The translations under genes were made by a program, and so were the position numbers. From Rothia nasisuis (GTDB lineage Bacteria; Actinomycetota; Actinomycetes; Actinomycetales; Micrococcaceae), in contig NZ_CAKMSB010000009.1 of assembly GCF_928381405.1 (NCBI RefSeq), forward strand, positions 1 through 64,000: a DNA stretch of 64,000 nt. The letters run 5' to 3'. The notes under the pieces were generated by a model. That model saw only the letters and a program-made list of their open reading frames with translations, was not told where the DNA came from and searched no databases. This document shows positions 1 to 64,000 of the stretch, piece by piece. The number at the start of each line of letters is the position of its first letter. Positions within the stretch are counted from its first letter, which is position 1.

Positions 1-20
1 CAGGTGTGTATAAGAGACAG
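1..20 (+). other. Nextera/Tn5 mosaic-end adapter remnant
   Basis: Bases 2-20 match the 19-bp Tn5 mosaic end used in Nextera libraries (AGATGTGTATAAGAGACAG) at 18 of 19 positions; the only difference is G for A at base 4. The C at base 1 also matches the base before the mosaic end in the Read 1 adapter. This is library-derived sequence left at a contig end, so biological sequence starts near base 21. Confidence 0.93.
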
Positions 21-62
21 GTTGGATCCTTCGCCGAAGAGTGGTAGCTGGCTTTCGTTCAT
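21..62 (-). CDS. 5' end of a truncated CDS, unknown product
   Basis: An ATG at 62-60 on the minus strand opens a frame reading MNESQLPLFGEGSN before it runs into the adapter at base 20. A purine-rich ribosome-binding site (GGGAAGG, 9-14 bases upstream) supports the start. Only 14 residues remain, so the product cannot be assigned. It lies downstream of, and on the same strand as, the DUF3039 gene but is separated from it by a terminator-like hairpin. Confidence 0.5.
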
Positions 63-118
63 CTCGTATCTTCCCTTCCCGCAGTAGTTGCCCTCAAAGT
101 TTTTGGGCACCACAAAAG

Positions 119-148
119 TTTAGCCCCATTCGCGGGCGAATGGGGCTA
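119..148 (-). terminator. Rho-independent terminator after DUF3039 gene
   Basis: A perfect 12-bp stem (TAGCCCCATTCG at 121-132 with CGAATGGGGCTA at 137-148) has a 4-base loop. On the minus strand it is followed by AAACTTTTG, a short T-rich tract. It lies just past the stop of the DUF3039 gene. Confidence 0.75.
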
Positions 149-158
149 TGAGATAGCT

Positions 159-446
159 CTAGTTCTCGTCGTTGCCGGGTACTAGGCCCTCGTAGATTTC
201 CTTGCATTCGGGGCAGACGGGGAACTTTTCGGGGTCGCGGCCGGGAGTCCACTTTTTACCGCAGAGGGCACGCACAGGCTTACCGGTCAGGGCTGACTCC
301 ATAATTTTTTCTTTGCGCACATAGTGGGCGAAACGCTCGTGGTCGCCAGGTTCGACGTCCTGCACTTCTTCACGTTCCAGCAGGGCAGTTCCGCCGGAGT
401 GAGCGGTTTCGGGGAAGGGGTCTTCGATGCCGGGGATTGACGACAT
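159..446 (-). CDS. DUF3039 domain-containing protein
   Basis: This 95-residue protein belongs to the small actinobacterial DUF3039 family, recognised by the C-terminal segment RALCGKKWTPGRDPEKFPVC followed by PECKEIYEGL. Cysteines in ALCGK and CPEC could form a zinc-ribbon-like site. The N-terminal half is acidic and probably flexible. The start is supported by AAGGAG about 8 bases before the ATG. It is a single-gene unit closed by the hairpin at 119-148. The function of the family is unknown; no enzyme motif is visible. Confidence 0.85.
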   Translation of the reverse strand: MSSIPGIEDPFPETAHSGGTALLEREEVQDVEPGDHERFAHYVRKEKIMESALTGKPVRALCGKKWTPGRDPEKFPVCPECKEIYEGLVPGNDEN

Positions 447-596
447 ATCTTAGTCTCCTTAATTCTCAAAGCAGTTTGGTCTTGTCTATTCAGTGTAGTG
501 CCCCCGTCAAGACGGCATCCGGCTCCTACTGTGGGGCAAGGGCTGGACGCCTCTGGTGGGGGTGGTTTGCCTGCTTCACGCTAGTAGAAAGGTAGG

Positions 597-2216
597 TTAG
601 CTGTAGCGGGCTACCCGTTGGTACATATCTGCTACATGCAGTTCATAGTTTTTAGCCCCGGCGCGGACGCCCAGATAGAAGGCAAGCGCCCCGATGAGGG
701 CCGTGACTGTGGCACCTAGCCAGAACCAGAGAATGTTACCAGTGATGGAGCTGGCACCCATGCCGATGAGGGCGGGGAGGGAAAGGGCCATGGGGATGAA
801 GATTAGTAAGCCTCGCACCATAGTTTTGGCCATGCCATCGGGCTGTTCCGGGGTCTTCCAGGGGCTGGTTCCTGGCGGGACAACCGGCGCATTGAAGGTA
901 GTGTCAAGGTAGTTGGCCATGCCGTTGGCAATGAAGTAGGTGCCTAGGGATGTTACCAGTAGGGGCAGGGCCCAGATAGCGTTCCCGGTCAGAAAGGAGA
1001 AAGCCAGGGTGCCCACCACAATCATGGGCAGGTAAAGTAGCATCATGCCGTATGCCCGCCCCAGCCTGTCATCTATACCGCGCAGGGGTGAGAGGGCGTG
1101 CAGGGAGAAGGCTGAGCCGTCAAGCGAAGCCAGGGTGGACTGAGAATAACCGGCCATGGCGGGTATGAAGGCACCGACCATGATAAAGGTCATGGGGTTA
1201 GCCACAGTCCCCTCGGCCCCGTTAACGGTAAAGATAAAAGATCCCGAAATAGTAATCATCAAGATATACATCAAGGGCAGTATCAGCACATTGAGGTTGG
1301 CTCGGGAATCCTTAAGCATCATGCCCAGGGTGCGGGCAGCAATGGCACCGCGTACGGTGGCGGGGAACCGACCAAGCAGCCCCAGGTTACCCTCCTCAAC
1401 AGTTTTCCCTTCATCGCGCTGGATGGCTGTATCGCCCACGCTAGCCATGGTTTTCGCCGCAAAAAACTTCCAGATAAACCAGGCCAGGGCACAGTAAATC
1501 AGGGTCAATGCTGCCAGGGCGGCAGCGAGACCGTAGCGACCGGCTCCAACCTGCGGGGCGATAGCCCAGGCAGAGGCCAGCGGGGTCCACTGCAGGTAGG
1601 TGAGAACATGGCGTAGCTGGCTCATGTTGCTGGCTATACCGGCGGTCACTGCCATGATAAGGGGCCCGGCAAAGACCAGGGCTGTAAAGGCAGCAATGGT
1701 CAGAGCGTTACTAAGGGCACGTCGGGAGCGGATGGGAATCGACGCTACCGCTGTCAGGCGTCCGCCCAGGACGGCCAGGGTCACCCCCAGTAAAGAGGCC
1801 GGGATAAAAGCTAGGGTGGCAGGCAGGGAGTAAAGATTGGAGGTGACCAGCGCAAGGGCAGCTAACACGGTGAGGGTACCCGGTACCCCAATGAGAGCCC
1901 CCATAGCCTGGCCGCTCATAAGCTGGCGGACGGTAATGGGGTAGGGTGCGAGCCGCTCCGGGTCGAGGGTAGGGTCAGCCCCGGCTGCCACCAGTGGAAT
2001 AAGCCACCAGGCTAGGGTGAGCAGGCCACCGGCCAGCCCCAGTAGAAGCAGGGAGTCGGCCGGGTTCTGCAAGACTGACCCATAACCGGCTAGGCCCACA
2101 AGGACGCCCAGCCCGTAGAGCAGGCCGATGACCAGGCCCACAATGGCCCAGACGTTACCGTTGCGGAAAATAGCTAAAAAGTGATCAAGTTTGAGTTTTA
2201 GGAGGACTGCAACCAT
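597..2216 (-). CDS. ABC transporter permease, ABC-2-like exporter type
   Basis: A 539-residue, very hydrophobic protein with about twelve predicted membrane segments and no signal peptide or ATP-binding motif. It is the membrane partner of the ATPase encoded immediately upstream: the two genes overlap by 19 bases, with this ATG inside the last codons of the ATPase gene, which implies translational coupling. Size and layout fit the large actinobacterial two-component exporters. The substrate cannot be read from the sequence. A lipid, drug or peptide exporter is possible, and the absence of a substrate-binding protein argues against import. Confidence 0.8.
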   Translation of the reverse strand: MVAVLLKLKLDHFLAIFRNGNVWAIVGLVIGLLYGLGVLVGLAGYGSVLQNPADSLLLLGLAGGLLTLAWWLIPLVAAGADPTLDPERLAPYPITVRQLMSGQAMGALIGVPGTLTVLAALALVTSNLYSLPATLAFIPASLLGVTLAVLGGRLTAVASIPIRSRRALSNALTIAAFTALVFAGPLIMAVTAGIASNMSQLRHVLTYLQWTPLASAWAIAPQVGAGRYGLAAALAALTLIYCALAWFIWKFFAAKTMASVGDTAIQRDEGKTVEEGNLGLLGRFPATVRGAIAARTLGMMLKDSRANLNVLILPLMYILMITISGSFIFTVNGAEGTVANPMTFIMVGAFIPAMAGYSQSTLASLDGSAFSLHALSPLRGIDDRLGRAYGMMLLYLPMIVVGTLAFSFLTGNAIWALPLLVTSLGTYFIANGMANYLDTTFNAPVVPPGTSPWKTPEQPDGMAKTMVRGLLIFIPMALSLPALIGMGASSITGNILWFWLGATVTALIGALAFYLGVRAGAKNYELHVADMYQRVARYS

Positions 2217-3103
2217 GAGATACCCTCCGATACAACGCGTCCGCCCACCAGCTCAACAAACCGTTCCTCCAGGGAGGCAGCTCCGCGTACCTGTTCCACG
2301 GTGCCTGAGGCCAGAATACGACCAGCGTTCATAATGGCTACGTGGTCGCACAGGCGCTGTACCAGATCCATCACGTGGGAGGAGATAATCACGGTGCCTC
2401 CGCCTACCACATAGGCCCGCAGGATGTCCTGAATATTTGACGCGGAGACCGGGTCCACCGCTTCGAAGGGCTCATCGAGCACCAGCAGGGAGGGGGCATG
2501 AATCATGGCGCACGCCAGGGCAATTTTTTTGGTCATGCCAGCTGAGTAGTTGGCAACCTGCTGGCCAGCAGCCCCGGTCAGATCCATGGCGATGAGTAGG
2601 TCACGGGTACGTTCGGCCACGGTTGCTTTATCGAGTCCATGCAGGCGGCCAGCGTAGGTAAGGAGCTGCTCACCGGTAAGTTTATCGAAGAGGCGGACGC
2701 CGTCGGGTAGCACGCCGACCTTCCGTTTGGCGGCCAGCGGCTCGGCCCAAACGTCCACTCCCCCAATTTCCACACGACCTGCGGTGGGTTTGAGTAGCCC
2801 GGTTGCCATCGATAAGGTGGTGGTCTTGCCTGCGCCATTGCGCCCTACCAGCCCATAAAAGGAGCCTCGGGGCACAATCAGGTTGACTCCGTCGACCGCA
2901 GCCTGCTGACCAAAGACTTTCACCAGGTTGATTATCTCTAGGGCAGCGCTGACCCTGCTGGTCTCTGCCACCTCAGCTTCTACCGGCGCCGTAAGTTGCT
3001 CAGGAGAGCCGCTACCGAGGGCTTCTTCTGACCGGTACTGGGGTTGCCAGTACTGGGGCCGATTGTAACTTTCATTCTGCGGGGGGAGGTTTTCGTGTGC
3101 CAT
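2198..3103 (-). CDS. ABC transporter ATP-binding protein
   Basis: This 301-residue ATPase carries Walker A GRNGAGKTTT (about residue 90), a signature-like segment YSAGMTKK, and Walker B LLVLDEPFEAVD followed by the H-loop IISSHVMD. The first 55 residues are an unusual hydrophilic extension rich in Q, N, P and E. The ABC fold resembles the CcmA/DrrA exporter ATPases. It pairs with the overlapping permease gene. No clear Shine-Dalgarno precedes the ATG. A TACAGT hexamer lies 6 bases upstream, so the transcript may be leaderless. Confidence 0.88.
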   Translation of the reverse strand: MAHENLPPQNESYNRPQYWQPQYRSEEALGSGSPEQLTAPVEAEVAETSRVSAALEIINLVKVFGQQAAVDGVNLIVPRGSFYGLVGRNGAGKTTTLSMATGLLKPTAGRVEIGGVDVWAEPLAAKRKVGVLPDGVRLFDKLTGEQLLTYAGRLHGLDKATVAERTRDLLIAMDLTGAAGQQVANYSAGMTKKIALACAMIHAPSLLVLDEPFEAVDPVSASNIQDILRAYVVGGGTVIISSHVMDLVQRLCDHVAIMNAGRILASGTVEQVRGAASLEERFVELVGGRVVSEGISWLQSS

Positions 3104-3157
3104 ACATCTACTGTAGCCAGCATCGCGAGATTCTCCCTCCCCCGCTAGGATGATTCC

Positions 3158-4093
3158 TTAAAAAAGAGCCGTCATCAGGGCTGAACGGGCCTTTGTGACA
3201 CGGGGGTCAGCTGCTCCCACTACCTCGAAGAGTTCGATGAGGCGTTCACGTACTGCGGTTCTGGTTTCTGCGTCTACCGCCTTGAAGAGGGTGATGAGTC
3301 TATTGAAGGCATCTTCCACATGGCCAGCGGAAACGTCAAGATCAGCCACATTCATCTGTGCCTCTACGTTAAGGGAATCAGCGGCAGCGGCCTTGCGTTC
3401 TTCGGTCGCATCAAGGGTTGAGACGCGGTGCAACAGGTGCACTTGAGCCAGTCCGATCTTAGCGTCTGTATCCCCGGGGTTCTCGTTGAGCGCACGGGTG
3501 TAGGCGTTCTCGGCAGCAGAATAGTCGCCGCGGTCTAGAGCCTCAAGGGCCTCCTGATGCAGGGGCGGCAGGGGCTTCTCAGCTTCCGACAGCACCGGCT
3601 CGAACCCACCGGGCAGGCCCTGCTGGGCAGCAAGCTGTAGCACCTGGCCCAGCACCTCGGTAAGGGCCTGAGGCTCAACGGGGCCGTTGAAGAGCGGCGC
3701 CGGGCGGCCCGCCAGCACAGCCACGGCAGCAGGAACACCCTGAATCTGGAAAGCCTGCCCAATCTCGGGAATCTTGGTAATATCCACGGCAGCCAGGAGC
3801 AGGTTGCCGCCAGCAGAGTTCACCAGAGCCTCTGTCTCTTCTAGCATCTGTACCGATGCCGGTGAGTGGGGCGCCCACAGGGCGAAGATAACCGCACCCC
3901 GGTTAGACTCCTGCACCAGCTGTTGGAACTGATCTAGATCGGTCACATCAAGTCGCCAGCTCTTCTCACCGGAGACAGGCTCGGCAGCTACCTCCTGGGC
4001 AACAGATGCGGGCTGGACTACCTCAGACAGGTCTGGAGCGTTGCGCACCGATGCAGGCAGACCTGCCTCCTCAAAACCTTTATTCTCACTCAT
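3158..4093 (-). CDS. Thioredoxin-fold/TPR protein, YbbN (CnoX)-like
   Basis: The 311-residue protein has a thioredoxin-like domain at about residues 50-155, but the active site is degenerate: where a CxxC is expected after FALWAP the sequence reads HSPASV, so it is not an oxidoreductase. Residues 180-311 contain TPR-like helices (ALDRGDYSAAENAYTRALNE; NPGDTDAKIGLAQVHLL). This architecture matches YbbN/CnoX-type co-chaperones. AGAGGAG seven bases before the ATG supports the start. It is divergent from the AI-2E permease gene. No N-terminal signal peptide is seen, so it is cytoplasmic. Confidence 0.82.
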   Translation of the reverse strand: MSENKGFEEAGLPASVRNAPDLSEVVQPASVAQEVAAEPVSGEKSWRLDVTDLDQFQQLVQESNRGAVIFALWAPHSPASVQMLEETEALVNSAGGNLLLAAVDITKIPEIGQAFQIQGVPAAVAVLAGRPAPLFNGPVEPQALTEVLGQVLQLAAQQGLPGGFEPVLSEAEKPLPPLHQEALEALDRGDYSAAENAYTRALNENPGDTDAKIGLAQVHLLHRVSTLDATEERKAAAADSLNVEAQMNVADLDVSAGHVEDAFNRLITLFKAVDAETRTAVRERLIELFEVVGAADPRVTKARSALMTALF

Positions 4094-4239
4094 AGCTAGA
4101 CTCCTCTACAACAAACAAAACTTTTCTTCCATACTGCCACCGGCGGCACGCACACAGTGAGCGCACACCCCTTTTTCTAGCCTAAGGCAGAATCGAGATA
4201 CAGTAGGAACAACACCAGCCCACAACTGACGAAGCGATT

Positions 4240-5556
4240 ATGGCCTCTTCCTTCTCACCCCAACACCTACTGCGCTCCCTCACCTCGCGCACTCAGCCCA
4301 AGCCAGCGCCCTCTAAAGCTGACCGTGATTCCCGTGAACGCACCGCTGAGTCCCCCCGGTTTTCTGTGCCCGCGATCCCCGGAGCCAGACCCAGGCACAG
4401 GTTCCAGCTACCGGCCGAACCCGAGCACCTTCGAGAAAACGCCGGTACCTCCGCCTCTCCCCCAGCCGGTTCGGCAGAACACCAAGTGCTCGCGCCTGGC
4501 AAGGGCAGGCACATCACTAACCCCGTCTATTTTGGATTTATGCTAGCAGTCGGCGTGGGCCTTGCCTGGATGGGCATGTATTTTGTGCTCAACGTAGGGG
4601 CTCTCGCTGGCTGGATTACCGGTGCAGTCTTCATCGGCCTAGGGCTAGATCCAGCCGTCCGCAAACTAGAATCCTGGGGGGTTCCCAGAGGTGCCGGCGT
4701 TGGAATTGTTTTTCTAGCTTTCACTGCCCTGGCTGCCCTTCTCATCTTCTGGATTGTACCGGCCATAGCCCGCCAGGCCGTCTCGTTCATTACCGGCTTT
4801 CCACAACAGTTCGAGAACTTTCTGGGCTCAGATTTCTTCACCGCAATCGACCGACAGTTCCATATTAGAAATGCGGTTGACACTGAGGTTGAGAGATTCT
4901 TTGCTCAAATTACCTCTGACACCTCCGTGGTCAGTGGCTTCTTTAACTCGCTCATCAACGCCGGGTCAACCCTGGCAGAAATCACCACGGGCACCATCAT
5001 CGTGCTCTTTCTCTCGGTCTACGTGCTCGCTTCGCTCCCCACCATCAAAGCCTGGTTTATTCGGCTAGCCCCGGCATCAAAACGAGAAAGAGTCGGCTAC
5101 CTGACCGAAAGAATCACCAGTTCAGTCGGGCAATACGTTATGGGTCAAGCCATCGTGGCTATCTGCAACGCAACCTTTGCGTCTCTGGTCATGCTCATCG
5201 TTGGGGTTCCCTTCCCCCAACTGCTGATGCTCTTTGTGCTCATACTGGCCTTCATTCCCCTGGTGGGCGGTGTAGCAGCGGCTGTGCTTGTATCGGTGGT
5301 TTCACTCACTGACAGTTGGCAGACAGCCCTTTTCTTCCTGGTTCCCTACCTGATTTATCTCCAGTTCGAGGCCTACTTCATCTCACCCCGTATCATGAGC
5401 CGTGCTGTGGCCGTTCCCGGTGCCGTTGCGATTATCGCGGTGGTCGCCGGCGGCTCGCTCTGGGGCGTGCTGGGGGCCATTATCGCTATCCCGGTCGCCG
5501 CCTCCATGCTCATCCTAGTCAATGAGGTTCTTGTACCCCGCCAAGATCAGCTCTAA
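4240..5556 (+). CDS. AI-2E family transporter
   Basis: A 438-residue membrane protein with a basic, proline-rich cytoplasmic N-terminus (about residues 1-90) followed by about eight hydrophobic segments. The pattern of the AI-2E/PerM family is visible: an early hairpin of membrane helices, an amphipathic soluble stretch (about residues 185-240), then the conserved C-terminal part with VPFPQLLMLFVLILAFIPLV and a final GAIIAIPVAASMLILVNE. The family exports small molecules or exchanges sodium and protons; the true substrate here is unknown. It is monocistronic, with a strong terminator just downstream. Confidence 0.87.
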   Translation: MASSFSPQHLLRSLTSRTQPKPAPSKADRDSRERTAESPRFSVPAIPGARPRHRFQLPAEPEHLRENAGTSASPPAGSAEHQVLAPGKGRHITNPVYFGFMLAVGVGLAWMGMYFVLNVGALAGWITGAVFIGLGLDPAVRKLESWGVPRGAGVGIVFLAFTALAALLIFWIVPAIARQAVSFITGFPQQFENFLGSDFFTAIDRQFHIRNAVDTEVERFFAQITSDTSVVSGFFNSLINAGSTLAEITTGTIIVLFLSVYVLASLPTIKAWFIRLAPASKRERVGYLTERITSSVGQYVMGQAIVAICNATFASLVMLIVGVPFPQLLMLFVLILAFIPLVGGVAAAVLVSVVSLTDSWQTALFFLVPYLIYLQFEAYFISPRIMSRAVAVPGAVAIIAVVAGGSLWGVLGAIIAIPVAASMLILVNEVLVPRQDQL

Positions 5557-5574
5557 GGAACTGCCCGTTTTCAC

Positions 5575-5619
5575 ACCCGGTAGCACCTTGCCTTTCTGCA
5601 GGGGCGCTACCGGGTTTTT
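5575..5619 (+). terminator. Rho-independent terminator after AI-2E gene
   Basis: Ten-base-pair arms ACCCGGTAGC (5575-5584) and GCTACCGGGT (5606-5615) enclose a 21-base loop, and the right arm runs into a T tract at 5615-5619 (GGGTTTTTG). Confidence 0.8.
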
Positions 5620-5662
5620 GCGCTACTAGCGTGGCATACGGTGGCGTATTGCCACCGGGTGC

Positions 5663-6004
5663 CTACCAGAATCTACGGGTTGCCCAACAACGCTCATGCC
5701 AGTGGCGGCGCTCCTCGATAGCCCGCTGAGCACCAAACATGTGGTCCTGCTGCCAGATCACCAGGTGAGCAACCCCGGGCTGGATAGGCCGCTCACACTC
5801 GGGGCACTTATAGGTTTTCAGAGCATTGATCGAAGGAATGTACTGCACATACCAGTCACCGTCCTGGGCCCGCTCCACCCGCGGGGCAGGGTCAAGGATA
5901 CGGGAAATATCGCGCCCAGCTGGGCGAGCTTTCTGCCATTTACTGGGGGCTGCCCCGGAGTTAGAGTTGGAGCGGCGGGGCTGAGATGAAGAACGACGAG
6001 GCAT
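5663..6004 (-). CDS. Small zinc-ribbon-like actinobacterial protein
   Basis: A 113-residue protein with a basic, Ser/Asn-rich N-terminus and a conserved C-terminal half. CPEC (about residue 73) and a distal HERC near residue 106, with intervening histidines, suggest a CxxC...HxxC metal site. Homologues in Micrococcaceae are often labelled 'ATP/GTP-binding protein', but no P-loop is present here, so I do not use that name. It is divergent from nucS, with start codons about 58 bases apart. Function unknown; a nucleic-acid or metal-binding role is a guess. Confidence 0.7.
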
Positions 6005-6062
6005 TCCCCCATTCTTTCATGCACCGGTGTGCCCGCCCAAGCCACCTGTTAGAGTGGGAGGC

Positions 6063-6779
6063 GTGCGTTTAGTAATAGCTGATTGTTCTGTCGACTACAT
6101 GGGCCGTCTCAATGCCCATCTGCCCCGAGCCACCCGCCTGCTCATGATTAAAAATGATGGGTCTGTGCTGATTCACTCCGACGGTGGTTCCTATAAGCCC
6201 CTCAACTGGATGAGCCCGCCCTGCCGCCTTCATATCGCGCCGCGCGAAGAGTTTGAGGGCACCTCGGTCGCCGAGGATCTCGACCCCGATGTAGAACAGC
6301 TCTGGACGGTTCAAGCCGCTAAAAGCGACGACAAGCTGGTCATCCGGGTCTTTGGCACTCGGGGTGAACTCAGCCACGATCTCGGAGTAGATCCCGGCCT
6401 GATTAAGGACGGCGTTGAGGCTGACTTACAGCGCCTGCTGGCCGAACAGATTGAACTTCTCGGTGCCGGCTACCGCCTGGTGCGCCGCGAATACCCCACA
6501 GCTATTGGCCCAGTCGACATTCTTGCCAAGGACGCTTCTGGCATCTCCGTGGCTGTTGAGCTCAAGCGCGTCGGCGACATCGACGGGGTAGAGCAACTCA
6601 CCCGCTACCTGGAACTGCTCAACCGCGACCCGCTACTGGCACCCGTCCAGGGCATCTTTGCTGCCCAGCGCATCAAGCCCCAGGCCCGCACCCTGGCTGA
6701 AGACCGCGGCATCCGCTGCGTGTCACTGGACTACGACACCATGCGCGGTGTAGATGATGCGGAGTCCCGTCTTTTCTAA
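6063..6779 (+). CDS. nucS: Mismatch-specific endonuclease NucS
   Basis: This is the actinobacterial/archaeal endonuclease NucS (EndoMS), which cleaves both strands at mismatches and replaces MutSL. From the GTG at 6063 the protein is 238 residues and starts [16 protein letters not shown], as in the family; an upstream ATG at 6027 would add 12 unconserved residues. The C-terminal nuclease domain shows GPVDILAKD followed by VAVELKR, the D...ExK catalytic core. There is no usable Shine-Dalgarno spacing: GGGAGG ends one base from the GTG. TAGAGT at 6050-6055 is placed so that the GTG would be +1, suggesting a leaderless transcript. nucS converges on the atp operon. Confidence 0.9.
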
Positions 6780-6868
6780 AGCTCGCCCACTACACCTGTA
6801 GCTTTCATTCATTATCTGGCTAAACGGTCGCCTTGAGAGCACTCGTTGACCTGACACATAGGTAAAAG

Positions 6869-6907
6869 GATGCCGCCCTGCCCCCGTGAACGGGGCAGGG
6901 CGGCATC
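6869..6907 (-). terminator. Bidirectional terminator, atp operon / nucS
   Basis: A perfect 16-bp stem (6869-6884 with 6892-6907) surrounds a 7-base loop between the converging nucS and atpC genes. On the minus strand the stem is followed by CCTTTTACC, so it mainly serves the atp operon. Confidence 0.85.
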
Positions 6908-6929
6908 TCTGCGTGCTGGCTCGGTCAGT

Positions 6930-7187
6930 TTAGATCTGAGCGTGCTTGGCTGCGATGGTTACCCGATCGTTTGAAACGGTCAGAAAACCCTCGTGTAAGC
7001 GGGTGGTCTTCTTCTCACCGCTGGTGGCCTCAATCAGAAGCTCCCCGTCCTCGGCCAGAAGGGCCATGGTCGGGATATGACCTGGCATGATACCCAGGTC
7101 ACCATCCACGGTGCGCGCACGTACGTACGAGGCCTCGCCTACCCAGACAATGTGTTCGCGCGATACGACTTCAACTTTCAGTGCCAT
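6930..7187 (-). CDS. atpC: ATP synthase F1 subunit epsilon
   Basis: The 85-residue epsilon subunit of the F1 central stalk, with the conserved GDLGIMPGHIPTMALL stretch. It is the short actinobacterial type: the N-terminal beta-sandwich is complete, but the C-terminal helical hairpin found in many epsilon subunits is essentially absent (the protein stops at AAKHAQI), so inhibition by an extended helix is unlikely. Last gene of the operon, two bases after the atpD stop. Confidence 0.95.
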   Translation of the reverse strand: MALKVEVVSREHIVWVGEASYVRARTVDGDLGIMPGHIPTMALLAEDGELLIEATSGEKKTTRLHEGFLTVSNDRVTIAAKHAQI

Positions 7188-7189
7188 GA

Positions 7190-8662
<1,473 letters not shown>

Positions 8663-8699
8663 TTACCTATGTAGAGAGTGGAAAGTTTGTTGGGTGGGT

Positions 8700-9620
8700 T
8701 TAGGAGGCGAGTGCGTCGGCGCCGCCAACAATTTCGCTGAGCTCCTGGGTGATTTCCGCCTGGCGAGCGTTGTTCATCAGTCGGGTGTACTTCTTGATGA
8801 GCTCGTCGGCGTTGTCACCAGCGGACTTCATCGCGCGCTGGCGGGAGGCCAGTTCTGACGCTGCTGCTTCGAGCAGGCAGGCGTAGATGCGAGATGCGAT
8901 GTAACGCGGGAGCAACTCGTCGAGGACTTCCTGGGGGTTAGGCTCGAATTCAAAGACCGAGTTCTGTTCAAACTGGTCGTTGTCGAGGTTTTCGCCGGGA
9001 ATGATGTCTTCGCCAAGTTCGTGGGCAGCTGCAACCTCAATGGGAAGCAGGCGCAGCACGTGGGTTTCCTGGCTGACCATAGAAACGAACTCGGTGTAGA
9101 CGATGTGGAGGTCATCGACTTCACCGTTTTCGTAGGCTGCCAGGATGGCATCACGGGCCTTTACTGCCATCTCAATGTTGGGGTTGTCGGTGTTGCCTTC
9201 CCAGGCCTGTTCATACTCACGCTCGCGGAAGTCAAAGTAAGACTTTGCCTTACGTCCGATGAGGTAGAGCTTGACGTCACGGCCCTCACCGCGGAGTTTC
9301 TCAATAAGACCCTCGGTTTTTTTGAGGACGGATGAAGAGTATGAACCCGCAAGGCCGCGGTCGCTGGTGAGGACGAGTACAGCAGAGCGACCGGTCTTAG
9401 CCTTACCACGTGAGCCCAGCAGGGGGTGCTCAATGTGGTGCTGAGTCGCAATGGCAGTAACAGCCTTGGTCAGCGCATTAGCGTAGGGGCTGGCAGCCTC
9501 AGCGCTCTTACGTGCCTTGTTGATGCGTGAGGTTGCGATCATCTCCATCGCCTTGAAGATCTTCTTCATAGACGATGTTGAAGTAATCTTTTGGCGGTAA
9601 ACCCTAATCTGGGCTCCCAT
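8700..9620 (-). CDS. atpG: ATP synthase F1 subunit gamma
   Basis: Rotary shaft subunit, 306 residues from the ATG at 9620, which has AAAGGA upstream and gives the canonical start [12 protein letters not shown]; a GTG five codons earlier has poorer spacing. Both coiled-coil ends are recognisable: [20 protein letters not shown] at the N-terminus and [18 protein letters not shown] at the C-terminus. Confidence 0.96.
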
Positions 9621-9696
9621 AGAGATTCCTTTCACTCCTAGTGCTCCAGGTGCCCCTCCCTCTCGAGAGGGGCACGAGTGCTAGCTAGGATAATCG

Positions 9697-11322
<1,626 letters not shown>

Positions 11323-11478
11323 CTTATGTCCCTGCTCTCCTAATTTGTTGGTGTGCCTGCCGACTGGCGGCAGGCCCACCGAAACTTGTGTGACGTGCCG
11401 GGATTAGGCTTTATGCCCTACCCCTTGACGTCTGTGTATCTTCTAAATCACCGTCGAGGTCTCGACTGTGTAAATCGC

Positions 11479-12291
11479 CTATGCGAAAGCGCGGCCTAGT
11501 TCTGACAGCTTGGTAGACAGTGAGCCATCGATGACTTCGTCACCTACCTGCACACGCAGACCACCTAGAAGTGCGGGGTCTACGGTGATGTCGAGCTTCA
11601 GCTCCTTGCCGTAGGTCTTGTTGAGTGACCCCTGAAGCTTTGCGGTCTGCTCTGCAGTCAGCGCGGTAGCTGAGGTGACTCGTGCGATCCAACGGTTTTG
11701 ACGCTTGACGATGATTTCAACGAACTTGTTGGCCAGGCGGGCTGCGGTAGTACCGCGAGGTGCTGAGCCAACACGTTCAAGCAGAAGCCTGCCTTCAGCT
11801 GAGGCGGCGTTGCCCCCCAGAGAGACAGCCAGCTTCTTGAGTGCTTCCTTGCTTGCCCGGGAATCGGCTAGAGCAGCCTGGGCCTCAGCTGAGGCGTCAA
11901 CGGTGTTGATGAAAGTCAACAGCTCATTGACGGTCTGCTCTAGGGCCTCTACTCCCCCTCGCTGTTCAGCAGAAAGCGCTACTGAGGTTACAGCGGTGGT
12001 TTCGAGGGCATCGGCCAGGTCTCGTTCTGAACTCCAGCGGGCTTCTGCTGCTGTAGAAACCACGGTTAGAGCTGCTTCTGAAATCTTGCCGCCCAGAACT
12101 GATCGGGCTATACCTGCTCGCTGCGATGCTTCGCGGGAGGAATCGGTTAGACCTCGCCGGAACCCACCGTTGCTGTCAATCAAATCGACAACAGCGAAGA
12201 GTTCGTCTGCGAGATGGGTCGGGTTATCGGTAGCCTGAGCAACCAAAACCTGTTCCACCTGGTTCAGTGATTCAGTCGATACTGCTGACAT
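11479..12291 (-). CDS. atpH: ATP synthase F1 subunit delta
   Basis: A 270-residue delta subunit of the peripheral stalk, longer than the roughly 180 residues of E. coli, as usual in Actinobacteria. The C-terminal signature is seen in VQVGDEVIDGSLSTKLSEL. The start overlaps the atpF stop by one base (TAATG), indicating translational coupling. Confidence 0.94.
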   Translation of the reverse strand: MSAVSTESLNQVEQVLVAQATDNPTHLADELFAVVDLIDSNGGFRRGLTDSSREASQRAGIARSVLGGKISEAALTVVSTAAEARWSSERDLADALETTAVTSVALSAEQRGGVEALEQTVNELLTFINTVDASAEAQAALADSRASKEALKKLAVSLGGNAASAEGRLLLERVGSAPRGTTAARLANKFVEIIVKRQNRWIARVTSATALTAEQTAKLQGSLNKTYGKELKLDITVDPALLGGLRVQVGDEVIDGSLSTKLSELGRAFA

Positions 12292-12836
12292 TAGCGGGCC
12301 GCACCTGCCTGTTGCTGTGCGTCAAGGTCAGCCAGAAAACGATCGACTACACGTGCAGATCGCTCATCGTCATTGAGGGATTCGCCCACAATCTTGCCAG
12401 CCAGTGCAGTAGCCAGTGCGCCTACTTCAGTGCGAAGTGATGCTGTGGCTGCGGCACGTTCTGCCTCGATAGTCTTCTGGGCGTTCTCGGTGATACGAGC
12501 GGCCTCAGCGTTAGCGCGTTCCTTGGCTTCCGCTACAATGGCGTCGCCTTCAGCGCGTGCTTCCTCACGAATTTTCTGGGCTTCCAGACGAGCGCTTTCG
12601 AGCTGCTGGCCATACTCTTCGCGTGCTGCTGCGGCCTCTGCCTGGGCCTTTTCGGCCTTGGCTAGACCACCCTCAATGGCTTCCTTACGGTCCTGGTAAA
12701 TCTTTTCAAAGGCCGGGACGACGTACTTGGAAACGATGAAGAGGAGGATCAGGAACCCGATGGCGGTAATGGCTATTTCCCAGACGTTAGGGATGACAGG
12801 GTTTGCGCCTTCTCCTGCTGCCATTAGATGAGTCAT
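12291..12836 (-). CDS. atpF: ATP synthase Fo subunit b
   Basis: A 181-residue b subunit with one N-terminal membrane helix (EIAITAIGFLILLFIVSKYV) and then a long, highly charged, alanine-rich coiled coil (about residues 50-170) that forms the peripheral stalk and contacts delta. Confidence 0.95.
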   Translation of the reverse strand: MTHLMAAGEGANPVIPNVWEIAITAIGFLILLFIVSKYVVPAFEKIYQDRKEAIEGGLAKAEKAQAEAAAAREEYGQQLESARLEAQKIREEARAEGDAIVAEAKERANAEAARITENAQKTIEAERAAATASLRTEVGALATALAGKIVGESLNDDERSARVVDRFLADLDAQQQAGAAR

Positions 12837-12890
12837 AGGGGGTTTTCCTGTTCTATAGTTCGGTCAAGAATTTTCGGCGGATGCCGGAAA

Positions 12891-13103
12891 TTACTGCATG
12901 ATAAACGCAAGAACCAGGCCAAGAATCGCCAACGCTTCAACCAGAGCGAAGCCCAGGAAGAGCATGGGCTGCAGGGTGCGCTGTGACTCGGGCTGACGGG
13001 CAACGGAGGTCATGTAGGCAGCAAAGATAAGGCCTACACCGATACCGCCGCCGATTGCTGACAGGCCGTACCCTACTGCGGTAAGTGAACCGGTGATTTC
13101 CAT
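12891..13103 (-). CDS. atpE: ATP synthase Fo subunit c
   Basis: A 70-residue two-helix c-ring subunit. The first helix is glycine-rich ([18 protein letters not shown]), the loop contains RQPE, and the second helix carries the ion-binding glutamate in [11 protein letters not shown]. The residue after the Glu is Ala rather than Ser/Thr and the first helix lacks the Na+-type Gln, so proton coupling is expected. Confidence 0.97.
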
Positions 13104-13241
13104 GTGGTTTGTTTCCTTTCACAGTGCCCGAGCTATTCGATGTGTGTAGCGCTCAGACAGAGTTGATATGGTGGACACTCCCCGCCGAGGCGGGTTGCTT
13201 TTCTCGTCCGGCCGGGGTGACCTGCCGGAGAAAACCTATTT
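13104..13241 (-). other. atpB-atpE intergenic region with hairpins
   Basis: A 138-base gap inside the atp operon, with GC-rich hairpin potential near 13180-13235, for example CCCGCC-gag-GGCGGG. It contains no ORF. Such structure could tune the relative expression of a and c, which are needed in a 1:~10 ratio; that role is inference. Confidence 0.4.
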
Positions 13242-14045
13242 TTAGTGGCCTTCTGAGACTGAGCCCTGCAGGTAGACCGCAAGGAGCAGGGTGAAGACGT
13301 AGGCCTGGATGCACTGAATCATCAGCTCCAGGAAGTAGAGGAAGATACCCAGGGCGCCGGAACCGATTGAGGCCAGAGCCGCGACACCGCCAGCTTCCAT
13401 AATCAGATACTGGGTCAGTGATGCTGCAACCATGAGCGCCAGGTGACCACCGAACATGGTAGCGAAGAGACGCAGGGCGTGAGTTGCGGGGCGAATCAGC
13501 AGGTTAGACATGAACTCAATCGGAATGAGAATCACGTAGACCAGCGGCGGGACGCCGGGGGGCATGGTCATATCTTTCATGAACCCACCAAAGCCCTTAC
13601 GCTTGATACCAACACCAACCCAGGTCAGGTAGGCGATACCGGCCAGGGCGTAGGCAGAACCTACGTGTGACATGGTGGGTAGCTGGATGACGGGGACCGA
13701 ACCGTAAAGGTTATTGACCAGAATGAAGAAGAAGAAGGTGAAGAGAATGGGAACGAAGGGCTTATAGTGGTGGACACCAATGAGTTCCTTGCCCAGACTG
13801 TTACGCACCAACCCGTAACCCATTTCACCCACGAACTGGGTGCGGGAGGGCACCATGGCGCGCTTACGGGCTGCGAACAGGAAGAAGCCAGCAACGATGA
13901 CCACCGAAAGCAGGATCAGGACGGTGTGCTTGCCGAATTCAAAATTACCGATGGTGAAGAATGCAGGTAGATGCATATCGTCAATGGTGGGCGGAACGTA
14001 GCCTTGCTGTTCTCCCGCTGCGACAACTAGCCCGTTTGAAATCAA
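13242..14045 (-). CDS. atpB: ATP synthase Fo subunit a
   Basis: A 267-residue membrane subunit with about six membrane segments. The essential arginine facing the c ring is in HALRLFATMFGGH. The motif FVPILFTFFFFILVNNLYG is also conserved. It is the first structural gene of the operon after the accessory genes. Confidence 0.95.
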   Translation of the reverse strand: MISNGLVVAAGEQQGYVPPTIDDMHLPAFFTIGNFEFGKHTVLILLSVVIVAGFFLFAARKRAMVPSRTQFVGEMGYGLVRNSLGKELIGVHHYKPFVPILFTFFFFILVNNLYGSVPVIQLPTMSHVGSAYALAGIAYLTWVGVGIKRKGFGGFMKDMTMPPGVPPLVYVILIPIEFMSNLLIRPATHALRLFATMFGGHLALMVAASLTQYLIMEAGGVAALASIGSGALGIFLYFLELMIQCIQAYVFTLLLAVYLQGSVSEGH

Positions 14046-14142
14046 GGCAAGTCCTTTCTTGCTTCGTGTTGGCCGCTGCTACCAGCAACCTCAGAGGTGT
14101 AAAGAATCAAAGTACTGTGTGTGCCAGCTCCGAGGAGCGGTC

Positions 14143-14406
14143 TTAGTTTTTGCTCTGCTGCAGATGGATGTACACCAGGTATATTCCACCGAAAGCACCT
14201 AGCAGTGCGCCGACCCAAACAATCCAGGTGGTCCCTAGTAAGTGGTCCAGACCATAGCCTATCAAAGACCAGATACCAATGCCTATCATGACATAGAGCA
14301 AAGTCATAAAAGCACCGGCTGTTCCGCCCCCGGCTACGAGGTCGCCAGCTGATCGGAGCTGCTTATCTTGCTTGTACCACTTACGGTCAGTTTTACCCAC
14401 GTGCAT
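14143..14406 (-). CDS. AtpZ/AtpI-like small membrane protein
   Basis: An 87-residue protein with two membrane helices, a basic N-terminus and a Gly-rich first helix (GAFMTLLYVMIGIGIWSLIG), followed by GALLGAFGGIYLVYIHL. It resembles the AtpZ family, which accompanies F-ATPases and has been linked to assembly or Mg2+ handling. AAAGGAG lies very close (3 bases) to the ATG at 14406; a GTG two codons later has better spacing, so the start is uncertain by two residues. Confidence 0.7.
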   Translation of the reverse strand: MHVGKTDRKWYKQDKQLRSAGDLVAGGGTAGAFMTLLYVMIGIGIWSLIGYGLDHLLGTTWIVWVGALLGAFGGIYLVYIHLQQSKN

Positions 14407-14424
14407 ATGCTCCTTTGGCTCACT

Positions 14425-14850
14425 TCATCCTACCGAATCAAAGTAGAGGATTCTCTGTCTCGTGATAATTCGTGTCTCTATGACGAGCTGAACCGCAAGG
14501 CCCAGTACCGCGCCTACTAGTAGCCACCCGTTGCGGAAATCTTCCGGTACAGGGGCTAGCAGCAACAGACCTGTGAAAACCAAAATTTTGACGGGATAGG
14601 AGGCAGCTAGGGCCACCGCCGCCGCCTTCATCGACTTCTTCTCGGCCAGAATTACTGTGACAATTCCAACTGCGAAGCTACAGTAAACAAGTGCCAGGCC
14701 GGTAACAAACCCACCCGCAGCCGATTTACCGGTAGTCAGTGCTCCCACCATCGTACCGACCAAGGCCACAATAGCCAAAGCGCGTGAGACAGAAACAAAC
14801 ATCCTGCGCCAGGGCAGCTCCCCTATGCCAAGGGGTTTGTTTCTAGCCAC
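14425..14850 (-). CDS. AtpI-like protein (ATP synthase subunit I)
   Basis: A 141-residue protein with four predicted membrane helices, located in the position of the actinobacterial atpI gene between the sugar-phosphate transferase and atpB. Its start overlaps the end of the upstream transferase gene by 8 bases. AtpI proteins assist c-ring assembly in other bacteria. Sequence conservation in this family is low, so the call relies largely on topology and synteny. Confidence 0.7.
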   Translation of the reverse strand: MARNKPLGIGELPWRRMFVSVSRALAIVALVGTMVGALTTGKSAAGGFVTGLALVYCSFAVGIVTVILAEKKSMKAAAVALAASYPVKILVFTGLLLLAPVPEDFRNGWLLVGAVLGLAVQLVIETRIITRQRILYFDSVG

Positions 14851-15865
14851 GTGAGCTCACTTTTCGAATCAGAGTTGGCAGAGTCAGGTAGAGGGCGAGT
14901 ATGACCAGGACGGCCAGGGCAGCACCCAGGGCGTTTTGGGTTTCAAAGGGAAGAGAACCCACCGTAATAACGGTGACCAAAACTGTGGTAAGTGTCACCA
15001 CACCGGCTGCGCCAAGATGGCTCATTCCTGCGTCCGTAAGACGCTGATAGGTGTGGGTACGGTGAGGCTTATACCATTGCTCCCCCTGGCTGATTCTTCG
15101 GAAGAGGGTGCTACCTGTGTCTGCAAGATAAACCAGCAGTGGGGCCAGAATATATTCCACGTAGACACCAGAGAGAAAGGCCCCTACCGCCATGCAGGCA
15201 ATGGCCCCGCCCAGAAAATAGGATCCCGCATCTCCTAAGAAAACGTTTTTACCGGTGCGCACGTTCCAGGGCAAAAAGGCTAGGTAGGCTGCCGCCACCG
15301 AGGCGCCCCCCGCAAGGAGCCAGGGCATCTGATTGACCCATCCCGCGTAGGCGTAGGCTCCGCCTACGACCAGGCCGTGCAAACCAGAGATGCCGTTGAT
15401 GCCGTCCATGAAGTTGACCACATTGATGTAGGCGGTAACCGCAAAGGCCCCAAGCGGGATCCAAAAGACGGATGTGCCAAGCATGAGAGTCATGCCAATG
15501 GTCACTATCAGGCCGATGGCCAGCTGGGCCGACGCTCGCACACTAATTGAAACGCCCCGGTAGTCTTCGAGCCACCCCAGCAGGCCCGAGGTGACCATGC
15601 CGAACAGAACGAAGACAGCGATTGAACGGTCTGTGAAGATTTGCCCGTCCACCAGAGCAAGGAAATAGCCGGCTATAGCAGCCAGCGCAGTAGCCAGCCC
15701 CATTCCCCGGAAAACCGGGGAGGAATGCGAAGAGCGCGCTGTGGGTATATCGACCAGATTCCACCGGTGTAGCAGAGGCCGAACGGCATACGGTAGCAGC
15801 AGGCCCAGCACCAGAGCTAGGCTGCCGGGAACAAGGACGAGAGCGATGAGCTGATCGGTGGTCAT
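14843..15865 (-). CDS. Polyprenyl-phosphate sugar-1-phosphate transferase (MraY/WecA family)
   Basis: A 340-residue multispanning membrane enzyme of the MraY/WecA/WbpL superfamily, which moves a UDP-sugar phosphate onto undecaprenyl phosphate to start a surface glycan. Key motifs are NFMDGINGISGLHG, FLGDAGSYFLGG and the cytoplasmic histidine loop KPHRTHTYQRL. The last is closer to the HR(S/T)HxYQ form of WbpL-type enzymes than to MraY. It occupies the wecA/rfe slot just before atpI seen in other Actinobacteria. The start overlaps the upstream dehydratase gene by 4 bases (ATGA). Together with that gene it probably initiates with a UDP-4-keto- or amino-deoxy sugar, or with GlcNAc. Confidence 0.85.
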   Translation of the reverse strand: MTTDQLIALVLVPGSLALVLGLLLPYAVRPLLHRWNLVDIPTARSSHSSPVFRGMGLATALAAIAGYFLALVDGQIFTDRSIAVFVLFGMVTSGLLGWLEDYRGVSISVRASAQLAIGLIVTIGMTLMLGTSVFWIPLGAFAVTAYINVVNFMDGINGISGLHGLVVGGAYAYAGWVNQMPWLLAGGASVAAAYLAFLPWNVRTGKNVFLGDAGSYFLGGAIACMAVGAFLSGVYVEYILAPLLVYLADTGSTLFRRISQGEQWYKPHRTHTYQRLTDAGMSHLGAAGVVTLTTVLVTVITVGSLPFETQNALGAALAVLVILALYLTLPTLIRKVSSRG

Positions 15866-17727
15866 GAAGCCTCCTGCCCTCGGTGCTCTGTTCGGTTATA
15901 GCCGCGGTGCGCCCGATAGTTAGCGAGCCAGGCACCATAGTCAAGTGTGGCCGGGTCGAGGGCCGGTGAGGCAGCTCGCATGATATGGCCGTTCTCCTTG
16001 CTGGGCAGGTGCTTTTCGCCCTCACCAAACAGTACCTCGTCCCGCTTCTCACCGGCACGTAGGCCAATAACCTCGATTGCCACATCGTACCTCTCGTAGA
16101 GGCGGCGCATATTCTCAGCTACGGTGAGAATTTTGACCGGATCCCCCATATCAAGCACCAACACCTCCCCCTGTTCGCCGATGGCACCTGCCAACATTAC
16201 CAGCAGGCAGGCATCGGGAATCAGCATAAAGTAACGGGTAGCCTCTCGGTCGGTGACCGTGATTGGCCCGCCGTCCATAATCTGCTTGGTGAAGAGAGGC
16301 TTGATGGAGCCGCGCGAACCAAAAACATTGCCAAAGCGCACCGATACGTACCGCCTGCCCGTTGCCTGCCCGTACCAGCTGGTCAGCATCTCTGCGCTAC
16401 GTTTGGACTGGCCCAGAGCTGTGGTGGGATCTGCCGCCTTATCGGTAGAAATATTGACAAACACGTCAACATCAACGTGAGCTGAAGCCTTAAGTACATT
16501 GGCGGTACCCACTGTATTCGTCTTATAGGCCTCCTTAGGATAAGCCTCCAAGGCTGAGACATGTTTGAGGGCAGCAGCGTGAAACACAACCTCAGGTTGA
16601 CGTTCAACAAATACCGCTTCAAGTGCCTCATAGTCCCTCACGTCGGCCAGAATAACGCTGGGGTCATCAAGACTCGACAGCCCGGTCAGCGAGTAACGTG
16701 TATCCATCAAGAGCGACTCATCGCGATCAAGCATCATCAGTTCAGCCGGTTCATAGAACATGATTTGACGGCAGAGCTCAGAACCGATGGACCCACCCGC
16801 ACCCGTGACAAGCACGCGGCGTCCTTTCACATAGCCCTCAATCAGGCTGTTATCAATCTTGTAGTCAATCTGACCACGAATCTTCTCGAGCAGCTCACGT
16901 TCGTTGCTCTCAAAGCTTCTGCCCTCCTGCTTGACGGTATCAGGGACGGCAGACGAAATACGCGTCACCTCCACCCCCAACTCTCGCATGGCCTGCGATA
17001 CGCGCACTAGTCGGCGCTCAGAAATCTCCTCACCGATAGCGATGAAAAGTTTATCGACGTTGTGCCGCTTCACGAGCTGCGGCAGGTCTGCGCTTGTACC
17101 TTCAACCTTAACTGAATGGATGCGGGCGTTGCGCATCGTTGGATCATCATCGACAATAGCCACGGGCAGGTACTTGGCTTTAGGGTCACTCATGAGCGAG
17201 GAGACCAGGTTACGCCCCACAAACCCGGCACCGTACACCAGGGCCCGCTGCAGCCCCTCCCCCGTGGGGCGGTTGTTGATTTCTTCGTAGATTCGCTTGA
17301 TATAGCGAAAGCCCATCATAAGTAAGAGAGCAATCGGCAAAGCAATAATGGCTACCGACCGGGGAACCCCAAATGACCGCGAAGACAAAAAGAGAATAGC
17401 CTGCAACATAATGGTGCTCATAGCTACCAGAGGGTAGAGCTTGAGGCTCTCCTCTAAAGAACCATAGCTCAACCGCCCGCGATAAAGGCCAATCATGAGA
17501 CCACCTGCCACCTGGAACAGTATGGCAAGGAGAGCAAAGGTAACCAGGCCGCCTACGTCAATCTGAGTAAGGTCCATGCCGTACCGCAAGATAAAGGCGG
17601 CAGGTAGCGCTACAAGCCAGGCCAGGGAGTCCAGAGCCATCTGGACGTATTTCCACCAGCTCTTGCGTTCGGGGCTGGTTGAGACAAGGGGCAAAGAGGC
17701 GGTTTGTAAAGACACCTGTTTAGGCAC
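15862..17727 (-). CDS. Membrane UDP-sugar 4,6-dehydratase (WbpM/PglF/CapD-like)
   Basis: A 621-residue protein with four or five N-terminal membrane helices (about residues 25-130), a first Rossmann-like domain (LVYGAGFVGRNLVSSL, about residue 165), and a C-terminal extended SDR domain with GAGGSIGSELCRQ (about residue 310) and STDKAADPTTALGQSKR (about residue 425). This is the layout of WbpM/PglF-type UDP-GlcNAc 4,6-dehydratases. The position of the usual SDR tyrosine (YxxxK) is Leu here, while WbpM/PglF carry Met. The start is a GTG with AAGGAGGG upstream, overlapping the glycosyltransferase gene by 8 bases. It should supply a UDP-4-keto-6-deoxy sugar for the following transferase. Confidence 0.85.
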   Translation of the reverse strand: MPKQVSLQTASLPLVSTSPERKSWWKYVQMALDSLAWLVALPAAFILRYGMDLTQIDVGGLVTFALLAILFQVAGGLMIGLYRGRLSYGSLEESLKLYPLVAMSTIMLQAILFLSSRSFGVPRSVAIIALPIALLLMMGFRYIKRIYEEINNRPTGEGLQRALVYGAGFVGRNLVSSLMSDPKAKYLPVAIVDDDPTMRNARIHSVKVEGTSADLPQLVKRHNVDKLFIAIGEEISERRLVRVSQAMRELGVEVTRISSAVPDTVKQEGRSFESNERELLEKIRGQIDYKIDNSLIEGYVKGRRVLVTGAGGSIGSELCRQIMFYEPAELMMLDRDESLLMDTRYSLTGLSSLDDPSVILADVRDYEALEAVFVERQPEVVFHAAALKHVSALEAYPKEAYKTNTVGTANVLKASAHVDVDVFVNISTDKAADPTTALGQSKRSAEMLTSWYGQATGRRYVSVRFGNVFGSRGSIKPLFTKQIMDGGPITVTDREATRYFMLIPDACLLVMLAGAIGEQGEVLVLDMGDPVKILTVAENMRRLYERYDVAIEVIGLRAGEKRDEVLFGEGEKHLPSKENGHIMRAASPALDPATLDYGAWLANYRAHRGYNRTEHRGQEAS

Positions 17728-19570
17728 CGCGTCCCTCCTTCTTATCTCCCAGCGGGGTTCGATTGGTCATCATTCTAAAAGCTTGAGTGCGTAGAGCTTC
17801 TGGGGCGAGCCGGTACATACCTCGTACGGCCAGGTTCTGCGCAAAGCGGGCTAGTGTCAGAGCGCCTCCGCTGTATAGCCGACGCTGTATAGCTAAGTCC
17901 TTACGCAGGGCACCCAGCCCACCGCGCCGGGTATAGGCAGAACTCACCCGGTAGCGCACCAGAGGCTGGTCGAGGTTGCCCAAAACGAACCCGGCCCGAC
18001 TCATGCGAGTCCACAGCCAGTAGTCCTCAGCTCCGGGAACCTCAACGTAACTGCCTACCGCCTGAACCGCACGTGTGCGGAAAACCACAGTGGGGTGCAA
18101 CATGGGATTACGCTTGGGTAGGAGCTCGCGAATGGTGCGGGCCCCGGTGGCCACCCGCCGAGTAGCCACAGGCGTGGCGGGGTCTCCGTCGAACTCATAC
18201 ATAGCGCTCCCCAGCACATCGTACCGGCCCTGAGCGAGTTGCGGAATCTGGGTGGCGAAGCGCTGGGGCTCCGAGATGTCGTCGGAGTCGGCACGAGCAA
18301 CTATATCGAAGCTAACCGCCTCAAGCCCTTCACGGAGGGCAGCTGCCAGGCCGTGATTCTTTGCCAAGACAAGGTGCTTTACCGGTATTGGCAACTGCGC
18401 CGTCACCTCGGTGACAACACGAATCAGCTCAGCCGGGACCGGCCCGTCCTGCACCAGCACCACCTCAGTCGGGGCCAGCTTCTGATCCACGGTGTTCGAT
18501 AGGAGGGCCTGGCGCAGAGCCTGCGGGTCATCACCTGAATAGAAACTCATGAGGAGAGAAAAGCGGTCGTCCTCGGTGTAGCTAGCACGCACTCGCTCAG
18601 CCAGGGTGGGCCTTTCAAGCTTATAGACCCCCTGCAAAACCTCACTGTTCGGCCTATAGCCGGCCGCAGCGTCTTTAATCCCGTTCAGGAGATAGCCGAG
18701 GTAGGTCTTCTTTTCATCGGTACGCACCAGAGTATTCACCCACAGGCGAACGGTTGAACCACCGTAAAGAATCTTCTCCACCGGGGTCAAAGTGCGGCGG
18801 GCACAAAACACCCAGAGCTTGTTACGCACGTCATTGTAAAAGCGGGGGCCGGGCTTGGCATCTGTGGTACCAAAAGTTGTGGTGTGGTGCAGGGCCACCG
18901 AGCGATCCGTAGCGATACCGCGTGAGTGATGAATCAGACGGGTGGTGTATTCAAAATCGTCATTCCAGATGAAGAAGTCAGCGATAGGTAAATCGGTAGC
19001 ACGCATAGCGGCACCGTCCATGAGAATCGAGACAAAGGAGGCCGAACGGATGGGGCGCGCTCCCACCATCGCGGCGCGCTCGGTCCGATTCTCTCCGGCA
19101 CGAAACATGGTGCGCATGGTATTCATGGGGTGGTCACGCCCATCGGTCCACACCACCTTCGACGCTACCACAGCAGGGCGCTCGGCCAGCACCGGTGAAT
19201 AACGCACCCAGGCTCGGTAGGCTTCAGCCAGCGTATGTTCGGTGGGTTCGGTGTCGTCGTCCATCACCCACACAAGATCAGCATCATGACGGCTCAGGGC
19301 CCGGTCAATGCCCACGGTAAATCCACCGGCGCCTCCCACGTTAGAGGGCAGGTGCACAACATCAAGTGGCAGGCTGTAGGTCAGGGAGCTCAGGTAGGCG
19401 GCCGTGTCATCGGTCGAAGCGTTGTTAATCAGGACGACGGTGGTGGGAGTCAGCTCCCCGGAAGCTATTCCAGCGAGGGTCTGCTCAAGCAGCTCACGCC
19501 TGTTATAGGTCACCACAACGGCAACGATACGCTCGGTGCCCGCTGGGGCGATGAGCTGAGGGGAGACCAT
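17720..19570 (-). CDS. Bifunctional-looking double GT2 glycosyltransferase
   Basis: A 616-residue protein containing two GT-A domains. Residues 10-300 resemble the GlfT/rhamnosyltransferase type, with VAVVVTYNRRELLEQTL, NNASTDDT, NVGGAGGF and VWVMDDDTEP. Residues 335-560 are a second GT2 domain with LLMSFYSGDDPQAL, EVVLVQDGPVP, NHGLAAALREGL and ADSDDISEP. Both DXD-type metal sites (DDD and DSDD) are intact, so both halves may be active and add successive sugars to the lipid-linked glycan started by the two downstream genes. First gene of the glycan operon. The acceptor and sugars are not predictable. Confidence 0.82.
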   Translation of the reverse strand: MVSPQLIAPAGTERIVAVVVTYNRRELLEQTLAGIASGELTPTTVVLINNASTDDTAAYLSSLTYSLPLDVVHLPSNVGGAGGFTVGIDRALSRHDADLVWVMDDDTEPTEHTLAEAYRAWVRYSPVLAERPAVVASKVVWTDGRDHPMNTMRTMFRAGENRTERAAMVGARPIRSASFVSILMDGAAMRATDLPIADFFIWNDDFEYTTRLIHHSRGIATDRSVALHHTTTFGTTDAKPGPRFYNDVRNKLWVFCARRTLTPVEKILYGGSTVRLWVNTLVRTDEKKTYLGYLLNGIKDAAAGYRPNSEVLQGVYKLERPTLAERVRASYTEDDRFSLLMSFYSGDDPQALRQALLSNTVDQKLAPTEVVLVQDGPVPAELIRVVTEVTAQLPIPVKHLVLAKNHGLAAALREGLEAVSFDIVARADSDDISEPQRFATQIPQLAQGRYDVLGSAMYEFDGDPATPVATRRVATGARTIRELLPKRNPMLHPTVVFRTRAVQAVGSYVEVPGAEDYWLWTRMSRAGFVLGNLDQPLVRYRVSSAYTRRGGLGALRKDLAIQRRLYSGGALTLARFAQNLAVRGMYRLAPEALRTQAFRMMTNRTPLGDKKEGRGA

Positions 19571-19610
19571 GAAGGCAGATCCTTTCGTGAGGGTGAGGCT
19601 ATCTGCGGCA

Positions 19611-19624
19611 GAGTGTTAACACTC
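19611..19624. promoter_or_regulatory. 14-bp perfect palindrome, candidate operator
   Basis: GAGTGTTAACACTC is a perfect palindrome in the 259-base divergent region between the glycosyltransferase gene (minus) and the SDR gene (plus), about 41 bases upstream of the former's start. It could be an operator for the glycan operon. The regulator is unknown. The rest of the gap contains no gene. Confidence 0.4.
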
Positions 19625-19829
19625 CCGACGCGGGGCGGGCGGAGCACGCGGCACACTACCAGAAGTTTACCTAACTCATCCGTCGATTTCTCTGCCGGGC
19701 CGCCCAAGAGGGCAGGAACAACCTGGCCGGGTCAACAAGCCGAGCCCAGCCTTACGTGTTTTTGGGCTCATCCTGTGTCACCCTAGAAGAGGGCATCACC
19801 GCCCTCACCCCTAGCGATGGAGTTACGGC

Positions 19830-20900
19830 ATGGCACAAGCCACCTGGAAAGTTATCGGTGCAAGCGGATTTGTGGGTTCGTCCATTGTGGCGCGGCTAGC
19901 GGCTGAGGGTCTTACCTTCGAAGCTGTTGAAGCGCCTCGCCTGCTCACACGAACCACCGATGCCCAGGAAATTATCGTTGAAGCCCGCAAGCTTGACGGG
20001 ATTATCGACACCCTCGCTGAGTCGTTTGCCGGTTGCGACGTGGTAATCAACGCCTCGGGGCTTGCCGCCCCAGACCAGGAGGATCTTGCGCCCCTGCTGG
20101 GCGCTAACGCTCTGCTACCTGCCGTCATTGCCATTGCGGCCCAACGAACGGGAGTTTCACGGGTCATCCATATGAGCTCTGCCGCTGTGCTTGGCCCGGT
20201 TACGGAGCTGACCCCTACCGAGACCGCAGCCCCCTTTTCTGCCTACTCTTTCTCGAAGGCCCTGGGCGAGGAGGTGCTCTTGCTGTTGCGGTCCTTTATC
20301 GAAAGGACCGCTGCTGCGGGGCAGGCGCCCGGATCGCAGGGTTCCAAATACCCCGCAGCCCCCAGTTCATCCCCCGCTCAGGTTGCCGGTGACCACGCTG
20401 TAGAGCTCTGCATTATCCGTGCAACGAGCGTTCAGGGGCGCGGACGCCGCACCACCGAAGCCTTCGCTAAAATTGCCAGCTCACCACTGGCCTCAGTAGC
20501 AGGGCGTTCCCCCCGCCGCACCCCGGTCTCATCCAACTATGCCCTGGCTGAGTTCGTGCATCGGGTCGCTGCCTTTGAGGGGCCTCTACCCCCCGTGGTG
20601 ATGCAGCCCTGGGAGGGTTCAACAACCGAGTCAGTTTTGGTAGATGCCGGACGCCGTTACCCCCTCCACCTGCCAGTCCCGCTGTGCCGCGCGCTCATCA
20701 CCGCAGGCTACAAGGTGTCAGAGCTACTGGGCGACCGTTTAACCGGCCCTGTGCGCAGGGTGGAGGTCATGTGGTTCGGCCAGGATATTGACGACTCCTG
20801 GGCCCGCACGCAGGGGCTGGTTCCAACCCCGCGTGTCTCCGAAGTGCTACGCACTGCTCACTCAGCCCTTGGAGCTAAGCGAGATCGCCGCTTTCAATAG
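19830..20900 (+). CDS. NAD(P)-dependent epimerase/dehydratase, extended SDR
   Basis: A 356-residue extended short-chain dehydrogenase/reductase with the nucleotide-binding motif IGASGFVGSSIV near the N-terminus, MSSAAVLGP for the catalytic Ser, and YSFSK for the YxxxK pair. GGAG seven bases before the ATG supports the start. A Ser/Pro/Gln-rich insert at about residues 165-190 is atypical. It is divergent from the glycan operon and likely modifies a nucleotide sugar, but the substrate is not identifiable. Confidence 0.78.
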   Translation: MAQATWKVIGASGFVGSSIVARLAAEGLTFEAVEAPRLLTRTTDAQEIIVEARKLDGIIDTLAESFAGCDVVINASGLAAPDQEDLAPLLGANALLPAVIAIAAQRTGVSRVIHMSSAAVLGPVTELTPTETAAPFSAYSFSKALGEEVLLLLRSFIERTAAAGQAPGSQGSKYPAAPSSSPAQVAGDHAVELCIIRATSVQGRGRRTTEAFAKIASSPLASVAGRSPRRTPVSSNYALAEFVHRVAAFEGPLPPVVMQPWEGSTTESVLVDAGRRYPLHLPVPLCRALITAGYKVSELLGDRLTGPVRRVEVMWFGQDIDDSWARTQGLVPTPRVSEVLRTAHSALGAKRDRRFQ

Positions 20901-20941
20901 CGTCAGCTCACAGAGCACCTGAAGCAAGGGTTTCAGCCCGC

Positions 20942-21961
20942 CTACTTTTCTGCGGAATCAGAACCCGTTGAGGTGGGGGCCGGAGTTGCCCCAAAGACCA
21001 GGGCGGTGGCTGCCTGCACCGAATAGGGCTTGGTGGAGTCCTTCACTTCAGGGGTCTTCCGTTCGGTCTGCACAGACGCAGTACGGCGCTGGTCAATACC
21101 TCTGGTAGAGGCAGAGCCGACCAGGCCAGCGGTCAGCGACCCCGCTGTGGCGGTAGAGCGGCCCGTTTCTTGAGATCCATCCTGCTCAGGAGTTGCCATG
21201 TGCCGCGGAGGGGGCATCTCAGCGCTTTCTACTATCTCAGTATCCTGAGACTGCTCCCCCTCACGGCGGGCCTTCTCGCTCGCGTCAAACTCAGCTCGCG
21301 TCATCACACCGGGCACTACCTCACGCAGGCGCTCCACGCTCAGAGCTCCCTCACGTACCACAACCAGGCGGTCAGAGGTGCAGTCCACAATAGTGGAAGG
21401 CTGGACGTCAAACCCCCAGCGGCGATTTACCGGGCGAGGGCCGCCGTCAAAAATGACAGAAACATCATTGCCTAACTGGGTGGCAGCCTCCTCAGCCGTG
21501 GTTGCAGCGGGGCGCCCAGTCTTATTAGCCGAAGACACCGCCAGCGGGCCCAGGTTCTTCAAAAGCTCAAGAGCTACCGGATCATTGGGCACGCGCAGGG
21601 CAACCGTGCCCTGTGTCTCACCGAGATCCCAGTTGAGAGATGGTTGCGCGTAGAGGATGAGGGTCAGCGCACCGGGCCAAAACTCACGAGCTAGAGCACG
21701 GGCGTCCTCAGAAACCTCATCGGCTAAACCGGCCAGCACCGACTCGTCGTATATCAGTACCGGCGGTGGCATCTGACGGGTGCGGCCCTTGGCAGCCAGC
21801 AGATGACTCACTCCCTCTACTGAAAAAGCATCGGCCGCAATACCGTAGACGGTATCCGTAGGAATCACAATGGTCTTGGCCTCAGCAATCACCGCTTGGG
21901 CAGTTGCAATGGCATCGCCCAGGGCCCTGGCGTCAGTTGCAGAAACAATGGTTGCGTTCAC
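20942..21961 (-). CDS. L-threonylcarbamoyladenylate synthase (TsaC/YwlC/Sua5 family)
   Basis: The enzyme makes threonylcarbamoyl-AMP from threonine, bicarbonate and ATP for the t6A37 modification of ANN-decoding tRNAs. The YrdC fold spans residues 20-205 with VIPTDTVYGIAADA, KGRTRQMPPPVL, FWPGALTLIL, ALRVPNDPVALELL and PLAVSSANKTGRPA. Residues 215-339 form an extra low-complexity, Ser/Thr/Glu-rich tail not needed in TsaC enzymes of about 200 residues, and it does not look like the Sua5 domain. GTG start. It lies downstream of prmC in the conserved actinobacterial order. Confidence 0.9.
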   Translation of the reverse strand: MNATIVSATDARALGDAIATAQAVIAEAKTIVIPTDTVYGIAADAFSVEGVSHLLAAKGRTRQMPPPVLIYDESVLAGLADEVSEDARALAREFWPGALTLILYAQPSLNWDLGETQGTVALRVPNDPVALELLKNLGPLAVSSANKTGRPAATTAEEAATQLGNDVSVIFDGGPRPVNRRWGFDVQPSTIVDCTSDRLVVVREGALSVERLREVVPGVMTRAEFDASEKARREGEQSQDTEIVESAEMPPPRHMATPEQDGSQETGRSTATAGSLTAGLVGSASTRGIDQRRTASVQTERKTPEVKDSTKPYSVQAATALVFGATPAPTSTGSDSAEK

Positions 21962-21982
21962 GCTCTTTATTCTTTCATATTC

Positions 21983-22936
21983 CTAGGTAGCGGGTTTGTA
22001 GCCTGCTGTGTGGCGGGGTTTACCCGCCAAATCGTCATAAGAGACAATGCGCTCATACCCGGCTGCTACGAAGGTGCGGCGCATTAGCTCACGCTGGGTC
22101 TCGGCATGCTCCATAATCAGGTAGCCTCCGGGGGCTAGCAGGGTAAAGGCACGGGTGGCGATAGCGCGGGGCAGTTCCATGCCGTCCGCTCCCCCACCGT
22201 AGAGGGCAAGGGCCGGGTCGTGGTCGCGCACCTCTGGGTCCTTGGGTACGGCACCGGCAGGAATATAGGGCGGATTAGAGGCCACCAGGCTCACCCGGCC
22301 TTCGTACTCAGGTAGTGCGGTGCGAGCATCGCCCCGAACGAGGGTCACCCCGTAGGGTGTGAGGTTGCGCTCGGCCCAGGCAGCTGCTTCGGTAGAAAGC
22401 TCAACCGCAAGGACCTTCGCCCCTGGCTCCTCGTGCGCCAGTGAGGCAGCGATAGCCCCGCTACCGGTACACAAATCCACCACAACTGGCTTGACGGGTA
22501 GCTGGCCGTGCTCCTGCAAGGAACGGTAGACGGTCAAGGCACGCTCAACCAGCAGCTCGGTCTCGGGGCGGGGCACAAACACCCCCGGGCCCACCGACAG
22601 AGTCAACGAACGAAAGTGGGCCTGGCCGGTGATGTGTTGCAGGGGCAGGCGCTGGCCACGCAGGGTCACCAGCCGACCGAATCCGTCCGGAGCCGGGTGC
22701 CCCAGCAGAGCCAGGGCCTGGACCCTGCCCCGGCTCACATGCTCGGTTTCAGGTGGTTGAGCACCGGCGATGCCACCTGCCTGAATTGCCGCGTGAGCCT
22801 GACGTTCGAGAGCGTAGGCCGCTAACAGTTGCGCGTCCGTAGCAGCCGACTCAACACCGGCCGCCACCAGGTAGGCCGAAGCCCGGCGCAGAGCTGAATC
22901 AAGCTCCTCGCCGGGCGCGGTGACAAACTCAGTCAC
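21983..22936 (-). CDS. prmC: Release factor glutamine N5-methyltransferase
   Basis: SAM-dependent methyltransferase that methylates the GGQ glutamine of release factors. It has a helical N-terminal domain (about residues 1-100), FVPRPETELLVE, the SAM-binding motif VVDLCTGSGAIAASLA and the hallmark VASNPPYIP. The GTG start lies two bases after the prfA stop, so it is translationally coupled to its substrate gene. Confidence 0.95.
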   Translation of the reverse strand: MTEFVTAPGEELDSALRRASAYLVAAGVESAATDAQLLAAYALERQAHAAIQAGGIAGAQPPETEHVSRGRVQALALLGHPAPDGFGRLVTLRGQRLPLQHITGQAHFRSLTLSVGPGVFVPRPETELLVERALTVYRSLQEHGQLPVKPVVVDLCTGSGAIAASLAHEEPGAKVLAVELSTEAAAWAERNLTPYGVTLVRGDARTALPEYEGRVSLVASNPPYIPAGAVPKDPEVRDHDPALALYGGGADGMELPRAIATRAFTLLAPGGYLIMEHAETQRELMRRTFVAAGYERIVSYDDLAGKPRHTAGYKPAT

Positions 22937-22938
22937 GG

Positions 22939-24021
22939 TTAGCCGTCGTCCGAACCGAGCTTTTCAAGGCGGGCTGCCTCGTCCATCTCAATAGCGGACT
23001 GCACCACGGCCTCAAGGTCACCGTTGAGCACGGCATCTAGGTTGTAGGCCTTGTAGCCGGTGCGGTGATCCGCAATACGGTTTTCGGGAAAGTTATAGGT
23101 GCGGATGCGCTCAGAACGGTCCATGGTACGCACCTGGGAGTGGCGCTTCTCGGCGTTCTCAGCATCAATCTGCTCCTGCTGCCAGGCCAACAGGCGGGCA
23201 CGAAGCACGCGCATAGCAGCTTCACGGTTCTGAATCTGAGACTTCTCGTTCTGCATAGCAACCACAATGCCGGTGGGCAGGTGGGTGATACGTACAGCAG
23301 AGTCGGTGGTGTTCACCGACTGACCGCCGGGCCCTGATGAACGGTAGACATCGATCTTCAAATCGTTCTGGTTAATCTCGATTTCCTCGGGCTCATCGAC
23401 TTCGGGGAAGACCAAAACACCGGCAGCCGAGGTGTGGATGCGCCCCTGAGACTCGGTGGCTGGCACACGCTGGACGCGGTGTACACCTCCTTCGTACTTA
23501 AGGTGGGCCCACACGCCTTCGGCGGGGTCGGTTGAGGTACCCTTGATGGCGACCTGGGCGTCCTTGTAGCCCCCCACATCGGTGGTCTGGGAGGAGATCA
23601 TCTCGGTCTTCCATCCCTTAGACTCGGCGTAGCGGGTGTACATGCGCAGCAAATCGGCTGCAAAGAGCGATGCCTCGTCGCCACCTTCACCGCCCTTGAC
23701 TTCGAGAATGACGTTGCGGCCGTCATCCGGATCACGAGGAATCAGCAGGCGGCGCAGTTTCTCTTCAGCCTGGGGCAAGACGGCCTCAAGCTCCTTAACC
23801 TCAGCAGCGAAATCGGGGTCTTCAGCAGCCATTTCGGAGGCTGCCTCGATATCGTCACGCAGGGAGTTCACACGGTTATAGGCCTCGACGATGCCGTTGA
23901 GCTCTGCGTAGCGGCGACCCAGCTTGCGGGCTTTCCCCTGATCAGCGTGGACGGCTGGGTCAGCCAGTTGCTTCTGCAGCTCTGCGTGCTCATCGAGCAA
24001 CCCCTGAATGGAATCAATCAC
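22939..24021 (-). CDS. prfA: Peptide chain release factor 1
   Basis: 360-residue RF1 that reads UAA/UAG. The stop-codon-recognition tripeptide is in [10 protein letters not shown] and the catalytic GGQ is in [22 protein letters not shown] start. Coupled to prmC. In many Actinobacteria rpmE lies between rho and prfA; it is absent from that position here. Confidence 0.97.
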
Positions 24022-24087
24022 GGTTTCTTGCCTCTTCTATATCGGTGCCCCACCGGGGCACACATCTTGTCTTAACGCTCTAGAGCA

Positions 24088-24120
24088 CCGCCTGCCCCGC
24101 GTGAGTGCGGGTGCAGGCGG
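24088..24120 (-). terminator. Hairpin between rho and prfA
   Basis: CCGCCTGC (24088-24095) pairs with GCAGGCGG (24113-24120), with an inner CCCGC/GCGGG stem. It lacks a T tract on the minus strand, so it may be a weak terminator, an mRNA-processing hairpin or a stabiliser. Confidence 0.45.
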
Positions 24121-24136
24121 GTATTGCCTGACGGGG

Positions 24137-26227
<2,091 letters not shown>

Positions 26228-26508
26228 GAAGAATTCCTTCTCTCGAAATGTCGTTGATTTCGCGGTTCGTTCTGGCACAACAGATGTGCCATGCCCAGAG
26301 CGGGCGAGTAATGGTAAAGATGCAGGCCGGTAGAGCGAGCACAGGTATGTATGCACTGGCTAGTTGGCCTGGCGCGGTGCGCCATGCCTCTGTCACGGGT
26401 GTGGTCAGAGGCCGAGCGCAAATGCCGGTAGGCTGAGCGCCTCAGACGAGCTTAGGTAGCAGGCTTCTGGCTACTGTTAAGCTCCAGGTGATGAAGAAGG
26501 CGGTGAGA
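26228..26508 (-). promoter_or_regulatory. Long rho leader region with hairpins
   Basis: About 280 bases separate the rho start from the thrB terminator. On the minus strand they can form TGGCACA-tctgt-TGTGCCA (26273-26291) and GGCGC-acc-GCGCC (26371-26383). No conserved gene is seen. rho is autoregulated through its leader in other bacteria, so a regulatory 5' UTR is plausible. I cannot place the promoter. Confidence 0.4.
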
Positions 26509-26530
26509 AAGCTACCGCTGATGGTAGCTT
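26509..26530 (-). terminator. Terminator after thrB
   Basis: AAGCTACC (26509-26516) pairs perfectly with GGTAGCTT (26523-26530) across a 6-base loop. On the minus strand it continues into TTTCTC. It lies 7 bases past the thrB stop and closes the argS-lysA-hom-thrB unit. Confidence 0.7.
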
Positions 26531-26536
26531 CTGCGC

Positions 26537-27553
26537 TTACGCGGTTTCTTCATAGGTAAGCATAGCACCTTCTGTATCGATATCGATATCAAGTACACGC
26601 CAGGTCACATCGCGCCCTTCGTGCCTATTGGGCTCAGACTGCTTTGCGAAGGAGCGAATGGCGGCGCCAACTGCCGCACGCTCCTCCTGCCCCCGAGCCA
26701 GAACCATGACGGTGGGGCCAGCACCCGAAATCACGGCCGCGTAGCCCAGGCCGCGCAAGTGCTTGACCAGGGCTGCTGAGGGCTTCATGGCCACCGCCCG
26801 ATAGGGCTGGTGAAGCAAATCGCTGGTAGCCGGAAGCAGATATTCAGGGAAGGATGCCAAAGCCTGGGTCAGCAAGGCCGCACGACCAGAGTTGACGGCA
26901 GCTTCGCGGTGCGGAACGGTCTCTGGGATCAGCCCACGAGCCACCTTAGTGGGTACCTCGTAATCAGGAATGGCGATGATTGGCACAACACTGGCGTGTG
27001 CCGGAACGGGCAGAGAGTGCCAGCCCGAATCGTCCCCATAAGAGATGACCACGTGCCCGTAAAGACTGGGAGCTACATTATCGGGGTGGCCCTCCATTCC
27101 AGAGCAAATTTGCAGGACGGCATCAGCGTCTAACCGGTGCTCGGCAGGCAGTAAACCGTTGGCGGCGGTAACACCGGCGACGATAGCCGAGGCTGACGAG
27201 CCCATGCCGCGTGAGTGCGGAATACGGTTGTGAGCCTTGATGTGCAGTGAGGGCATCTCAAAGAGACCCACGGCCTTCCAGGCCGTCAGCATGGCTTTGA
27301 CAACCAGGTGGCTGGCATCCCGGGGAACCTCGTTAGCCCCTTCACCGGTCAGGTCAAAGGTCAGCTCCCCCACCCCAGCAATGCGGGTGACCACCAGGTC
27401 ATCGTAGTGGGCCAGAGCCAGGCCCAATGAATCATAGCCGGGGCCTAGGTTGGCCGAAGAGGCAGGTACCCTGACGGTGACGCGGGCACCCACCGGAATT
27501 TCATCCGGGGAGACAAAAGGCTCATCTGAGCCGTCAATCATGGGAAGATTCAC
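26537..27553 (-). CDS. thrB: Homoserine kinase
   Basis: GHMP-family kinase, 338 residues, phosphorylating homoserine on the way to threonine. Motifs: VRVPASSANLGPGYDSLGLAL, the phosphate loop PHSRGMGSSASAIVAG and the C-terminal VISGAGPTVMVLA. The GTG start lies 5 bases after the hom stop; an internal ATG four codons later is an alternative. In many Actinobacteria thrC lies between hom and thrB; it is missing here. Confidence 0.94.
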   Translation of the reverse strand: MNLPMIDGSDEPFVSPDEIPVGARVTVRVPASSANLGPGYDSLGLALAHYDDLVVTRIAGVGELTFDLTGEGANEVPRDASHLVVKAMLTAWKAVGLFEMPSLHIKAHNRIPHSRGMGSSASAIVAGVTAANGLLPAEHRLDADAVLQICSGMEGHPDNVAPSLYGHVVISYGDDSGWHSLPVPAHASVVPIIAIPDYEVPTKVARGLIPETVPHREAAVNSGRAALLTQALASFPEYLLPATSDLLHQPYRAVAMKPSAALVKHLRGLGYAAVISGAGPTVMVLARGQEERAAVGAAIRSFAKQSEPNRHEGRDVTWRVLDIDIDTEGAMLTYEETA

Positions 27554-27558
27554 AATCT

Positions 27559-28842
27559 TTAGCCCTCCACGCGAATCACGGAAGTGATGTCACGCACTGT
27601 ATCAAGGGCATCGACCACAGCCATGGTCTTACGCAGATTAGCATCGGCTGCACGGTGAGTGACGATGCGAATAGAAGCGGTTCCGTTCTGATTCTTAACC
27701 TGCCGCATGGTCTCAATCGAGACACCGTGCTCGGCGAAGATACGGGCGATATTAGCCAGTACACCCAGCTTATCTTCTACGATGATTCCTACCGAGTAGC
27801 GGGAAATAACCTCGTTCATGGGGGTCGCGGCCAGCTGGGCGAAAGAAGACTCAGGAATGCCAGGGCCGCCCAGCACCAGGCGGCGGGCTAACGAAACGAA
27901 GTCCCCCAGCACAGCCGAAGCGGTAGGGGCCCCACCGGCGCCGGGGCCGTAGAACATGAGCTCACCGGCATTCTCGGCCTGCACAAAAACCGCGTTGTAG
28001 GCACCGTGCACGGATGCCAGCGGGTGGCTACGGGGAACCAGGGTGGGGTTCACCCGGATGTTGACACCCTCGCCGTCCTTCTCACACACAGCTAGGAGCT
28101 TAATGACGTAGCCGTCCGCAGCTGCTGCAGCGACGTCGTCCGCCGTCACTGATGTAATGCCCTCGCAGTGAACGTCGTCAATGGTAAAGTCGGAGTGGAA
28201 GGCCAGAGAGGCAACGATTGCGGCCTTAGAAGCAGCGTCATGGCCCTCGACATCCGCGGTCGGGTCAGCTTCGGCATAGCCCAGACGCTGGGCTTCAGCC
28301 AGCGCATCAGCAAACTGGGCGCCGGTGGTGTCCATCTGATCCAGAATGTAGTTGGTGGTGCCGTTCATAATACCCAGCACGCGGGATATCTGATCACCTG
28401 CTAGCGAGTCACGCAGGGGCCTTAGAATCGGAATAGCACCGGCAACCGCAGCCTCGTAGGAGAGCTGAGCACCGCTCTGAGCAGCAGCCGCAGCTAGCTC
28501 AACGCCGTGCTTAGCTAACAGGGCCTTGTTCCCCGAAACCACCGACTTACCGGCGTTCAAAGCCCGCAAAAGCCGGGTGCGGGCAGGCTCAAGGCCGCCG
28601 GTCAGCTCAATCACTACATCGGCCGCATCAATGAGGGCCTCTGCCTCGGTCGTGTACAGCTCGGGGGCAGCATTGTAGTGGCGCTGGGCCGCGGTATCGC
28701 GCACAGCAATACCGAGTAGCTCCACCTCAGCGCCAATTCGATCACGCAGGGACTCGGCGTCTTCAATGAGCATGCGGGCAACCTGGGAGCCGACGTTACC
28801 GGCACCCAGCAAAGCAACTTTAATGGTGGGGGTGGATCCCAA
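27559..28842 (-). CDS. hom: Homoserine dehydrogenase
   Basis: 427-residue enzyme reducing aspartate semialdehyde to homoserine. NAD(P)-binding LLGAGNVGSQVARML, catalytic region SYEAAVAGAIPILRPLRDSL with GIMNGTTNYIL, and a C-terminal ACT domain (about residues 350-425, LGVLANIARIFAEHGVSIE) for feedback control by threonine. The start is a TTG with AGGAG six bases upstream. Confidence 0.95.
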   Translation of the reverse strand: MGSTPTIKVALLGAGNVGSQVARMLIEDAESLRDRIGAEVELLGIAVRDTAAQRHYNAAPELYTTEAEALIDAADVVIELTGGLEPARTRLLRALNAGKSVVSGNKALLAKHGVELAAAAAQSGAQLSYEAAVAGAIPILRPLRDSLAGDQISRVLGIMNGTTNYILDQMDTTGAQFADALAEAQRLGYAEADPTADVEGHDAASKAAIVASLAFHSDFTIDDVHCEGITSVTADDVAAAAADGYVIKLLAVCEKDGEGVNIRVNPTLVPRSHPLASVHGAYNAVFVQAENAGELMFYGPGAGGAPTASAVLGDFVSLARRLVLGGPGIPESSFAQLAATPMNEVISRYSVGIIVEDKLGVLANIARIFAEHGVSIETMRQVKNQNGTASIRIVTHRAADANLRKTMAVVDALDTVRDITSVIRVEG

Positions 28843-29018
28843 GGTATCTCCTGACGTAAGTGGTAGGCGGGTCTGCTCACCATGCTAATGGGTGGGGCAG
28901 GTTTTCCCGCTCTCTGAACAGATATTTCTCACGGACTGATTGGTGGCAGGCTACCCTCATGCCGCTTGCCCACCGTGAGGTGAGGCAGGTAGACGGTAGT
29001 TAACTGCTTACGGGAAAC

Positions 29019-30503
29019 CTAGACTAGGCCCAGGTCGCGGGCCAGCATGTCGTCTTCGGTCTCCCGGCGGATTATCGCGCGGGGGGCGCTGCCTGCTACA
29101 GTTGCGACAACCGGCGGGCGGGTGAGGTAGTTGTAGTTGGAAGCCATGACGTGGTTGTAGGCACCGGTGGCCGGAACAGCCAGAATATCGCCTGCCTCCA
29201 AATCAGCTGGCAGGTAGCAGTAGCGAATCACAATGTCACCGGATTCACAATGCTTACCCACCACACGGCACAGTACCTGCTCACCCCCCGGAGCCCGGTT
29301 GGCTAGGGTCACGGCATAGTCGGACTCGTAAAGCACCGGGCGGGGGTTATCACTCATGCCACCATCCACCGAGACGTAGCGGCGCACTCGAGTGTCGCCG
29401 TTTTCGTCTTCGATGGAGACATCTTTGATGGTACCAACCGTATAGAGGGTGATACCGGAGGGGCCAGAGATGGAACGGCCCGGCTCAAAGGAGAGGTGGG
29501 GAATGGTCATACCCACCTTGGCGCAGGTCTTAGAGACCATGTCAGCCAGTTCAGTGGCGATATCAGCTGAACTGCGCGGATTATCCTGCTCGGTGTAGCC
29601 GATACCGTAGCCACCGCCCAGGTCAATCTCGGGCAGCACCACACCAAAGCGCTCATTGAGCTGTTGCATGTAGGTCAGCACCTTCTCAGCTGCCCTGCCA
29701 AAGCCCTCGGCCTCAAAAATCTGGGAGCCAATGTGACAGTGCAGGCCGCGCAGGTCAAGGTGCTCACTCCTGATAGCCAGGGCAGCAGCAACGGTAGCGT
29801 AGGCATCATCAGCTGTAATACCCAGCTCAATCAGCTCAGCAAGCTCCAGACCAGCCAGGGGCGCGGTTCCAGGCGCCAGAGACTGGCCAAACTTCTGATC
29901 CTCGTGAGCCGTAGCAATGAAGTCATGGGTGGAGGCATGGACGCCAGGGGTCACACGCAGCATAACGGGCGCAACCACACCCAGCTCGGCTGCCACCGAC
30001 TCAATCAGCCGAACCTCGGGCACCGAGTCTGCCACTATGCGTCCTACCCCGTAGCGCAAGGCACGAGCAATTTCGGGTGCCGACTTATTGTTACCGTGCA
30101 AGGCAATTTTGGCACCGGGAACCCCGGCCCGCTGTGCAATAGCCAGCTCGCCGCCGCTGGCGGTATCCAGGCAGAGGCCCTCTTCTTCTGCCCACTTGGC
30201 GACAGCGGTAGCCAAGAAGGACTTACCGGCGTAGTAGACCGACACCTCAGCACCGTGAACTTCAAAAGCGGCCTCAAAGGCCGAGCGAAACTCAGCAGCA
30301 CGAGCGCGGAAGGTGGTCTCAGAGAAGACATACTCCGGGGTGCCGAAGTCGGCAACCAGCTGGCTGACGGGGGTTCCATCCACCTCGAGCTCGCCACTGT
30401 CGGAGCGGGTGAAGGAGGGCATCCAAATCACCGGGTCGAGGGTAGCAGGGTACTCGGGGTAGCTCAGCCAGTCTGGCTTGAGCAGGGCGGGTTCAGCTCC
30501 CAT
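29019..30503 (-). CDS. lysA: Diaminopimelate decarboxylase
   Basis: 494-residue PLP enzyme converting meso-diaminopimelate to lysine. The PLP lysine is in VYYAGKSFLATAVAKW. Glycine loop DLGGGYGIGYT, EPGRSI and the cross-subunit CESGDI motif are present. The final step of lysine synthesis controls the balance with peptidoglycan precursors. It starts 14 bases after argS on the same strand. Confidence 0.95.
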   Translation of the reverse strand: MGAEPALLKPDWLSYPEYPATLDPVIWMPSFTRSDSGELEVDGTPVSQLVADFGTPEYVFSETTFRARAAEFRSAFEAAFEVHGAEVSVYYAGKSFLATAVAKWAEEEGLCLDTASGGELAIAQRAGVPGAKIALHGNNKSAPEIARALRYGVGRIVADSVPEVRLIESVAAELGVVAPVMLRVTPGVHASTHDFIATAHEDQKFGQSLAPGTAPLAGLELAELIELGITADDAYATVAAALAIRSEHLDLRGLHCHIGSQIFEAEGFGRAAEKVLTYMQQLNERFGVVLPEIDLGGGYGIGYTEQDNPRSSADIATELADMVSKTCAKVGMTIPHLSFEPGRSISGPSGITLYTVGTIKDVSIEDENGDTRVRRYVSVDGGMSDNPRPVLYESDYAVTLANRAPGGEQVLCRVVGKHCESGDIVIRYCYLPADLEAGDILAVPATGAYNHVMASNYNYLTRPPVVATVAGSAPRAIIRRETEDDMLARDLGLV

Positions 30504-30517
30504 AAAGACGGGGCTCC

Positions 30518-32179
30518 TTACATTTTTTCGGGGGCAGTAACGCCCAGCAGGCCCAGGCCGTTAGCCAGCACCTGGCGGGCAGCATTGTTGAGTAGCAGGC
30601 GGGTGCGGTGCAGATCGGTGACCTCTTCCTCGCCCCTGGGGGCGACGTGAGAGACCCCGTACCAGCGGTGGTAGGCACCGGCCAGGGTTTCCAGGTAGCG
30701 GGCCACGCGATGGGGCTCACGGAAGTCAGCGGCTTCCTTGACAGCACCGGCAAACTGGCCCAGGGCTGCCACCAGAGCGTTATCGGCCTCAGAGTCTAAC
30801 AGGGCAGTATCAACGGACTCAGTGGTGACGCCAGCAACCTGCGCATTCCGGGCGATAGCGCAGGTGCGAGCGTGGGCATATTGCACGTAGAAGACCGGGT
30901 TCTCGTTGGACTGCCTGGTCAGCAGATTCAGGTCAATATCGATGTTGGAGTCAACCGAGTAGCGGGTTAGCGAGTAGCGAGCTGCGTCCACGCCTACGAT
31001 TTCGACCAGGTCTTCGAGGGTGACCACGGTACCGGCGCGCTTGGACATGCGCACGGGCTTACCGTCCTTCACCAGGTTCACCATCTGGCCAATCATGACC
31101 TCCACCATGTCAGGGTCATCGCCCAGGGCAGCCGCAGCAGCCTTCAGACGCGCCACATAACCATGGTGGTCAGCACCCAGCATGTAGATTGCCAGGTCAG
31201 CAGGGTTCTCTGCGCGCTTGGTCTTATCTTGGAAGTAGGCAATATCACCCGCAATATAGGCAGCATTACCGTCAGACTTAATGACCACGCGATCCTTATC
31301 GTCGCCAAAGTCGGTGGACTTAAGCCACCAGGCTCCGTCCTTGAAGTATAGGTTGTGCGACCCTTTCAGCTTTTCCAGCAACTCGTCAACCTTGCCGTCT
31401 TCAAAAAGGGAATTTTCATGGAAGTAGACATCGAAGTCGACCCGGAAGTCGTGCAGGGATTCCTTGATCTCCTCGAACATGAATTTAACGCCGGTCGCGC
31501 GGAAGACCTCTTGGGGATCTTCAGTGTCAAGTGCGTCGGGGCGCACCTCTAGCACCCGGTTGGCGATATCGGTGATGTACTCGCCACCGTAGCCGTCCTC
31601 GGGGGCCTCTTCTCCCCTGGCACGAGCCAGCAGAGAGCGGGCGAAGCGGTCAATCTGATTGCCGTGGTCGTTAAAGTAGTATTCGCGCACAACTTTTGCG
31701 CCCTGGGAGATGAAGATACGGGCCAGGGAGTCACCCACGGCGGCCCAGCGGGTACCACCCAGGTGAATTGGGCCAGTGGGGTTAGCCGAAACGAACTCAA
31801 GGTTGATGGTCTGACCGGCCAGGGTGTTGTTGGTGCCAAAAGCTGAGCCCTGCTCAACGATGGTCCTTGCCAGCTCACCGGCTGCGGCTGCGTCCAGAGT
31901 GATGTTGAGGAAGCCGGGGCCAGCGATATCGACTCTTGCCACACCGGGGAGATTGGTGATGCGGACGGCCAGAACCTGCGCCACCTCTCGCGGGTTACGC
32001 CCGACCTTCTTGGAAATTTGCAGGGCGATGTTGGTGGCCCAGTCACCGTGGTCGCGGTTCTTGGGGCGCTCTACGCGCACAGCGGGGGCGCTCTCGCCTT
32101 CGTTCAGGGTCAGTTCACCGGCGTCAAATGCAGCCGCCAGGGCGCCATCAATGGCACTGGAAAGTTCTTCGGGAGTCAT
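30518..32179 (-). CDS. argS: Arginyl-tRNA synthetase
   Basis: Class I synthetase, 553 residues from the ATG at 32179 ([14 protein letters not shown]). The frame is open 56 codons further upstream but is not conserved. HIGH-equivalent [25 protein letters not shown]-equivalent [15 protein letters not shown] and the C-terminal anticodon-binding DALR domain are present. No clear Shine-Dalgarno. First gene of argS-lysA-hom-thrB, the order known from other Actinobacteria. Confidence 0.95.
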
Positions 32180-32319
32180 AGGGACTAGTTTACAGGGTGC
32201 GGCACGCAGGGAGCGGAGCAGGCCACCGTCTACCACCCTCAACTGGGTGCCAGCTATACGCTGATCTCCTTCATTCCGCTGCACCTGAGGGAGACTTTCC
32301 TGGTCCCTTCTGAAGTGGC

Positions 32320-33252
32320 CTAATCGGCAAGTTGCGCTCTCACCCACTCAATGATTCGCTCCCAGACCGTATCACTGGCATAGATAGCGGCGTCTGCGTG
32401 CTCAGCTCCCCCAATCATGGTCAGTTCGGTGGGAATCTTAGCCGCCGAGAGGGCCCGGTGGGCCGCAACCGACTGGTTGGGTGGTACGCAGGTATCACCC
32501 GAACCGTGAAGGTAGTAGACCGGGGCATGAACACGTTCACCTGTTGTCTGGGCTGTGCGGGCGTAATCAATCGGGTGGGCCTTGGCCCAGTTAATTTCTG
32601 CTTGCGAACCTGCCGGAGCCGGGTAGGTCGAGCCAAGCAGGCGCCACTCGGCGCCGTCGTCCTCGGGGTGATCCCGGGGAAAGCCCCAGGCGACGCGGTC
32701 ATCAAAGATTGTACGCAGGTCGCTGACTCCGTAGATAGAGACTGCGCAGCGTGCGGACGCATTCGGCTGCCCCTGCATAGCGCGGGCAGCGAGCACAGGG
32801 GCTGAGAGCCCTTCGAGATAGGGCTCCTGGAGGTGGCCTGTAGCGGCGGCCAGCTGGACCAGGTGCCCTCCGGCTGAGCCGCCTGCCAGGGCTATGCGGG
32901 CCGGGTCGATGTTGAAGTCTTGTGCCCTGGCTTTGAAATAGCGGATGGCGGTTTTGAGGTCGTTGATTTGTGCGGGGAAGAGAGCCTCGTGGCTGAGGCG
33001 GTAGTTGATGGAGGCAGTGGCAAAGCCCGCGTGGGCGAAGCGCTCACGCACCCGATGTAGGCCGTTATCGGCGAGGAGGAAGGAGGATTTGTCGCCAAAC
33101 CGCCAGGCGCCTCCGTGGACGTAGATGAGTAGGGGCGCGGGCTGGTGACTTTCACAGGCAGTCGCGGGAGGGTAGAAGTCGTAGTCATGGGCAGGGTTGG
33201 TGGTGCCTGCGTAGTTGCCTGTGAGGTTAGGGGTGATGGGCTGCACGCTCAT
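32320..33252 (-). CDS. Alpha/beta hydrolase, esterase/lipase-like
   Basis: 310 residues with the oxyanion motif [11 protein letters not shown] (about residue 45), the nucleophile elbow [15 protein letters not shown] (about residue 130), and a late Asp/His pair in [10 protein letters not shown] and GGAEHADA. This resembles the hormone-sensitive-lipase/BD-FAE group of esterases. No signal peptide, so it is cytoplasmic. The substrate is unknown. Likely monocistronic. Confidence 0.85.
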
Positions 33253-33322
33253 GGTTGTCCCTTGGCTGGTATGTTTGGTGCGTCCTTGCTGAGTTCTACT
33301 GTAGCGGGTTTGGGCTGTGCGT

Positions 33323-33351
33323 TTGGGTTAGGGGCTGGGGTTTCTGATAAA
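33323..33351 (+). promoter_or_regulatory. Candidate promoter of tRNA-Arg
   Basis: TTGGGT at 33323-33328 and GATAAA at 33346-33351 are separated by 17 bases and lie about 30 bases upstream of the mature tRNA 5' end. Confidence 0.45.
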
Positions 33352-33382
33352 GTATGTGGAGTCGAACCCCTGGTTTGATGTT

Positions 33383-33455
33383 GCCCTCGTAGCTCAGTGG
33401 ATAGAGCACCAGTTTCCGGAGCTGGGTGTCGAAGGTTCGAATCCTTTCGAGGGCA
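33383..33455 (+). tRNA. tRNA-Arg (anticodon CCG)
   Basis: A 73-base tRNA. Acceptor stem GCCCTCG pairs with CGAGGGC. The D arm contains GCTCAGTGGATAGAGC. The anticodon arm is CCAGT-TTCCGGA-GCTGG with anticodon CCG, and the T arm is GAAGG-TTCGAAT-CCTTT. The discriminator base is A and the 3' CCA is not encoded. It reads CGG codons. Confidence 0.95.
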
Positions 33456-33515
33456 CAAAAAGAGAAGGTATGCCAGAATGCGCGAAGCGCTGGCATACCT
33501 TCTCTTTTTGTGCCC
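33451..33515 (+). repeat. 26-bp perfect inverted repeat sharing the tRNA 3' end
   Basis: Bases 33451-33476 and 33490-33515 are exact inverted copies around a 13-base loop. The left arm begins inside the tRNA (the last GGGC of the acceptor stem plus the discriminator), so the trailer transcript can pair with the acceptor strand. The right arm contains CTTTTTG, so it can act as a terminator for the tRNA. Confidence 0.9.
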
Positions 33516-33619
33516 GGCGTGAAGAAAGGCCCCAGTGGGGCCTTTTAGCCGGCTAAACATAAGCAGAGCCAGAATGCGCGAAGCGCTGGCGTACCTTCTC
33601 TTTTTGTGCCCGGCGTGAA
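33472..33619 (+). repeat. 52-bp direct duplication downstream of tRNA-Arg
   Basis: Bases 33472-33523 are repeated at 33568-33619 with one mismatch (A at 33495 versus G at 33591). The unit holds the loop and right arm of the inverted repeat plus CGGCGTGAA. The second copy has no left arm. Confidence 0.9.
33525..33546 (+). terminator. Rho-independent terminator downstream of tRNA-Arg
   Basis: AAAGGCCCC (33525-33533), loop AGT and GGGGCCTTTT (33537-33546) form a classic terminator between the two copies of the 52-bp repeat. Confidence 0.8.
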
Positions 33620-33641
33620 AAACGCCTCACCCACTATCTAT

Positions 33642-33697
33642 CCGCACTTATTCTGATTTAGCCGCAACTAGTTGCGGGTTTTTCAGAATAAATGCGG
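33642..33697. repeat. Nested palindromic terminator element A
   Basis: Outer arms of 15 bp (33642-33656 with 33683-33697, one mismatch that can wobble) enclose the perfect 16-base palindrome CCGCAACTAGTTGCGG, followed by GTTTTTC. It is a near copy of element B at 34448-34503. With the tRNA and its repeats it fills most of the 510-base gene-free stretch from 33253 to 33762; the remaining bases show nothing else. Confidence 0.85.
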
Positions 33698-33762
33698 GGG
33701 CTTTTGTTTCAAGGTAGGGTCTTCGCGAGAGAAACAATTGGTGCGACAGCTGGGGAGTAGTC

Positions 33763-34434
33763 ATGCACAGTGATGCCTTATTTGGCCCGAGTGAGGTGAG
33801 TTCCGGTAGTTTAGAGTTACCTGAAGGTGCCTTCTATGTTCCGGCTTTTCTTAGCTTAGAGCAGCAGGCCTGGATTGTCGGCCGTTTTCAGGAATGGGGG
33901 CGTGGCCCTGTCCCTCCCCACTCCACCTTGATTGCTGGTCACCCCATGAGCGTCAAAACCGTCTGCCTGGGCTGGCATTGGAGTCCTTCTTCTTACACAC
34001 GCATCGCCCACGATGTAAATGGTCAGCCGGTACCGCCGGTTCCTGATTGGCTGGTAAGACTAGGGCGTCGAGCGCTGGGGGTTGCAACCGGTGATTTTGA
34101 GCAGGCGGAAGCCTACACTCCTGATGTTGCTTTGGTGAACTTTTATCAGAAAGAGTCGACCATGGGCATGCATCAGGATAAGGACGAAAAATCCAGTGCC
34201 CCGGTAGTTTCGTTATCAATAGGTGATTCCTGCCTATTCAGGCTGGGTAATACGCTAACGCGGTCGAAACCCTATCGGGACTTAATCTTGAACTCCGGTG
34301 ATCTCTTTGTTTTTGGTGGCCCTTCACGTTTTGCTTTTCACGGTGTGCGCAAGGTCTATGAACGGACGGCCCCAGGCGGGTGTGGGTTACCGTCAGGCCG
34401 TATCAACATTACGCTAAGAGAGACCGGTTTTTAG
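33763..34434 (+). CDS. AlkB-like 2-oxoglutarate/Fe(II) dioxygenase
   Basis: 223 residues. The AlkB signature is clear: ALVNFYQKESTMGMHQDKDE supplies the iron ligands of HxD (about H136 and D138), RFAFHGVRKV supplies the distal histidine (about residue 193), and the final GRINITLRETGF holds the 2-oxoglutarate arginines. AlkB proteins oxidatively remove alkyl groups from N1-methyladenine and N3-methylcytosine. GGGGAG upstream of the ATG supports the start. It stands alone between near-identical palindromic elements A and B. Confidence 0.9.
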   Translation: MHSDALFGPSEVSSGSLELPEGAFYVPAFLSLEQQAWIVGRFQEWGRGPVPPHSTLIAGHPMSVKTVCLGWHWSPSSYTRIAHDVNGQPVPPVPDWLVRLGRRALGVATGDFEQAEAYTPDVALVNFYQKESTMGMHQDKDEKSSAPVVSLSIGDSCLFRLGNTLTRSKPYRDLILNSGDLFVFGGPSRFAFHGVRKVYERTAPGGCGLPSGRINITLRETGF

Positions 34435-34447
34435 TTCACTCTTTCAT

Positions 34448-34503
34448 CCGCATTTATTCTGATTTACCCGCAACTAGTTGCGGGGTTTTCAGACTAAGTG
34501 CGG
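34448..34503. repeat. Nested palindromic terminator element B
   Basis: Near copy of element A: 15-base outer arms (34448-34462 with 34489-34503, two mismatches) around CCCGCAACTAGTTGCGGG and then GTTTTC. It separates the converging alkB-like and GNAT-VOC genes and contains the stop codon of the latter. Confidence 0.85.
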
Positions 34504-35372
34504 GGATTTGGCGCGACCAGTTCTATTTCGAAGGTAGCGGACGGTGCCGTGAAGGCCAGGTGGTTGAGACCGGCGTGGGTGCGGTCGTGGGAGCCACTGG
34601 TATCGGGTGATTCTTCGAGGACGAGGTAAGAGCCGTCGGGAGCCTGCCAGGAGATTCCACCAGGCCATTCCTGGTAGGTTGTCCAGCCTAGTTGCTGGGT
34701 GAGCCAGCCCCAGGAGGGCAGGGCTGTTTCCAGAGATTCGGTCCAGAGTTCTACGTGGTGGAAGCCGGGGCGGAAAACCGCCTCCTGGTGGCACAGACTG
34801 GCCGGGGCACGTCCGTCCTTACGAAGCCTAGCGGCGAGAACCGCGTCGTAGGTCTGCCCGGCGTAGAGGAATTTTTCCCGCTCGATTCCTTCAATCTGGA
34901 AGCCGGCCGCAGCGGCAACGGCTCCGCTGGCGGGGTTGTTAGTGCGGTAGCCCAGCTCTAGGCGGCGGAGGCGGGGCGAGGGCAAGGACGCCAGCAGACC
35001 GGTATCGAGGACAGGCGAAGTAGCTGCCGGGCTGGTTTCATCTAAAGCCCAGTTGCAGACGGCGGTAAGGGCAGCTTTGGTGTAGCCTTGCCCGCGGTAG
35101 GGGTCAGCAATCCAATAGTAGACCCAGGCCCTGTCCCAGGCTCCAGTATCACTGCGGGCCGTAAAGTTTAGCCCGATGAGCCCTGCGGGCCTCCCTTCAT
35201 CGCTGAGGCAGAAAATAGCCCGGTTTTCAGCCGGTAGGTAGCTGGTTTCGATGAGGTTCCGGGCGTCCTGTTCACTGGTCAGGGCTGGCATCTGCCGTTC
35301 AAGTTCTGAGGACGTTCGATAAACCGAGAGAAGGTGAGGGGCGTCAGTCAGTGCCCAGTAGCGTAACTCCAT
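34494..35372 (-). CDS. GNAT acetyltransferase fused to a shortened VOC domain
   Basis: 292 residues. Residues 1-180 are a RimJ-like GNAT domain with the acetyl-CoA loop YRGQGYTKAAL and LGYRTNNPASGAVAAAAGF. Residues 190-292 start like a glyoxalase/bleomycin-resistance (VOC) domain (FRPGFHHVELWTESLETALP, then AGLNHLAFTAPS) but then jump directly to ATFEIELVAPNPRT. Compared with typical members, about 45 residues of the second VOC half seem to be missing in frame. The stop codon lies inside palindromic element B. Starts 4 bases after the upstream membrane-protein gene, so the two are probably co-transcribed. The acetyl acceptor is unknown; the VOC part is probably not functional alone. Confidence 0.75.
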   Translation of the reverse strand: MELRYWALTDAPHLLSVYRTSSELERQMPALTSEQDARNLIETSYLPAENRAIFCLSDEGRPAGLIGLNFTARSDTGAWDRAWVYYWIADPYRGQGYTKAALTAVCNWALDETSPAATSPVLDTGLLASLPSPRLRRLELGYRTNNPASGAVAAAAGFQIEGIEREKFLYAGQTYDAVLAARLRKDGRAPASLCHQEAVFRPGFHHVELWTESLETALPSWGWLTQQLGWTTYQEWPGGISWQAPDGSYLVLEESPDTSGSHDRTHAGLNHLAFTAPSATFEIELVAPNPRT

Positions 35373-35376
35373 GTGC

Positions 35377-35772
35377 CTAGTGTAGGTCAGGTGCGGGTCG
35401 ACGGAAGGCAGCCCAGACTGCTGCTATCGCGCCGATGGCCAGGGCGAACCAGAGGGTAAAGAGGGCATCGAATATGAAGTCCTGGGGGTCGATGCGGGGT
35501 AGGCCTATTCCTAGCCCGAACACCGCGCCCAGCAGAAAGGCACCGGAGGGGCGAGCCGTAAACTGCCGGCGGTAGATGTGATGGAGGCCGGGGCCGGGGA
35601 AGCGCAGGGCAGCCAGGCTAATCACGGTCAGGACAACTGCCCCGATAGTCATTCCGATGAGATAGGGCGTCAGTTCTTGCTCTGGGAGCGCTAAAGCCCT
35701 CAGCAGACCAATTACACCGCTAATTGAGGCCCCAAAACCCGCGACCAGGGTGAGATAGAGTGCTTTCGTCAT
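35377..35772 (-). CDS. Four-helix membrane protein, unknown function
   Basis: 131 residues from the ATG at 35772, chosen because AAAGGAG lies six bases upstream; an in-frame start 7 codons earlier lacks a ribosome-binding site. Four hydrophobic segments: LVAGFGASISGVIGLL, IGMTIGAVVLTVISLAAL, GAFLLGAVFGLGIGL and LWFALAIGAIAAVWAAF. No family recognised. It is divergent from deoD. Confidence 0.6.
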   Translation of the reverse strand: MTKALYLTLVAGFGASISGVIGLLRALALPEQELTPYLIGMTIGAVVLTVISLAALRFPGPGLHHIYRRQFTARPSGAFLLGAVFGLGIGLPRIDPQDFIFDALFTLWFALAIGAIAAVWAAFRRPAPDLH

Positions 35773-35806
35773 TGAATACTCCTTTCGACTCACCCTCTTA
35801 GCCTAC

Positions 35807-35834
35807 CAAATTACTAAGCAGGGCTACTAATTTG
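35807..35834. promoter_or_regulatory. CAAATTA-N14-TAATTTG dyad upstream of deoD
   Basis: A perfect 7-bp inverted repeat with a two-turn spacing of half-sites (21 bp start to start) lies in the divergent region between the small membrane-protein gene and deoD. The AT-rich half-sites stand out from the local GC-rich sequence. Candidate operator; the regulator is unknown. Confidence 0.35.
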
Positions 35835-35890
35835 AAGCCGGGTAAACTAGGGGCGAAAAGTTCAGCTTTCGCACCAGAAAAGAGAGTGAC

Positions 35891-36613
35891 ATGGCAGAAG
35901 CCGTCAACACCCCGCACATCGCCCCCAACGGCGCTGAAATTGCCGAGACCATCCTGCTGCCCGGTGACCCCCTGCGCGCCAAGTTCATCGCCGATACCTA
36001 CCTTGAGAACGTCGTGCAGTTCAACACCGTGCGCAACATGTTTGGCTTCACCGGTGGTTACAAGGGCCAGCGTATCTCGGTGATGGGCACCGGCATGGGC
36101 ATTCCGTCAGCTAGCCTCTACACCCACGAGCTCATTCATACCTTTGGCGTGAAGAACCTGATCCGTATCGGCACCTGCGGTGGCATGGCAGAAGGTCTGG
36201 ACCTCTTCGACCTGGTCGTCGCCTCAGCAGCTTCAACCGACTCTAACTTCATGCACCACTACAAGCTCCCCGGCACCTTTGCCCCCACCGCGTCCTGGCC
36301 CCTGCTATCGGCTGTAGCCAAGGAGGCCGAGACCCAGGGCAAGACCCTGAACGTGGGCAATGTGCTGTCCTCGGACGTTTTCTACCGCTCTGACTTCTCA
36401 GATGCTTCCAAGTGGGCTGAAATGGGTGTACTGGCCGTTGAGATGGAAACTGCCGGCATTTACGCTGTTGCGGCTGCCGCCGGCGTGCAGGCCCTGTCGG
36501 TTTTCACCGTCTCTGACCACCTTTTCAAGGGGATTGAGACCACCGCCGAGCAGCGCCAGACCGCCTTTACTGACATGATGGAGCTGGTCCTGCCCGTGGC
36601 TGCCAGCCTCTAA
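35891..36613 (+). CDS. deoD: Purine-nucleoside phosphorylase, DeoD type
   Basis: 240-residue hexameric-type phosphorylase cleaving purine (deoxy)nucleosides to base and (deoxy)ribose-1-phosphate. Motifs: ILLPGDPLRAKFIADTYL, GTGMGIPSASLYTHELI, LIRIGTCGGM, EMETAGIYAVAA and the catalytic Asp in TVSDHLF. An RBS (AGAGAG) precedes the ATG. Likely monocistronic. Confidence 0.95.
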   Translation: MAEAVNTPHIAPNGAEIAETILLPGDPLRAKFIADTYLENVVQFNTVRNMFGFTGGYKGQRISVMGTGMGIPSASLYTHELIHTFGVKNLIRIGTCGGMAEGLDLFDLVVASAASTDSNFMHHYKLPGTFAPTASWPLLSAVAKEAETQGKTLNVGNVLSSDVFYRSDFSDASKWAEMGVLAVEMETAGIYAVAAAAGVQALSVFTVSDHLFKGIETTAEQRQTAFTDMMELVLPVAASL

Positions 36614-36691
36614 ATTTTTTCGCAAGGACGCCCGCGCCCCGCTGCCCTGCTAACCAGTACGAGGGTGGGGCACGACTGCTCTTACTCCAAG

Positions 36692-36752
36692 GTTTATCGA
36701 CTACAGTCGATAAACTCCCCTAATTATCGATTTTTGTCGATCATGGTCGATA
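36692..36752. promoter_or_regulatory. Array of TTATCGA/TCGATAA operator-like sites upstream of hrpA
   Basis: GTTTATCGAC-taca-GTCGATAAAC (36692-36715) is a perfect 10-bp inverted repeat. A second site with the same TTATCGA-N6-TCGATxA spacing lies at 36724-36743, with its centre 30 bp further on. A third half-site, TCGATA, is at 36747-36752, one helical turn (10 bp) after the previous half-site. Such phased dyads are typical of repressor operators; the regulator is unknown. Confidence 0.6.
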
Positions 36753-36799
36753 GGCTTCACGCGCCCAGTGAAACCTGCACCGTAGTGCCTGCTCTGCCC

Positions 36800-36805
36800 T
36801 AAAAT
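36800..36805 (+). promoter_or_regulatory. hrpA -10 element within a 7-bp dyad
   Basis: TAAAAT ends 10 bases before the hrpA ATG, implying a very short or leaderless 5' UTR. It lies inside CTGCCCT-N7-AGGGCAG (36794-36814). Confidence 0.5.
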
Positions 36806-36815
36806 AGAGGGCAGT

Positions 36816-39800
36816 ATGTCTAGTTCAGATTCTTCCCGCACTCCCGCCCCCTCACTATCCTCTATTGCCGCTGCCATGCACGGCGCGGGCGTCCGTGCAT
36901 CCCAGCCCGCCGAAACCAAACCTGAGCAAGGCGGCAGGGGGAAGCAGGGCAGACCCACCGCTGCGGAGGGGAAGGACGCTCCCGCCCGCTCCCAGCGTCG
37001 GAGCCGAGACTCCCGCCCCCGGGGCCGTCAGGGGCAGAAGAAGCAGAACCAGCCCCGCCGCCCCTACACCCCGCTGATTCCCGAGAAAATCACCTACCCA
37101 GAAGCCCTGCCCGTCTCTGCCCGCAGGGACGACATCATGGCTGCCATTCGCGATAACCAGGTCACCATAGTCGCTGGTGAGACCGGCTCGGGTAAGACCA
37201 CCCAGCTACCCAAGATGCTCCTGGAACTGGGTCTGGCGGAGAAGGGCATGATCGGCCATACCCAGCCCCGCCGCCTGGCAGCCCGCTCGGTAGCAGAACG
37301 CATCGCTGAAGAACTGGGCCAGAAGATCGGTGAGACGGTCGGCTACCAGGTGCGCTTTACCTCCGAGGTGGGTGAGGGCTCTGCCATCAAGCTCATGACC
37401 GACGGTATTTTGCTGGCCGAAATCCAAAACGACCGGTTGCTGCGCCAGTACTCGGCCATCATCATTGACGAGGCCCACGAACGTTCACTCAACATTGACT
37501 TCATCCTGGGCTACCTCAAGCGCATTATGCCCCAGCGCCCCGACCTGAAAATCGTCATCACCTCAGCCACCATCGACCCCGAGCGCTTTGCCCGGCACTT
37601 CTCCCCCAGCTTTGTGCCCGGCGTCGGCATTGTCAATGACAGCCTGAGCGCCGAAGAAAAAGAAATCGCCGAAGCCACCCTGCCCGACGATGCCCCGCCC
37701 ATCATCGAGGTCTCCGGGCGCACCTACCCGGTTGAAATCCGTTACCGCCCCCTGAGCGAGCCCCGTACCGGAGACGGCGGTGAGGACGAAGCCGATAGCG
37801 GGGACGGCCTAGAAGACGAAGACCGCGACCCCATCGAAGGGGTCCTTGACGCTATCCGGGAGCTAGCCGAAGAGGCCCCCGGCGACATCCTGATTTTCTT
37901 CTCCGGCGAGCGCGAAATCCGCGATGCAGCCGACGCTATCGAAGATACGGTGCGCTCTACCCGCCGGCTGGCCGACTACGAGGTACTGCCCCTCTACGCC
38001 CGCCTGTCTATGGCTGAGCAGCACAAGGTCTTCAAGCCCGGCGGCCGCCCCCGCATCGTGCTGGCTACCAACGTGGCAGAAACCTCTCTAACTGTGCCGG
38101 GCATCAAGTACGTAATCGATACCGGCACCGCCCGTATCTCCCGCTATTCTGCCCGCACCAAGGTGCAGCGCCTGCCCATCGAGCGCATCTCCCAGGCCTC
38201 AGCCAACCAGCGCTCGGGCCGCTGTGGGCGAGTCTCAGACGGTATCGCCATCCGCCTCTACTCCGAAGAGGACTTTGCGGCCCGGGCCGAGTTCACCGAC
38301 CCCGAGATTCTGCGCACCAACCTGGCCGCGGTCATTCTACAAATGACCGCCATCGGCGTGGTTAAGTCACCGGCAGATATTGAGAAGTTCCCCTTTGTGC
38401 AGCCGCCCGAGACCCGCGCCATCAACGACGGCGTCAACCTGTTGCGCGAGCTCGGGGCGCTCGCTGCCCCCGGTCGTGATGGGGCAAACGCCCTCCCCCA
38501 CGATTCGCGTGGCGCGGACGCCCGGGCACAGGAAGCAGGCAGGGCAGGCGGTAGAGGGGGGCGGCGTCCGTCCTCACCGCTGACTGCGGCTGGGCGAGCT
38601 ATGGCGGCCCTGCCGGTTGACCCCCGCCTGGCCCGCATGATTGTTGAGGGCTCCAAGCGCGGGGTGGCCAAGGAAATCATGGTGCTAGCTGCTGCCCTGA
38701 CCATTCAGGACCCCCGCGAGCGCCCAGCCGAGCACCGAAGCGAGGCCGACTCCCTGCATGCCCGCTACAAGGATGAGAAGTCCGACTTCACCTCCTTCCT
38801 CTTGCTCTGGCAGTACATCAATGAGAAGCAGGCAGAGCTGTCATCGAGCCAGTTCCGCAAGATGTGTCACCGGGAGTACCTGAACTTCCTGCGGATTCGG
38901 GAGTGGCAGGATCTCTTTGCCCAGCTGCGGGAAATTGGCCGGTCAGCCGGTATCACGGTAGAGGGCGGGCGCGGTATCGACCCGGCTGCCAGCGAGACCG
39001 AGGTGCATAAGTCCCTGCTGTCCGGCCTGCTGTCGCATATCGGTATGCAGGATGAGCAGAACCGCCACGAATACCGGGGGGCGCGCGGCACCCGTTTTGC
39101 GATTTTCCCCGGCTCTGCCCTCTTTAAGAAGAACCCGGTCTGGCTGGTTTCTGCCGAGCTGGTGGAGACCTCCCGCCTTTGGGCGCGGGTGAACGCTCAA
39201 ATTGAGCCGGAGTGGGTTGAAGAGCTGGCCGGGCCCCTGCTCAAACATTCCTACTCCGACCCGCACTGGTCTGCCCGCCAGGGCTCTGTGCTTGCCCACG
39301 AGAAAGTCACCCTCTTCGGTCTACCCGTCATCGCTGACCGCCGCATCCAGTACTGGCGGGTTGACCCGGTAGCTGCCCGCGAAATCTTTATTCAGTCCGC
39401 CCTGGTAGAGGGTGACTGGCAGACCCGTCACCGCTTCTTTGCCCGCAATCAGAAGGCCCTAGCTGAGGTTGAGGAGCTTGAAGCCCGCCTGCGCCGCCGC
39501 GACCTGCGGGTAGACGATTCTGTGCTCTTTGATTTCTACAAGGCCCGTATACCCGAGCATGTTGTCTCTGAACGCCACTTTGACCGCTGGTGGAAGGAAG
39601 AGCGCCAGGTCAACGAGCACCTGCTCGATTTCACCCCCGAGAACCTGATTGACGAAGAGGCCGCCGAATACGACGAATCCCTCTTCCCCCGCACCTGGAT
39701 AGCCCGCACCTCTGGCGGGGAACTTGCCCTGGACCTGCGCTACGAGTACGCCCCGACCGTGCAGATCGGCGGGGTGCGCTCCTCCCAGACACAGACGGAC

Positions 39801-41291
39801 GGTATCGCGGTACAGGTTCCGGTGCTCTTCTTAGGCCAGCTTGAACCGGCTCCTTTCCAGTGGCTAATTCCCGGTCTGCGTGAGGAACTGGTCACGGCCC
39901 TCATCAAGTCCCTGCCCAAGCAGATTCGCAAGAACTTTGTTCCTGCCCCGGACGTTGCCCGTCAGGCTGTTGAGAAGCTGAACGCTGACTTTTCCCCCGC
40001 CACCGATTCACTCACCGAGTCTCTAGCCTTGGTGCTGCGCCGCCTGCGAGGGCACGTGGTAGACCCGGCCGAGTTCAGCTGGGAGGCTGTACCCGAGCAC
40101 CTGCGGTTCACCTTCCAGGTACGCAACCACCAGAACAAGATTCTGGGCGAGGGTAAGGACCTGGTTGAACTCCAGGGGCTCCTGCACGCTGAGATTCGTT
40201 CCGCTCTGGCAGCATCTCTCGGTGCTAGCCCTGAAACTATGGGCAAGATGGCGGCTCTTGCTGCGGGTAATAAGGCTTCTGGAGATCAGGGCAACGCGGA
40301 CGCCCGCGGCGGCTCCGCGCCTTCTGCGGCTCCCAGCGAGGCAGGAAGCCCCGTGTCCGGGGCCAAGGGGGCACAGGCGTCCGCCCAGGTAGGCCCCGGC
40401 AGCAAGGCTGTGCGGGAGGTAACGGGACTGACCGACTGGCCGGAGCAGGATCTGCCGCGCAAGGTCGAACGAGTCATTGCCACCCAGACTGTCGCCGGTT
40501 ACCCGGCCCTGGTTGATGAGGGTTCAAGCGTGGCTGTGCGGATCTTCCCCACCGAAGCTGAGGCCACCGCCGCCCAGCGCGGGGGCGTCATCCGCCTGCT
40601 TAAGCTCAACACCCCCTCACCGGAGCGCTACGTCTCTGAGCACCTGAATAACCGGGAAAAGCTGGTCTTCACCCAGAACCCCCACGGGTCAATTGACTCC
40701 TTGATTAGCGACTGTACGGTTGCAGCAATCGACCAGCTCACCCCAGCTACCCCGCCCTTTACCCGAGATGAATACACCGCCCTCTTTAACAGTGTGCGGG
40801 CCGAGCTGATTGATACGGTCTTTGTGATTACCAAGCTGGTAGCCGATATTCTCTCTGAGACGGCCAAGGTGCAGAAGCTCATCAAGAAATCAACCTCACT
40901 GGCGGTTATTCACGCCATGAGCGATATGAAGAGCCAGCTGGAGAACCTGGTTTTCCCGGGCTTTGTGGCGTCCACTGGTGCGGTGCAGCTTCACCATCTG
41001 CCCCGCTACCTGATGGCTATGACCAAGCGCATTGAGAAGCTGGGGCCGAATATCAACCGGGATAACCAGCTGATGCTGACCGTACAGGAACTTGAGGATG
41101 CCTACGATAAGGCTGTGCAGTCCTTGCCAGGTGGCATGGGCCCAACTCCCGAGTTAGAGCAGGTGGGCTGGATGATTGAGGAGCTACGCGTGAGCTTCTT
41201 CGCCCAGGAACTGGGCACTGCCTACACCGTCAGTGAAAAGCGGGTGGGCAAGGCCCTGCGCGAGGCTCTGGAGGTCATCAAGAACTCCTAA
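36816..41291 (+). CDS. hrpA: ATP-dependent RNA helicase HrpA (DEAH box)
   Basis: A 1491-residue DEAH/RHA helicase. After a basic, low-complexity N-terminus (about 90 residues) come Walker A AGETGSGKTTQLPK, DEAH in IIIDEAHERSLN, SAT in VITSATIDPERF, QRSGRCGR (motif VI), then HA2/OB and the long DUF3418-type C-terminal region. Low-complexity insertions not typical of E. coli HrpA occur near residues 309-345 (acidic), 548-590 (Gly/Arg/Ala) and 1145-1205 (Gly/Ala/Ser). HrpA helps rescue stalled or collided ribosomes in E. coli; the same role is inferred here. Monocistronic, with palindromic element C as terminator. Confidence 0.95.
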   Translation: MSSSDSSRTPAPSLSSIAAAMHGAGVRASQPAETKPEQGGRGKQGRPTAAEGKDAPARSQRRSRDSRPRGRQGQKKQNQPRRPYTPLIPEKITYPEALPVSARRDDIMAAIRDNQVTIVAGETGSGKTTQLPKMLLELGLAEKGMIGHTQPRRLAARSVAERIAEELGQKIGETVGYQVRFTSEVGEGSAIKLMTDGILLAEIQNDRLLRQYSAIIIDEAHERSLNIDFILGYLKRIMPQRPDLKIVITSATIDPERFARHFSPSFVPGVGIVNDSLSAEEKEIAEATLPDDAPPIIEVSGRTYPVEIRYRPLSEPRTGDGGEDEADSGDGLEDEDRDPIEGVLDAIRELAEEAPGDILIFFSGEREIRDAADAIEDTVRSTRRLADYEVLPLYARLSMAEQHKVFKPGGRPRIVLATNVAETSLTVPGIKYVIDTGTARISRYSARTKVQRLPIERISQASANQRSGRCGRVSDGIAIRLYSEEDFAARAEFTDPEILRTNLAAVILQMTAIGVVKSPADIEKFPFVQPPETRAINDGVNLLRELGALAAPGRDGANALPHDSRGADARAQEAGRAGGRGGRRPSSPLTAAGRAMAALPVDPRLARMIVEGSKRGVAKEIMVLAAALTIQDPRERPAEHRSEADSLHARYKDEKSDFTSFLLLWQYINEKQAELSSSQFRKMCHREYLNFLRIREWQDLFAQLREIGRSAGITVEGGRGIDPAASETEVHKSLLSGLLSHIGMQDEQNRHEYRGARGTRFAIFPGSALFKKNPVWLVSAELVETSRLWARVNAQIEPEWVEELAGPLLKHSYSDPHWSARQGSVLAHEKVTLFGLPVIADRRIQYWRVDPVAAREIFIQSALVEGDWQTRHRFFARNQKALAEVEELEARLRRRDLRVDDSVLFDFYKARIPEHVVSERHFDRWWKEERQVNEHLLDFTPENLIDEEAAEYDESLFPRTWIARTSGGELALDLRYEYAPTVQIGGVRSSQTQTDGIAVQVPVLFLGQLEPAPFQWLIPGLREELVTALIKSLPKQIRKNFVPAPDVARQAVEKLNADFSPATDSLTESLALVLRRLRGHVVDPAEFSWEAVPEHLRFTFQVRNHQNKILGEGKDLVELQGLLHAEIRSALAASLGASPETMGKMAALAAGNKASGDQGNADARGGSAPSAAPSEAGSPVSGAKGAQASAQVGPGSKAVREVTGLTDWPEQDLPRKVERVIATQTVAGYPALVDEGSSVAVRIFPTEAEATAAQRGGVIRLLKLNTPSPERYVSEHLNNREKLVFTQNPHGSIDSLISDCTVAAIDQLTPATPPFTRDEYTALFNSVRAELIDTVFVITKLVADILSETAKVQKLIKKSTSLAVIHAMSDMKSQLENLVFPGFVASTGAVQLHHLPRYLMAMTKRIEKLGPNINRDNQLMLTVQELEDAYDKAVQSLPGGMGPTPELEQVGWMIEELRVSFFAQELGTAYTVSEKRVGKALREALEVIKNS

Positions 41292-41314
41292 CCCCGCCCG
41301 TCCTTGCCCTAGGT

Positions 41315-41369
41315 ACCAGAAAATTCAGAAAAACCCACGAACTAGGTGGGTTTTTCTGATTTAGATGGT
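41315..41369. repeat. Palindromic terminator element C
   Basis: A perfect 14-bp stem (TCAGAAAAACCCAC at 41325-41338 with GTGGGTTTTTCTGA at 41346-41359), a 7-base loop and partly matching outer flanks ACCAGA and GATGGT. It is a bidirectional terminator between the converging hrpA and XRE operon, related to element D by the shared TTCTGATTTAGATGGTC. Confidence 0.85.
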
Positions 41370-41381
41370 CTTTTCTCTGCA

Positions 41382-41588
41382 CTAGCTGTTCTCGGGTGCA
41401 TGGGGGAAGAAAATATCCTCAATCCGGCAGCTGAAGACTTCAGCTAACTGGAAGGCTAGGGGTAGGGACGGGTCAAAACGCCCCTTTTCAATTGAGATAA
41501 CGGTCTGACGCGACACTCCGAGCACATCAGCTAACTGTTGCTGGGAATAGCCTCGCTCAGTGCGTAGTTCTTTGAGCTGGTTCTGCAC
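41382..41588 (-). CDS. XRE-family transcriptional regulator
   Basis: A 68-residue protein that is little more than an HTH_3 domain: LKELRTERGYSQQQLADVLG, VSRQTVISIEKG and the tail FSCRIEDIFFPH, as in the short 'YozG-like' regulators. It is co-transcribed with the membrane protein upstream (3-base gap). Such pairs are usually autoregulated, and the operon's promoter carries two matching inverted repeats. Target genes beyond its own operon are unknown. Confidence 0.9.
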   Translation of the reverse strand: MQNQLKELRTERGYSQQQLADVLGVSRQTVISIEKGRFDPSLPLAFQLAEVFSCRIEDIFFPHAPENS

Positions 41589-41591
41589 GGG

Positions 41592-42053
41592 TTAGATACC
41601 CTTACGCTGATAGACCTTGTAGCTCACTAGAAAGACCAGCATAGCTAGTAGGGTGGTGGATGTCAGCAGAAGGGGCGGCGGTACGTCCCAGCCGAAGATA
41701 GCAAAGGCTCCAGCGCCCAAGCCCATTGCTGCAATCATCAGGTGGAAGGTCGTTTCTGCCGCCTTTCCATACCAGTGATTTTCGATGCTGGCTTCTGGGT
41801 TGTGGGTAGCTCCTTTGATGGTGTTTCGATCAACCAGAACTGCCCAAAGCGTGGCTGCTAAAACCGGAATTAAAGCTAATGAGATCACTGGTACCCACCA
41901 CCAGGTGACCTGCTCAGCGCGAAGGGCGATAATACCCCAGGCCAGAAGTTGAGCTAATAAAGTTGCGCCCAGAGTGCTGACAAGAAGCAGGGCCCTCTGG
42001 CTGCCGCCAAAGCGAGAACGACCCCAGGTGCTTTGGCTTTTGTGGGTGGTCAT
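41592..42053 (-). CDS. Four-helix membrane protein paired with XRE regulator
   Basis: 153 residues with four hydrophobic segments (LLLVSTLGATLLAQLLAWGI; VPVISLALIPVLAATLWAVL; TFHLMIAAMGLGAGAFAIFG; LLLTSTTLLAMLVFLVSYKV) and a basic N-terminus. It has the layout of the small membrane proteins found next to YozG-type regulators, where it may sense a membrane signal or be the regulated product. AAGGGG five bases before the ATG supports the start. Function unknown. Confidence 0.7.
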   Translation of the reverse strand: MTTHKSQSTWGRSRFGGSQRALLLVSTLGATLLAQLLAWGIIALRAEQVTWWWVPVISLALIPVLAATLWAVLVDRNTIKGATHNPEASIENHWYGKAAETTFHLMIAAMGLGAGAFAIFGWDVPPPLLLTSTTLLAMLVFLVSYKVYQRKGI

Positions 42054-42065
42054 CTTATCCCCTTG

Positions 42066-42106
42066 TGTAAAAGTTGCTTTACAGTTGATGTGAAATAAAC
42101 TTTACA
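42066..42106. promoter_or_regulatory. Two TGTAAA-N6-TTTACA operator-like boxes
   Basis: Box 1 at 42066-42083 is a perfect TGTAAA-agttgc-TTTACA. Box 2 at 42089-42106 is TGTGAA-ataaac-TTTACA, with one half-site mismatch and the same 6-base spacer. Centres are 23 bp apart, about two helical turns. Box 2 covers the -10 element and box 1 the start of the transcript, a layout for repression, most simply autorepression by the XRE protein. Confidence 0.7.
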
Positions 42107-42128
42107 TATGGGTTTCAAGATGTGTCAA
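42099..42128 (-). promoter_or_regulatory. Sigma-70 promoter of the XRE operon
   Basis: On the minus strand a perfect TTGACA (42128-42123) is followed by an 18-base spacer and TAAAGT (42104-42099), about 45 bases before the first start codon. Confidence 0.65.
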
Positions 42129-42230
42129 GCACCCTTTACTAATTTTTAGGACGCCACACCCTACTTCGTCAGATGCGTGCGAGTAACAGCGTCCTGCCCG
42201 ACGCTGAAACCAACCGTCCTGCCAGAAAGG

Positions 42231-42285
42231 ACCATCTAAATCAGAAATACCCACCTAGTTGGTGGGTATTTCTGATTTAGATGGT
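42231..42285. repeat. Perfect 25-bp palindromic terminator element D
   Basis: Arms 42231-42255 and 42261-42285 are exact inverted copies around the loop TAGTT. It is the most complete member of the C/D type and ends the MBL-HIT transcript 13 bases past the HIT stop. The rest of the 42129-42298 gap shows only a short CAGCGT/ACGCTG inverted repeat. Confidence 0.9.
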
Positions 42286-42298
42286 ACCTACTGGTGGG

Positions 42299-42724
42299 CT
42301 AGGCAGGCACCGAGTCGCCGTAGCCCAGCTCAACCAGAGCGGCCCGCAGCTTTTCAGCCGCCTCATCCATAGTAGCCGCATCGGGGTTACAGTTAGCCTG
42401 CTCAAAGGTAAACTCGCTCTGGTCCAAGGCCGGCCACACGTGGATATGGGTGTGGGGCACATCAAAACCGGCAATAATCATGCCGACGCGAGCCGGTTCA
42501 AAAGCCTTCATCAGACCCTTCGACACCTTCTGAGCCACCGAGAAGAGGTGGGCCGAGAGTTCCTCAGGCAGGTCAACCCAGTGATCAACCTCTGCCTTAG
42601 GTACCACCAGAGTGTGCCCGTATTGGAAGGGCTCAATGGTCAAGAAGGCAACCACCTGGTCATCCTCCCAGATAAAGCGCCCGGGCAGTTCGCGATTAAT
42701 AATCTTGGTAAAAACAGTGCTCAT
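42299..42724 (-). CDS. HIT family hydrolase
   Basis: 141-residue histidine-triad nucleotide hydrolase. Start region STVFTKIINRELPGRFIWED, middle segment QYGHTLVVPKAEVDHW and the triad PHTHIHVWPA (HxHxHxx). Such proteins hydrolyse adenosine phosphoramidates or dinucleotides. Lies 11 bases after the MBL hydrolase gene, same strand, so likely one operon. Confidence 0.92.
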   Translation of the reverse strand: MSTVFTKIINRELPGRFIWEDDQVVAFLTIEPFQYGHTLVVPKAEVDHWVDLPEELSAHLFSVAQKVSKGLMKAFEPARVGMIIAGFDVPHTHIHVWPALDQSEFTFEQANCNPDAATMDEAAEKLRAALVELGYGDSVPA

Positions 42725-42735
42725 GGGTCTTGATC

Positions 42736-43386
42736 CTAAATCTCTACAGTGTCACCGGCGGCCAGGTACTCAAAGGCTGTACCGTACTTCTTACCGAAGT
42801 TGGTCGCATGGCCAACAATCATGGTCCGACCGTTTTCGGCCAACAGGGAATCATGAATCTGGAAGGCCCGCGGGGCGCGCACGGCAATAATGAAGTCAAT
42901 GACCTCCTGAACCTTATTCCAGGGGGCGTGAATCGGCACCAGCAGAGTGCCCACCTCAATGCCGTGGGGCACTACAAAGGAGTCTCCGGGGTGGAAGAGA
43001 TTATCGTCAATCAGGTAGCCCACGTTATCGATGACCGGTAGCAGAGGGTGAATAACAGCGTGATTGCCACCAAAGGTTTTGATGCTGAAAGCCGAGAGGG
43101 TCAGCTGCCCGTCAGCCTCTACAGACTTTGCAAGGGCTTCGGGAAGAGCAGCTAGAACGGTATCGATGACAGCAGCGGGGGCATGAATTGTCACATCTGG
43201 GTTCTCTCGCAGGAATGCAATGACTTTACCCTCGTCAAAGTGGTCGGGGTGCACGTGGGTGACCAAAATATGGTTGGCCCCGTCCAGCGCCTGCTCGACC
43301 TCGGAGAAGTTTCCGGGGTCGAGCACCAGCACGGCGCCGTCCTTTTCAAGCCTGATGCAGGAGTGGGTGTATTTAGTGAGTTTCAT
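42736..43386 (-). CDS. Metallo-beta-lactamase fold hydrolase
   Basis: 216 residues from the ATG at 43386 (MKLTKYTHSCIRLEKDGAVL); the frame extends 9 codons upstream without conservation. It is the UlaG-like/UPF0173-like small MBL type: HSC near the start, metal motif VTHVHPDHFD (HxHxDH), and later HPGDSF and IPIHAPW. The substrate is unknown; probably a phosphodiesterase or lactonase-like hydrolase. Shares a transcript with the HIT gene. Confidence 0.85.
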   Translation of the reverse strand: MKLTKYTHSCIRLEKDGAVLVLDPGNFSEVEQALDGANHILVTHVHPDHFDEGKVIAFLRENPDVTIHAPAAVIDTVLAALPEALAKSVEADGQLTLSAFSIKTFGGNHAVIHPLLPVIDNVGYLIDDNLFHPGDSFVVPHGIEVGTLLVPIHAPWNKVQEVIDFIIAVRAPRAFQIHDSLLAENGRTMIVGHATNFGKKYGTAFEYLAAGDTVEI

Positions 43387-43420
43387 ACCTACCACCCTAG
43401 TAGCTCCCACCACAGTCAGA

Positions 43421-44473
43421 CTAGTTGCTACCTACGGTTTTATCGAGAGTGTCGAGCACCTCATTAGCAGCAGTCATGCCGGCGTTGAGGTAGAACATTT
43501 CATCATCGACCTGATAGGCGGAATTCGAGGCAACTGCACCCAGGCTTGACCAGAGGGCAGCATCGGTCAGTCCGCTAGCATCGCCGTTCTGAGCACCATA
43601 GAAGAGGTAGTCACCGTCGGCCAGATCGAGCTGCTCTGCTGAGATGTCCTGGGAGGTATCGGCAAAGGTCTGGGAGTCGGGGCGGGCCAGTCCGGCGTCG
43701 TCCGCGATGGAGCCGATGAAACTTGAGACACCCCAGATACGGGTGCGATCTGAGCTGTAGCGCACAAAGGAGAAGGTGGTGGAGTCATCGACCTTTTCGC
43801 CCAGGGCTACGGCGCGGGCGGTGTATTCGTCAAGATCAGTCTGAGCCTGTTCAGTCTTACCCAGGGCAGCTGCGATGAGCAGGTAATCCTGCTTCCAGTT
43901 GACCCCGGTCCCCTCGGTCACCACTACGGGGGCGATAGCCTGTAGGGATTCCATCAGCGCTTCGTCCTTATTAGTGGAGTTAATAAGGATTAGGTCGGGG
44001 GCCAAGTTGGCTATGGCTTCAGTATCGGGAGCTTTTCGGATACCCACGGTTTGCAGGTCACTGAGACTTGAGAAATCATCACCGTACTCTTCACTCAGGT
44101 AGGTGGGTATGAGTTCCGCGTCGGTAGCGGTGGTTGAGGCGATGGGGGCCACCCCGAGGGTCAGGACGTCGTCAAGCTGGCCCGTTGAAAGTACCACAAC
44201 TTTTTTGGGCTCAGATTCAATGGTGGTCTCACCGCCGAAGTGGGTAACAGTACGTGGGAAGACACCATCGGCCTGGCTCGCGCCCATACCTTCGGGCAGG
44301 GCGGTTGGGGCACTACCTGTTTCAGTGGTGGTAGTGGTGCTAGTCGAGGATGATTCAGCACTGGCGGTGCTTGTTGTTCCGGTAGAACCACCGCAGGCAG
44401 AGGTCAGGGCGAGAGCGGCCAGGGTTGCGCATAGTGAGACAGTTCGTGCTGTTTTTGAAGTCAGAATAGCCAT
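43421..44473 (-). CDS. Iron-siderophore ABC transporter substrate-binding lipoprotein
   Basis: A 350-residue FepB/FhuD-class binding protein. Signal peptide with lipobox LTSAC (lipidated Cys about residue 27), a Ser/Thr-rich linker, then the periplasmic-binding fold (FGGETTIESEPKKVVVLSTG; GIRKAPDTEAIANLAPDLIL; WGVSSFIGSIADDAG). It captures ferric siderophore outside the cell for the two divergent permeases. The IdeR-like box ends 5 bases before the ATG and no Shine-Dalgarno is visible. TATCTT is placed 6 bases upstream, so the mRNA is probably leaderless and directly repressed by iron. Confidence 0.9.
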   Translation of the reverse strand: MAILTSKTARTVSLCATLAALALTSACGGSTGTTSTASAESSSTSTTTTTETGSAPTALPEGMGASQADGVFPRTVTHFGGETTIESEPKKVVVLSTGQLDDVLTLGVAPIASTTATDAELIPTYLSEEYGDDFSSLSDLQTVGIRKAPDTEAIANLAPDLILINSTNKDEALMESLQAIAPVVVTEGTGVNWKQDYLLIAAALGKTEQAQTDLDEYTARAVALGEKVDDSTTFSFVRYSSDRTRIWGVSSFIGSIADDAGLARPDSQTFADTSQDISAEQLDLADGDYLFYGAQNGDASGLTDAALWSSLGAVASNSAYQVDDEMFYLNAGMTAANEVLDTLDKTVGSN

Positions 44474-44477
44474 AGAT

Positions 44478-44496
44478 TTAAGATAGGCTAACCTAA
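44478..44496. promoter_or_regulatory. IdeR/DtxR iron box
   Basis: TTAAGATAGGCTAACCTAA matches the DtxR/IdeR consensus TTAGGTTAGGCTAACCTAA at 17 of 19 positions. It lies between the divergent siderophore-binding-protein gene and the permease genes and overlaps the likely -10 of the former, so iron-dependent repression is expected. Confidence 0.88.
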
Positions 44497-44536
44497 GTAA
44501 ATTTTAAAGTCTCGTCTCATCTAGAGAAATGGCACA

Positions 44537-45694
44537 GTGCTCCCAGTTTCTTCCACCCATAAACCTGCACAGGCAGGATTCCCTACATCTTCACACAATC
44601 CGCAGTCTCTCAGCCCCCGACCGGCCCTTCGCCTCCTGCCTCTGCTGCTTTCCCTGGTGTTGGGGCTAAGTCTTATAGGAATTCTGCTCACTGTAAGCCT
44701 AGCGTTTGGTTCCCGCCCCCTACCGGTGCAGGACGTCATCGCCGCCCTACTGACCCCCGATGATTCACTTGCCTCAATCATTGTCTGGGACTTGCGTCTA
44801 CCGCGCGCCTTAGCTGCACTACTGGTGGGAGCCGCCCTAGCGGTAGCCGGAGTTCTCACGCAAGCTCTGACCCGCAACCCTCTGGCTGAGCCCGGTTTGC
44901 TGGGCGTGAACTCAGGAGCGGCCCTGGCAGTGGTGAGCGGCGCCGCCACTCTGGGCATAACTTCTCTGAGCGGGCGCCTCTGGCTGGCCTGTGCCGGGGC
45001 CGCCTGCGCCGCTTTGCTAGTGGGCTGGATCGGTTTAGGGCGGCGCATCCCCTCAACCGACCCGCTTGCCCACCTGTTGCTCACCGGTCTGGCTCTGAGC
45101 GCCTGTGCTAGCGCCATGACTGGCAGTATCACGATCTTCAATTCTTCTGCCTTTGACTCCCACCGTTTTTGGGTAGTAGGCTCACTGGCCGAACGCACCT
45201 ATGAGCAGGTGGGGGCTGTCGCCCCACTCATCGGCTTAGGGGTGCTTCTGAGTTTAGTGGTACTCAAGCCCCTCGACGCCCTGCTGATGGGCGAGGATGC
45301 TGCTGCTGCCCTAGGCGTACCCGTCTCCCAGGTGCGACTCCTGACCCTACTCGCTATCACTCTGCTCTGCGGCGGGGCAACCGCACTGGCTGGCCCCATC
45401 GGTTTCGTGGGCTTGGTCGTCCCTCACACCCTGCGTCTGCTCGTGGGCACCAGCATTAAACGGTTGCTACCCCTATCCCTGCTCTTTGGCCCGGTTCTGG
45501 TCTTGGCCTCCGACGTGATAGGGCGCCTGGTGCTCGCGCCAGCCGAACTTGAGGTGGGTATTGTGACCGCCCTGGTGGGTGCCCCCGTACTCCTGGCCCT
45601 AGTACTAGGTCGTAAGCGGCCCCAATCCCATCTGAGCCAGTATTCGGGGCAGGGTAGCTCTCTGAGCGAGGCGGACGGCGGTTGGCGGTCATGA
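44537..45694 (+). CDS. Iron-siderophore ABC transporter permease (FecCD family)
   Basis: 385 residues with about nine membrane helices. Family motifs: DLRLPRALAALLVGAALAVAGVLTQALTRNPLAEPGLLGVNSGAALAV is seen in pieces (RLPRALAALLVGAAL; NPLAEPGLLGVNSGA), and GPIGFVGLVVPHTLR is near the C-terminus. GTG start with only a weak ribosome-binding site. The stop overlaps the next permease gene by 4 bases (ATGA). Confidence 0.9.
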   Translation: MLPVSSTHKPAQAGFPTSSHNPQSLSPRPALRLLPLLLSLVLGLSLIGILLTVSLAFGSRPLPVQDVIAALLTPDDSLASIIVWDLRLPRALAALLVGAALAVAGVLTQALTRNPLAEPGLLGVNSGAALAVVSGAATLGITSLSGRLWLACAGAACAALLVGWIGLGRRIPSTDPLAHLLLTGLALSACASAMTGSITIFNSSAFDSHRFWVVGSLAERTYEQVGAVAPLIGLGVLLSLVVLKPLDALLMGEDAAAALGVPVSQVRLLTLLAITLLCGGATALAGPIGFVGLVVPHTLRLLVGTSIKRLLPLSLLFGPVLVLASDVIGRLVLAPAELEVGIVTALVGAPVLLALVLGRKRPQSHLSQYSGQGSSLSEADGGWRS

Positions 45695-46704
45695 GAAGTC
45701 TTACCCGACGCGCAAGAGCCAAGCTGGCAACGGGCTGTGCGATAGCTCTGCTTCTGTTTGCCACCTGGCTAGACCTAACCACCGGACCCTATTCCCTGTC
45801 TCTGCCCCAGATAGCAGAGACACTGGCCGGGCAGGGCAGTGATCTTGATAGCCATATCCTCCTCAATCAGCGGCTACCCCGCCTGGTGGCTGCAACCATC
45901 GTGGGTGCTGCCTTGGGGCTGGCTGGAATGATCTTTCAGTCAGTCTCCCGCAACCCCTTGGGTAGCCCCGACATTATCGGCTTTACAACAGGCTCTGCCA
46001 CAGGCGCTCTAACTATCATGCTGGTAGTTCCCACCGCCAGTTCGGGATCCCCTGGAATCGGCGTGGCTGCCGGTGCCCTCATCGGTGGTTTTTTAACAGC
46101 TATCTTGGCCCTTATATTGGCTAGGTTCGGTAGCCGGGGTCTAGCTAACCAGCTCATTTTAGTGGGTATAGCCCTAGGTGCCATGCTGGCCTCGGTCAAC
46201 GATTATTTGCTCACCCGAGCAGACCTTGAGGCAGCTGAGGTGGCCCGTACCTGGCAGTACGGATCTCTCAATGCACTGACCTGGTCACAAACCGGTCTTT
46301 TAGCGGTTCTCTTGGCACTGACTTTACTTCTGGCGCTTCTAGCTACTCCTAGCGTGCGACTGCTTGAGTTGGGCGATGATTTAGCCGCTGCGCTGGGCCT
46401 GCATGTTACCCGTACCAGCTATATTCTGCTCACCTACGCAGTGCTACTGACCGCTGGCTCTATTGCTCTGGGCGGACCTATTGGTTTTATTGCTCTGGTA
46501 GCCCCGCAGCTTGCCCGGCGGATCTGGAACACGCCGGGCGCGGCCCTCTGGCAGTCGCCTCTGCTGGGTGCAGTTTTGCTTGCCTGGGCTGACTACTTTG
46601 CGGGGCACCTCTTTGCCCCGGTTCAGCTACCGGTGGGACTGGTAACCGGTGCCCTAGGAGGCGCCTACCTACTCTGGCTACTTGCTCGGCCCGCAGCCCG
46701 CTAG
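45691..46704 (+). CDS. Second iron-siderophore ABC transporter permease (FecCD family)
   Basis: 337 residues from the ATG at 45691 (MRSLTRRARAKL), overlapping the previous stop by 4 bases; a TTG three codons upstream is not needed. Motifs: NQRLPRLVAATIVGAALGLA, NPLGSPDIIGFTTGSATGAL and GGPIGFIALVAPQLARRIW. It forms the heterodimeric channel with the previous gene. No ATPase gene follows; the next gene is zur, so the FecE-type ATPase must be elsewhere. Confidence 0.9.
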   Translation: MRSLTRRARAKLATGCAIALLLFATWLDLTTGPYSLSLPQIAETLAGQGSDLDSHILLNQRLPRLVAATIVGAALGLAGMIFQSVSRNPLGSPDIIGFTTGSATGALTIMLVVPTASSGSPGIGVAAGALIGGFLTAILALILARFGSRGLANQLILVGIALGAMLASVNDYLLTRADLEAAEVARTWQYGSLNALTWSQTGLLAVLLALTLLLALLATPSVRLLELGDDLAAALGLHVTRTSYILLTYAVLLTAGSIALGGPIGFIALVAPQLARRIWNTPGAALWQSPLLGAVLLAWADYFAGHLFAPVQLPVGLVTGALGGAYLLWLLARPAAR

Positions 46705-46803
46705 CCCTCCTTTTCGCTCCGCGCAAGGGGTCGTATCCGCCCTGGGTAACCTGGTGTACAGTTAGGCACAGATGGAGACCGATTACAGATGAGGCAATGA
46801 CCC

Positions 46804-47232
46804 GTGAACACCAACTCAACGTCATCAGGTAGCAAGCCAACCGAGATTCGTAATACCAAGCAGCGCCGGGCCGTCACCGCCACCCTCGAAACCCTCGAAG
46901 ACTTTATTTCGGCCCAAGATTTGCACCAGCTCATGGCCTCCCGCGGTGAGAAGGTCTCGCTGGCAACCACTTACCGCCTGCTCCAGTCGATGGTAGGGGC
47001 CGGTGAGGTAGAAGCCCTCAAAACAGAGGAGGGCGAAGCCATCTACCGCCGATGCGACTCTAAGCACCATCATCACCATATTCTCTGCCGCATCTGCGGG
47101 GCGGCGCGCGAGTTCGAGATTCCTGAGCTCGAAGAGCTTGCCCTAGCGATAGCCGCCAAGAACGGCTACACCGAGGTTAGTCACATCATCGAAATCACCG
47201 GAATCTGCTCAAACTGCGCCCAACACCCCTAG
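46804..47232 (+). CDS. zur: Fur-family zinc regulator Zur
   Basis: 142-residue Fur-family repressor with a winged helix (QRRAVTATLETLEDFISAQDLHQLM; VSLATTYRLLQSM), the metal segment SKHHHHHILCRICG and a C-terminal CSNC. Both CxxC pairs hold the structural zinc. GTG start. It is called Zur rather than Fur because it faces znuBCA and iron control here shows an IdeR box. It should repress the znu operon when zinc is plentiful. Confidence 0.85.
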   Translation: MNTNSTSSGSKPTEIRNTKQRRAVTATLETLEDFISAQDLHQLMASRGEKVSLATTYRLLQSMVGAGEVEALKTEEGEAIYRRCDSKHHHHHILCRICGAAREFEIPELEELALAIAAKNGYTEVSHIIEITGICSNCAQHP

Positions 47233-47237
47233 GCCAC

Positions 47238-47273
47238 AGCACTGTAGCACCGTTCCTTCTCTAGCACAGTGCT
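47238..47273. terminator. Weak hairpin between converging zur and znuB
   Basis: AGCACTGT (47238-47245) pairs with ACAGTGCT (47266-47273) over a 20-base loop that itself is T-rich. It is a plausible shared terminator, but there is no clear T tract. Confidence 0.4.
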
Positions 47274-47296
47274 ACCTCTGTTCCGTGGTGAGGACG

Positions 47297-48190
47297 CTAT
47301 CGGTCAGCTATCGCAGCGGTAGCAGGGCGAGCACGGCCCGACGCCGAATGGCGCTGGCGGAATGCACGAATCAGGCGGCACACCACAAAAATCAGAAACG
47401 AGATAGTGGTGACGTAGGGGCTGATCGGCAGGGAACCAGCCAGGGCCAGCATAATGCCGCCTACCATTGCCGTTTCAGCAAAGACCACCGATAGAATCAG
47501 AGCTTTGAGGGGCGATGCCGTTATCTGCAGGGCGGCAGCAGCCGGTGTAATCAGTAGAGCCAGCACCAGTAAGGAGCCCACTACCTGCACTGATAGGGCC
47601 GTTGCGATGCCGAGCACCACCATAAAGGCAATAGATAACAGACGCAGGGGAACCCCTTTGGCGGCGGCGACCACGGGGTCAAGTGAGGCAAACATGAGCG
47701 GGCGCCACATGAGTGCCAGCGCCGCAATAATGACTACACCGCCGATAATCATGGAGGTCAGCTGGGTAGCATCAACCGAGACAATCTGACCGGTCAATAA
47801 CGAGAACTTATTGGCGGCTCGCCCCGAATAGAGTGAGAGAAAAAGAATACCCAGGCCCAGGCCAAAGGGCATCAGAGCCCCAATAATCGAATCATTCTCG
47901 TGGGCGCGGGCTCCCAGCAGAGCGATTAACAGGGCCGAGAAAATTGAGCCAATGAGTGATCCTGTGACCACGTTATACCCCAGCAGCAAAAAGAGGGCAG
48001 CACCTGCAAAAGACATCTCAGCGATTGCATGCACAGCAAAGGCGTGATGGCGGAGCATCACAAAAAGCCCCACAAAGCCACCAATGATACCCAGAATTGC
48101 GCCGGCAATAATCGAGTGACTAAGCAGGGTGACGAGCTCGCCGTAGCGGTCAAAGACAAAAACCTTATCGAGAACATCAGACAGAGTCAT
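47297..48190 (-). CDS. znuB: Zinc ABC transporter permease
   Basis: 297-residue ABC-3 family permease with about eight membrane helices. Typical segments: ILGIIGGFVGLFVMLRHHAFAVHAIAEMSFAGAA (seen around residues 35-68) and LLVLALLITPAAAAL. Start overlaps the znuC stop by 4 bases. The metal is taken as zinc from the adjacent Zur and His-rich binding protein; manganese is the main alternative. Confidence 0.88.
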   Translation of the reverse strand: MTLSDVLDKVFVFDRYGELVTLLSHSIIAGAILGIIGGFVGLFVMLRHHAFAVHAIAEMSFAGAALFLLLGYNVVTGSLIGSIFSALLIALLGARAHENDSIIGALMPFGLGLGILFLSLYSGRAANKFSLLTGQIVSVDATQLTSMIIGGVVIIAALALMWRPLMFASLDPVVAAAKGVPLRLLSIAFMVVLGIATALSVQVVGSLLVLALLITPAAAALQITASPLKALILSVVFAETAMVGGIMLALAGSLPISPYVTTISFLIFVVCRLIRAFRQRHSASGRARPATAAIADR

Positions 48191-49059
48191 CGGGTCAAAG
48201 CCCCCTTCGAACCGAGCAAGGCGGCACCGGAAAGGGCTGGCTCGCCCATATCCGGTGCACAGTGGTGATCGCCGCCGTGTTCTCCGCCAACCACCACATA
48301 ACGGCCGTTAGTTTGAATAACCGAAACGGATGTCTGGTAGAGGTCGGTCAGCACCTCGGTACGCATGACCTGCGGCACCGACCCCACAGTAAAGCGTCCG
48401 CCTGCCAGATAGAGCAGGCGGTCAACATGGTCGATAATGGGGTTAATCTCATGAGTTACAAAGATGACGGTGGCCCCCTGATCCCTGTTGCAGCGGTGAA
48501 TGAGCTCAGAAACCGCGTACTGGTGGTTCAAATCAAGGGAGAGTAAGGCCTCATCAGCCAGAATAATCTTGGGATCATTAGCCAGAGCCTGGGCAATGCG
48601 CAACCGTTGTTGTTCACCACCTGAGAGCAGGCCAACCGGCACCTTCGCGTAATCGCTAGCGCCCACGGCCTCAAGAAGCTCATCGACCTTGCTCCGGTAG
48701 GCCCGGGTTTTCAGGCGGAAGCCCCAACGGTGCCCGTCCACGCCCAAACCCACAAAGTCGCGGGCTCGCAGGGGCATTTCGGTGCCAATTGCCCTCTGTT
48801 GCGGAATGTAGCCAAGTGCCGGGTTGCCGAGTGTTGCCGGTGCTCCCAGCACAGAGATACGCCCCTGGCTGAGCTGGGTCAGGCCTAGCACCACCTTGAT
48901 AAAGGTAGATTTGCCTGACCCGTTCGGGCCCAGCACCGCAAAGTATTCGCCTCGCTCGATGGTCAGATCAAGGCCCTGCCAGAGAGTGCGGTGACCAAAG
49001 GAAAGCCCGCCCCCGGTGACTTCAAGGGCAGGGGCGAGCTGAGAAGAAGATGAAGCCAT
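48187..49059 (-). CDS. znuC: Zinc ABC transporter ATP-binding protein
   Basis: 290 residues: Walker A GPNGSGKSTFIK, Q-loop YIPQQRA, signature LLSGGEQQRLRIAQAL, Walker B KIILADEALLSLD and H-loop VTHEINPI. The C-terminus is rich in His and Gly (VVVGGEHGGDHH), possibly a metal-binding tail. Second gene of znuA-znuC-znuB. Confidence 0.9.
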   Translation of the reverse strand: MASSSSQLAPALEVTGGGLSFGHRTLWQGLDLTIERGEYFAVLGPNGSGKSTFIKVVLGLTQLSQGRISVLGAPATLGNPALGYIPQQRAIGTEMPLRARDFVGLGVDGHRWGFRLKTRAYRSKVDELLEAVGASDYAKVPVGLLSGGEQQRLRIAQALANDPKIILADEALLSLDLNHQYAVSELIHRCNRDQGATVIFVTHEINPIIDHVDRLLYLAGGRFTVGSVPQVMRTEVLTDLYQTSVSVIQTNGRYVVVGGEHGGDHHCAPDMGEPALSGAALLGSKGALTR

Positions 49060-49064
49060 AGGCT

Positions 49065-50027
49065 TTATGCTACTGCCTTTTCTAGGTTGTCAATATTTGT
49101 GGTCATCCAGTCCAGGTAGCCGGTATTTTCGGGCAGAGTCTCGGTAAAGGAGACAGCTGGCACACCGGCCTCTCGTGCAAACGTGTAGATTTCGCTGGTC
49201 TGGGAAGTCTGGGTCTGCTCGTTGAAGGAGAGCAGGTCAACCGACCCATCGGTCAGGGTGTCCTTGACCTCCTGAAGGGTCAGAGGAGCGATATCTGATT
49301 CGCTATCTACAGCCGCAGTTAGGTCACTAGGAGTTGCATCGCTAAAACCAGCGTCCTCGAGTAGGTAGCCTGAAACCGGCTCAGTTGCCAGGTAGGTCCG
49401 CTCCTCGGTGTTGATGGCCTCCAGCTGGGTGAGCAGGGTGTCAGCTTCACCGCTAAAAGCAGCGGCCGCCTGGGTGTAGGCATCGGCGTTAGCTGGATCA
49501 AGCTCACCCAAATCGGTTGCTATCTGATCAGCCACCTTCTTCATGGTATCAAGGTCATACCAGACGTGCTCATTGTAGGTGTGAACATGCTCCTCACCCT
49601 CTGCATGGTCGCCGTGTTCTTCGGCCATGTGGGCCAGATCTTCAGCGCTGAAGAGGTCAGAAAGTTCAACGGCGTTAACCACCACCTGGTCTGGGTTATC
49701 GGCACCGGCCATATCGGTGAGGAAGGTATCGTATCCGCCGCCGTTGACCACGACCAGGTCGGCGTCTTTGACAGTTAGACGATCCTGACTGCTGGCCTCA
49801 TAGGAGTGGGGATCAACAGCTGTTGAGGCAATCAGCGGAGTAACTTCCACTTTGTCACCACCGACAGCTTTGACCAGGTCGGCATAGACGTCGGTGGTGG
49901 TGACGATTTTAAGCGCACCGTCATCGGACGCAGCAGAGCTACTTGCTGCGGTATCACCGGTGCCGCAAGCGGCTAGGGCCAGCACAGATACGGTGCTGAG
50001 CGCAAGAGTGGTCAGAGCTTTTTTCAT
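49065..50027 (-). CDS. znuA: Zinc-binding lipoprotein of ABC transporter
   Basis: 320-residue cluster-9 metal-binding protein. Signal peptide with lipobox VLALAAC, then VTTDVYADLVKAVGGDKVEV and the metal ligand DPHSYEAS. The His/Asp/Glu-rich loop around residues 118-145 (EEHGDHAEGEEHVHTYNEHV) is a mark of zinc-specific members. First gene of znuACB, preceded by a perfect 7-1-7 Zur-like box. Confidence 0.92.
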   Translation of the reverse strand: MKKALTTLALSTVSVLALAACGTGDTAASSSAASDDGALKIVTTTDVYADLVKAVGGDKVEVTPLIASTAVDPHSYEASSQDRLTVKDADLVVVNGGGYDTFLTDMAGADNPDQVVVNAVELSDLFSAEDLAHMAEEHGDHAEGEEHVHTYNEHVWYDLDTMKKVADQIATDLGELDPANADAYTQAAAAFSGEADTLLTQLEAINTEERTYLATEPVSGYLLEDAGFSDATPSDLTAAVDSESDIAPLTLQEVKDTLTDGSVDLLSFNEQTQTSQTSEIYTFAREAGVPAVSFTETLPENTGYLDWMTTNIDNLEKAVA

Positions 50028-50079
50028 GGCTTTCTTTCTGGACGCTTGGGGTTAGCTACCCTGCCAGCCTACCTCTAAC

Positions 50080-50094
50080 TGCGAATGATTCGCA
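50080..50094. promoter_or_regulatory. Zur-like box upstream of znuA
   Basis: TGCGAATGATTCGCA is a perfect 7-1-7 inverted repeat with the AATGATT core of Fur/Zur-type sites. It lies 53 bases before the znuA ATG in the position of a promoter operator. Confidence 0.75.
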
Positions 50095-50121
50095 AATAAG
50101 AGAATTGGGGGCTAACCAAAG

Positions 50122-50148
50122 CCGCCTCCTCCTGCACAGGAGGGGCGG
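50122..50148 (-). terminator. Terminator after the CNNM/CBS operon
   Basis: CCGCC-t-CCTCC (50122-50132) pairs with GGAGG-GGCGG (50139-50148) around TGCACA. On the minus strand it is followed by CTTTGGTT. Confidence 0.6.
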
Positions 50149-50177
50149 TGAGCGTCCCGGTGACAGCGAACCGCTAG

Positions 50178-51263
50178 CTAGTCGCTCACCTGCCTGGAGG
50201 CAGCTTCAGTACGGCGGCGAACGTGTTCCTGGGTGGTGTCTTTAATTTCACCGACCAGCTCTTCGAGAACGTCCTCAAGGAAGAGTACGCCTACGCTCAC
50301 CCCATCACCGTTGACCACGTGAGACACGTGGGCACGGTTGCGTTGCATGGTGGCTAGAGCATCGTCTATTTCGGTTTCAGGTTTGACAATGGACATCTGA
50401 CGAAGCTTTGACCAGGCAATAGGCTGATCCATGCGCTCGGACTCGTAGACAAGAGCGTCCTTAAGGTGCAGGTAGCCCATGTAGGTGCCGTCAGCCTCAT
50501 CCTGCATCACAAACCGAGAATAGCCGGTGTGGGCTACAGCTTTTTCGAGCTCGACAGGGGTGCAGGGAAAGGTCATGGTGACGAGCTTGTCGCTGGGAAC
50601 CATGATGTCGGCAACGGTCTTCGTGCTGAATTCCAGAGCGCCCGAGAGTACACCGGAGCCATCGTCCACGGTACCCTCGGCCGTGGACTGGGCAACAATA
50701 TTTTGCAGCTCATCGAGGGTAAAAGTGGAGGCGACCTCAGCCTTGGGCTCAACTTTCATCAGGCGCAAGATATGATCGGCAATCCAGTTGAGCAACCCGA
50801 CCAGGGGTTTGAGGATGCGTGAGAGAGCTACCAGGGAGGGGGCAATCCAGAGGGCTACGCCCTTGGCCGCCAGAGACACAGCAGCGTTCTTGGGCACCAT
50901 CTCACCAAAAATGACATGCAGGTAGGTCACCAGGACAAGCGCGAAGATGAAGGCTAGTGCACTGGCTACCTCATAGGGGATGCCCCACGATTCAAGAGGA
51001 GCTGCGACCAGGTGGTGGATGGCCGGCTCTGAAACGTTCAGAATCAGAAGCGAGCAGACTGTAATGCCCAGCTGACAGGTAGCCAGCATGAGCGAGACGT
51101 TCTCGAGGGCGTACAGGGTGGTGACTGCACGCTTGTCCCCCGACTCGGCCAGCGGCTCAATCTGGGAGCGGCGGGTTGACATGATCGCAAACTCAGCGCC
51201 CACAAAGTAGGCGTTGCCGGCCAGCAGCACAAAGAGGAAGGCAATAGCTACCCAGTCGTTCAT
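50178..51263 (-). CDS. CNNM/CBS-domain membrane protein (CorC/HlyC-like), second copy
   Basis: 361 residues: an N-terminal DUF21/CNNM domain of three or four membrane helices (about residues 1-190; VLLAGNAYFVGAEFAIMSTR), then a paired CBS module (about residues 210-335; VADIMVPSDKLVTMTFPCTP; YSRFVMQDEADGTYMGYLHL). It lacks the C-terminal CorC_HlyC (FAD-binding-like) domain present in its neighbour, so the pair may form a heteromer. The family is implicated in Mg2+/Co2+ transport. Start overlaps the upstream stop by 4 bases. Confidence 0.87.
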   Translation of the reverse strand: MNDWVAIAFLFVLLAGNAYFVGAEFAIMSTRRSQIEPLAESGDKRAVTTLYALENVSLMLATCQLGITVCSLLILNVSEPAIHHLVAAPLESWGIPYEVASALAFIFALVLVTYLHVIFGEMVPKNAAVSLAAKGVALWIAPSLVALSRILKPLVGLLNWIADHILRLMKVEPKAEVASTFTLDELQNIVAQSTAEGTVDDGSGVLSGALEFSTKTVADIMVPSDKLVTMTFPCTPVELEKAVAHTGYSRFVMQDEADGTYMGYLHLKDALVYESERMDQPIAWSKLRQMSIVKPETEIDDALATMQRNRAHVSHVVNGDGVSVGVLFLEDVLEELVGEIKDTTQEHVRRRTEAASRQVSD

Positions 51264-52627
51264 TGGCGGGCCTCCTTGCGGGTTACGGCCAAGCTGGCTG
51301 AGGCATTAGCTGCTACACCGCCGGCCTGATTTTCTGGTGTATAGCGCAGACGGTCCACGCGGCGCTGTTCCATTTTTTCAACCCGCAGACGGCCACCGGC
51401 CACGGGAACGACGTCGCCGGTTTCAGGCACACGCCCCAGGCGATCCATCATGAAGCCACCCATGGTTTCGTAAGCGGGGTCATCTTCCACGTCCAAGGAG
51501 CCAACGTAGTCTTTAATCTCATCAGGGCGAAGAAGACCGGAAAAGAGGTAGTCACCGTTACCCATGCGTAGGGGGCGTTCATCGAGGGCATTTGTGTCAT
51601 GTTCGTCGGAGACTTCACCCACTATTTCTTCAACCAGGTCTTCGAGCGTGGTGATACCGGCAGTACCGCCGTACTCGTCCAGCACGATTGCCAGCTGCAG
51701 GGCGCCTTCGCGCAGCTGCATGAGCAGGGAGTCAAGGTGGACTGTTTCGGGAACCTGAAGGACGTCTTCCATCAGGGTTCCGGCCTGGAGGGTAGCACGC
51801 TTGTCGAGAGGCAGGCCCACAGCTTTTTTCACGTGAATGACTCCCACGATGTTGTCTTGGTCCTCACGGTAGAGAGGAAAGCGGGAATGCCCGGTAGTGC
51901 GGGCCAGCTCTATCACGTCGCTGACGGGCGCGGTATCTTCAAGCATGCTCACCTTACGGCGGGGTGTCATAACGTCGGCTGCGGTGAGCTCAGCGAACGA
52001 AAGGGTTTTATCCACGAAGCGGGCGGTATCTGAATCCAGGGTGCCCAGGTCTGCCGAGCGGCGCACCATGGACGAGAGTTCTTCGGGTGAGCGCGCAGCC
52101 GAGAGTTCCTCTTTGGCTTCCATACCAAAGCGGTGCAGAATCCAGTTGGCTGACCCATTGGCGGTACGTACCACGGGGCCCATCACCGCGGTAAAAATGA
52201 GCTGGGCTGGGGCCAGCAGGCGGGCAATACGGTAGGGTTCGGCAATAGCCAGGTTTTTAGGAACCAGTTCACCAATGATCATGGAGAGCAGGGTTGCGAT
52301 GCCCATAGAGAAAATGAGGGTTATGGCCGAGGCCAAACTTTCACCCAGCCCCCACCCGGCGATGGTGTCTCCAGCGAGAGAATTAATGCCTGTGTCAAGG
52401 GTGTAGCCGGTGAGTAGGGTGGTCAGGGTGATGCCCAACTGGCAGCTGGAAAGCTGGGTAGAAAGTGACCTGAGACAGGCCAGCACTTTTTCTCCGGCGC
52501 GATCGCCACGGTCAATTTCTTGCTGCACCTTAGACTGATCAAGGGCAACCAGGGAAAACTCGACGGCTACGAAAAAACCGGTGCCCAGTATGAGCACAAA
52601 ACCGATGATAAGCAGGAGCCAGTCCAT
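51260..52627 (-). CDS. CNNM/CBS/CorC_HlyC-domain membrane protein, first copy
   Basis: 455 residues with the full domain set: CNNM membrane domain (about 1-190), CBS pair (about 200-335; [59 protein letters not shown]) and the C-terminal CorC_HlyC domain (about 355-430; [20 protein letters not shown]). Its ATG lies one base after the stop of a 48-codon ORF and has no good Shine-Dalgarno, suggesting coupling to that ORF. Confidence 0.88.
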
Positions 52628-52628
52628 G

Positions 52629-52775
52629 TTATCGGATCACCGCCTGGCTGTGCCGGGGCGCCAGCTGGTGGAACACGGTGGTGGGTATAAGGACGCCCGC
52701 GCCGAAGCGGTCTTTGAATGCGCTGATATGCTCGCGGGATTGCCCGGGTGGGCAACTACTAGAGGGGTCTTCCAT
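52629..52775 (-). CDS. Small 48-aa ORF coupled to CNNM gene
   Basis: Starts MEDPSSSCPPGQSREHISAF and ends RHSQAVIR. GC-rich third codon positions match real genes of this genome. Its TAA is one base before the ATG of the CNNM gene, which otherwise lacks a ribosome-binding site. TAGAAT lies 8 bases before its own ATG, so it may be translated from a leaderless mRNA. I recognise no family; it may be a leader peptide or a small unannotated protein. Confidence 0.5.
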   Translation of the reverse strand: MEDPSSSCPPGQSREHISAFKDRFGAGVLIPTTVFHQLAPRHSQAVIR

Positions 52776-52884
52776 AGTGGTCAATTCTAGCGAATTTTAA
52801 GGGGCTACTCTGCGGGCCCCTTTTCACCCCGTGCGAAATGTGGGGTTCCTGACCAGCAGACAATATGTCATACAAGGTAGTCCG

Positions 52885-52914
52885 TTGGACTCCCGCCCCC
52901 AACACTTCTACACT
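52885..52914 (+). promoter_or_regulatory. Candidate kgd promoter
   Basis: TTGGAC (52885-52890) and TACACT (52909-52914) with an 18-base spacer, giving a leader of about 110 bases before kgd. With the 48-aa ORF this accounts for most of the 52628-53030 gap. A terminator-like hairpin at 52799-52822 remains unexplained. Confidence 0.5.
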
Positions 52915-53030
52915 AGACAGAGGTATGCGGTACATCACGCACGCGCCGGTGCGGGTGATGCTCCGCCGTCACCGGTGCCAAACGAGGCTTTGGCATTTAG
53001 CAATCACACGACATGGAAGAGGCGTAGACA

Positions 53031-56000
53031 GTGCCAAACCAGCCAGAACATACGGTCCCCGAAGAATTTGCGGGCAACGAGTGGCTCGTCGAGGAGCTCT
53101 TTGAAAAGTTTGAGCAAGACCGCAATTCGGTAGATCAAAAATGGTGGCCCTTGTTCGACCAGTGGTCAGGCTCAACCACCGTCTCCACCAACCGGGGTGG
53201 CCCTGCAAAGGAGCAGGTTGCCTCAGACCAGAAGCCAGCCAGAACCCCCAAACCCGCACCCGACGCTACACGGGAACCAGCCCCTGAAGCAGACCCCAAG
53301 GCCGCGCCTGATACTAAACCCACCGCAGCCCAGCCCACAGCATCCACGCCTGCCGCAGCCCAGGTAAAAGCCCACACACCCCCATCATCAAAGGAAGCCC
53401 CAGTGAGCGATGCTCCTGCAGAAGACCAGATTATTACCCTGCGAGGCCCCGCCAAGGCAGTAGCCAGCAACATGGATGAGTCGCTGACGGTTCCCACCGC
53501 GACCACCGTCCGCGCCATTCCCGCCAAGCTACTCATCGACAACCGCACCGAGATTAACAGTTACCTGGCTCGTACCCGAGGCGGCAAGGTCTCCTTCACC
53601 CACATCATCGGCTACGCCATCATCCGTGCCCTGGCTAACTTCCCCTCGATGAACGTCTCCTACGGAGAGGATGCCAAGGGTAAGCCGGCCGCGATTCAGC
53701 ACGCCCACATCAACTTTGGTCTGGCCATTGACCTGCCCCGCCCCGACGGCTCTCGCAGCCTGGTCGTCCCCAACATCAAGAAGGCTGAGAATCTCTCCTT
53801 CTCAGAGTTCTGGGAGGCCTACAACGACATCGTCAAGCGCGGCCGCGAGGGCAAGCTCGGTGTCGAGGACTTCGCCGGCACCACTGTCTCGCTGACCAAC
53901 CCCGGCGGTATCGGCACCGTCCACTCGGTACCCCGCCTCTCTAAGGGCCAGGCTGCCATCATCGGTGCCGGTGCCCTCGACTACCCCGCCGAATACCGCG
54001 GTGCCTCAGAAAAAATTGTGGCCCGCAACGGTATCTCTAAGATCCTGACTCTGACCTCAACTTACGACCACAGAGTCATCCAGGGTGCAGGGTCCGGTGA
54101 GTTCCTCAAAATCGTTGAGCACTACCTGCTTGGCGGTGACGGCTTCTACGACCAGATTTTCGAAGACCTACGCATCCCCTTCGAGCCCGTCCGCTGGGCC
54201 CGCGATAACCAGATTAACCCCGAATCTGAAATCTCTAAGGTTGCCCGCATCCAGCAGCTCATTCACGCTTTCCGTGTGCGCGGCCACCTTATTGCCCAGA
54301 CCAACCCCATCGGTTATCAGATGCTCTCGCACCCCGACCTGCGCCTGGAAAACTACGGCCTGACCCTCTGGGATCTTGACCGTTACTGGCCCACCGGAGG
54401 CTTCGGGGATAAAGAAACCCTGCCTCTGCGCACCATTCTGGGGCTCTTACGCGATGCCTACACCCGCACCCTCGGTGTTGAGTACATGCATATTGAGACC
54501 CCCGAGGAGCGCCAGTGGTTCCAGGACCGGCTGGAGCACGGTTACACCAAGCCCTCTCGCGACGAACAGTTCCGTGTGCTGGGCACCCTCAACGCCGCCG
54601 AGGCTTTCGAGACCTTCCTGCAAACCAAGTACCTGGGCCAAAAGCGCTTCTCGCTCGAGGGCGGCGAGTCGCTCATTCCGCTCCTGGATTCTGTTATTTC
54701 GGAGGCAGCCGATGCCGGTCTCTCCGGGGTAGGTATCGGTATGGCCCACCGTGGCCGCCTGAACGTACTGACCAACATCGCAGGTAAGTCTTATGCCCAG
54801 ATTTTCCGTGAATTCGAAGGCCAGATGGATCCCCGCCTGACCGGGGGCTCCGGTGACGTGAAGTACCACCTGGGTACCGAAGGTCTTTTCACCTCGCACA
54901 ACGGCAACCAAACCCAGGTCTACCTGGCAGCCAACCCTTCCCACCTCGAAGCGGTCAATACCGTGCTGGAGGGCATCGTCCGTGCCAAGCAAGACACCCT
55001 GGCTGAGCAGGGCGTTACGGGCTTCCCGGTACTCCCCATCCTGGTTCATGGCGATGCTGCCTTCGCGGGTCAGGGCATCGTGCTCGAAACCCTACAGATG
55101 TCGCAGCTCGACGGTTACACCACCGGGGGTACCGTACACATCGTAGTCAACAACCAGGTCGGCTTCACCACCACCCCGCGCGATGGGCGCACAGCTACCT
55201 ATTCAACCGACGTAGCCCGCGCAATTCAGGCACCCGTACTCCACGTCAATGCCGATGACCCCGAGGCCGTCGTCCGAGCTGGCTCCATTGCTTTTGCCTA
55301 CCGTCAGGCTTTCAAGAAGGACGTCGTCATCGACCTGGTCTGCTACCGCCGCCGCGGCCATAACGAGGCCGATGATCCTTCGATGACCCAGCCCAAGATG
55401 TACCAGCAGATTGAGCAGCTGCCCTCAACCCGCAAAATTTACACCGAGGCTCTGGTGGGTCGCGGTGATATCTCGCAGGACGAGGCCGAGCGGGCTCTCA
55501 AGGACTACCAGTCTCGACTGGAGCAGATTTTCACCGAAACCCACGAGGCCCAGTCCTCCTCCGCTCCCCTGGTGACTGCCGATGCTGCCGCTGTTTCAAA
55601 CATCGAACGGCCCGCAGCCCAGCAGAACGAAGACTCCGTCCAGGTGGCGGGCGAAACCTCTATCTCTGCTGAAACCCTGGCTCAGATTGGCCAGGCCTTC
55701 GGTAAGATTCCCGAAGGTTTCACCGTTCACAAGAAGCTCAAGAAGCTACTGGATCAGCGCGTCAAAATGTCAACTGAGGGCGACATCAACTGGGGCTTCG
55801 GTGAGCTGGCCGCCTTTGCCTCCCTCCTCCTTGAAGGTCGCGATGTGCGCCTCACCGGTCAGGACGTTCAGCGCGGCACCTTCGTCCAGCGCCACTCCGT
55901 ACTCCACGACTCTGTTACCGACGAAGAGTGGAACCCGCTGGCCCACCTCTCTGAGAACCAGGGAAGGTACTTCATCTACAACTCTCTGCTCTCTGAATAC

Positions 56001-56807
56001 GGTGTGATGGGCTTTGAGTACGGCTACTCCGTTGAGCGCCCCGACTCCCTGGTGCTCTGGGAGGCCCAGTTCGGCGATTTCGCCAATGGTGCCCAGACCA
56101 TCGTTGATGAGTTCATCTCCTCTGCCGAGCAGAAGTGGGCTCAGCGTTCTTCACTGGTTCTGCTACTCCCCCACGGTTTTGAGGGGCAGGGGCCCGACCA
56201 CTCTTCAGCCCGCATGGAGCGTTATCTGCAACTGTGTGCAGAAAACAACATGACCATAGCGGTGCCCTCAACCCCGGCCAACCACTTCCATCTGCTGCGC
56301 CGCCAGGCCCATTCCCGCCCCCACAAGCCGCTGATTGTTATCACGCCCAAGCAGCTACTCCGGCTCAAGGCTGCGGCCTCCTCCGTGGAAGACTTCACCC
56401 ACGGCAGCTTCAAGCCCCTGATAGGAGACACAGCCGACCTCAACCCCAGCGAGGTGACCCGCCTTATCTTTGTCTCAGGCCGTCTCTACTATGACCTTGA
56501 GGCAGAGAGGGCCAAGCGAGATGACAAGGCCACTGCCATCGTCCGGGTAGAGCAGCTTTACCCGCTCCCCACCGCTGAAATTAAGGAACAAATCGCGGCC
56601 TACCCCAAGGCTGAACTGGTGTGGGCTCAGGACGAACCGGCCAACCAGGGCCAGTGGCCCTTCATGGCTGTCAATCTGTTGCCGCTCATTGACTACCGGA
56701 TGAAGCTAATCTCACGCCCGGCATCAGCATCACCGGCAGCTGGCACCGGCAAACGCCACCAGCGCGAGCTTGACAACCTCATCTCAGAGGTCTTTGACCG
56801 CTCATAG
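53031..56807 (+). CDS. kgd: Multifunctional 2-oxoglutarate decarboxylase/dehydrogenase
   Basis: 1258-residue actinobacterial E2o-E1o fusion. The N-terminal helix EWLVEELFEKFEQDRNSVDQ is followed by an Ala/Pro-rich linker (about 50-130), an E2-like acyltransferase domain (about 140-370; SFTHIIGYAIIRALANFPSM; DHRVIQGAGSGEFLKIVE) and the ThDP-dependent E1 part (RGRLNVLTNIAGKSYAQIF; HGDAAFAGQGIVLETLQMSQ; RRRGHNEADDPSMTQPKMYQ). There is no lipoyl domain, as in M. tuberculosis Kgd. It forms succinyl-CoA, succinate semialdehyde or hydroxyketoadipate. GTG start with AGAGG upstream. Activity is usually controlled by the FHA protein GarA/OdhI, not encoded here. Confidence 0.96.
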   Translation: MPNQPEHTVPEEFAGNEWLVEELFEKFEQDRNSVDQKWWPLFDQWSGSTTVSTNRGGPAKEQVASDQKPARTPKPAPDATREPAPEADPKAAPDTKPTAAQPTASTPAAAQVKAHTPPSSKEAPVSDAPAEDQIITLRGPAKAVASNMDESLTVPTATTVRAIPAKLLIDNRTEINSYLARTRGGKVSFTHIIGYAIIRALANFPSMNVSYGEDAKGKPAAIQHAHINFGLAIDLPRPDGSRSLVVPNIKKAENLSFSEFWEAYNDIVKRGREGKLGVEDFAGTTVSLTNPGGIGTVHSVPRLSKGQAAIIGAGALDYPAEYRGASEKIVARNGISKILTLTSTYDHRVIQGAGSGEFLKIVEHYLLGGDGFYDQIFEDLRIPFEPVRWARDNQINPESEISKVARIQQLIHAFRVRGHLIAQTNPIGYQMLSHPDLRLENYGLTLWDLDRYWPTGGFGDKETLPLRTILGLLRDAYTRTLGVEYMHIETPEERQWFQDRLEHGYTKPSRDEQFRVLGTLNAAEAFETFLQTKYLGQKRFSLEGGESLIPLLDSVISEAADAGLSGVGIGMAHRGRLNVLTNIAGKSYAQIFREFEGQMDPRLTGGSGDVKYHLGTEGLFTSHNGNQTQVYLAANPSHLEAVNTVLEGIVRAKQDTLAEQGVTGFPVLPILVHGDAAFAGQGIVLETLQMSQLDGYTTGGTVHIVVNNQVGFTTTPRDGRTATYSTDVARAIQAPVLHVNADDPEAVVRAGSIAFAYRQAFKKDVVIDLVCYRRRGHNEADDPSMTQPKMYQQIEQLPSTRKIYTEALVGRGDISQDEAERALKDYQSRLEQIFTETHEAQSSSAPLVTADAAAVSNIERPAAQQNEDSVQVAGETSISAETLAQIGQAFGKIPEGFTVHKKLKKLLDQRVKMSTEGDINWGFGELAAFASLLLEGRDVRLTGQDVQRGTFVQRHSVLHDSVTDEEWNPLAHLSENQGRYFIYNSLLSEYGVMGFEYGYSVERPDSLVLWEAQFGDFANGAQTIVDEFISSAEQKWAQRSSLVLLLPHGFEGQGPDHSSARMERYLQLCAENNMTIAVPSTPANHFHLLRRQAHSRPHKPLIVITPKQLLRLKAAASSVEDFTHGSFKPLIGDTADLNPSEVTRLIFVSGRLYYDLEAERAKRDDKATAIVRVEQLYPLPTAEIKEQIAAYPKAELVWAQDEPANQGQWPFMAVNLLPLIDYRMKLISRPASASPAAGTGKRHQRELDNLISEVFDRS

Positions 56808-56822
56808 CCCCGGCGCCCTCTT

Positions 56823-56864
56823 CCGGTGCCCGAATCCCGTCCCGAGATTCGGGCACTGGCCTTT
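56823..56864 (+). terminator. Rho-independent terminator after kgd
   Basis: A 14-bp stem (56823-56836 with 56846-56859, one G-T pair) has a 9-base loop and is followed by CCTTTTATG. Confidence 0.85.
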
Positions 56865-56973
56865 TATGGTGCGCCCGCCGTGCGCTGACCGGTTCCAGGG
56901 TTTAGACTAGAACAGAACGAAAACACCAAAGCTATGGGGCGATTACCGCCCCGAACCTTCTAGAAAGAAACAC

Positions 56974-57573
56974 GTGGATCAGCGAAAAATTCGACTCGTA
57001 GCTGTTGGCGATGAACTACTCGCAGGTGTCGGGGACCCCCGCACCCTCGGGTGGTTCGGCCGCGTTATGGCGCGCACTCCCCAAACCTCAGCCTCTATTT
57101 CGGCCTACAACCTGGCTGCCCCCGGTGAGGGGAGCGAACAACTCAACGCCCGCTGGTTCGAAGAAGCCAGCCGCCGCTTTGCCCAGGGCCACGAAAACCG
57201 CCTGGTCATCGCCCCCTCAACGTTCGATATTGACCTGGCCTTGACCAGTGCCCGTTCCCGGCTGAACCTAGCTAACATGGTCGACATGGCCTCGCAGAAC
57301 AATATCAAGGTTCTGGTTGTAGGCCCTCCTCCGACACTAGATGCTGAACGGAACCGCAAGATAGCCGACCTTTCAGCGGCTTACGCCGACGTGGTCACCC
57401 GCCGTAACCACGTTTACGTCGATACCTTCAACCCCCTACTCCATCACGAGCAGTGGCGCAACGACCTGGCGGCTAACGATGGCCACCCAGGTCAGTCTGG
57501 CTACGGTCTGATTGCATGGCTGGTGCTACACCGCGGCTGGTATGACTGGTTGCAGATTTCTGAGCCGGTTTAA
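56974..57573 (+). CDS. SGNH/GDSL-like hydrolase
   Basis: 199 residues. The N-terminal block LVAVGDELLAGVGD resembles the GDSL block but has GDEL, so the usual nucleophilic Ser is replaced by Glu. The later block ANDGHPGQSGYGLIAW keeps the DxxH pair. The fold is therefore SGNH-like, but classical esterase activity is doubtful unless another residue takes over. No signal peptide; cytoplasmic. GTG start. Monocistronic. Confidence 0.75.
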   Translation: MDQRKIRLVAVGDELLAGVGDPRTLGWFGRVMARTPQTSASISAYNLAAPGEGSEQLNARWFEEASRRFAQGHENRLVIAPSTFDIDLALTSARSRLNLANMVDMASQNNIKVLVVGPPPTLDAERNRKIADLSAAYADVVTRRNHVYVDTFNPLLHHEQWRNDLAANDGHPGQSGYGLIAWLVLHRGWYDWLQISEPV

Positions 57574-57675
57574 CCTCAGCCCATCCCTCAAGCTCACAGC
57601 GCCCGAGCGTGCAAAGCTGAGCAAGGTGTGAGAGTATAAAAAGAAGTGCCTGTTCCAGGTGCTACCGGCCATGGT

Positions 57676-57692
57676 GCCCCGGCAACCGGGGC
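57676..57692 (+). promoter_or_regulatory. Leader hairpin before bL37 gene
   Basis: GCCCCGG-caa-CCGGGGC is a 7-bp perfect hairpin about 27 bases before the bL37 start codon. An upstream TATAAA at 57635-57640 may be the -10. A role in translational control of the ribosomal protein is possible but unproven. Confidence 0.4.
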
Positions 57693-57719
57693 GCTCTACC
57701 TTTAATCAAGGAGGCTCCC

Positions 57720-57794
57720 ATGAGCAAGCGCGGTCGTAAGCGTAAGGATCGCCGCAAGAGCGGCGCTAACCACGGTAAGCGTCCTAACTCATAA
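57720..57794 (+). CDS. 50S ribosomal protein bL37
   Basis: A 24-residue, strongly basic protein that begins MSKRGRKRKDRR and ends ANHGKRPNS. It matches the actinobacterial ribosomal protein bL37, found in mycobacterial 50S structures. AAGGAGG lies 6 bases before the ATG, a near-perfect Shine-Dalgarno. It is far below usual ORF length limits and easily missed. A strong terminator follows immediately. Confidence 0.9.
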   Translation: MSKRGRKRKDRRKSGANHGKRPNS

Positions 57795-57800
57795 GGCGGC

Positions 57801-57839
57801 AACAGGGCCCTCGCTCGAGTGACGAGCGAGGGCCCTGTT
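57801..57839. terminator. Bidirectional terminator, bL37 / rsrA
   Basis: A 17-bp perfect stem (57801-57817 with 57823-57839), loop AGTGA and T tracts on both strands (CTGTTTCT on plus, CTGTTGCC on minus). It serves both converging transcripts. Confidence 0.85.
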
Positions 57840-57880
57840 TCTATACCCAATTATCACAGGCGGTACCGAGATTGTTGAAG

Positions 57881-58156
57881 CTAGTTGGAGTGCTCTTCGG
57901 TGTGGAGCTCGTCAATGCAGGCGCGAATACGGCTTTTGAGATTGGTGGGCGCGGTTTCTTTGCAGGTGCGGCGCACAGCCTGGCGGATAATGCATTCTAA
58001 GTCATATTCTTTAGCGCAGGTACTACATTCGGCCAGGTGGGCCTGGAGTTCTTCAAGGTCCTGGCAGCTGAGCGGGTCATCGATGTATTCGTAGATGCGA
58101 GCCAGACGCTCAGCGCAGGGGTCAGTGGCGGATTCTTCGGGCGCGGTGGCGGTCAT
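57881..58156 (-). CDS. rsrA: Mycothiol-system anti-sigma factor (RsrA/RshA family)
   Basis: A 91-residue zinc-associated anti-sigma factor. The ZAS motif is AHLAECSTCAKEYD (HxxxCxxC), with extra cysteines at CAERL, SCQDL, LECII and RTCKE. Oxidation of the motif releases the sigma factor during thiol stress. AAAGGAG upstream of the ATG. It follows the sigma gene by 21 bases. Confidence 0.92.
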   Translation of the reverse strand: MTATAPEESATDPCAERLARIYEYIDDPLSCQDLEELQAHLAECSTCAKEYDLECIIRQAVRRTCKETAPTNLKSRIRACIDELHTEEHSN

Positions 58157-58177
58157 AGGAGCTCCTTTCGGGTCGGG

Positions 58178-58837
58178 TTACTTGCTGGTGGTGATGCCGC
58201 GTTCGGTTGCGTAGTCGGTGAGCTTATCGCGCAGGAGTTTACGGCCCCGGTGCAGGCGTGACATGACGGTGCCCATGGGGGTATCCATAATTTCTGAGAT
58301 TTCCTTATAGGAGAAACCTTCAACATCTGAGTAATAAACGGCCATGCGGAAATCTTCTGGGATTGATTGCAAGGCCTCTTTGATGTCGCTATCGGGCAAC
58401 CGTGCCAGGGCCTCATTTTCAGCGGAGGGTAGGCCCTTGGAGTCGTGCTCTCCAGCTTTAGCTAGCTGCCAGTCTTCGACCGTGTCGGTGTTAGCCTGAT
58501 AGGGCTCTCTTTGGCGCTTGCGGTAAATGTTGATGTAGGTGTTGGTCAGAATACGGTAGAGCCAGGCCTTCAGATTGGTTCCCGGCTTGTACTGGTGGAA
58601 GGCTGAGAAAGCCTTCATATAGGCTTCCTGCACTAGGTCCTCTGCGTCCTGCGGATTACGGGCCATGCGGAGGGCGGCCGCGTAGAGCTGGTCGACGTAG
58701 AGCAGGGCCTCACGCTCAAAGCGGGATTTACGCTCTTCTTCTGTTTCGCTGGAGCGCACATCGTCTGTGGGGTTTGCGGTATCGGGGTGGACGCTGGTGC
58801 TCGGCTGCGCAGGCACTGCGGCGGTGGTGGCGGTCAT
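58178..58837 (-). CDS. sigH: ECF sigma factor, SigH/SigR type
   Basis: 219 residues: a short disordered N-terminus, region 2 ([40 protein letters not shown]) and region 4 ([40 protein letters not shown]). It directs the oxidative and heat-stress regulon (thioredoxin, mycothiol, chaperones). Upstream lies a SigH-type promoter, so it probably activates itself. GGAGG sits close (3 bases) to the ATG. Confidence 0.92.
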
Positions 58838-58922
58838 GTCCCTCCAGGTGTGGTGGTCTTTGGTCTCCTACTGTACCGCCCCTACCCAGGGTGAGCGGTA
58901 GACCCGAGGCCCATATAGGTAG

Positions 58923-58948
58923 AACACACAGGTTTTTGTTCTATTCCC
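58923..58948 (-). promoter_or_regulatory. SigH/SigR-type autoregulatory promoter
   Basis: On the minus strand GGGAAT (58948-58943) and GTT (58925-58923) are 17 bases apart, fitting the SigH/SigR consensus GGGAATA-N16/17-GTT. It lies about 86 bases before the sigH start. Confidence 0.7.
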
Positions 58949-59078
58949 GGTACCGTATTTTTCTTACCTGAGCGGGGTGTTTATGGGTACTCCCACGGTT
59001 CTATATGTATGCTGAGTAACGTTAGGTATCTGAGATACACCGTGATGGGTCATAGCACCCCGCCCAAGGAGTAAAACC

Positions 59079-59612
59079 ATGTCTCTGGTTCGCCGTTTTG
59101 CCCGCCCTCTGTTGGCCTCAAGCTTCATCGTTTCTGGTGTTGACCGTCTGCGCGACCCCGAGTCGTCCAGGCATCTGGCTAAGGCCGTCAACCTTGCTGC
59201 CTCCTCAACCCCGCAGCTTGCGGTGCTACGTGGGCAGGAGAAGTTGGTTGGTCAGGCTTTGGCTGGTTCCCAGGTAGTAGCAGGTACTCTCTTTGCCCTG
59301 GGTAGGCTACCCCGTTTCTCGTCTGCAGTCTTGTTGATGACCGGGGCTCTCAACTCCTACGTGGAGTATCGAGCCACCGAGGCTGAGACGAAAGAAGCCA
59401 AGACTGCCCGCCGTAACGCCGCACTGGTCAATGGTTCCCTGCTGGGGGCTATCGCTATCTCAGCTGTTGATACCGATGGCAGCCCGTCGCTGGCCTGGCG
59501 CGCTTCTAAGCTCAGTGACCAGGTCGCTAAGAAATCCCATCGTCTGGCCGCCGATGTACACGAAGCGGCCACCGATGCTCAGAAGAAGGTGGAAGATCTC
59601 TTCTCTGCCTAG
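59079..59612 (+). CDS. DoxX family membrane protein
   Basis: 177 residues. The DoxX-like core (ARPLLASSFIVSGVDRLRDP; GSQVVAGTLFALGRLPRFSS; NAALVNGSLLGAIAISAVDT) carries about four membrane helices, followed by a charged, helical C-terminal tail (about residues 135-177). AAGGAG precedes the ATG. Such proteins are linked to redox stress in Actinobacteria, and it is divergent from sigH-rsrA, but no SigH site faces this gene. A terminator follows. Confidence 0.82.
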   Translation: MSLVRRFARPLLASSFIVSGVDRLRDPESSRHLAKAVNLAASSTPQLAVLRGQEKLVGQALAGSQVVAGTLFALGRLPRFSSAVLLMTGALNSYVEYRATEAETKEAKTARRNAALVNGSLLGAIAISAVDTDGSPSLAWRASKLSDQVAKKSHRLAADVHEAATDAQKKVEDLFSA

Positions 59613-59637
59613 AGGGATGACCCTACAACTTTTGCCG

Positions 59638-59665
59638 AAAACCCCGCGCCCCCGCGCGGGGTTTT
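59638..59665 (+). terminator. Rho-independent terminator after DoxX gene
   Basis: AAAACCCCGCGC (59638-59649), loop CCCC and GCGCGGGGTTTT (59654-59665) form a perfect 12-bp stem with a built-in T tract. Confidence 0.88.
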
Positions 59666-59735
59666 CCCGTTTGACCAGCCAGCAACCTAAGATAGGTAGG
59701 GAGTACGCCTTCTATTGACACTGAGGTAGGTTTTT

Positions 59736-61115
59736 GTGGTTGAAGCGACCAAACTACAAACTGATACTGAACGGGACTGGCTGGCGCCCACCGTGCAGGT
59801 TCCTGCAGGGGCTGGGGCCAGGGTCGAGATTCCTGGGTCCAAGTCGCTGACCAACCGCTACCTCCTGCTGGCCGCATTGGCCGATAGCCCCTCTGTGATT
59901 CACGCTCCCCTGCACTCACGCGACTCGGCGCTGATGATTGAGGCGCTCACTGCCCTGGGTGCCCGATTCGAACCGATTGAAACCGGCAAGGCCTTTGGCC
60001 CTGACCTGCGCGTTATACCCCTTGATCTTTCTGCCCGAGCCAGGCGTGAGGCCTCCATCGATGTGGGTCTCGCCGGTACTGTCATGCGTTTTGTTCCCCC
60101 GGTCGCTACCCTACTCCCGGGCACCTTCCACTTTGATGGTGACGAACATGCTCGGGTGCGGCCGATGGGCCCGACTATTGAAGCACTCCGCGGACTGGGT
60201 GTGCAGGTTGAGGACGCCGGTACCGGTGCCCTGCCCTTCACCCTGGTCTCTGAGGGGGCTGTTACCGTACGTGCACTCACCCTGGATGCTTCGGGATCCT
60301 CGCAGTTTGTCTCGGCTCTGCTCCTGGCAGCCTGCCGCTTTGAAAACGGCTTGACTCTGCACCATCAGGGCGGGCCTATCCCCTCCATGCCCCATATCGA
60401 AATGACCTGCCAGACCATGAGCGAACTTGGCATTGACGTGAGCTTCGACGGTCACGCTACCTGGCAGGTAGCCCCCGGTAGCTTCTCAGGCTTTGAGGTC
60501 ACTGTTGAACCTGACCTGTCGAACGCAGGCCCCTTCCTAGCCGCCGCTGTGGTTACCGGCTCAACCGTCACGGTGCCCAACTGGCCAGCAACAACCACCC
60601 AGGGTGGTGACTACTGGCGCCAGATTCTGCCTCTCTTCGGGGCTACGGTAGAGCTAAGCGACGGCGAACTCACGGTGACCGGCCCTCACGGCGGCGCCGC
60701 CTCTGGGCTACCCGGTATTGACCTCGACCTGGCTGAAGCGGGCGAGCTGGCCCCCACGGTTGCCGCGCTTATGGCCCTCTCACCCAATACCAGCGTCCTG
60801 CGCGGTATCGCCCATCTACGCGGCCACGAAACTGACCGCCTAGCTGCGCTCACAGCAGAGATTAACCGTCTAGGAGGTGCCGCTGAAGAAACTGAGGACG
60901 GTCTTCGCGTTACCTCGCCCGTGCACCGAGGCGGGCGATTCCGCACCTATGCTGACCACCGTATGGCTACGGCAGCTGCTATCATCGGCCTGCTCATACC
61001 CGGTCTCATGGTTGAAAACGTAGAGACCACCTCCAAGACCCTGCCCGGCTTCACCGGGCTCTGGCAAGACATGCTCACCGCCTGGGGGGCTAGCGGTACA
61101 GGCGGTGAGCGCTGA
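59736..61115 (+). CDS. aroA: 3-phosphoshikimate 1-carboxyvinyltransferase (EPSP synthase)
   Basis: 459-residue enzyme of aromatic amino-acid synthesis, joining shikimate-3-phosphate and PEP. Motifs: PGSKSLTNRYLLLAALAD near the N-terminus, VGLAGTVMRFVPPVATLLPG (class I-like, where many have NAGTAMR), and LRGIAHLRGHETDRLAALTA. GTG start with GAGGTAGG upstream. The stop overlaps the rsgA start by one base (TGATG). Confidence 0.94.
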   Translation: MVEATKLQTDTERDWLAPTVQVPAGAGARVEIPGSKSLTNRYLLLAALADSPSVIHAPLHSRDSALMIEALTALGARFEPIETGKAFGPDLRVIPLDLSARARREASIDVGLAGTVMRFVPPVATLLPGTFHFDGDEHARVRPMGPTIEALRGLGVQVEDAGTGALPFTLVSEGAVTVRALTLDASGSSQFVSALLLAACRFENGLTLHHQGGPIPSMPHIEMTCQTMSELGIDVSFDGHATWQVAPGSFSGFEVTVEPDLSNAGPFLAAAVVTGSTVTVPNWPATTTQGGDYWRQILPLFGATVELSDGELTVTGPHGGAASGLPGIDLDLAEAGELAPTVAALMALSPNTSVLRGIAHLRGHETDRLAALTAEINRLGGAAEETEDGLRVTSPVHRGGRFRTYADHRMATAAAIIGLLIPGLMVENVETTSKTLPGFTGLWQDMLTAWGASGTGGER

Positions 61116-62203
61116 TGCCCCGCACCTGGGATGAAAGTGACGTGCGAATCCGTCCCAATAAGAAGGGCACCCGCCCCCGAACCAAGGATCGCCCCGCTCA
61201 CAAGGACGCCGAGGTAGGCCGCATTATCACCGTAGATCGTGGCCGCTACACCGCCGTCCTCGACGAAGGTAATCCCAGTGAGCGCTCAGTCACCGCAGTA
61301 CGCGCCCGCGAGTTGCGCCGCAGCCCCGTGGTAGTCGGCGATAGGGTTTCCCTCGTGGGCGATACCTCCGGCAAGCCCGGCACCCTGGCCCGACTTGTGC
61401 GTATTGAGGCCCGCACCAGCCTGCTACGCCGCTCAGCCGACGACACTGACCCGGTTGAACGCGTGGTTGTGGCGAATGCCGACCAGCTCGTTATCGTGGT
61501 TGCCTCAGAGAACCCCGAGCCGCGCACCGGCTTCATTGACCGTTCCCTAGCCGCCGCCTTCGACGCCGGTCTCACCCCGCTCCTGTGCATCACCAAAACC
61601 GATCTGAAGCACCCAGCTTGGCTACTGGACTATTACAGGGACGTGGAGCTGACCATCCTGCTGTCGAAAGCGCAGGAGAACCGTACGCCCGGTAAAGAAG
61701 ACTCCGTTGGGCTCGATCCCAGCCTGGTCGACCAGCTCTCAAAACACCTTGACGGGGCTGTTTCGGTTCTGCTGGGGCACTCGGGGGTAGGTAAATCTAC
61801 GCTAGTCAACGCACTTACCGGTGCTGAACGGGCCACCGGCCACGTGAATGCCGTGACCGGCAGAGGCCGGCACACCTCGTCCTCAGCACTGGCCCTGCAG
61901 CCCCGGGAAGGGAGACCCGGAACGTGGATTATCGACACCCCCGGCATTCGCTCCTTCGGGCTAGCCCACATTAGCCCTGATACCCTAGTTGCCTCTTTTA
62001 CCGACCTCGCTCCCGGCTCAGCCGACTGCCCCAAAGGCTGCACTCATTCTGCTACCGCCGAAAACTGCGGTATCACCGCCTATGTGGCGGCAGGTAGCGC
62101 CGGAGCTGCTGGCCCCGAACGACTCAACTCTCTGCGCAAACTCCTGCGCGTCGACGAAGAAACCGGAGACACCGAAAAAGAACTCGGCGTCGTAGACTCC
62201 TAA
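61115..62203 (+). CDS. rsgA: Small ribosomal subunit biogenesis GTPase RsgA
   Basis: 362-residue circularly permuted GTPase for 30S maturation. After a basic N-terminal extension come the OB fold (VVVGDRVSLVGDTSGKPGTL), G4 CITKTDLK, G1 LLGHSGVGKSTLVNALTG, G3 IIDTPGIRSFG and the C-terminal zinc knuckle CPKGCTHSATAENCGI. Coupled to aroA by TGATG; the aroA-rsgA-hisN order is common in Actinobacteria. Confidence 0.94.
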   Translation: MPRTWDESDVRIRPNKKGTRPRTKDRPAHKDAEVGRIITVDRGRYTAVLDEGNPSERSVTAVRARELRRSPVVVGDRVSLVGDTSGKPGTLARLVRIEARTSLLRRSADDTDPVERVVVANADQLVIVVASENPEPRTGFIDRSLAAAFDAGLTPLLCITKTDLKHPAWLLDYYRDVELTILLSKAQENRTPGKEDSVGLDPSLVDQLSKHLDGAVSVLLGHSGVGKSTLVNALTGAERATGHVNAVTGRGRHTSSSALALQPREGRPGTWIIDTPGIRSFGLAHISPDTLVASFTDLAPGSADCPKGCTHSATAENCGITAYVAAGSAGAAGPERLNSLRKLLRVDEETGDTEKELGVVDS

Positions 62204-62218
62204 CCCAAGGTATACACC

Positions 62219-63013
62219 ATGACCAACTACACCGATGACCTGCGTTTAGCCCACATCATGGCTGATGCCGTTGACCGCCTCACCCTGACGCGCTTTAACG
62301 CCCATGACTTCAGCCTTGAAACTAAGCCCGACCTCACCCCCGTCACCGATGCCGATCGAGATGCCGAACAGCTCATCCGCTCCCAGCTCTCCCGCGTGCG
62401 TACCCGTGACTCTGTTCTCGGTGAGGAATTCGGTGAGACCGGCTCCTCACCCCGCCAGTGGGTGATTGATCCCATCGACGGTACCAAAAATTTTGTGCGT
62501 GGTGTACCGGTCTGGGCCACTCTCATTGCGCTGGTTGACCGCGGCAAGCCCGTTGTCGGCGTCGTTTCGGCCCCAGCCCTCCAGCGCCGCTGGTGGGCTG
62601 CCGAAGGCACCGGTGCCTACACCGGTCGTTCCCTAGCCAAGGCCACGAGAATCTCCGTCTCCTCCGTGCGTAGGCTCCAGGACGCTTCGCTCTCCTACTC
62701 CTCATTAACGGGCTGGCGCGACCTGGGCTTGCGTGAAAAGTTCATTGACCTGACAGACACGGTCTGGCGCACCCGAGCCTACGGTGATTTCTGGTCCTAC
62801 ATGATGGTTGCAGAAGGTGTAGTGGACGTAGCGGCTGAGCCCGACCTCGGTCTCTACGATATGGCGGCCCTGGTCCCCATACTCACCGAGGCGGGTGGGC
62901 GCTTCACCTCCCTGGCAGGTGAGGACGGCCCCCACGGCGGCAACGCTTTGGCAACCAATGGCAGGCTACACGAGAGCATCCTGAGCTACCTGGGAACAGA
63001 GCAGACCCTCTAA
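62219..63013 (+). CDS. hisN: Histidinol-phosphatase, inositol-monophosphatase family
   Basis: 264 residues. Metal-binding motifs GEEFGETG, WVIDPIDGTKNFVRGVPVWA and DLGLYDMAALVPILTEAGGR identify the inositol-monophosphatase fold. The actinobacterial member next to aroA/rsgA is the histidinol-phosphatase HisN. Substrate is inferred from that synteny. It starts 15 bases after rsgA. Confidence 0.88.
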   Translation: MTNYTDDLRLAHIMADAVDRLTLTRFNAHDFSLETKPDLTPVTDADRDAEQLIRSQLSRVRTRDSVLGEEFGETGSSPRQWVIDPIDGTKNFVRGVPVWATLIALVDRGKPVVGVVSAPALQRRWWAAEGTGAYTGRSLAKATRISVSSVRRLQDASLSYSSLTGWRDLGLREKFIDLTDTVWRTRAYGDFWSYMMVAEGVVDVAAEPDLGLYDMAALVPILTEAGGRFTSLAGEDGPHGGNALATNGRLHESILSYLGTEQTL

Positions 63014-63032
63014 CCAGGAGTCACGGAAAAGG

Positions 63033-63069
63033 CTGAGGCCCCGGACCCCCGTGAGGGGCGGGGCCTCAG
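63033..63069. terminator. Bidirectional terminator, hisN / secA
   Basis: CTGAGGCCCC (63033-63042) pairs with GGGGCCTCAG (63060-63069), with an inner CCCC/GGGG stem. On the minus strand it is followed by CCTTTTCC. Confidence 0.8.
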
Positions 63070-63080
63070 TGCCAGGCTCG

Positions 63081-64000
63081 CTACTTCTTGCGCCGGTTCA
63101 GAATCGAAATTTGCTCGTTAGAGCGGTCATTCACAGGTTCGGTGCGCACCTCGGTCGAACCGCTCTCCGAGGGGGCAGAGTACTGTAAGAACTTGGGCTG
63201 GGCCGGAATTTTCAGCTGGATCTTGGACTGCTGAGTGCGCTGCTTGGAGAGGTCAACGCTGAAAAGGAGGGACACGGTCTCCTCTCGAACGCCACCCAGC
63301 ATGCCCTGATACAGGGCGTACCCCTCACGCTGGTACTCAACCAGGGGGTCACGCTGGGCCATGGCGCGAAGGCCGATGCCCTCTTTAAGGTAGTCCATCT
63401 CATAGAGGTGTTCAGGCCAGCGCTTGCCAATCACTGACAGCACCACACGGCGCTCAATCTCTCGCATAGATTCCTCGCCCACGGATTCTTCACGCTCTGA
63501 GTACTGCATCTCGGCGTCAGCCAGCACTTCACGCACCATCAGGTCACGGGTAATCTTGGTCTTGTCACCCGCCTCTTCAGCTAGGTCCTCGGGGGTGATG
63601 GTCACAGGGAAGATGGTCCGCAGGTTTTCCCACAGCTTATCGAAGTCCCAGTCCTCTGCGTGCCCCTCGGCGACCTGAGCATCAATGGTAGAGGTAATCA
63701 CCTCGGTGCGGAACTTCTCAATCTGTTCTTTGAGATCATCACCGGCTAGAATCTGGGCGCGGTCGGCGTACATGGCCTCGCGCTGACGGTTGAGAACATC
63801 GTCGTATTTCAGCACATTCTTGCGTTGTTCCGCGTTACGGGCTTCAACCTGCCCCTGTGCGTTAGCAATAACGCGGGAGACAATTCTAGCTTCCAGTGCG
63901 GTGTCATCAGGTGCACCGGCCATCAGGCGCGCTGCGGCCTGGCCGTTGAAGAGCCGCATCAAATCGTCGGAAAGTGACAGGTAGAAACGGGACTCACCGG
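63081..64000 (-). CDS. secA: Preprotein translocase ATPase SecA, C-terminal part
   Basis: The frame is open to the right edge, so only the last 306 or so codons are present. Characteristic SecA segments: [52 protein letters not shown] and [20 protein letters not shown]. SecA drives export through SecYEG. The C-terminus ends [12 protein letters not shown] and lacks the cysteine-rich zinc-binding tail (CxCxSxxxxxHC) found in many SecA proteins. Confidence 0.95.

Follow-up and report, generated by a model that had tools for sequence, protein, structure and literature searches.

The analysis of the window, the whole 64-kb stretch of DNA under study, showed that its tRNA-Arg(CCG) gene runs into a palindromic repeat unit that, among the genomes searched, was found at three tRNA genes only and within a single Rothia group (R. 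nasimurium and its relatives). The full locus comprises the tRNA end and left arm, a core hairpin, a right arm, a terminator-like hairpin, a linker, a second core and a second right arm. We regard it as an evenly balanced proposition that these loci represent a small family of palindromic repeats on three tRNA 3′ ends, whose arms are re-matched by template switching or conversion.

The tRNA-Arg(CCG) gene was located at 33383-33455/6 (+) by ARAGORN and by Rfam (RF00005, 67.3 bits), and at the gathering score Rfam reported the tRNA alone at this locus. Two microRNA families and STnc540, listed at a relaxed threshold, were far below their gathering scores and were taken as chance matches. The original prediction of a perfect 26-bp inverted repeat starting within the tRNA-Arg acceptor stem was confirmed by the repeat search: the left arm (33451-33476, +), made of the tRNA 3′ end and trailer, and the right arm (33490-33515, +), its exact reverse complement, are 26 nt each, 100% complementary and separated by a 13-nt loop (33477-33489, +). 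As read from the sequence, the hairpin and the tRNA share the last four acceptor-stem bases, GGGC (33451-33454), and the discriminator A33455. The loop and the first base of the right arm together form the core T-GCGC-GAA-GCGC, an inner 4-bp stem with a GAA loop, which is conserved in the relatives. No longer perfect inverted repeat with a loop of 3-20 occurs in the window; in five mononucleotide shuffles of the window the longest was 9 to 11 bp. The runner-up at 42231-42285, with 25-bp arms and a loop of 5, is probably a terminator. A 103-aa ORF lies antisense to the tRNA (33249-33560, -); ORFs antisense to tRNAs are often misannotated as proteins.

Downstream, a second, terminator-like hairpin absent from the original prediction was identified at 33514-33552 (+) from the sequence, the RNA fold and the relatives. 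Its outer stem, CCGGC...GCCGG, encloses AAAGGCCCC-agt-GGGGCCTTTT. The hairpin was not picked up by the terminator consensus scan because it has only 4 T. It is also present between units at other loci, where the outer stem is sometimes altered yet paired (CTGGC/GCCAG). A linker (33553-33567, +), identical in genomes G002 and G047, leads to a second, partial unit (33568-33619, +), found by the repeat search, with a core and right arm and without a left arm. The predicted downstream duplication of the loop and right arm was thereby found, with 51/52 identical positions (98%) relative to positions 22-73 of the 74-nt query and a start-to-start spacing of 96 bp. An inverted repeat with 28-nt arms of 82% complementarity (33642-33697, no strand given), detected by both the repeat search and the terminator consensus scan, is probably an older terminator of the same intergenic region, separate from the unit.

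When the window's genome (G000) was searched with the 74-nt query, one other locus of any length was identified, directly 3′ of tRNA-Leu(TAA); one further match of 14 nt was due to chance. Many unrelated copies genome-wide, the pattern that the original prediction had set against itself, were not found, and the sole other copy stands at another tRNA. The Leu(TAA) locus has a left arm starting from the tRNA 3′ end, a core, a right arm, a terminator-like hairpin and a partial second unit. Its arms differ in sequence from those at Arg(CCG), and here too the right arm corresponds to the end of its own tRNA. A broken IS110-family transposase (L008:5068-5649, +), with two model pieces in separate ORFs, lies ~100 bp past this unit. 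Among the 50 distinct tRNA-plus-trailer sequences compared (from 52 tRNA matches in G000), a long repeat starting inside the tRNA was present only at Arg(CCG) and Leu(TAA), at 26 bp each, and the next best were of 11 bp (tRNA-Ser GGA) and 10 bp (tRNA-Asp).

Strong model matches were present in 11 of 35 Rothia genomes (G000, G002, G005, G011, G012, G014, G020, G023, G040, G045 and G047) and absent from the other 24. In the carriers, the unit occupies tRNA-Arg(CCG), tRNA-Arg(CCT) and/or tRNA-Leu(TAA), with 31 of 33 loci filled (three tRNA genes in 11 genomes); the empty ones are Arg(CCT) of G000 and Leu(TAA) of G023. All 11 carriers, and none of the other 19 genomes, had the unit among 30 Arg(CCG) loci, and 10 of 30 Leu(TAA) loci had it; unit numbers are subject to the possible miscalling of palindromes in short-read assemblies. 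The G020 units sit on a 2.44-Mb contig. In genome G011, an additional tRNA-Leu(TAA) gene that differs from the first lacks the unit (L166).

Model R1 gave no strong match in a sample of 393 further genomes from the class, under strict filters by which weak matches are lost. Weak R1 matches in three of these genomes (best E 1.8e-4) were set aside by eye as terminator-like or probably coding DNA. Five unit-free Rothia genomes, G004 and G018 among them, had weak matches at loci with no tRNA; the matching stretches read, from the other three, resemble terminator-type palindromes. The core pattern occurred in at least 117 stretches of genome contigs; among the matches listed, 11 were within 400 nt of a detected tRNA, six of them with titles (two each from R. 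nasimurium, Candidatus R. avicola and another Rothia). An 8-kb R. nasimurium locus (L244) had two motif matches with no tRNA detected nearby, and the other 105, judged by tRNA proximity only, were taken as chance matches. Three matches to the core pattern were found in viral contigs. A phage or plasmid origin was rejected after 20 of 22 plasmid and 20 of 46 phage records were checked, with matches confined to 1-91 of the 268-nt query, that is, to the tRNA and a few bases at most. No description of a tRNA-anchored Rothia unit was found in open-licence PMC papers, which is weak evidence of absence.

A single origin of the carriers was considered and not adopted: the argS tree, from which 4 of the 34 argS genes found were left out, groups ten carriers in a supported clade (100/100), with G023 weakly placed (47/75, one group). 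The argS gene adjoins the Arg(CCG) locus in G000 and may itself have recombined.

Across the loci, conservation covers the core T-GCGC-GNA-GCGC and, in the second hairpin, the GGCGT...AGCC frame, and does not extend to the arms, which are variable. Despite this variation, each right arm complements the trailer and tRNA end of its own locus. In the arms of the first units, counted over all 31 loci, there were 732 Watson-Crick pairs, 5 G-U pairs, 11 other mismatches and 11 indel positions. In a set of 18 units (22 rows minus duplicates), 97.5% of the outer-stem cells were paired, a figure that leans high because the set includes neither the decayed Leu units nor Arg(CCT) of G005. In the same set, 19 of 25 pairs had changed on both sides; there were 67 double-changed cells, compared with 11 unpaired cells and 8 with a one-sided change, 6 of which lie at the outermost pair, and the inner core stem had no double changes. 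The covariation score was reached by 0 of 500 shuffles and the number of pair types by 7 of 500, and sliding the arms by 1-3 columns gave far lower scores. The loops of 41 of 47 GCGC-n-GCGC cores fit C-GNA-G. The core is clearly reversed at Arg(CCG) of G014 and Arg(CCT) of G005, and by degenerate match only at two G023 loci; the flipped cores may represent as few as one or two events.

Stems were imperfect at 11 of the 31 loci, and several at Leu(TAA) were badly decayed. Perfect stems were present at 15 of 17 loci with two or more cores versus 5 of 14 with one (p = 0.007), or 3 of 12 single-core loci when G023 was omitted (p = 0.001); these p-values, and the one given below, are only indicative and overstate the case because the loci are related. 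As perfect stems are commoner where there are two or more cores, this suggests that an additional arm is used as a template, or else that single units are old relics.

The comparison of individual genomes showed that in some pairs, and not as a general rule, all of the arms had changed in concert. Between G000 and G047 at Arg(CCG), the three arms differ at 5/25, 5/25 and 6/27 positions, and the core (0/15), terminator and linker (0/52) and second core (0/19) are identical; tested as 15/75 in the arms versus 0/86 in the remaining 86 nt, this gave a Fisher p of 4.6e-6. At Leu, G005 and G047 differ at 7/24, 7/24 and, in the third arm, 2/24 positions, with 2/15 in the core and 2/56 in the terminator and linker. 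The opposite pattern was seen at Leu between G002 and G047, where the first two arms are identical (0/24 and 0/24) and the terminator and linker differ at 9/57. The terminator and linker also vary between G000 and G020 at Arg(CCG) (22/54) and between G047 and the others at Arg(CCT) (7-8/61), and since they do so in some genome pairs, whole segments have also been exchanged. The arrays are mixed: in G012 the first arms are of type A and the distal arm is of type B, in G002 it is the reverse, and G020 has a third arm type beside the tRNA with two type-A-like distal units. No intermediate between types A and B was seen in the loci compared. Clustered paired changes without one-sided intermediates, the pattern looked for as a sign of template switching, were observed in several genome pairs, not in all. 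Such changes may have begun with recombination that brought in a diverged arm.

The unit's spread between tRNA genes and species is indicated. At Arg(CCT), G005 has a unit with Arg(CCG)-type arms. By argS, G000 lies well apart from the other nine members of the carrier clade, with 71-89% identity to their upstream flanks over full 300-column windows and 56-75% in the short window nearest the tRNA (upstream windows only, the downstream flanks having large gaps in most pairs). Its terminator and linker are nevertheless identical to those of G002 and G047 (0/52), and its 74-nt unit to that of G012. Because parts of the unit are identical though the upstream flanks have diverged, the comparison points to a recent exchange of a short tract, to which constraint on the unit could contribute.

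Several tRNA genes beside the unit are themselves altered. In nine carriers (L136-L144), the acceptor stem of tRNA-Leu(TAA) reads GGCCCTA / TGGGGCT-A, compared with GCCCCTA / TAGGGGC-A in G000, G041 and G042; a rewriting of the tRNA end is possible. In the five carriers, besides G005 and G023, whose whole tRNA-Arg(CCT) was read (L087, L093, L096, L100 and L103), the T-arm differs from that of G000 and the non-carriers G017, G039, G046 and G048, as if the 3′ part of the tRNA had been replaced. At the G005 locus (L090), a further tRNA 3′ half lies ~110 nt downstream of an intact tRNA-Arg(CCT) and is itself followed by a core-inverted unit. By eye, base 68 of the neighbouring tRNA-Arg(CCT) has changed from A to G opposite U5, as it has in the non-carrier G039, and the neighbouring tRNA-Leu(TAA) has G1-U72 and U6-G67 pairs. 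On this reading, the tRNA stems, unlike the arms of the unit, would have changed partly through G-U pairs.

No enzyme among Y1 transposases, reverse transcriptases and IS110 was found to track the unit across the 35 Rothia genomes. Y1 transposases were present in three genomes, all carriers but only 3 of the 11 and not G000, with a TnpB-like ORF beside them by eye. Repeat scans of the surrounding stretches identified no unit-like palindrome around any of the three Y1 genes, which appeared IS605-like by eye, and mobilisation by RAYT/IS200 was rejected. Reverse transcriptases above the cut-off occurred in three genomes (one carrier) and IS110 in four (one carrier, the broken copy beside the Leu unit of G000); as neither tracks the carriers, both were rejected as the mover.

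The mechanism that we propose would keep the palindrome perfect at the level of DNA. A replication or repair polymerase crossing the palindrome would allow the nascent strand to fold back at the core, and the folded strand would then copy one arm from the other by template switching; alternatively, gene conversion would match the arms. The right arm would in this way be re-keyed to whichever tRNA end and trailer stand on its left, with the second right arm as a possible further template. Copying of the unit between tRNA genes and species would probably proceed through recombination in the common tRNA ends. When transcribed, the unit would form the pre-tRNA trailer and then the terminator, and any effect on tRNA maturation would be secondary. 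Fold-back would be favoured by the core, since a GNA loop with G-C pairs is very stable as DNA; GNA loops closed by C-G are described as very stable DNA mini-hairpins (PMC4686876). As reported by Monttinen and Loytynoja (2022; PMC8794818), template switching in replication at quasi-palindromes can produce perfect stems, change several pairs at once and invert the loop, and creates and maintains hairpins with multi-base paired changes. Those authors hypothesise that a paired change together with loop inversion is the strongest support; in their rRNA data this combination showed no enrichment and was very rare, at 6 of 9,931. The paired arm changes and flipped cores of the Rothia unit fit such arm copying. 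Paired changes would also be expected from selection for an RNA hairpin, and the excess of perfect stems at multi-core loci is not required by template switching alone.

The principal alternative is that the trailer hairpin is a functional RNA, selected as a terminator, an RNase III site or a brake on RNase Z, with compensatory mutation preserving its pairing. Under this account, which we consider doubtful but worth serious weight, the pairing retained across diverged species and the occupation of nearly all carrier loci would be expected, as would the very stable predicted fold. The predicted minimum-energy structure places the acceptor 3′ strand in the long hairpin and not in the cloverleaf (z -8.6 and -8.8), and when a longer stretch was folded, the left arm paired with the second right arm. 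The suggestion that the trailer can pair with mature tRNA sequence was to this extent borne out, on thermodynamics only, and co-transcriptional folding could favour the tRNA. Because the acceptor 3′ strand is drawn into the hairpin in the predicted fold, delayed 3′ processing of the tRNA is physically reasonable. The scarcity of G-U pairs in the arms (5 of 748 aligned positions), the tolerance of flipped cores and the presence of the hairpin at only 2 of the 50 tRNA sequences of G000 speak against RNA selection. The decay of 11 of 31 copies, worst at Leu(TAA), and the absence of the unit from most of the genus (24 of 35 genomes) argue against an important cellular role.

A dedicated mobile element, in the form of a miniature cassette moved by a hypothetical recombinase, in which each new copy enters beside the tRNA and replaces the old left arm, seems unlikely to us. 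It would account for homologous units at three tRNA genes, for the Arg(CCG)-type arms at Arg(CCT) of G005, for proximal and distal units that are unlike in G020, G005, G012 and G002, and for the terminator and linker that G000 shares with G002 and G047 across diverged upstream flanks; however, Y1, reverse transcriptase and IS110 are each missing from most carriers, and recombination between alleles can also yield mixed arrays. The original prediction had also raised the scar of a lost element. The idea of a tRNA-associated element survives in spirit, given the three tRNA 3′ ends and the apparent movement, and that of an ordinary island scar is not supported, as no integrase was recognised among the neighbours (ORFs of three loci by eye; Pfam applied to 8 proteins of the window, L008 and L199). 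In the corresponding explanation, integrative elements once used these three tRNA genes and the units are what remains of their att sites. The 3′ ends of tRNA genes are classical integration sites, and the second tRNA 3′ half at Arg(CCT) of G005, a direct repeat with the hairpin behind it, and the altered T-arm and acceptor stem in carriers would suit it. An att duplication is a direct repeat, but the repeat of the tRNA end at the window locus is inverted, and together with the lack of a recognised integrase this leaves the att reading highly improbable. A bolder version of our own proposal, which we offer as speculation with little likelihood attached, is a mobile palindrome that seeks out tRNAs and has no transposase of its own. 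This ~170-bp double-hairpin cassette would spread among tRNA genes and species, re-key its arms by fold-back DNA synthesis to the tRNA 3′ end at its new site and sometimes rewrite the acceptor stem, as in the altered tRNA-Leu(TAA) ends of nine carriers.

Paired changes in stems are usually taken as proof of a selected RNA structure. The Rothia unit, in which as many as three arms carry paired, multi-base changes, G-U pairs are few and some cores are flipped, points to a DNA-copying process that mimics this signal. The 31 loci in 11 genomes provide a compact natural series on how palindromes become perfect and decay, and the stem of the neighbouring tRNA genes may be rewritten by the same process.

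Among known systems, the attC sites of integrons have variable complementary arms and a folded core with extra-helical bases, and occur in tandem. The Rothia unit resembles them in its variable complementary arms around a folded core and in its tandem units, but no gene cassettes lie between the units. Relative to intrinsic terminators, the second hairpin is terminator-like with 4 T, the 26-bp palindrome has no T tail, and the strong matches of the palindrome in the genus are tRNA loci.

The GTAG/CGTC REP elements and REPtrons are likewise short bacterial palindromic repeats, some with bulged stems, that form dimers and arrays; as described, REP stems are 5-13 bp with a GTAG or CGTC tag, in families of few to thousands of copies (PMC3733652). 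The Rothia unit, in contrast, has ~25-bp stems at three tRNA genes, with no consistent tag and no RAYT found. When the loci were inspected by eye, no consistent GTAG or CGTC tag was present at the hairpin end: the GTAG seen in Leu right arms complements the tRNA end, and GGCGTC stands behind some of the right arms only. No Y1 gene (3 of 35 genomes) was flanked by the unit in the stretches searched, which is not final against a REP relationship because REP elements can persist without a RAYT. Dispersed copies as in REP, usually tens or more, were not found in G000, whose two loci are both at tRNAs. The unit also resembles the mitochondrial repetitive hairpin-forming or double-hairpin elements, small palindromes that are single or in tandem and seemingly mobile; the sponge elements described have conserved stems and variable loops, whereas the Rothia unit has a conserved core and variable stems (PMC2800124).

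The likeness to template-switch or quasi-palindrome mutation includes multi-base paired changes, perfect stems and loop inversion (Monttinen and Loytynoja 2022; PMC8794818). The cases presented there are mammalian microRNA loci and the rRNA genes of many organisms, bacteria included; the Rothia unit differs from them in belonging to a bacterial family of repeats with its anchor in tRNA genes, and in that as many as three arms change together. It can be placed among palindromic repeats as a variant notable for its tRNA anchoring and for the joint rewriting of its arms.
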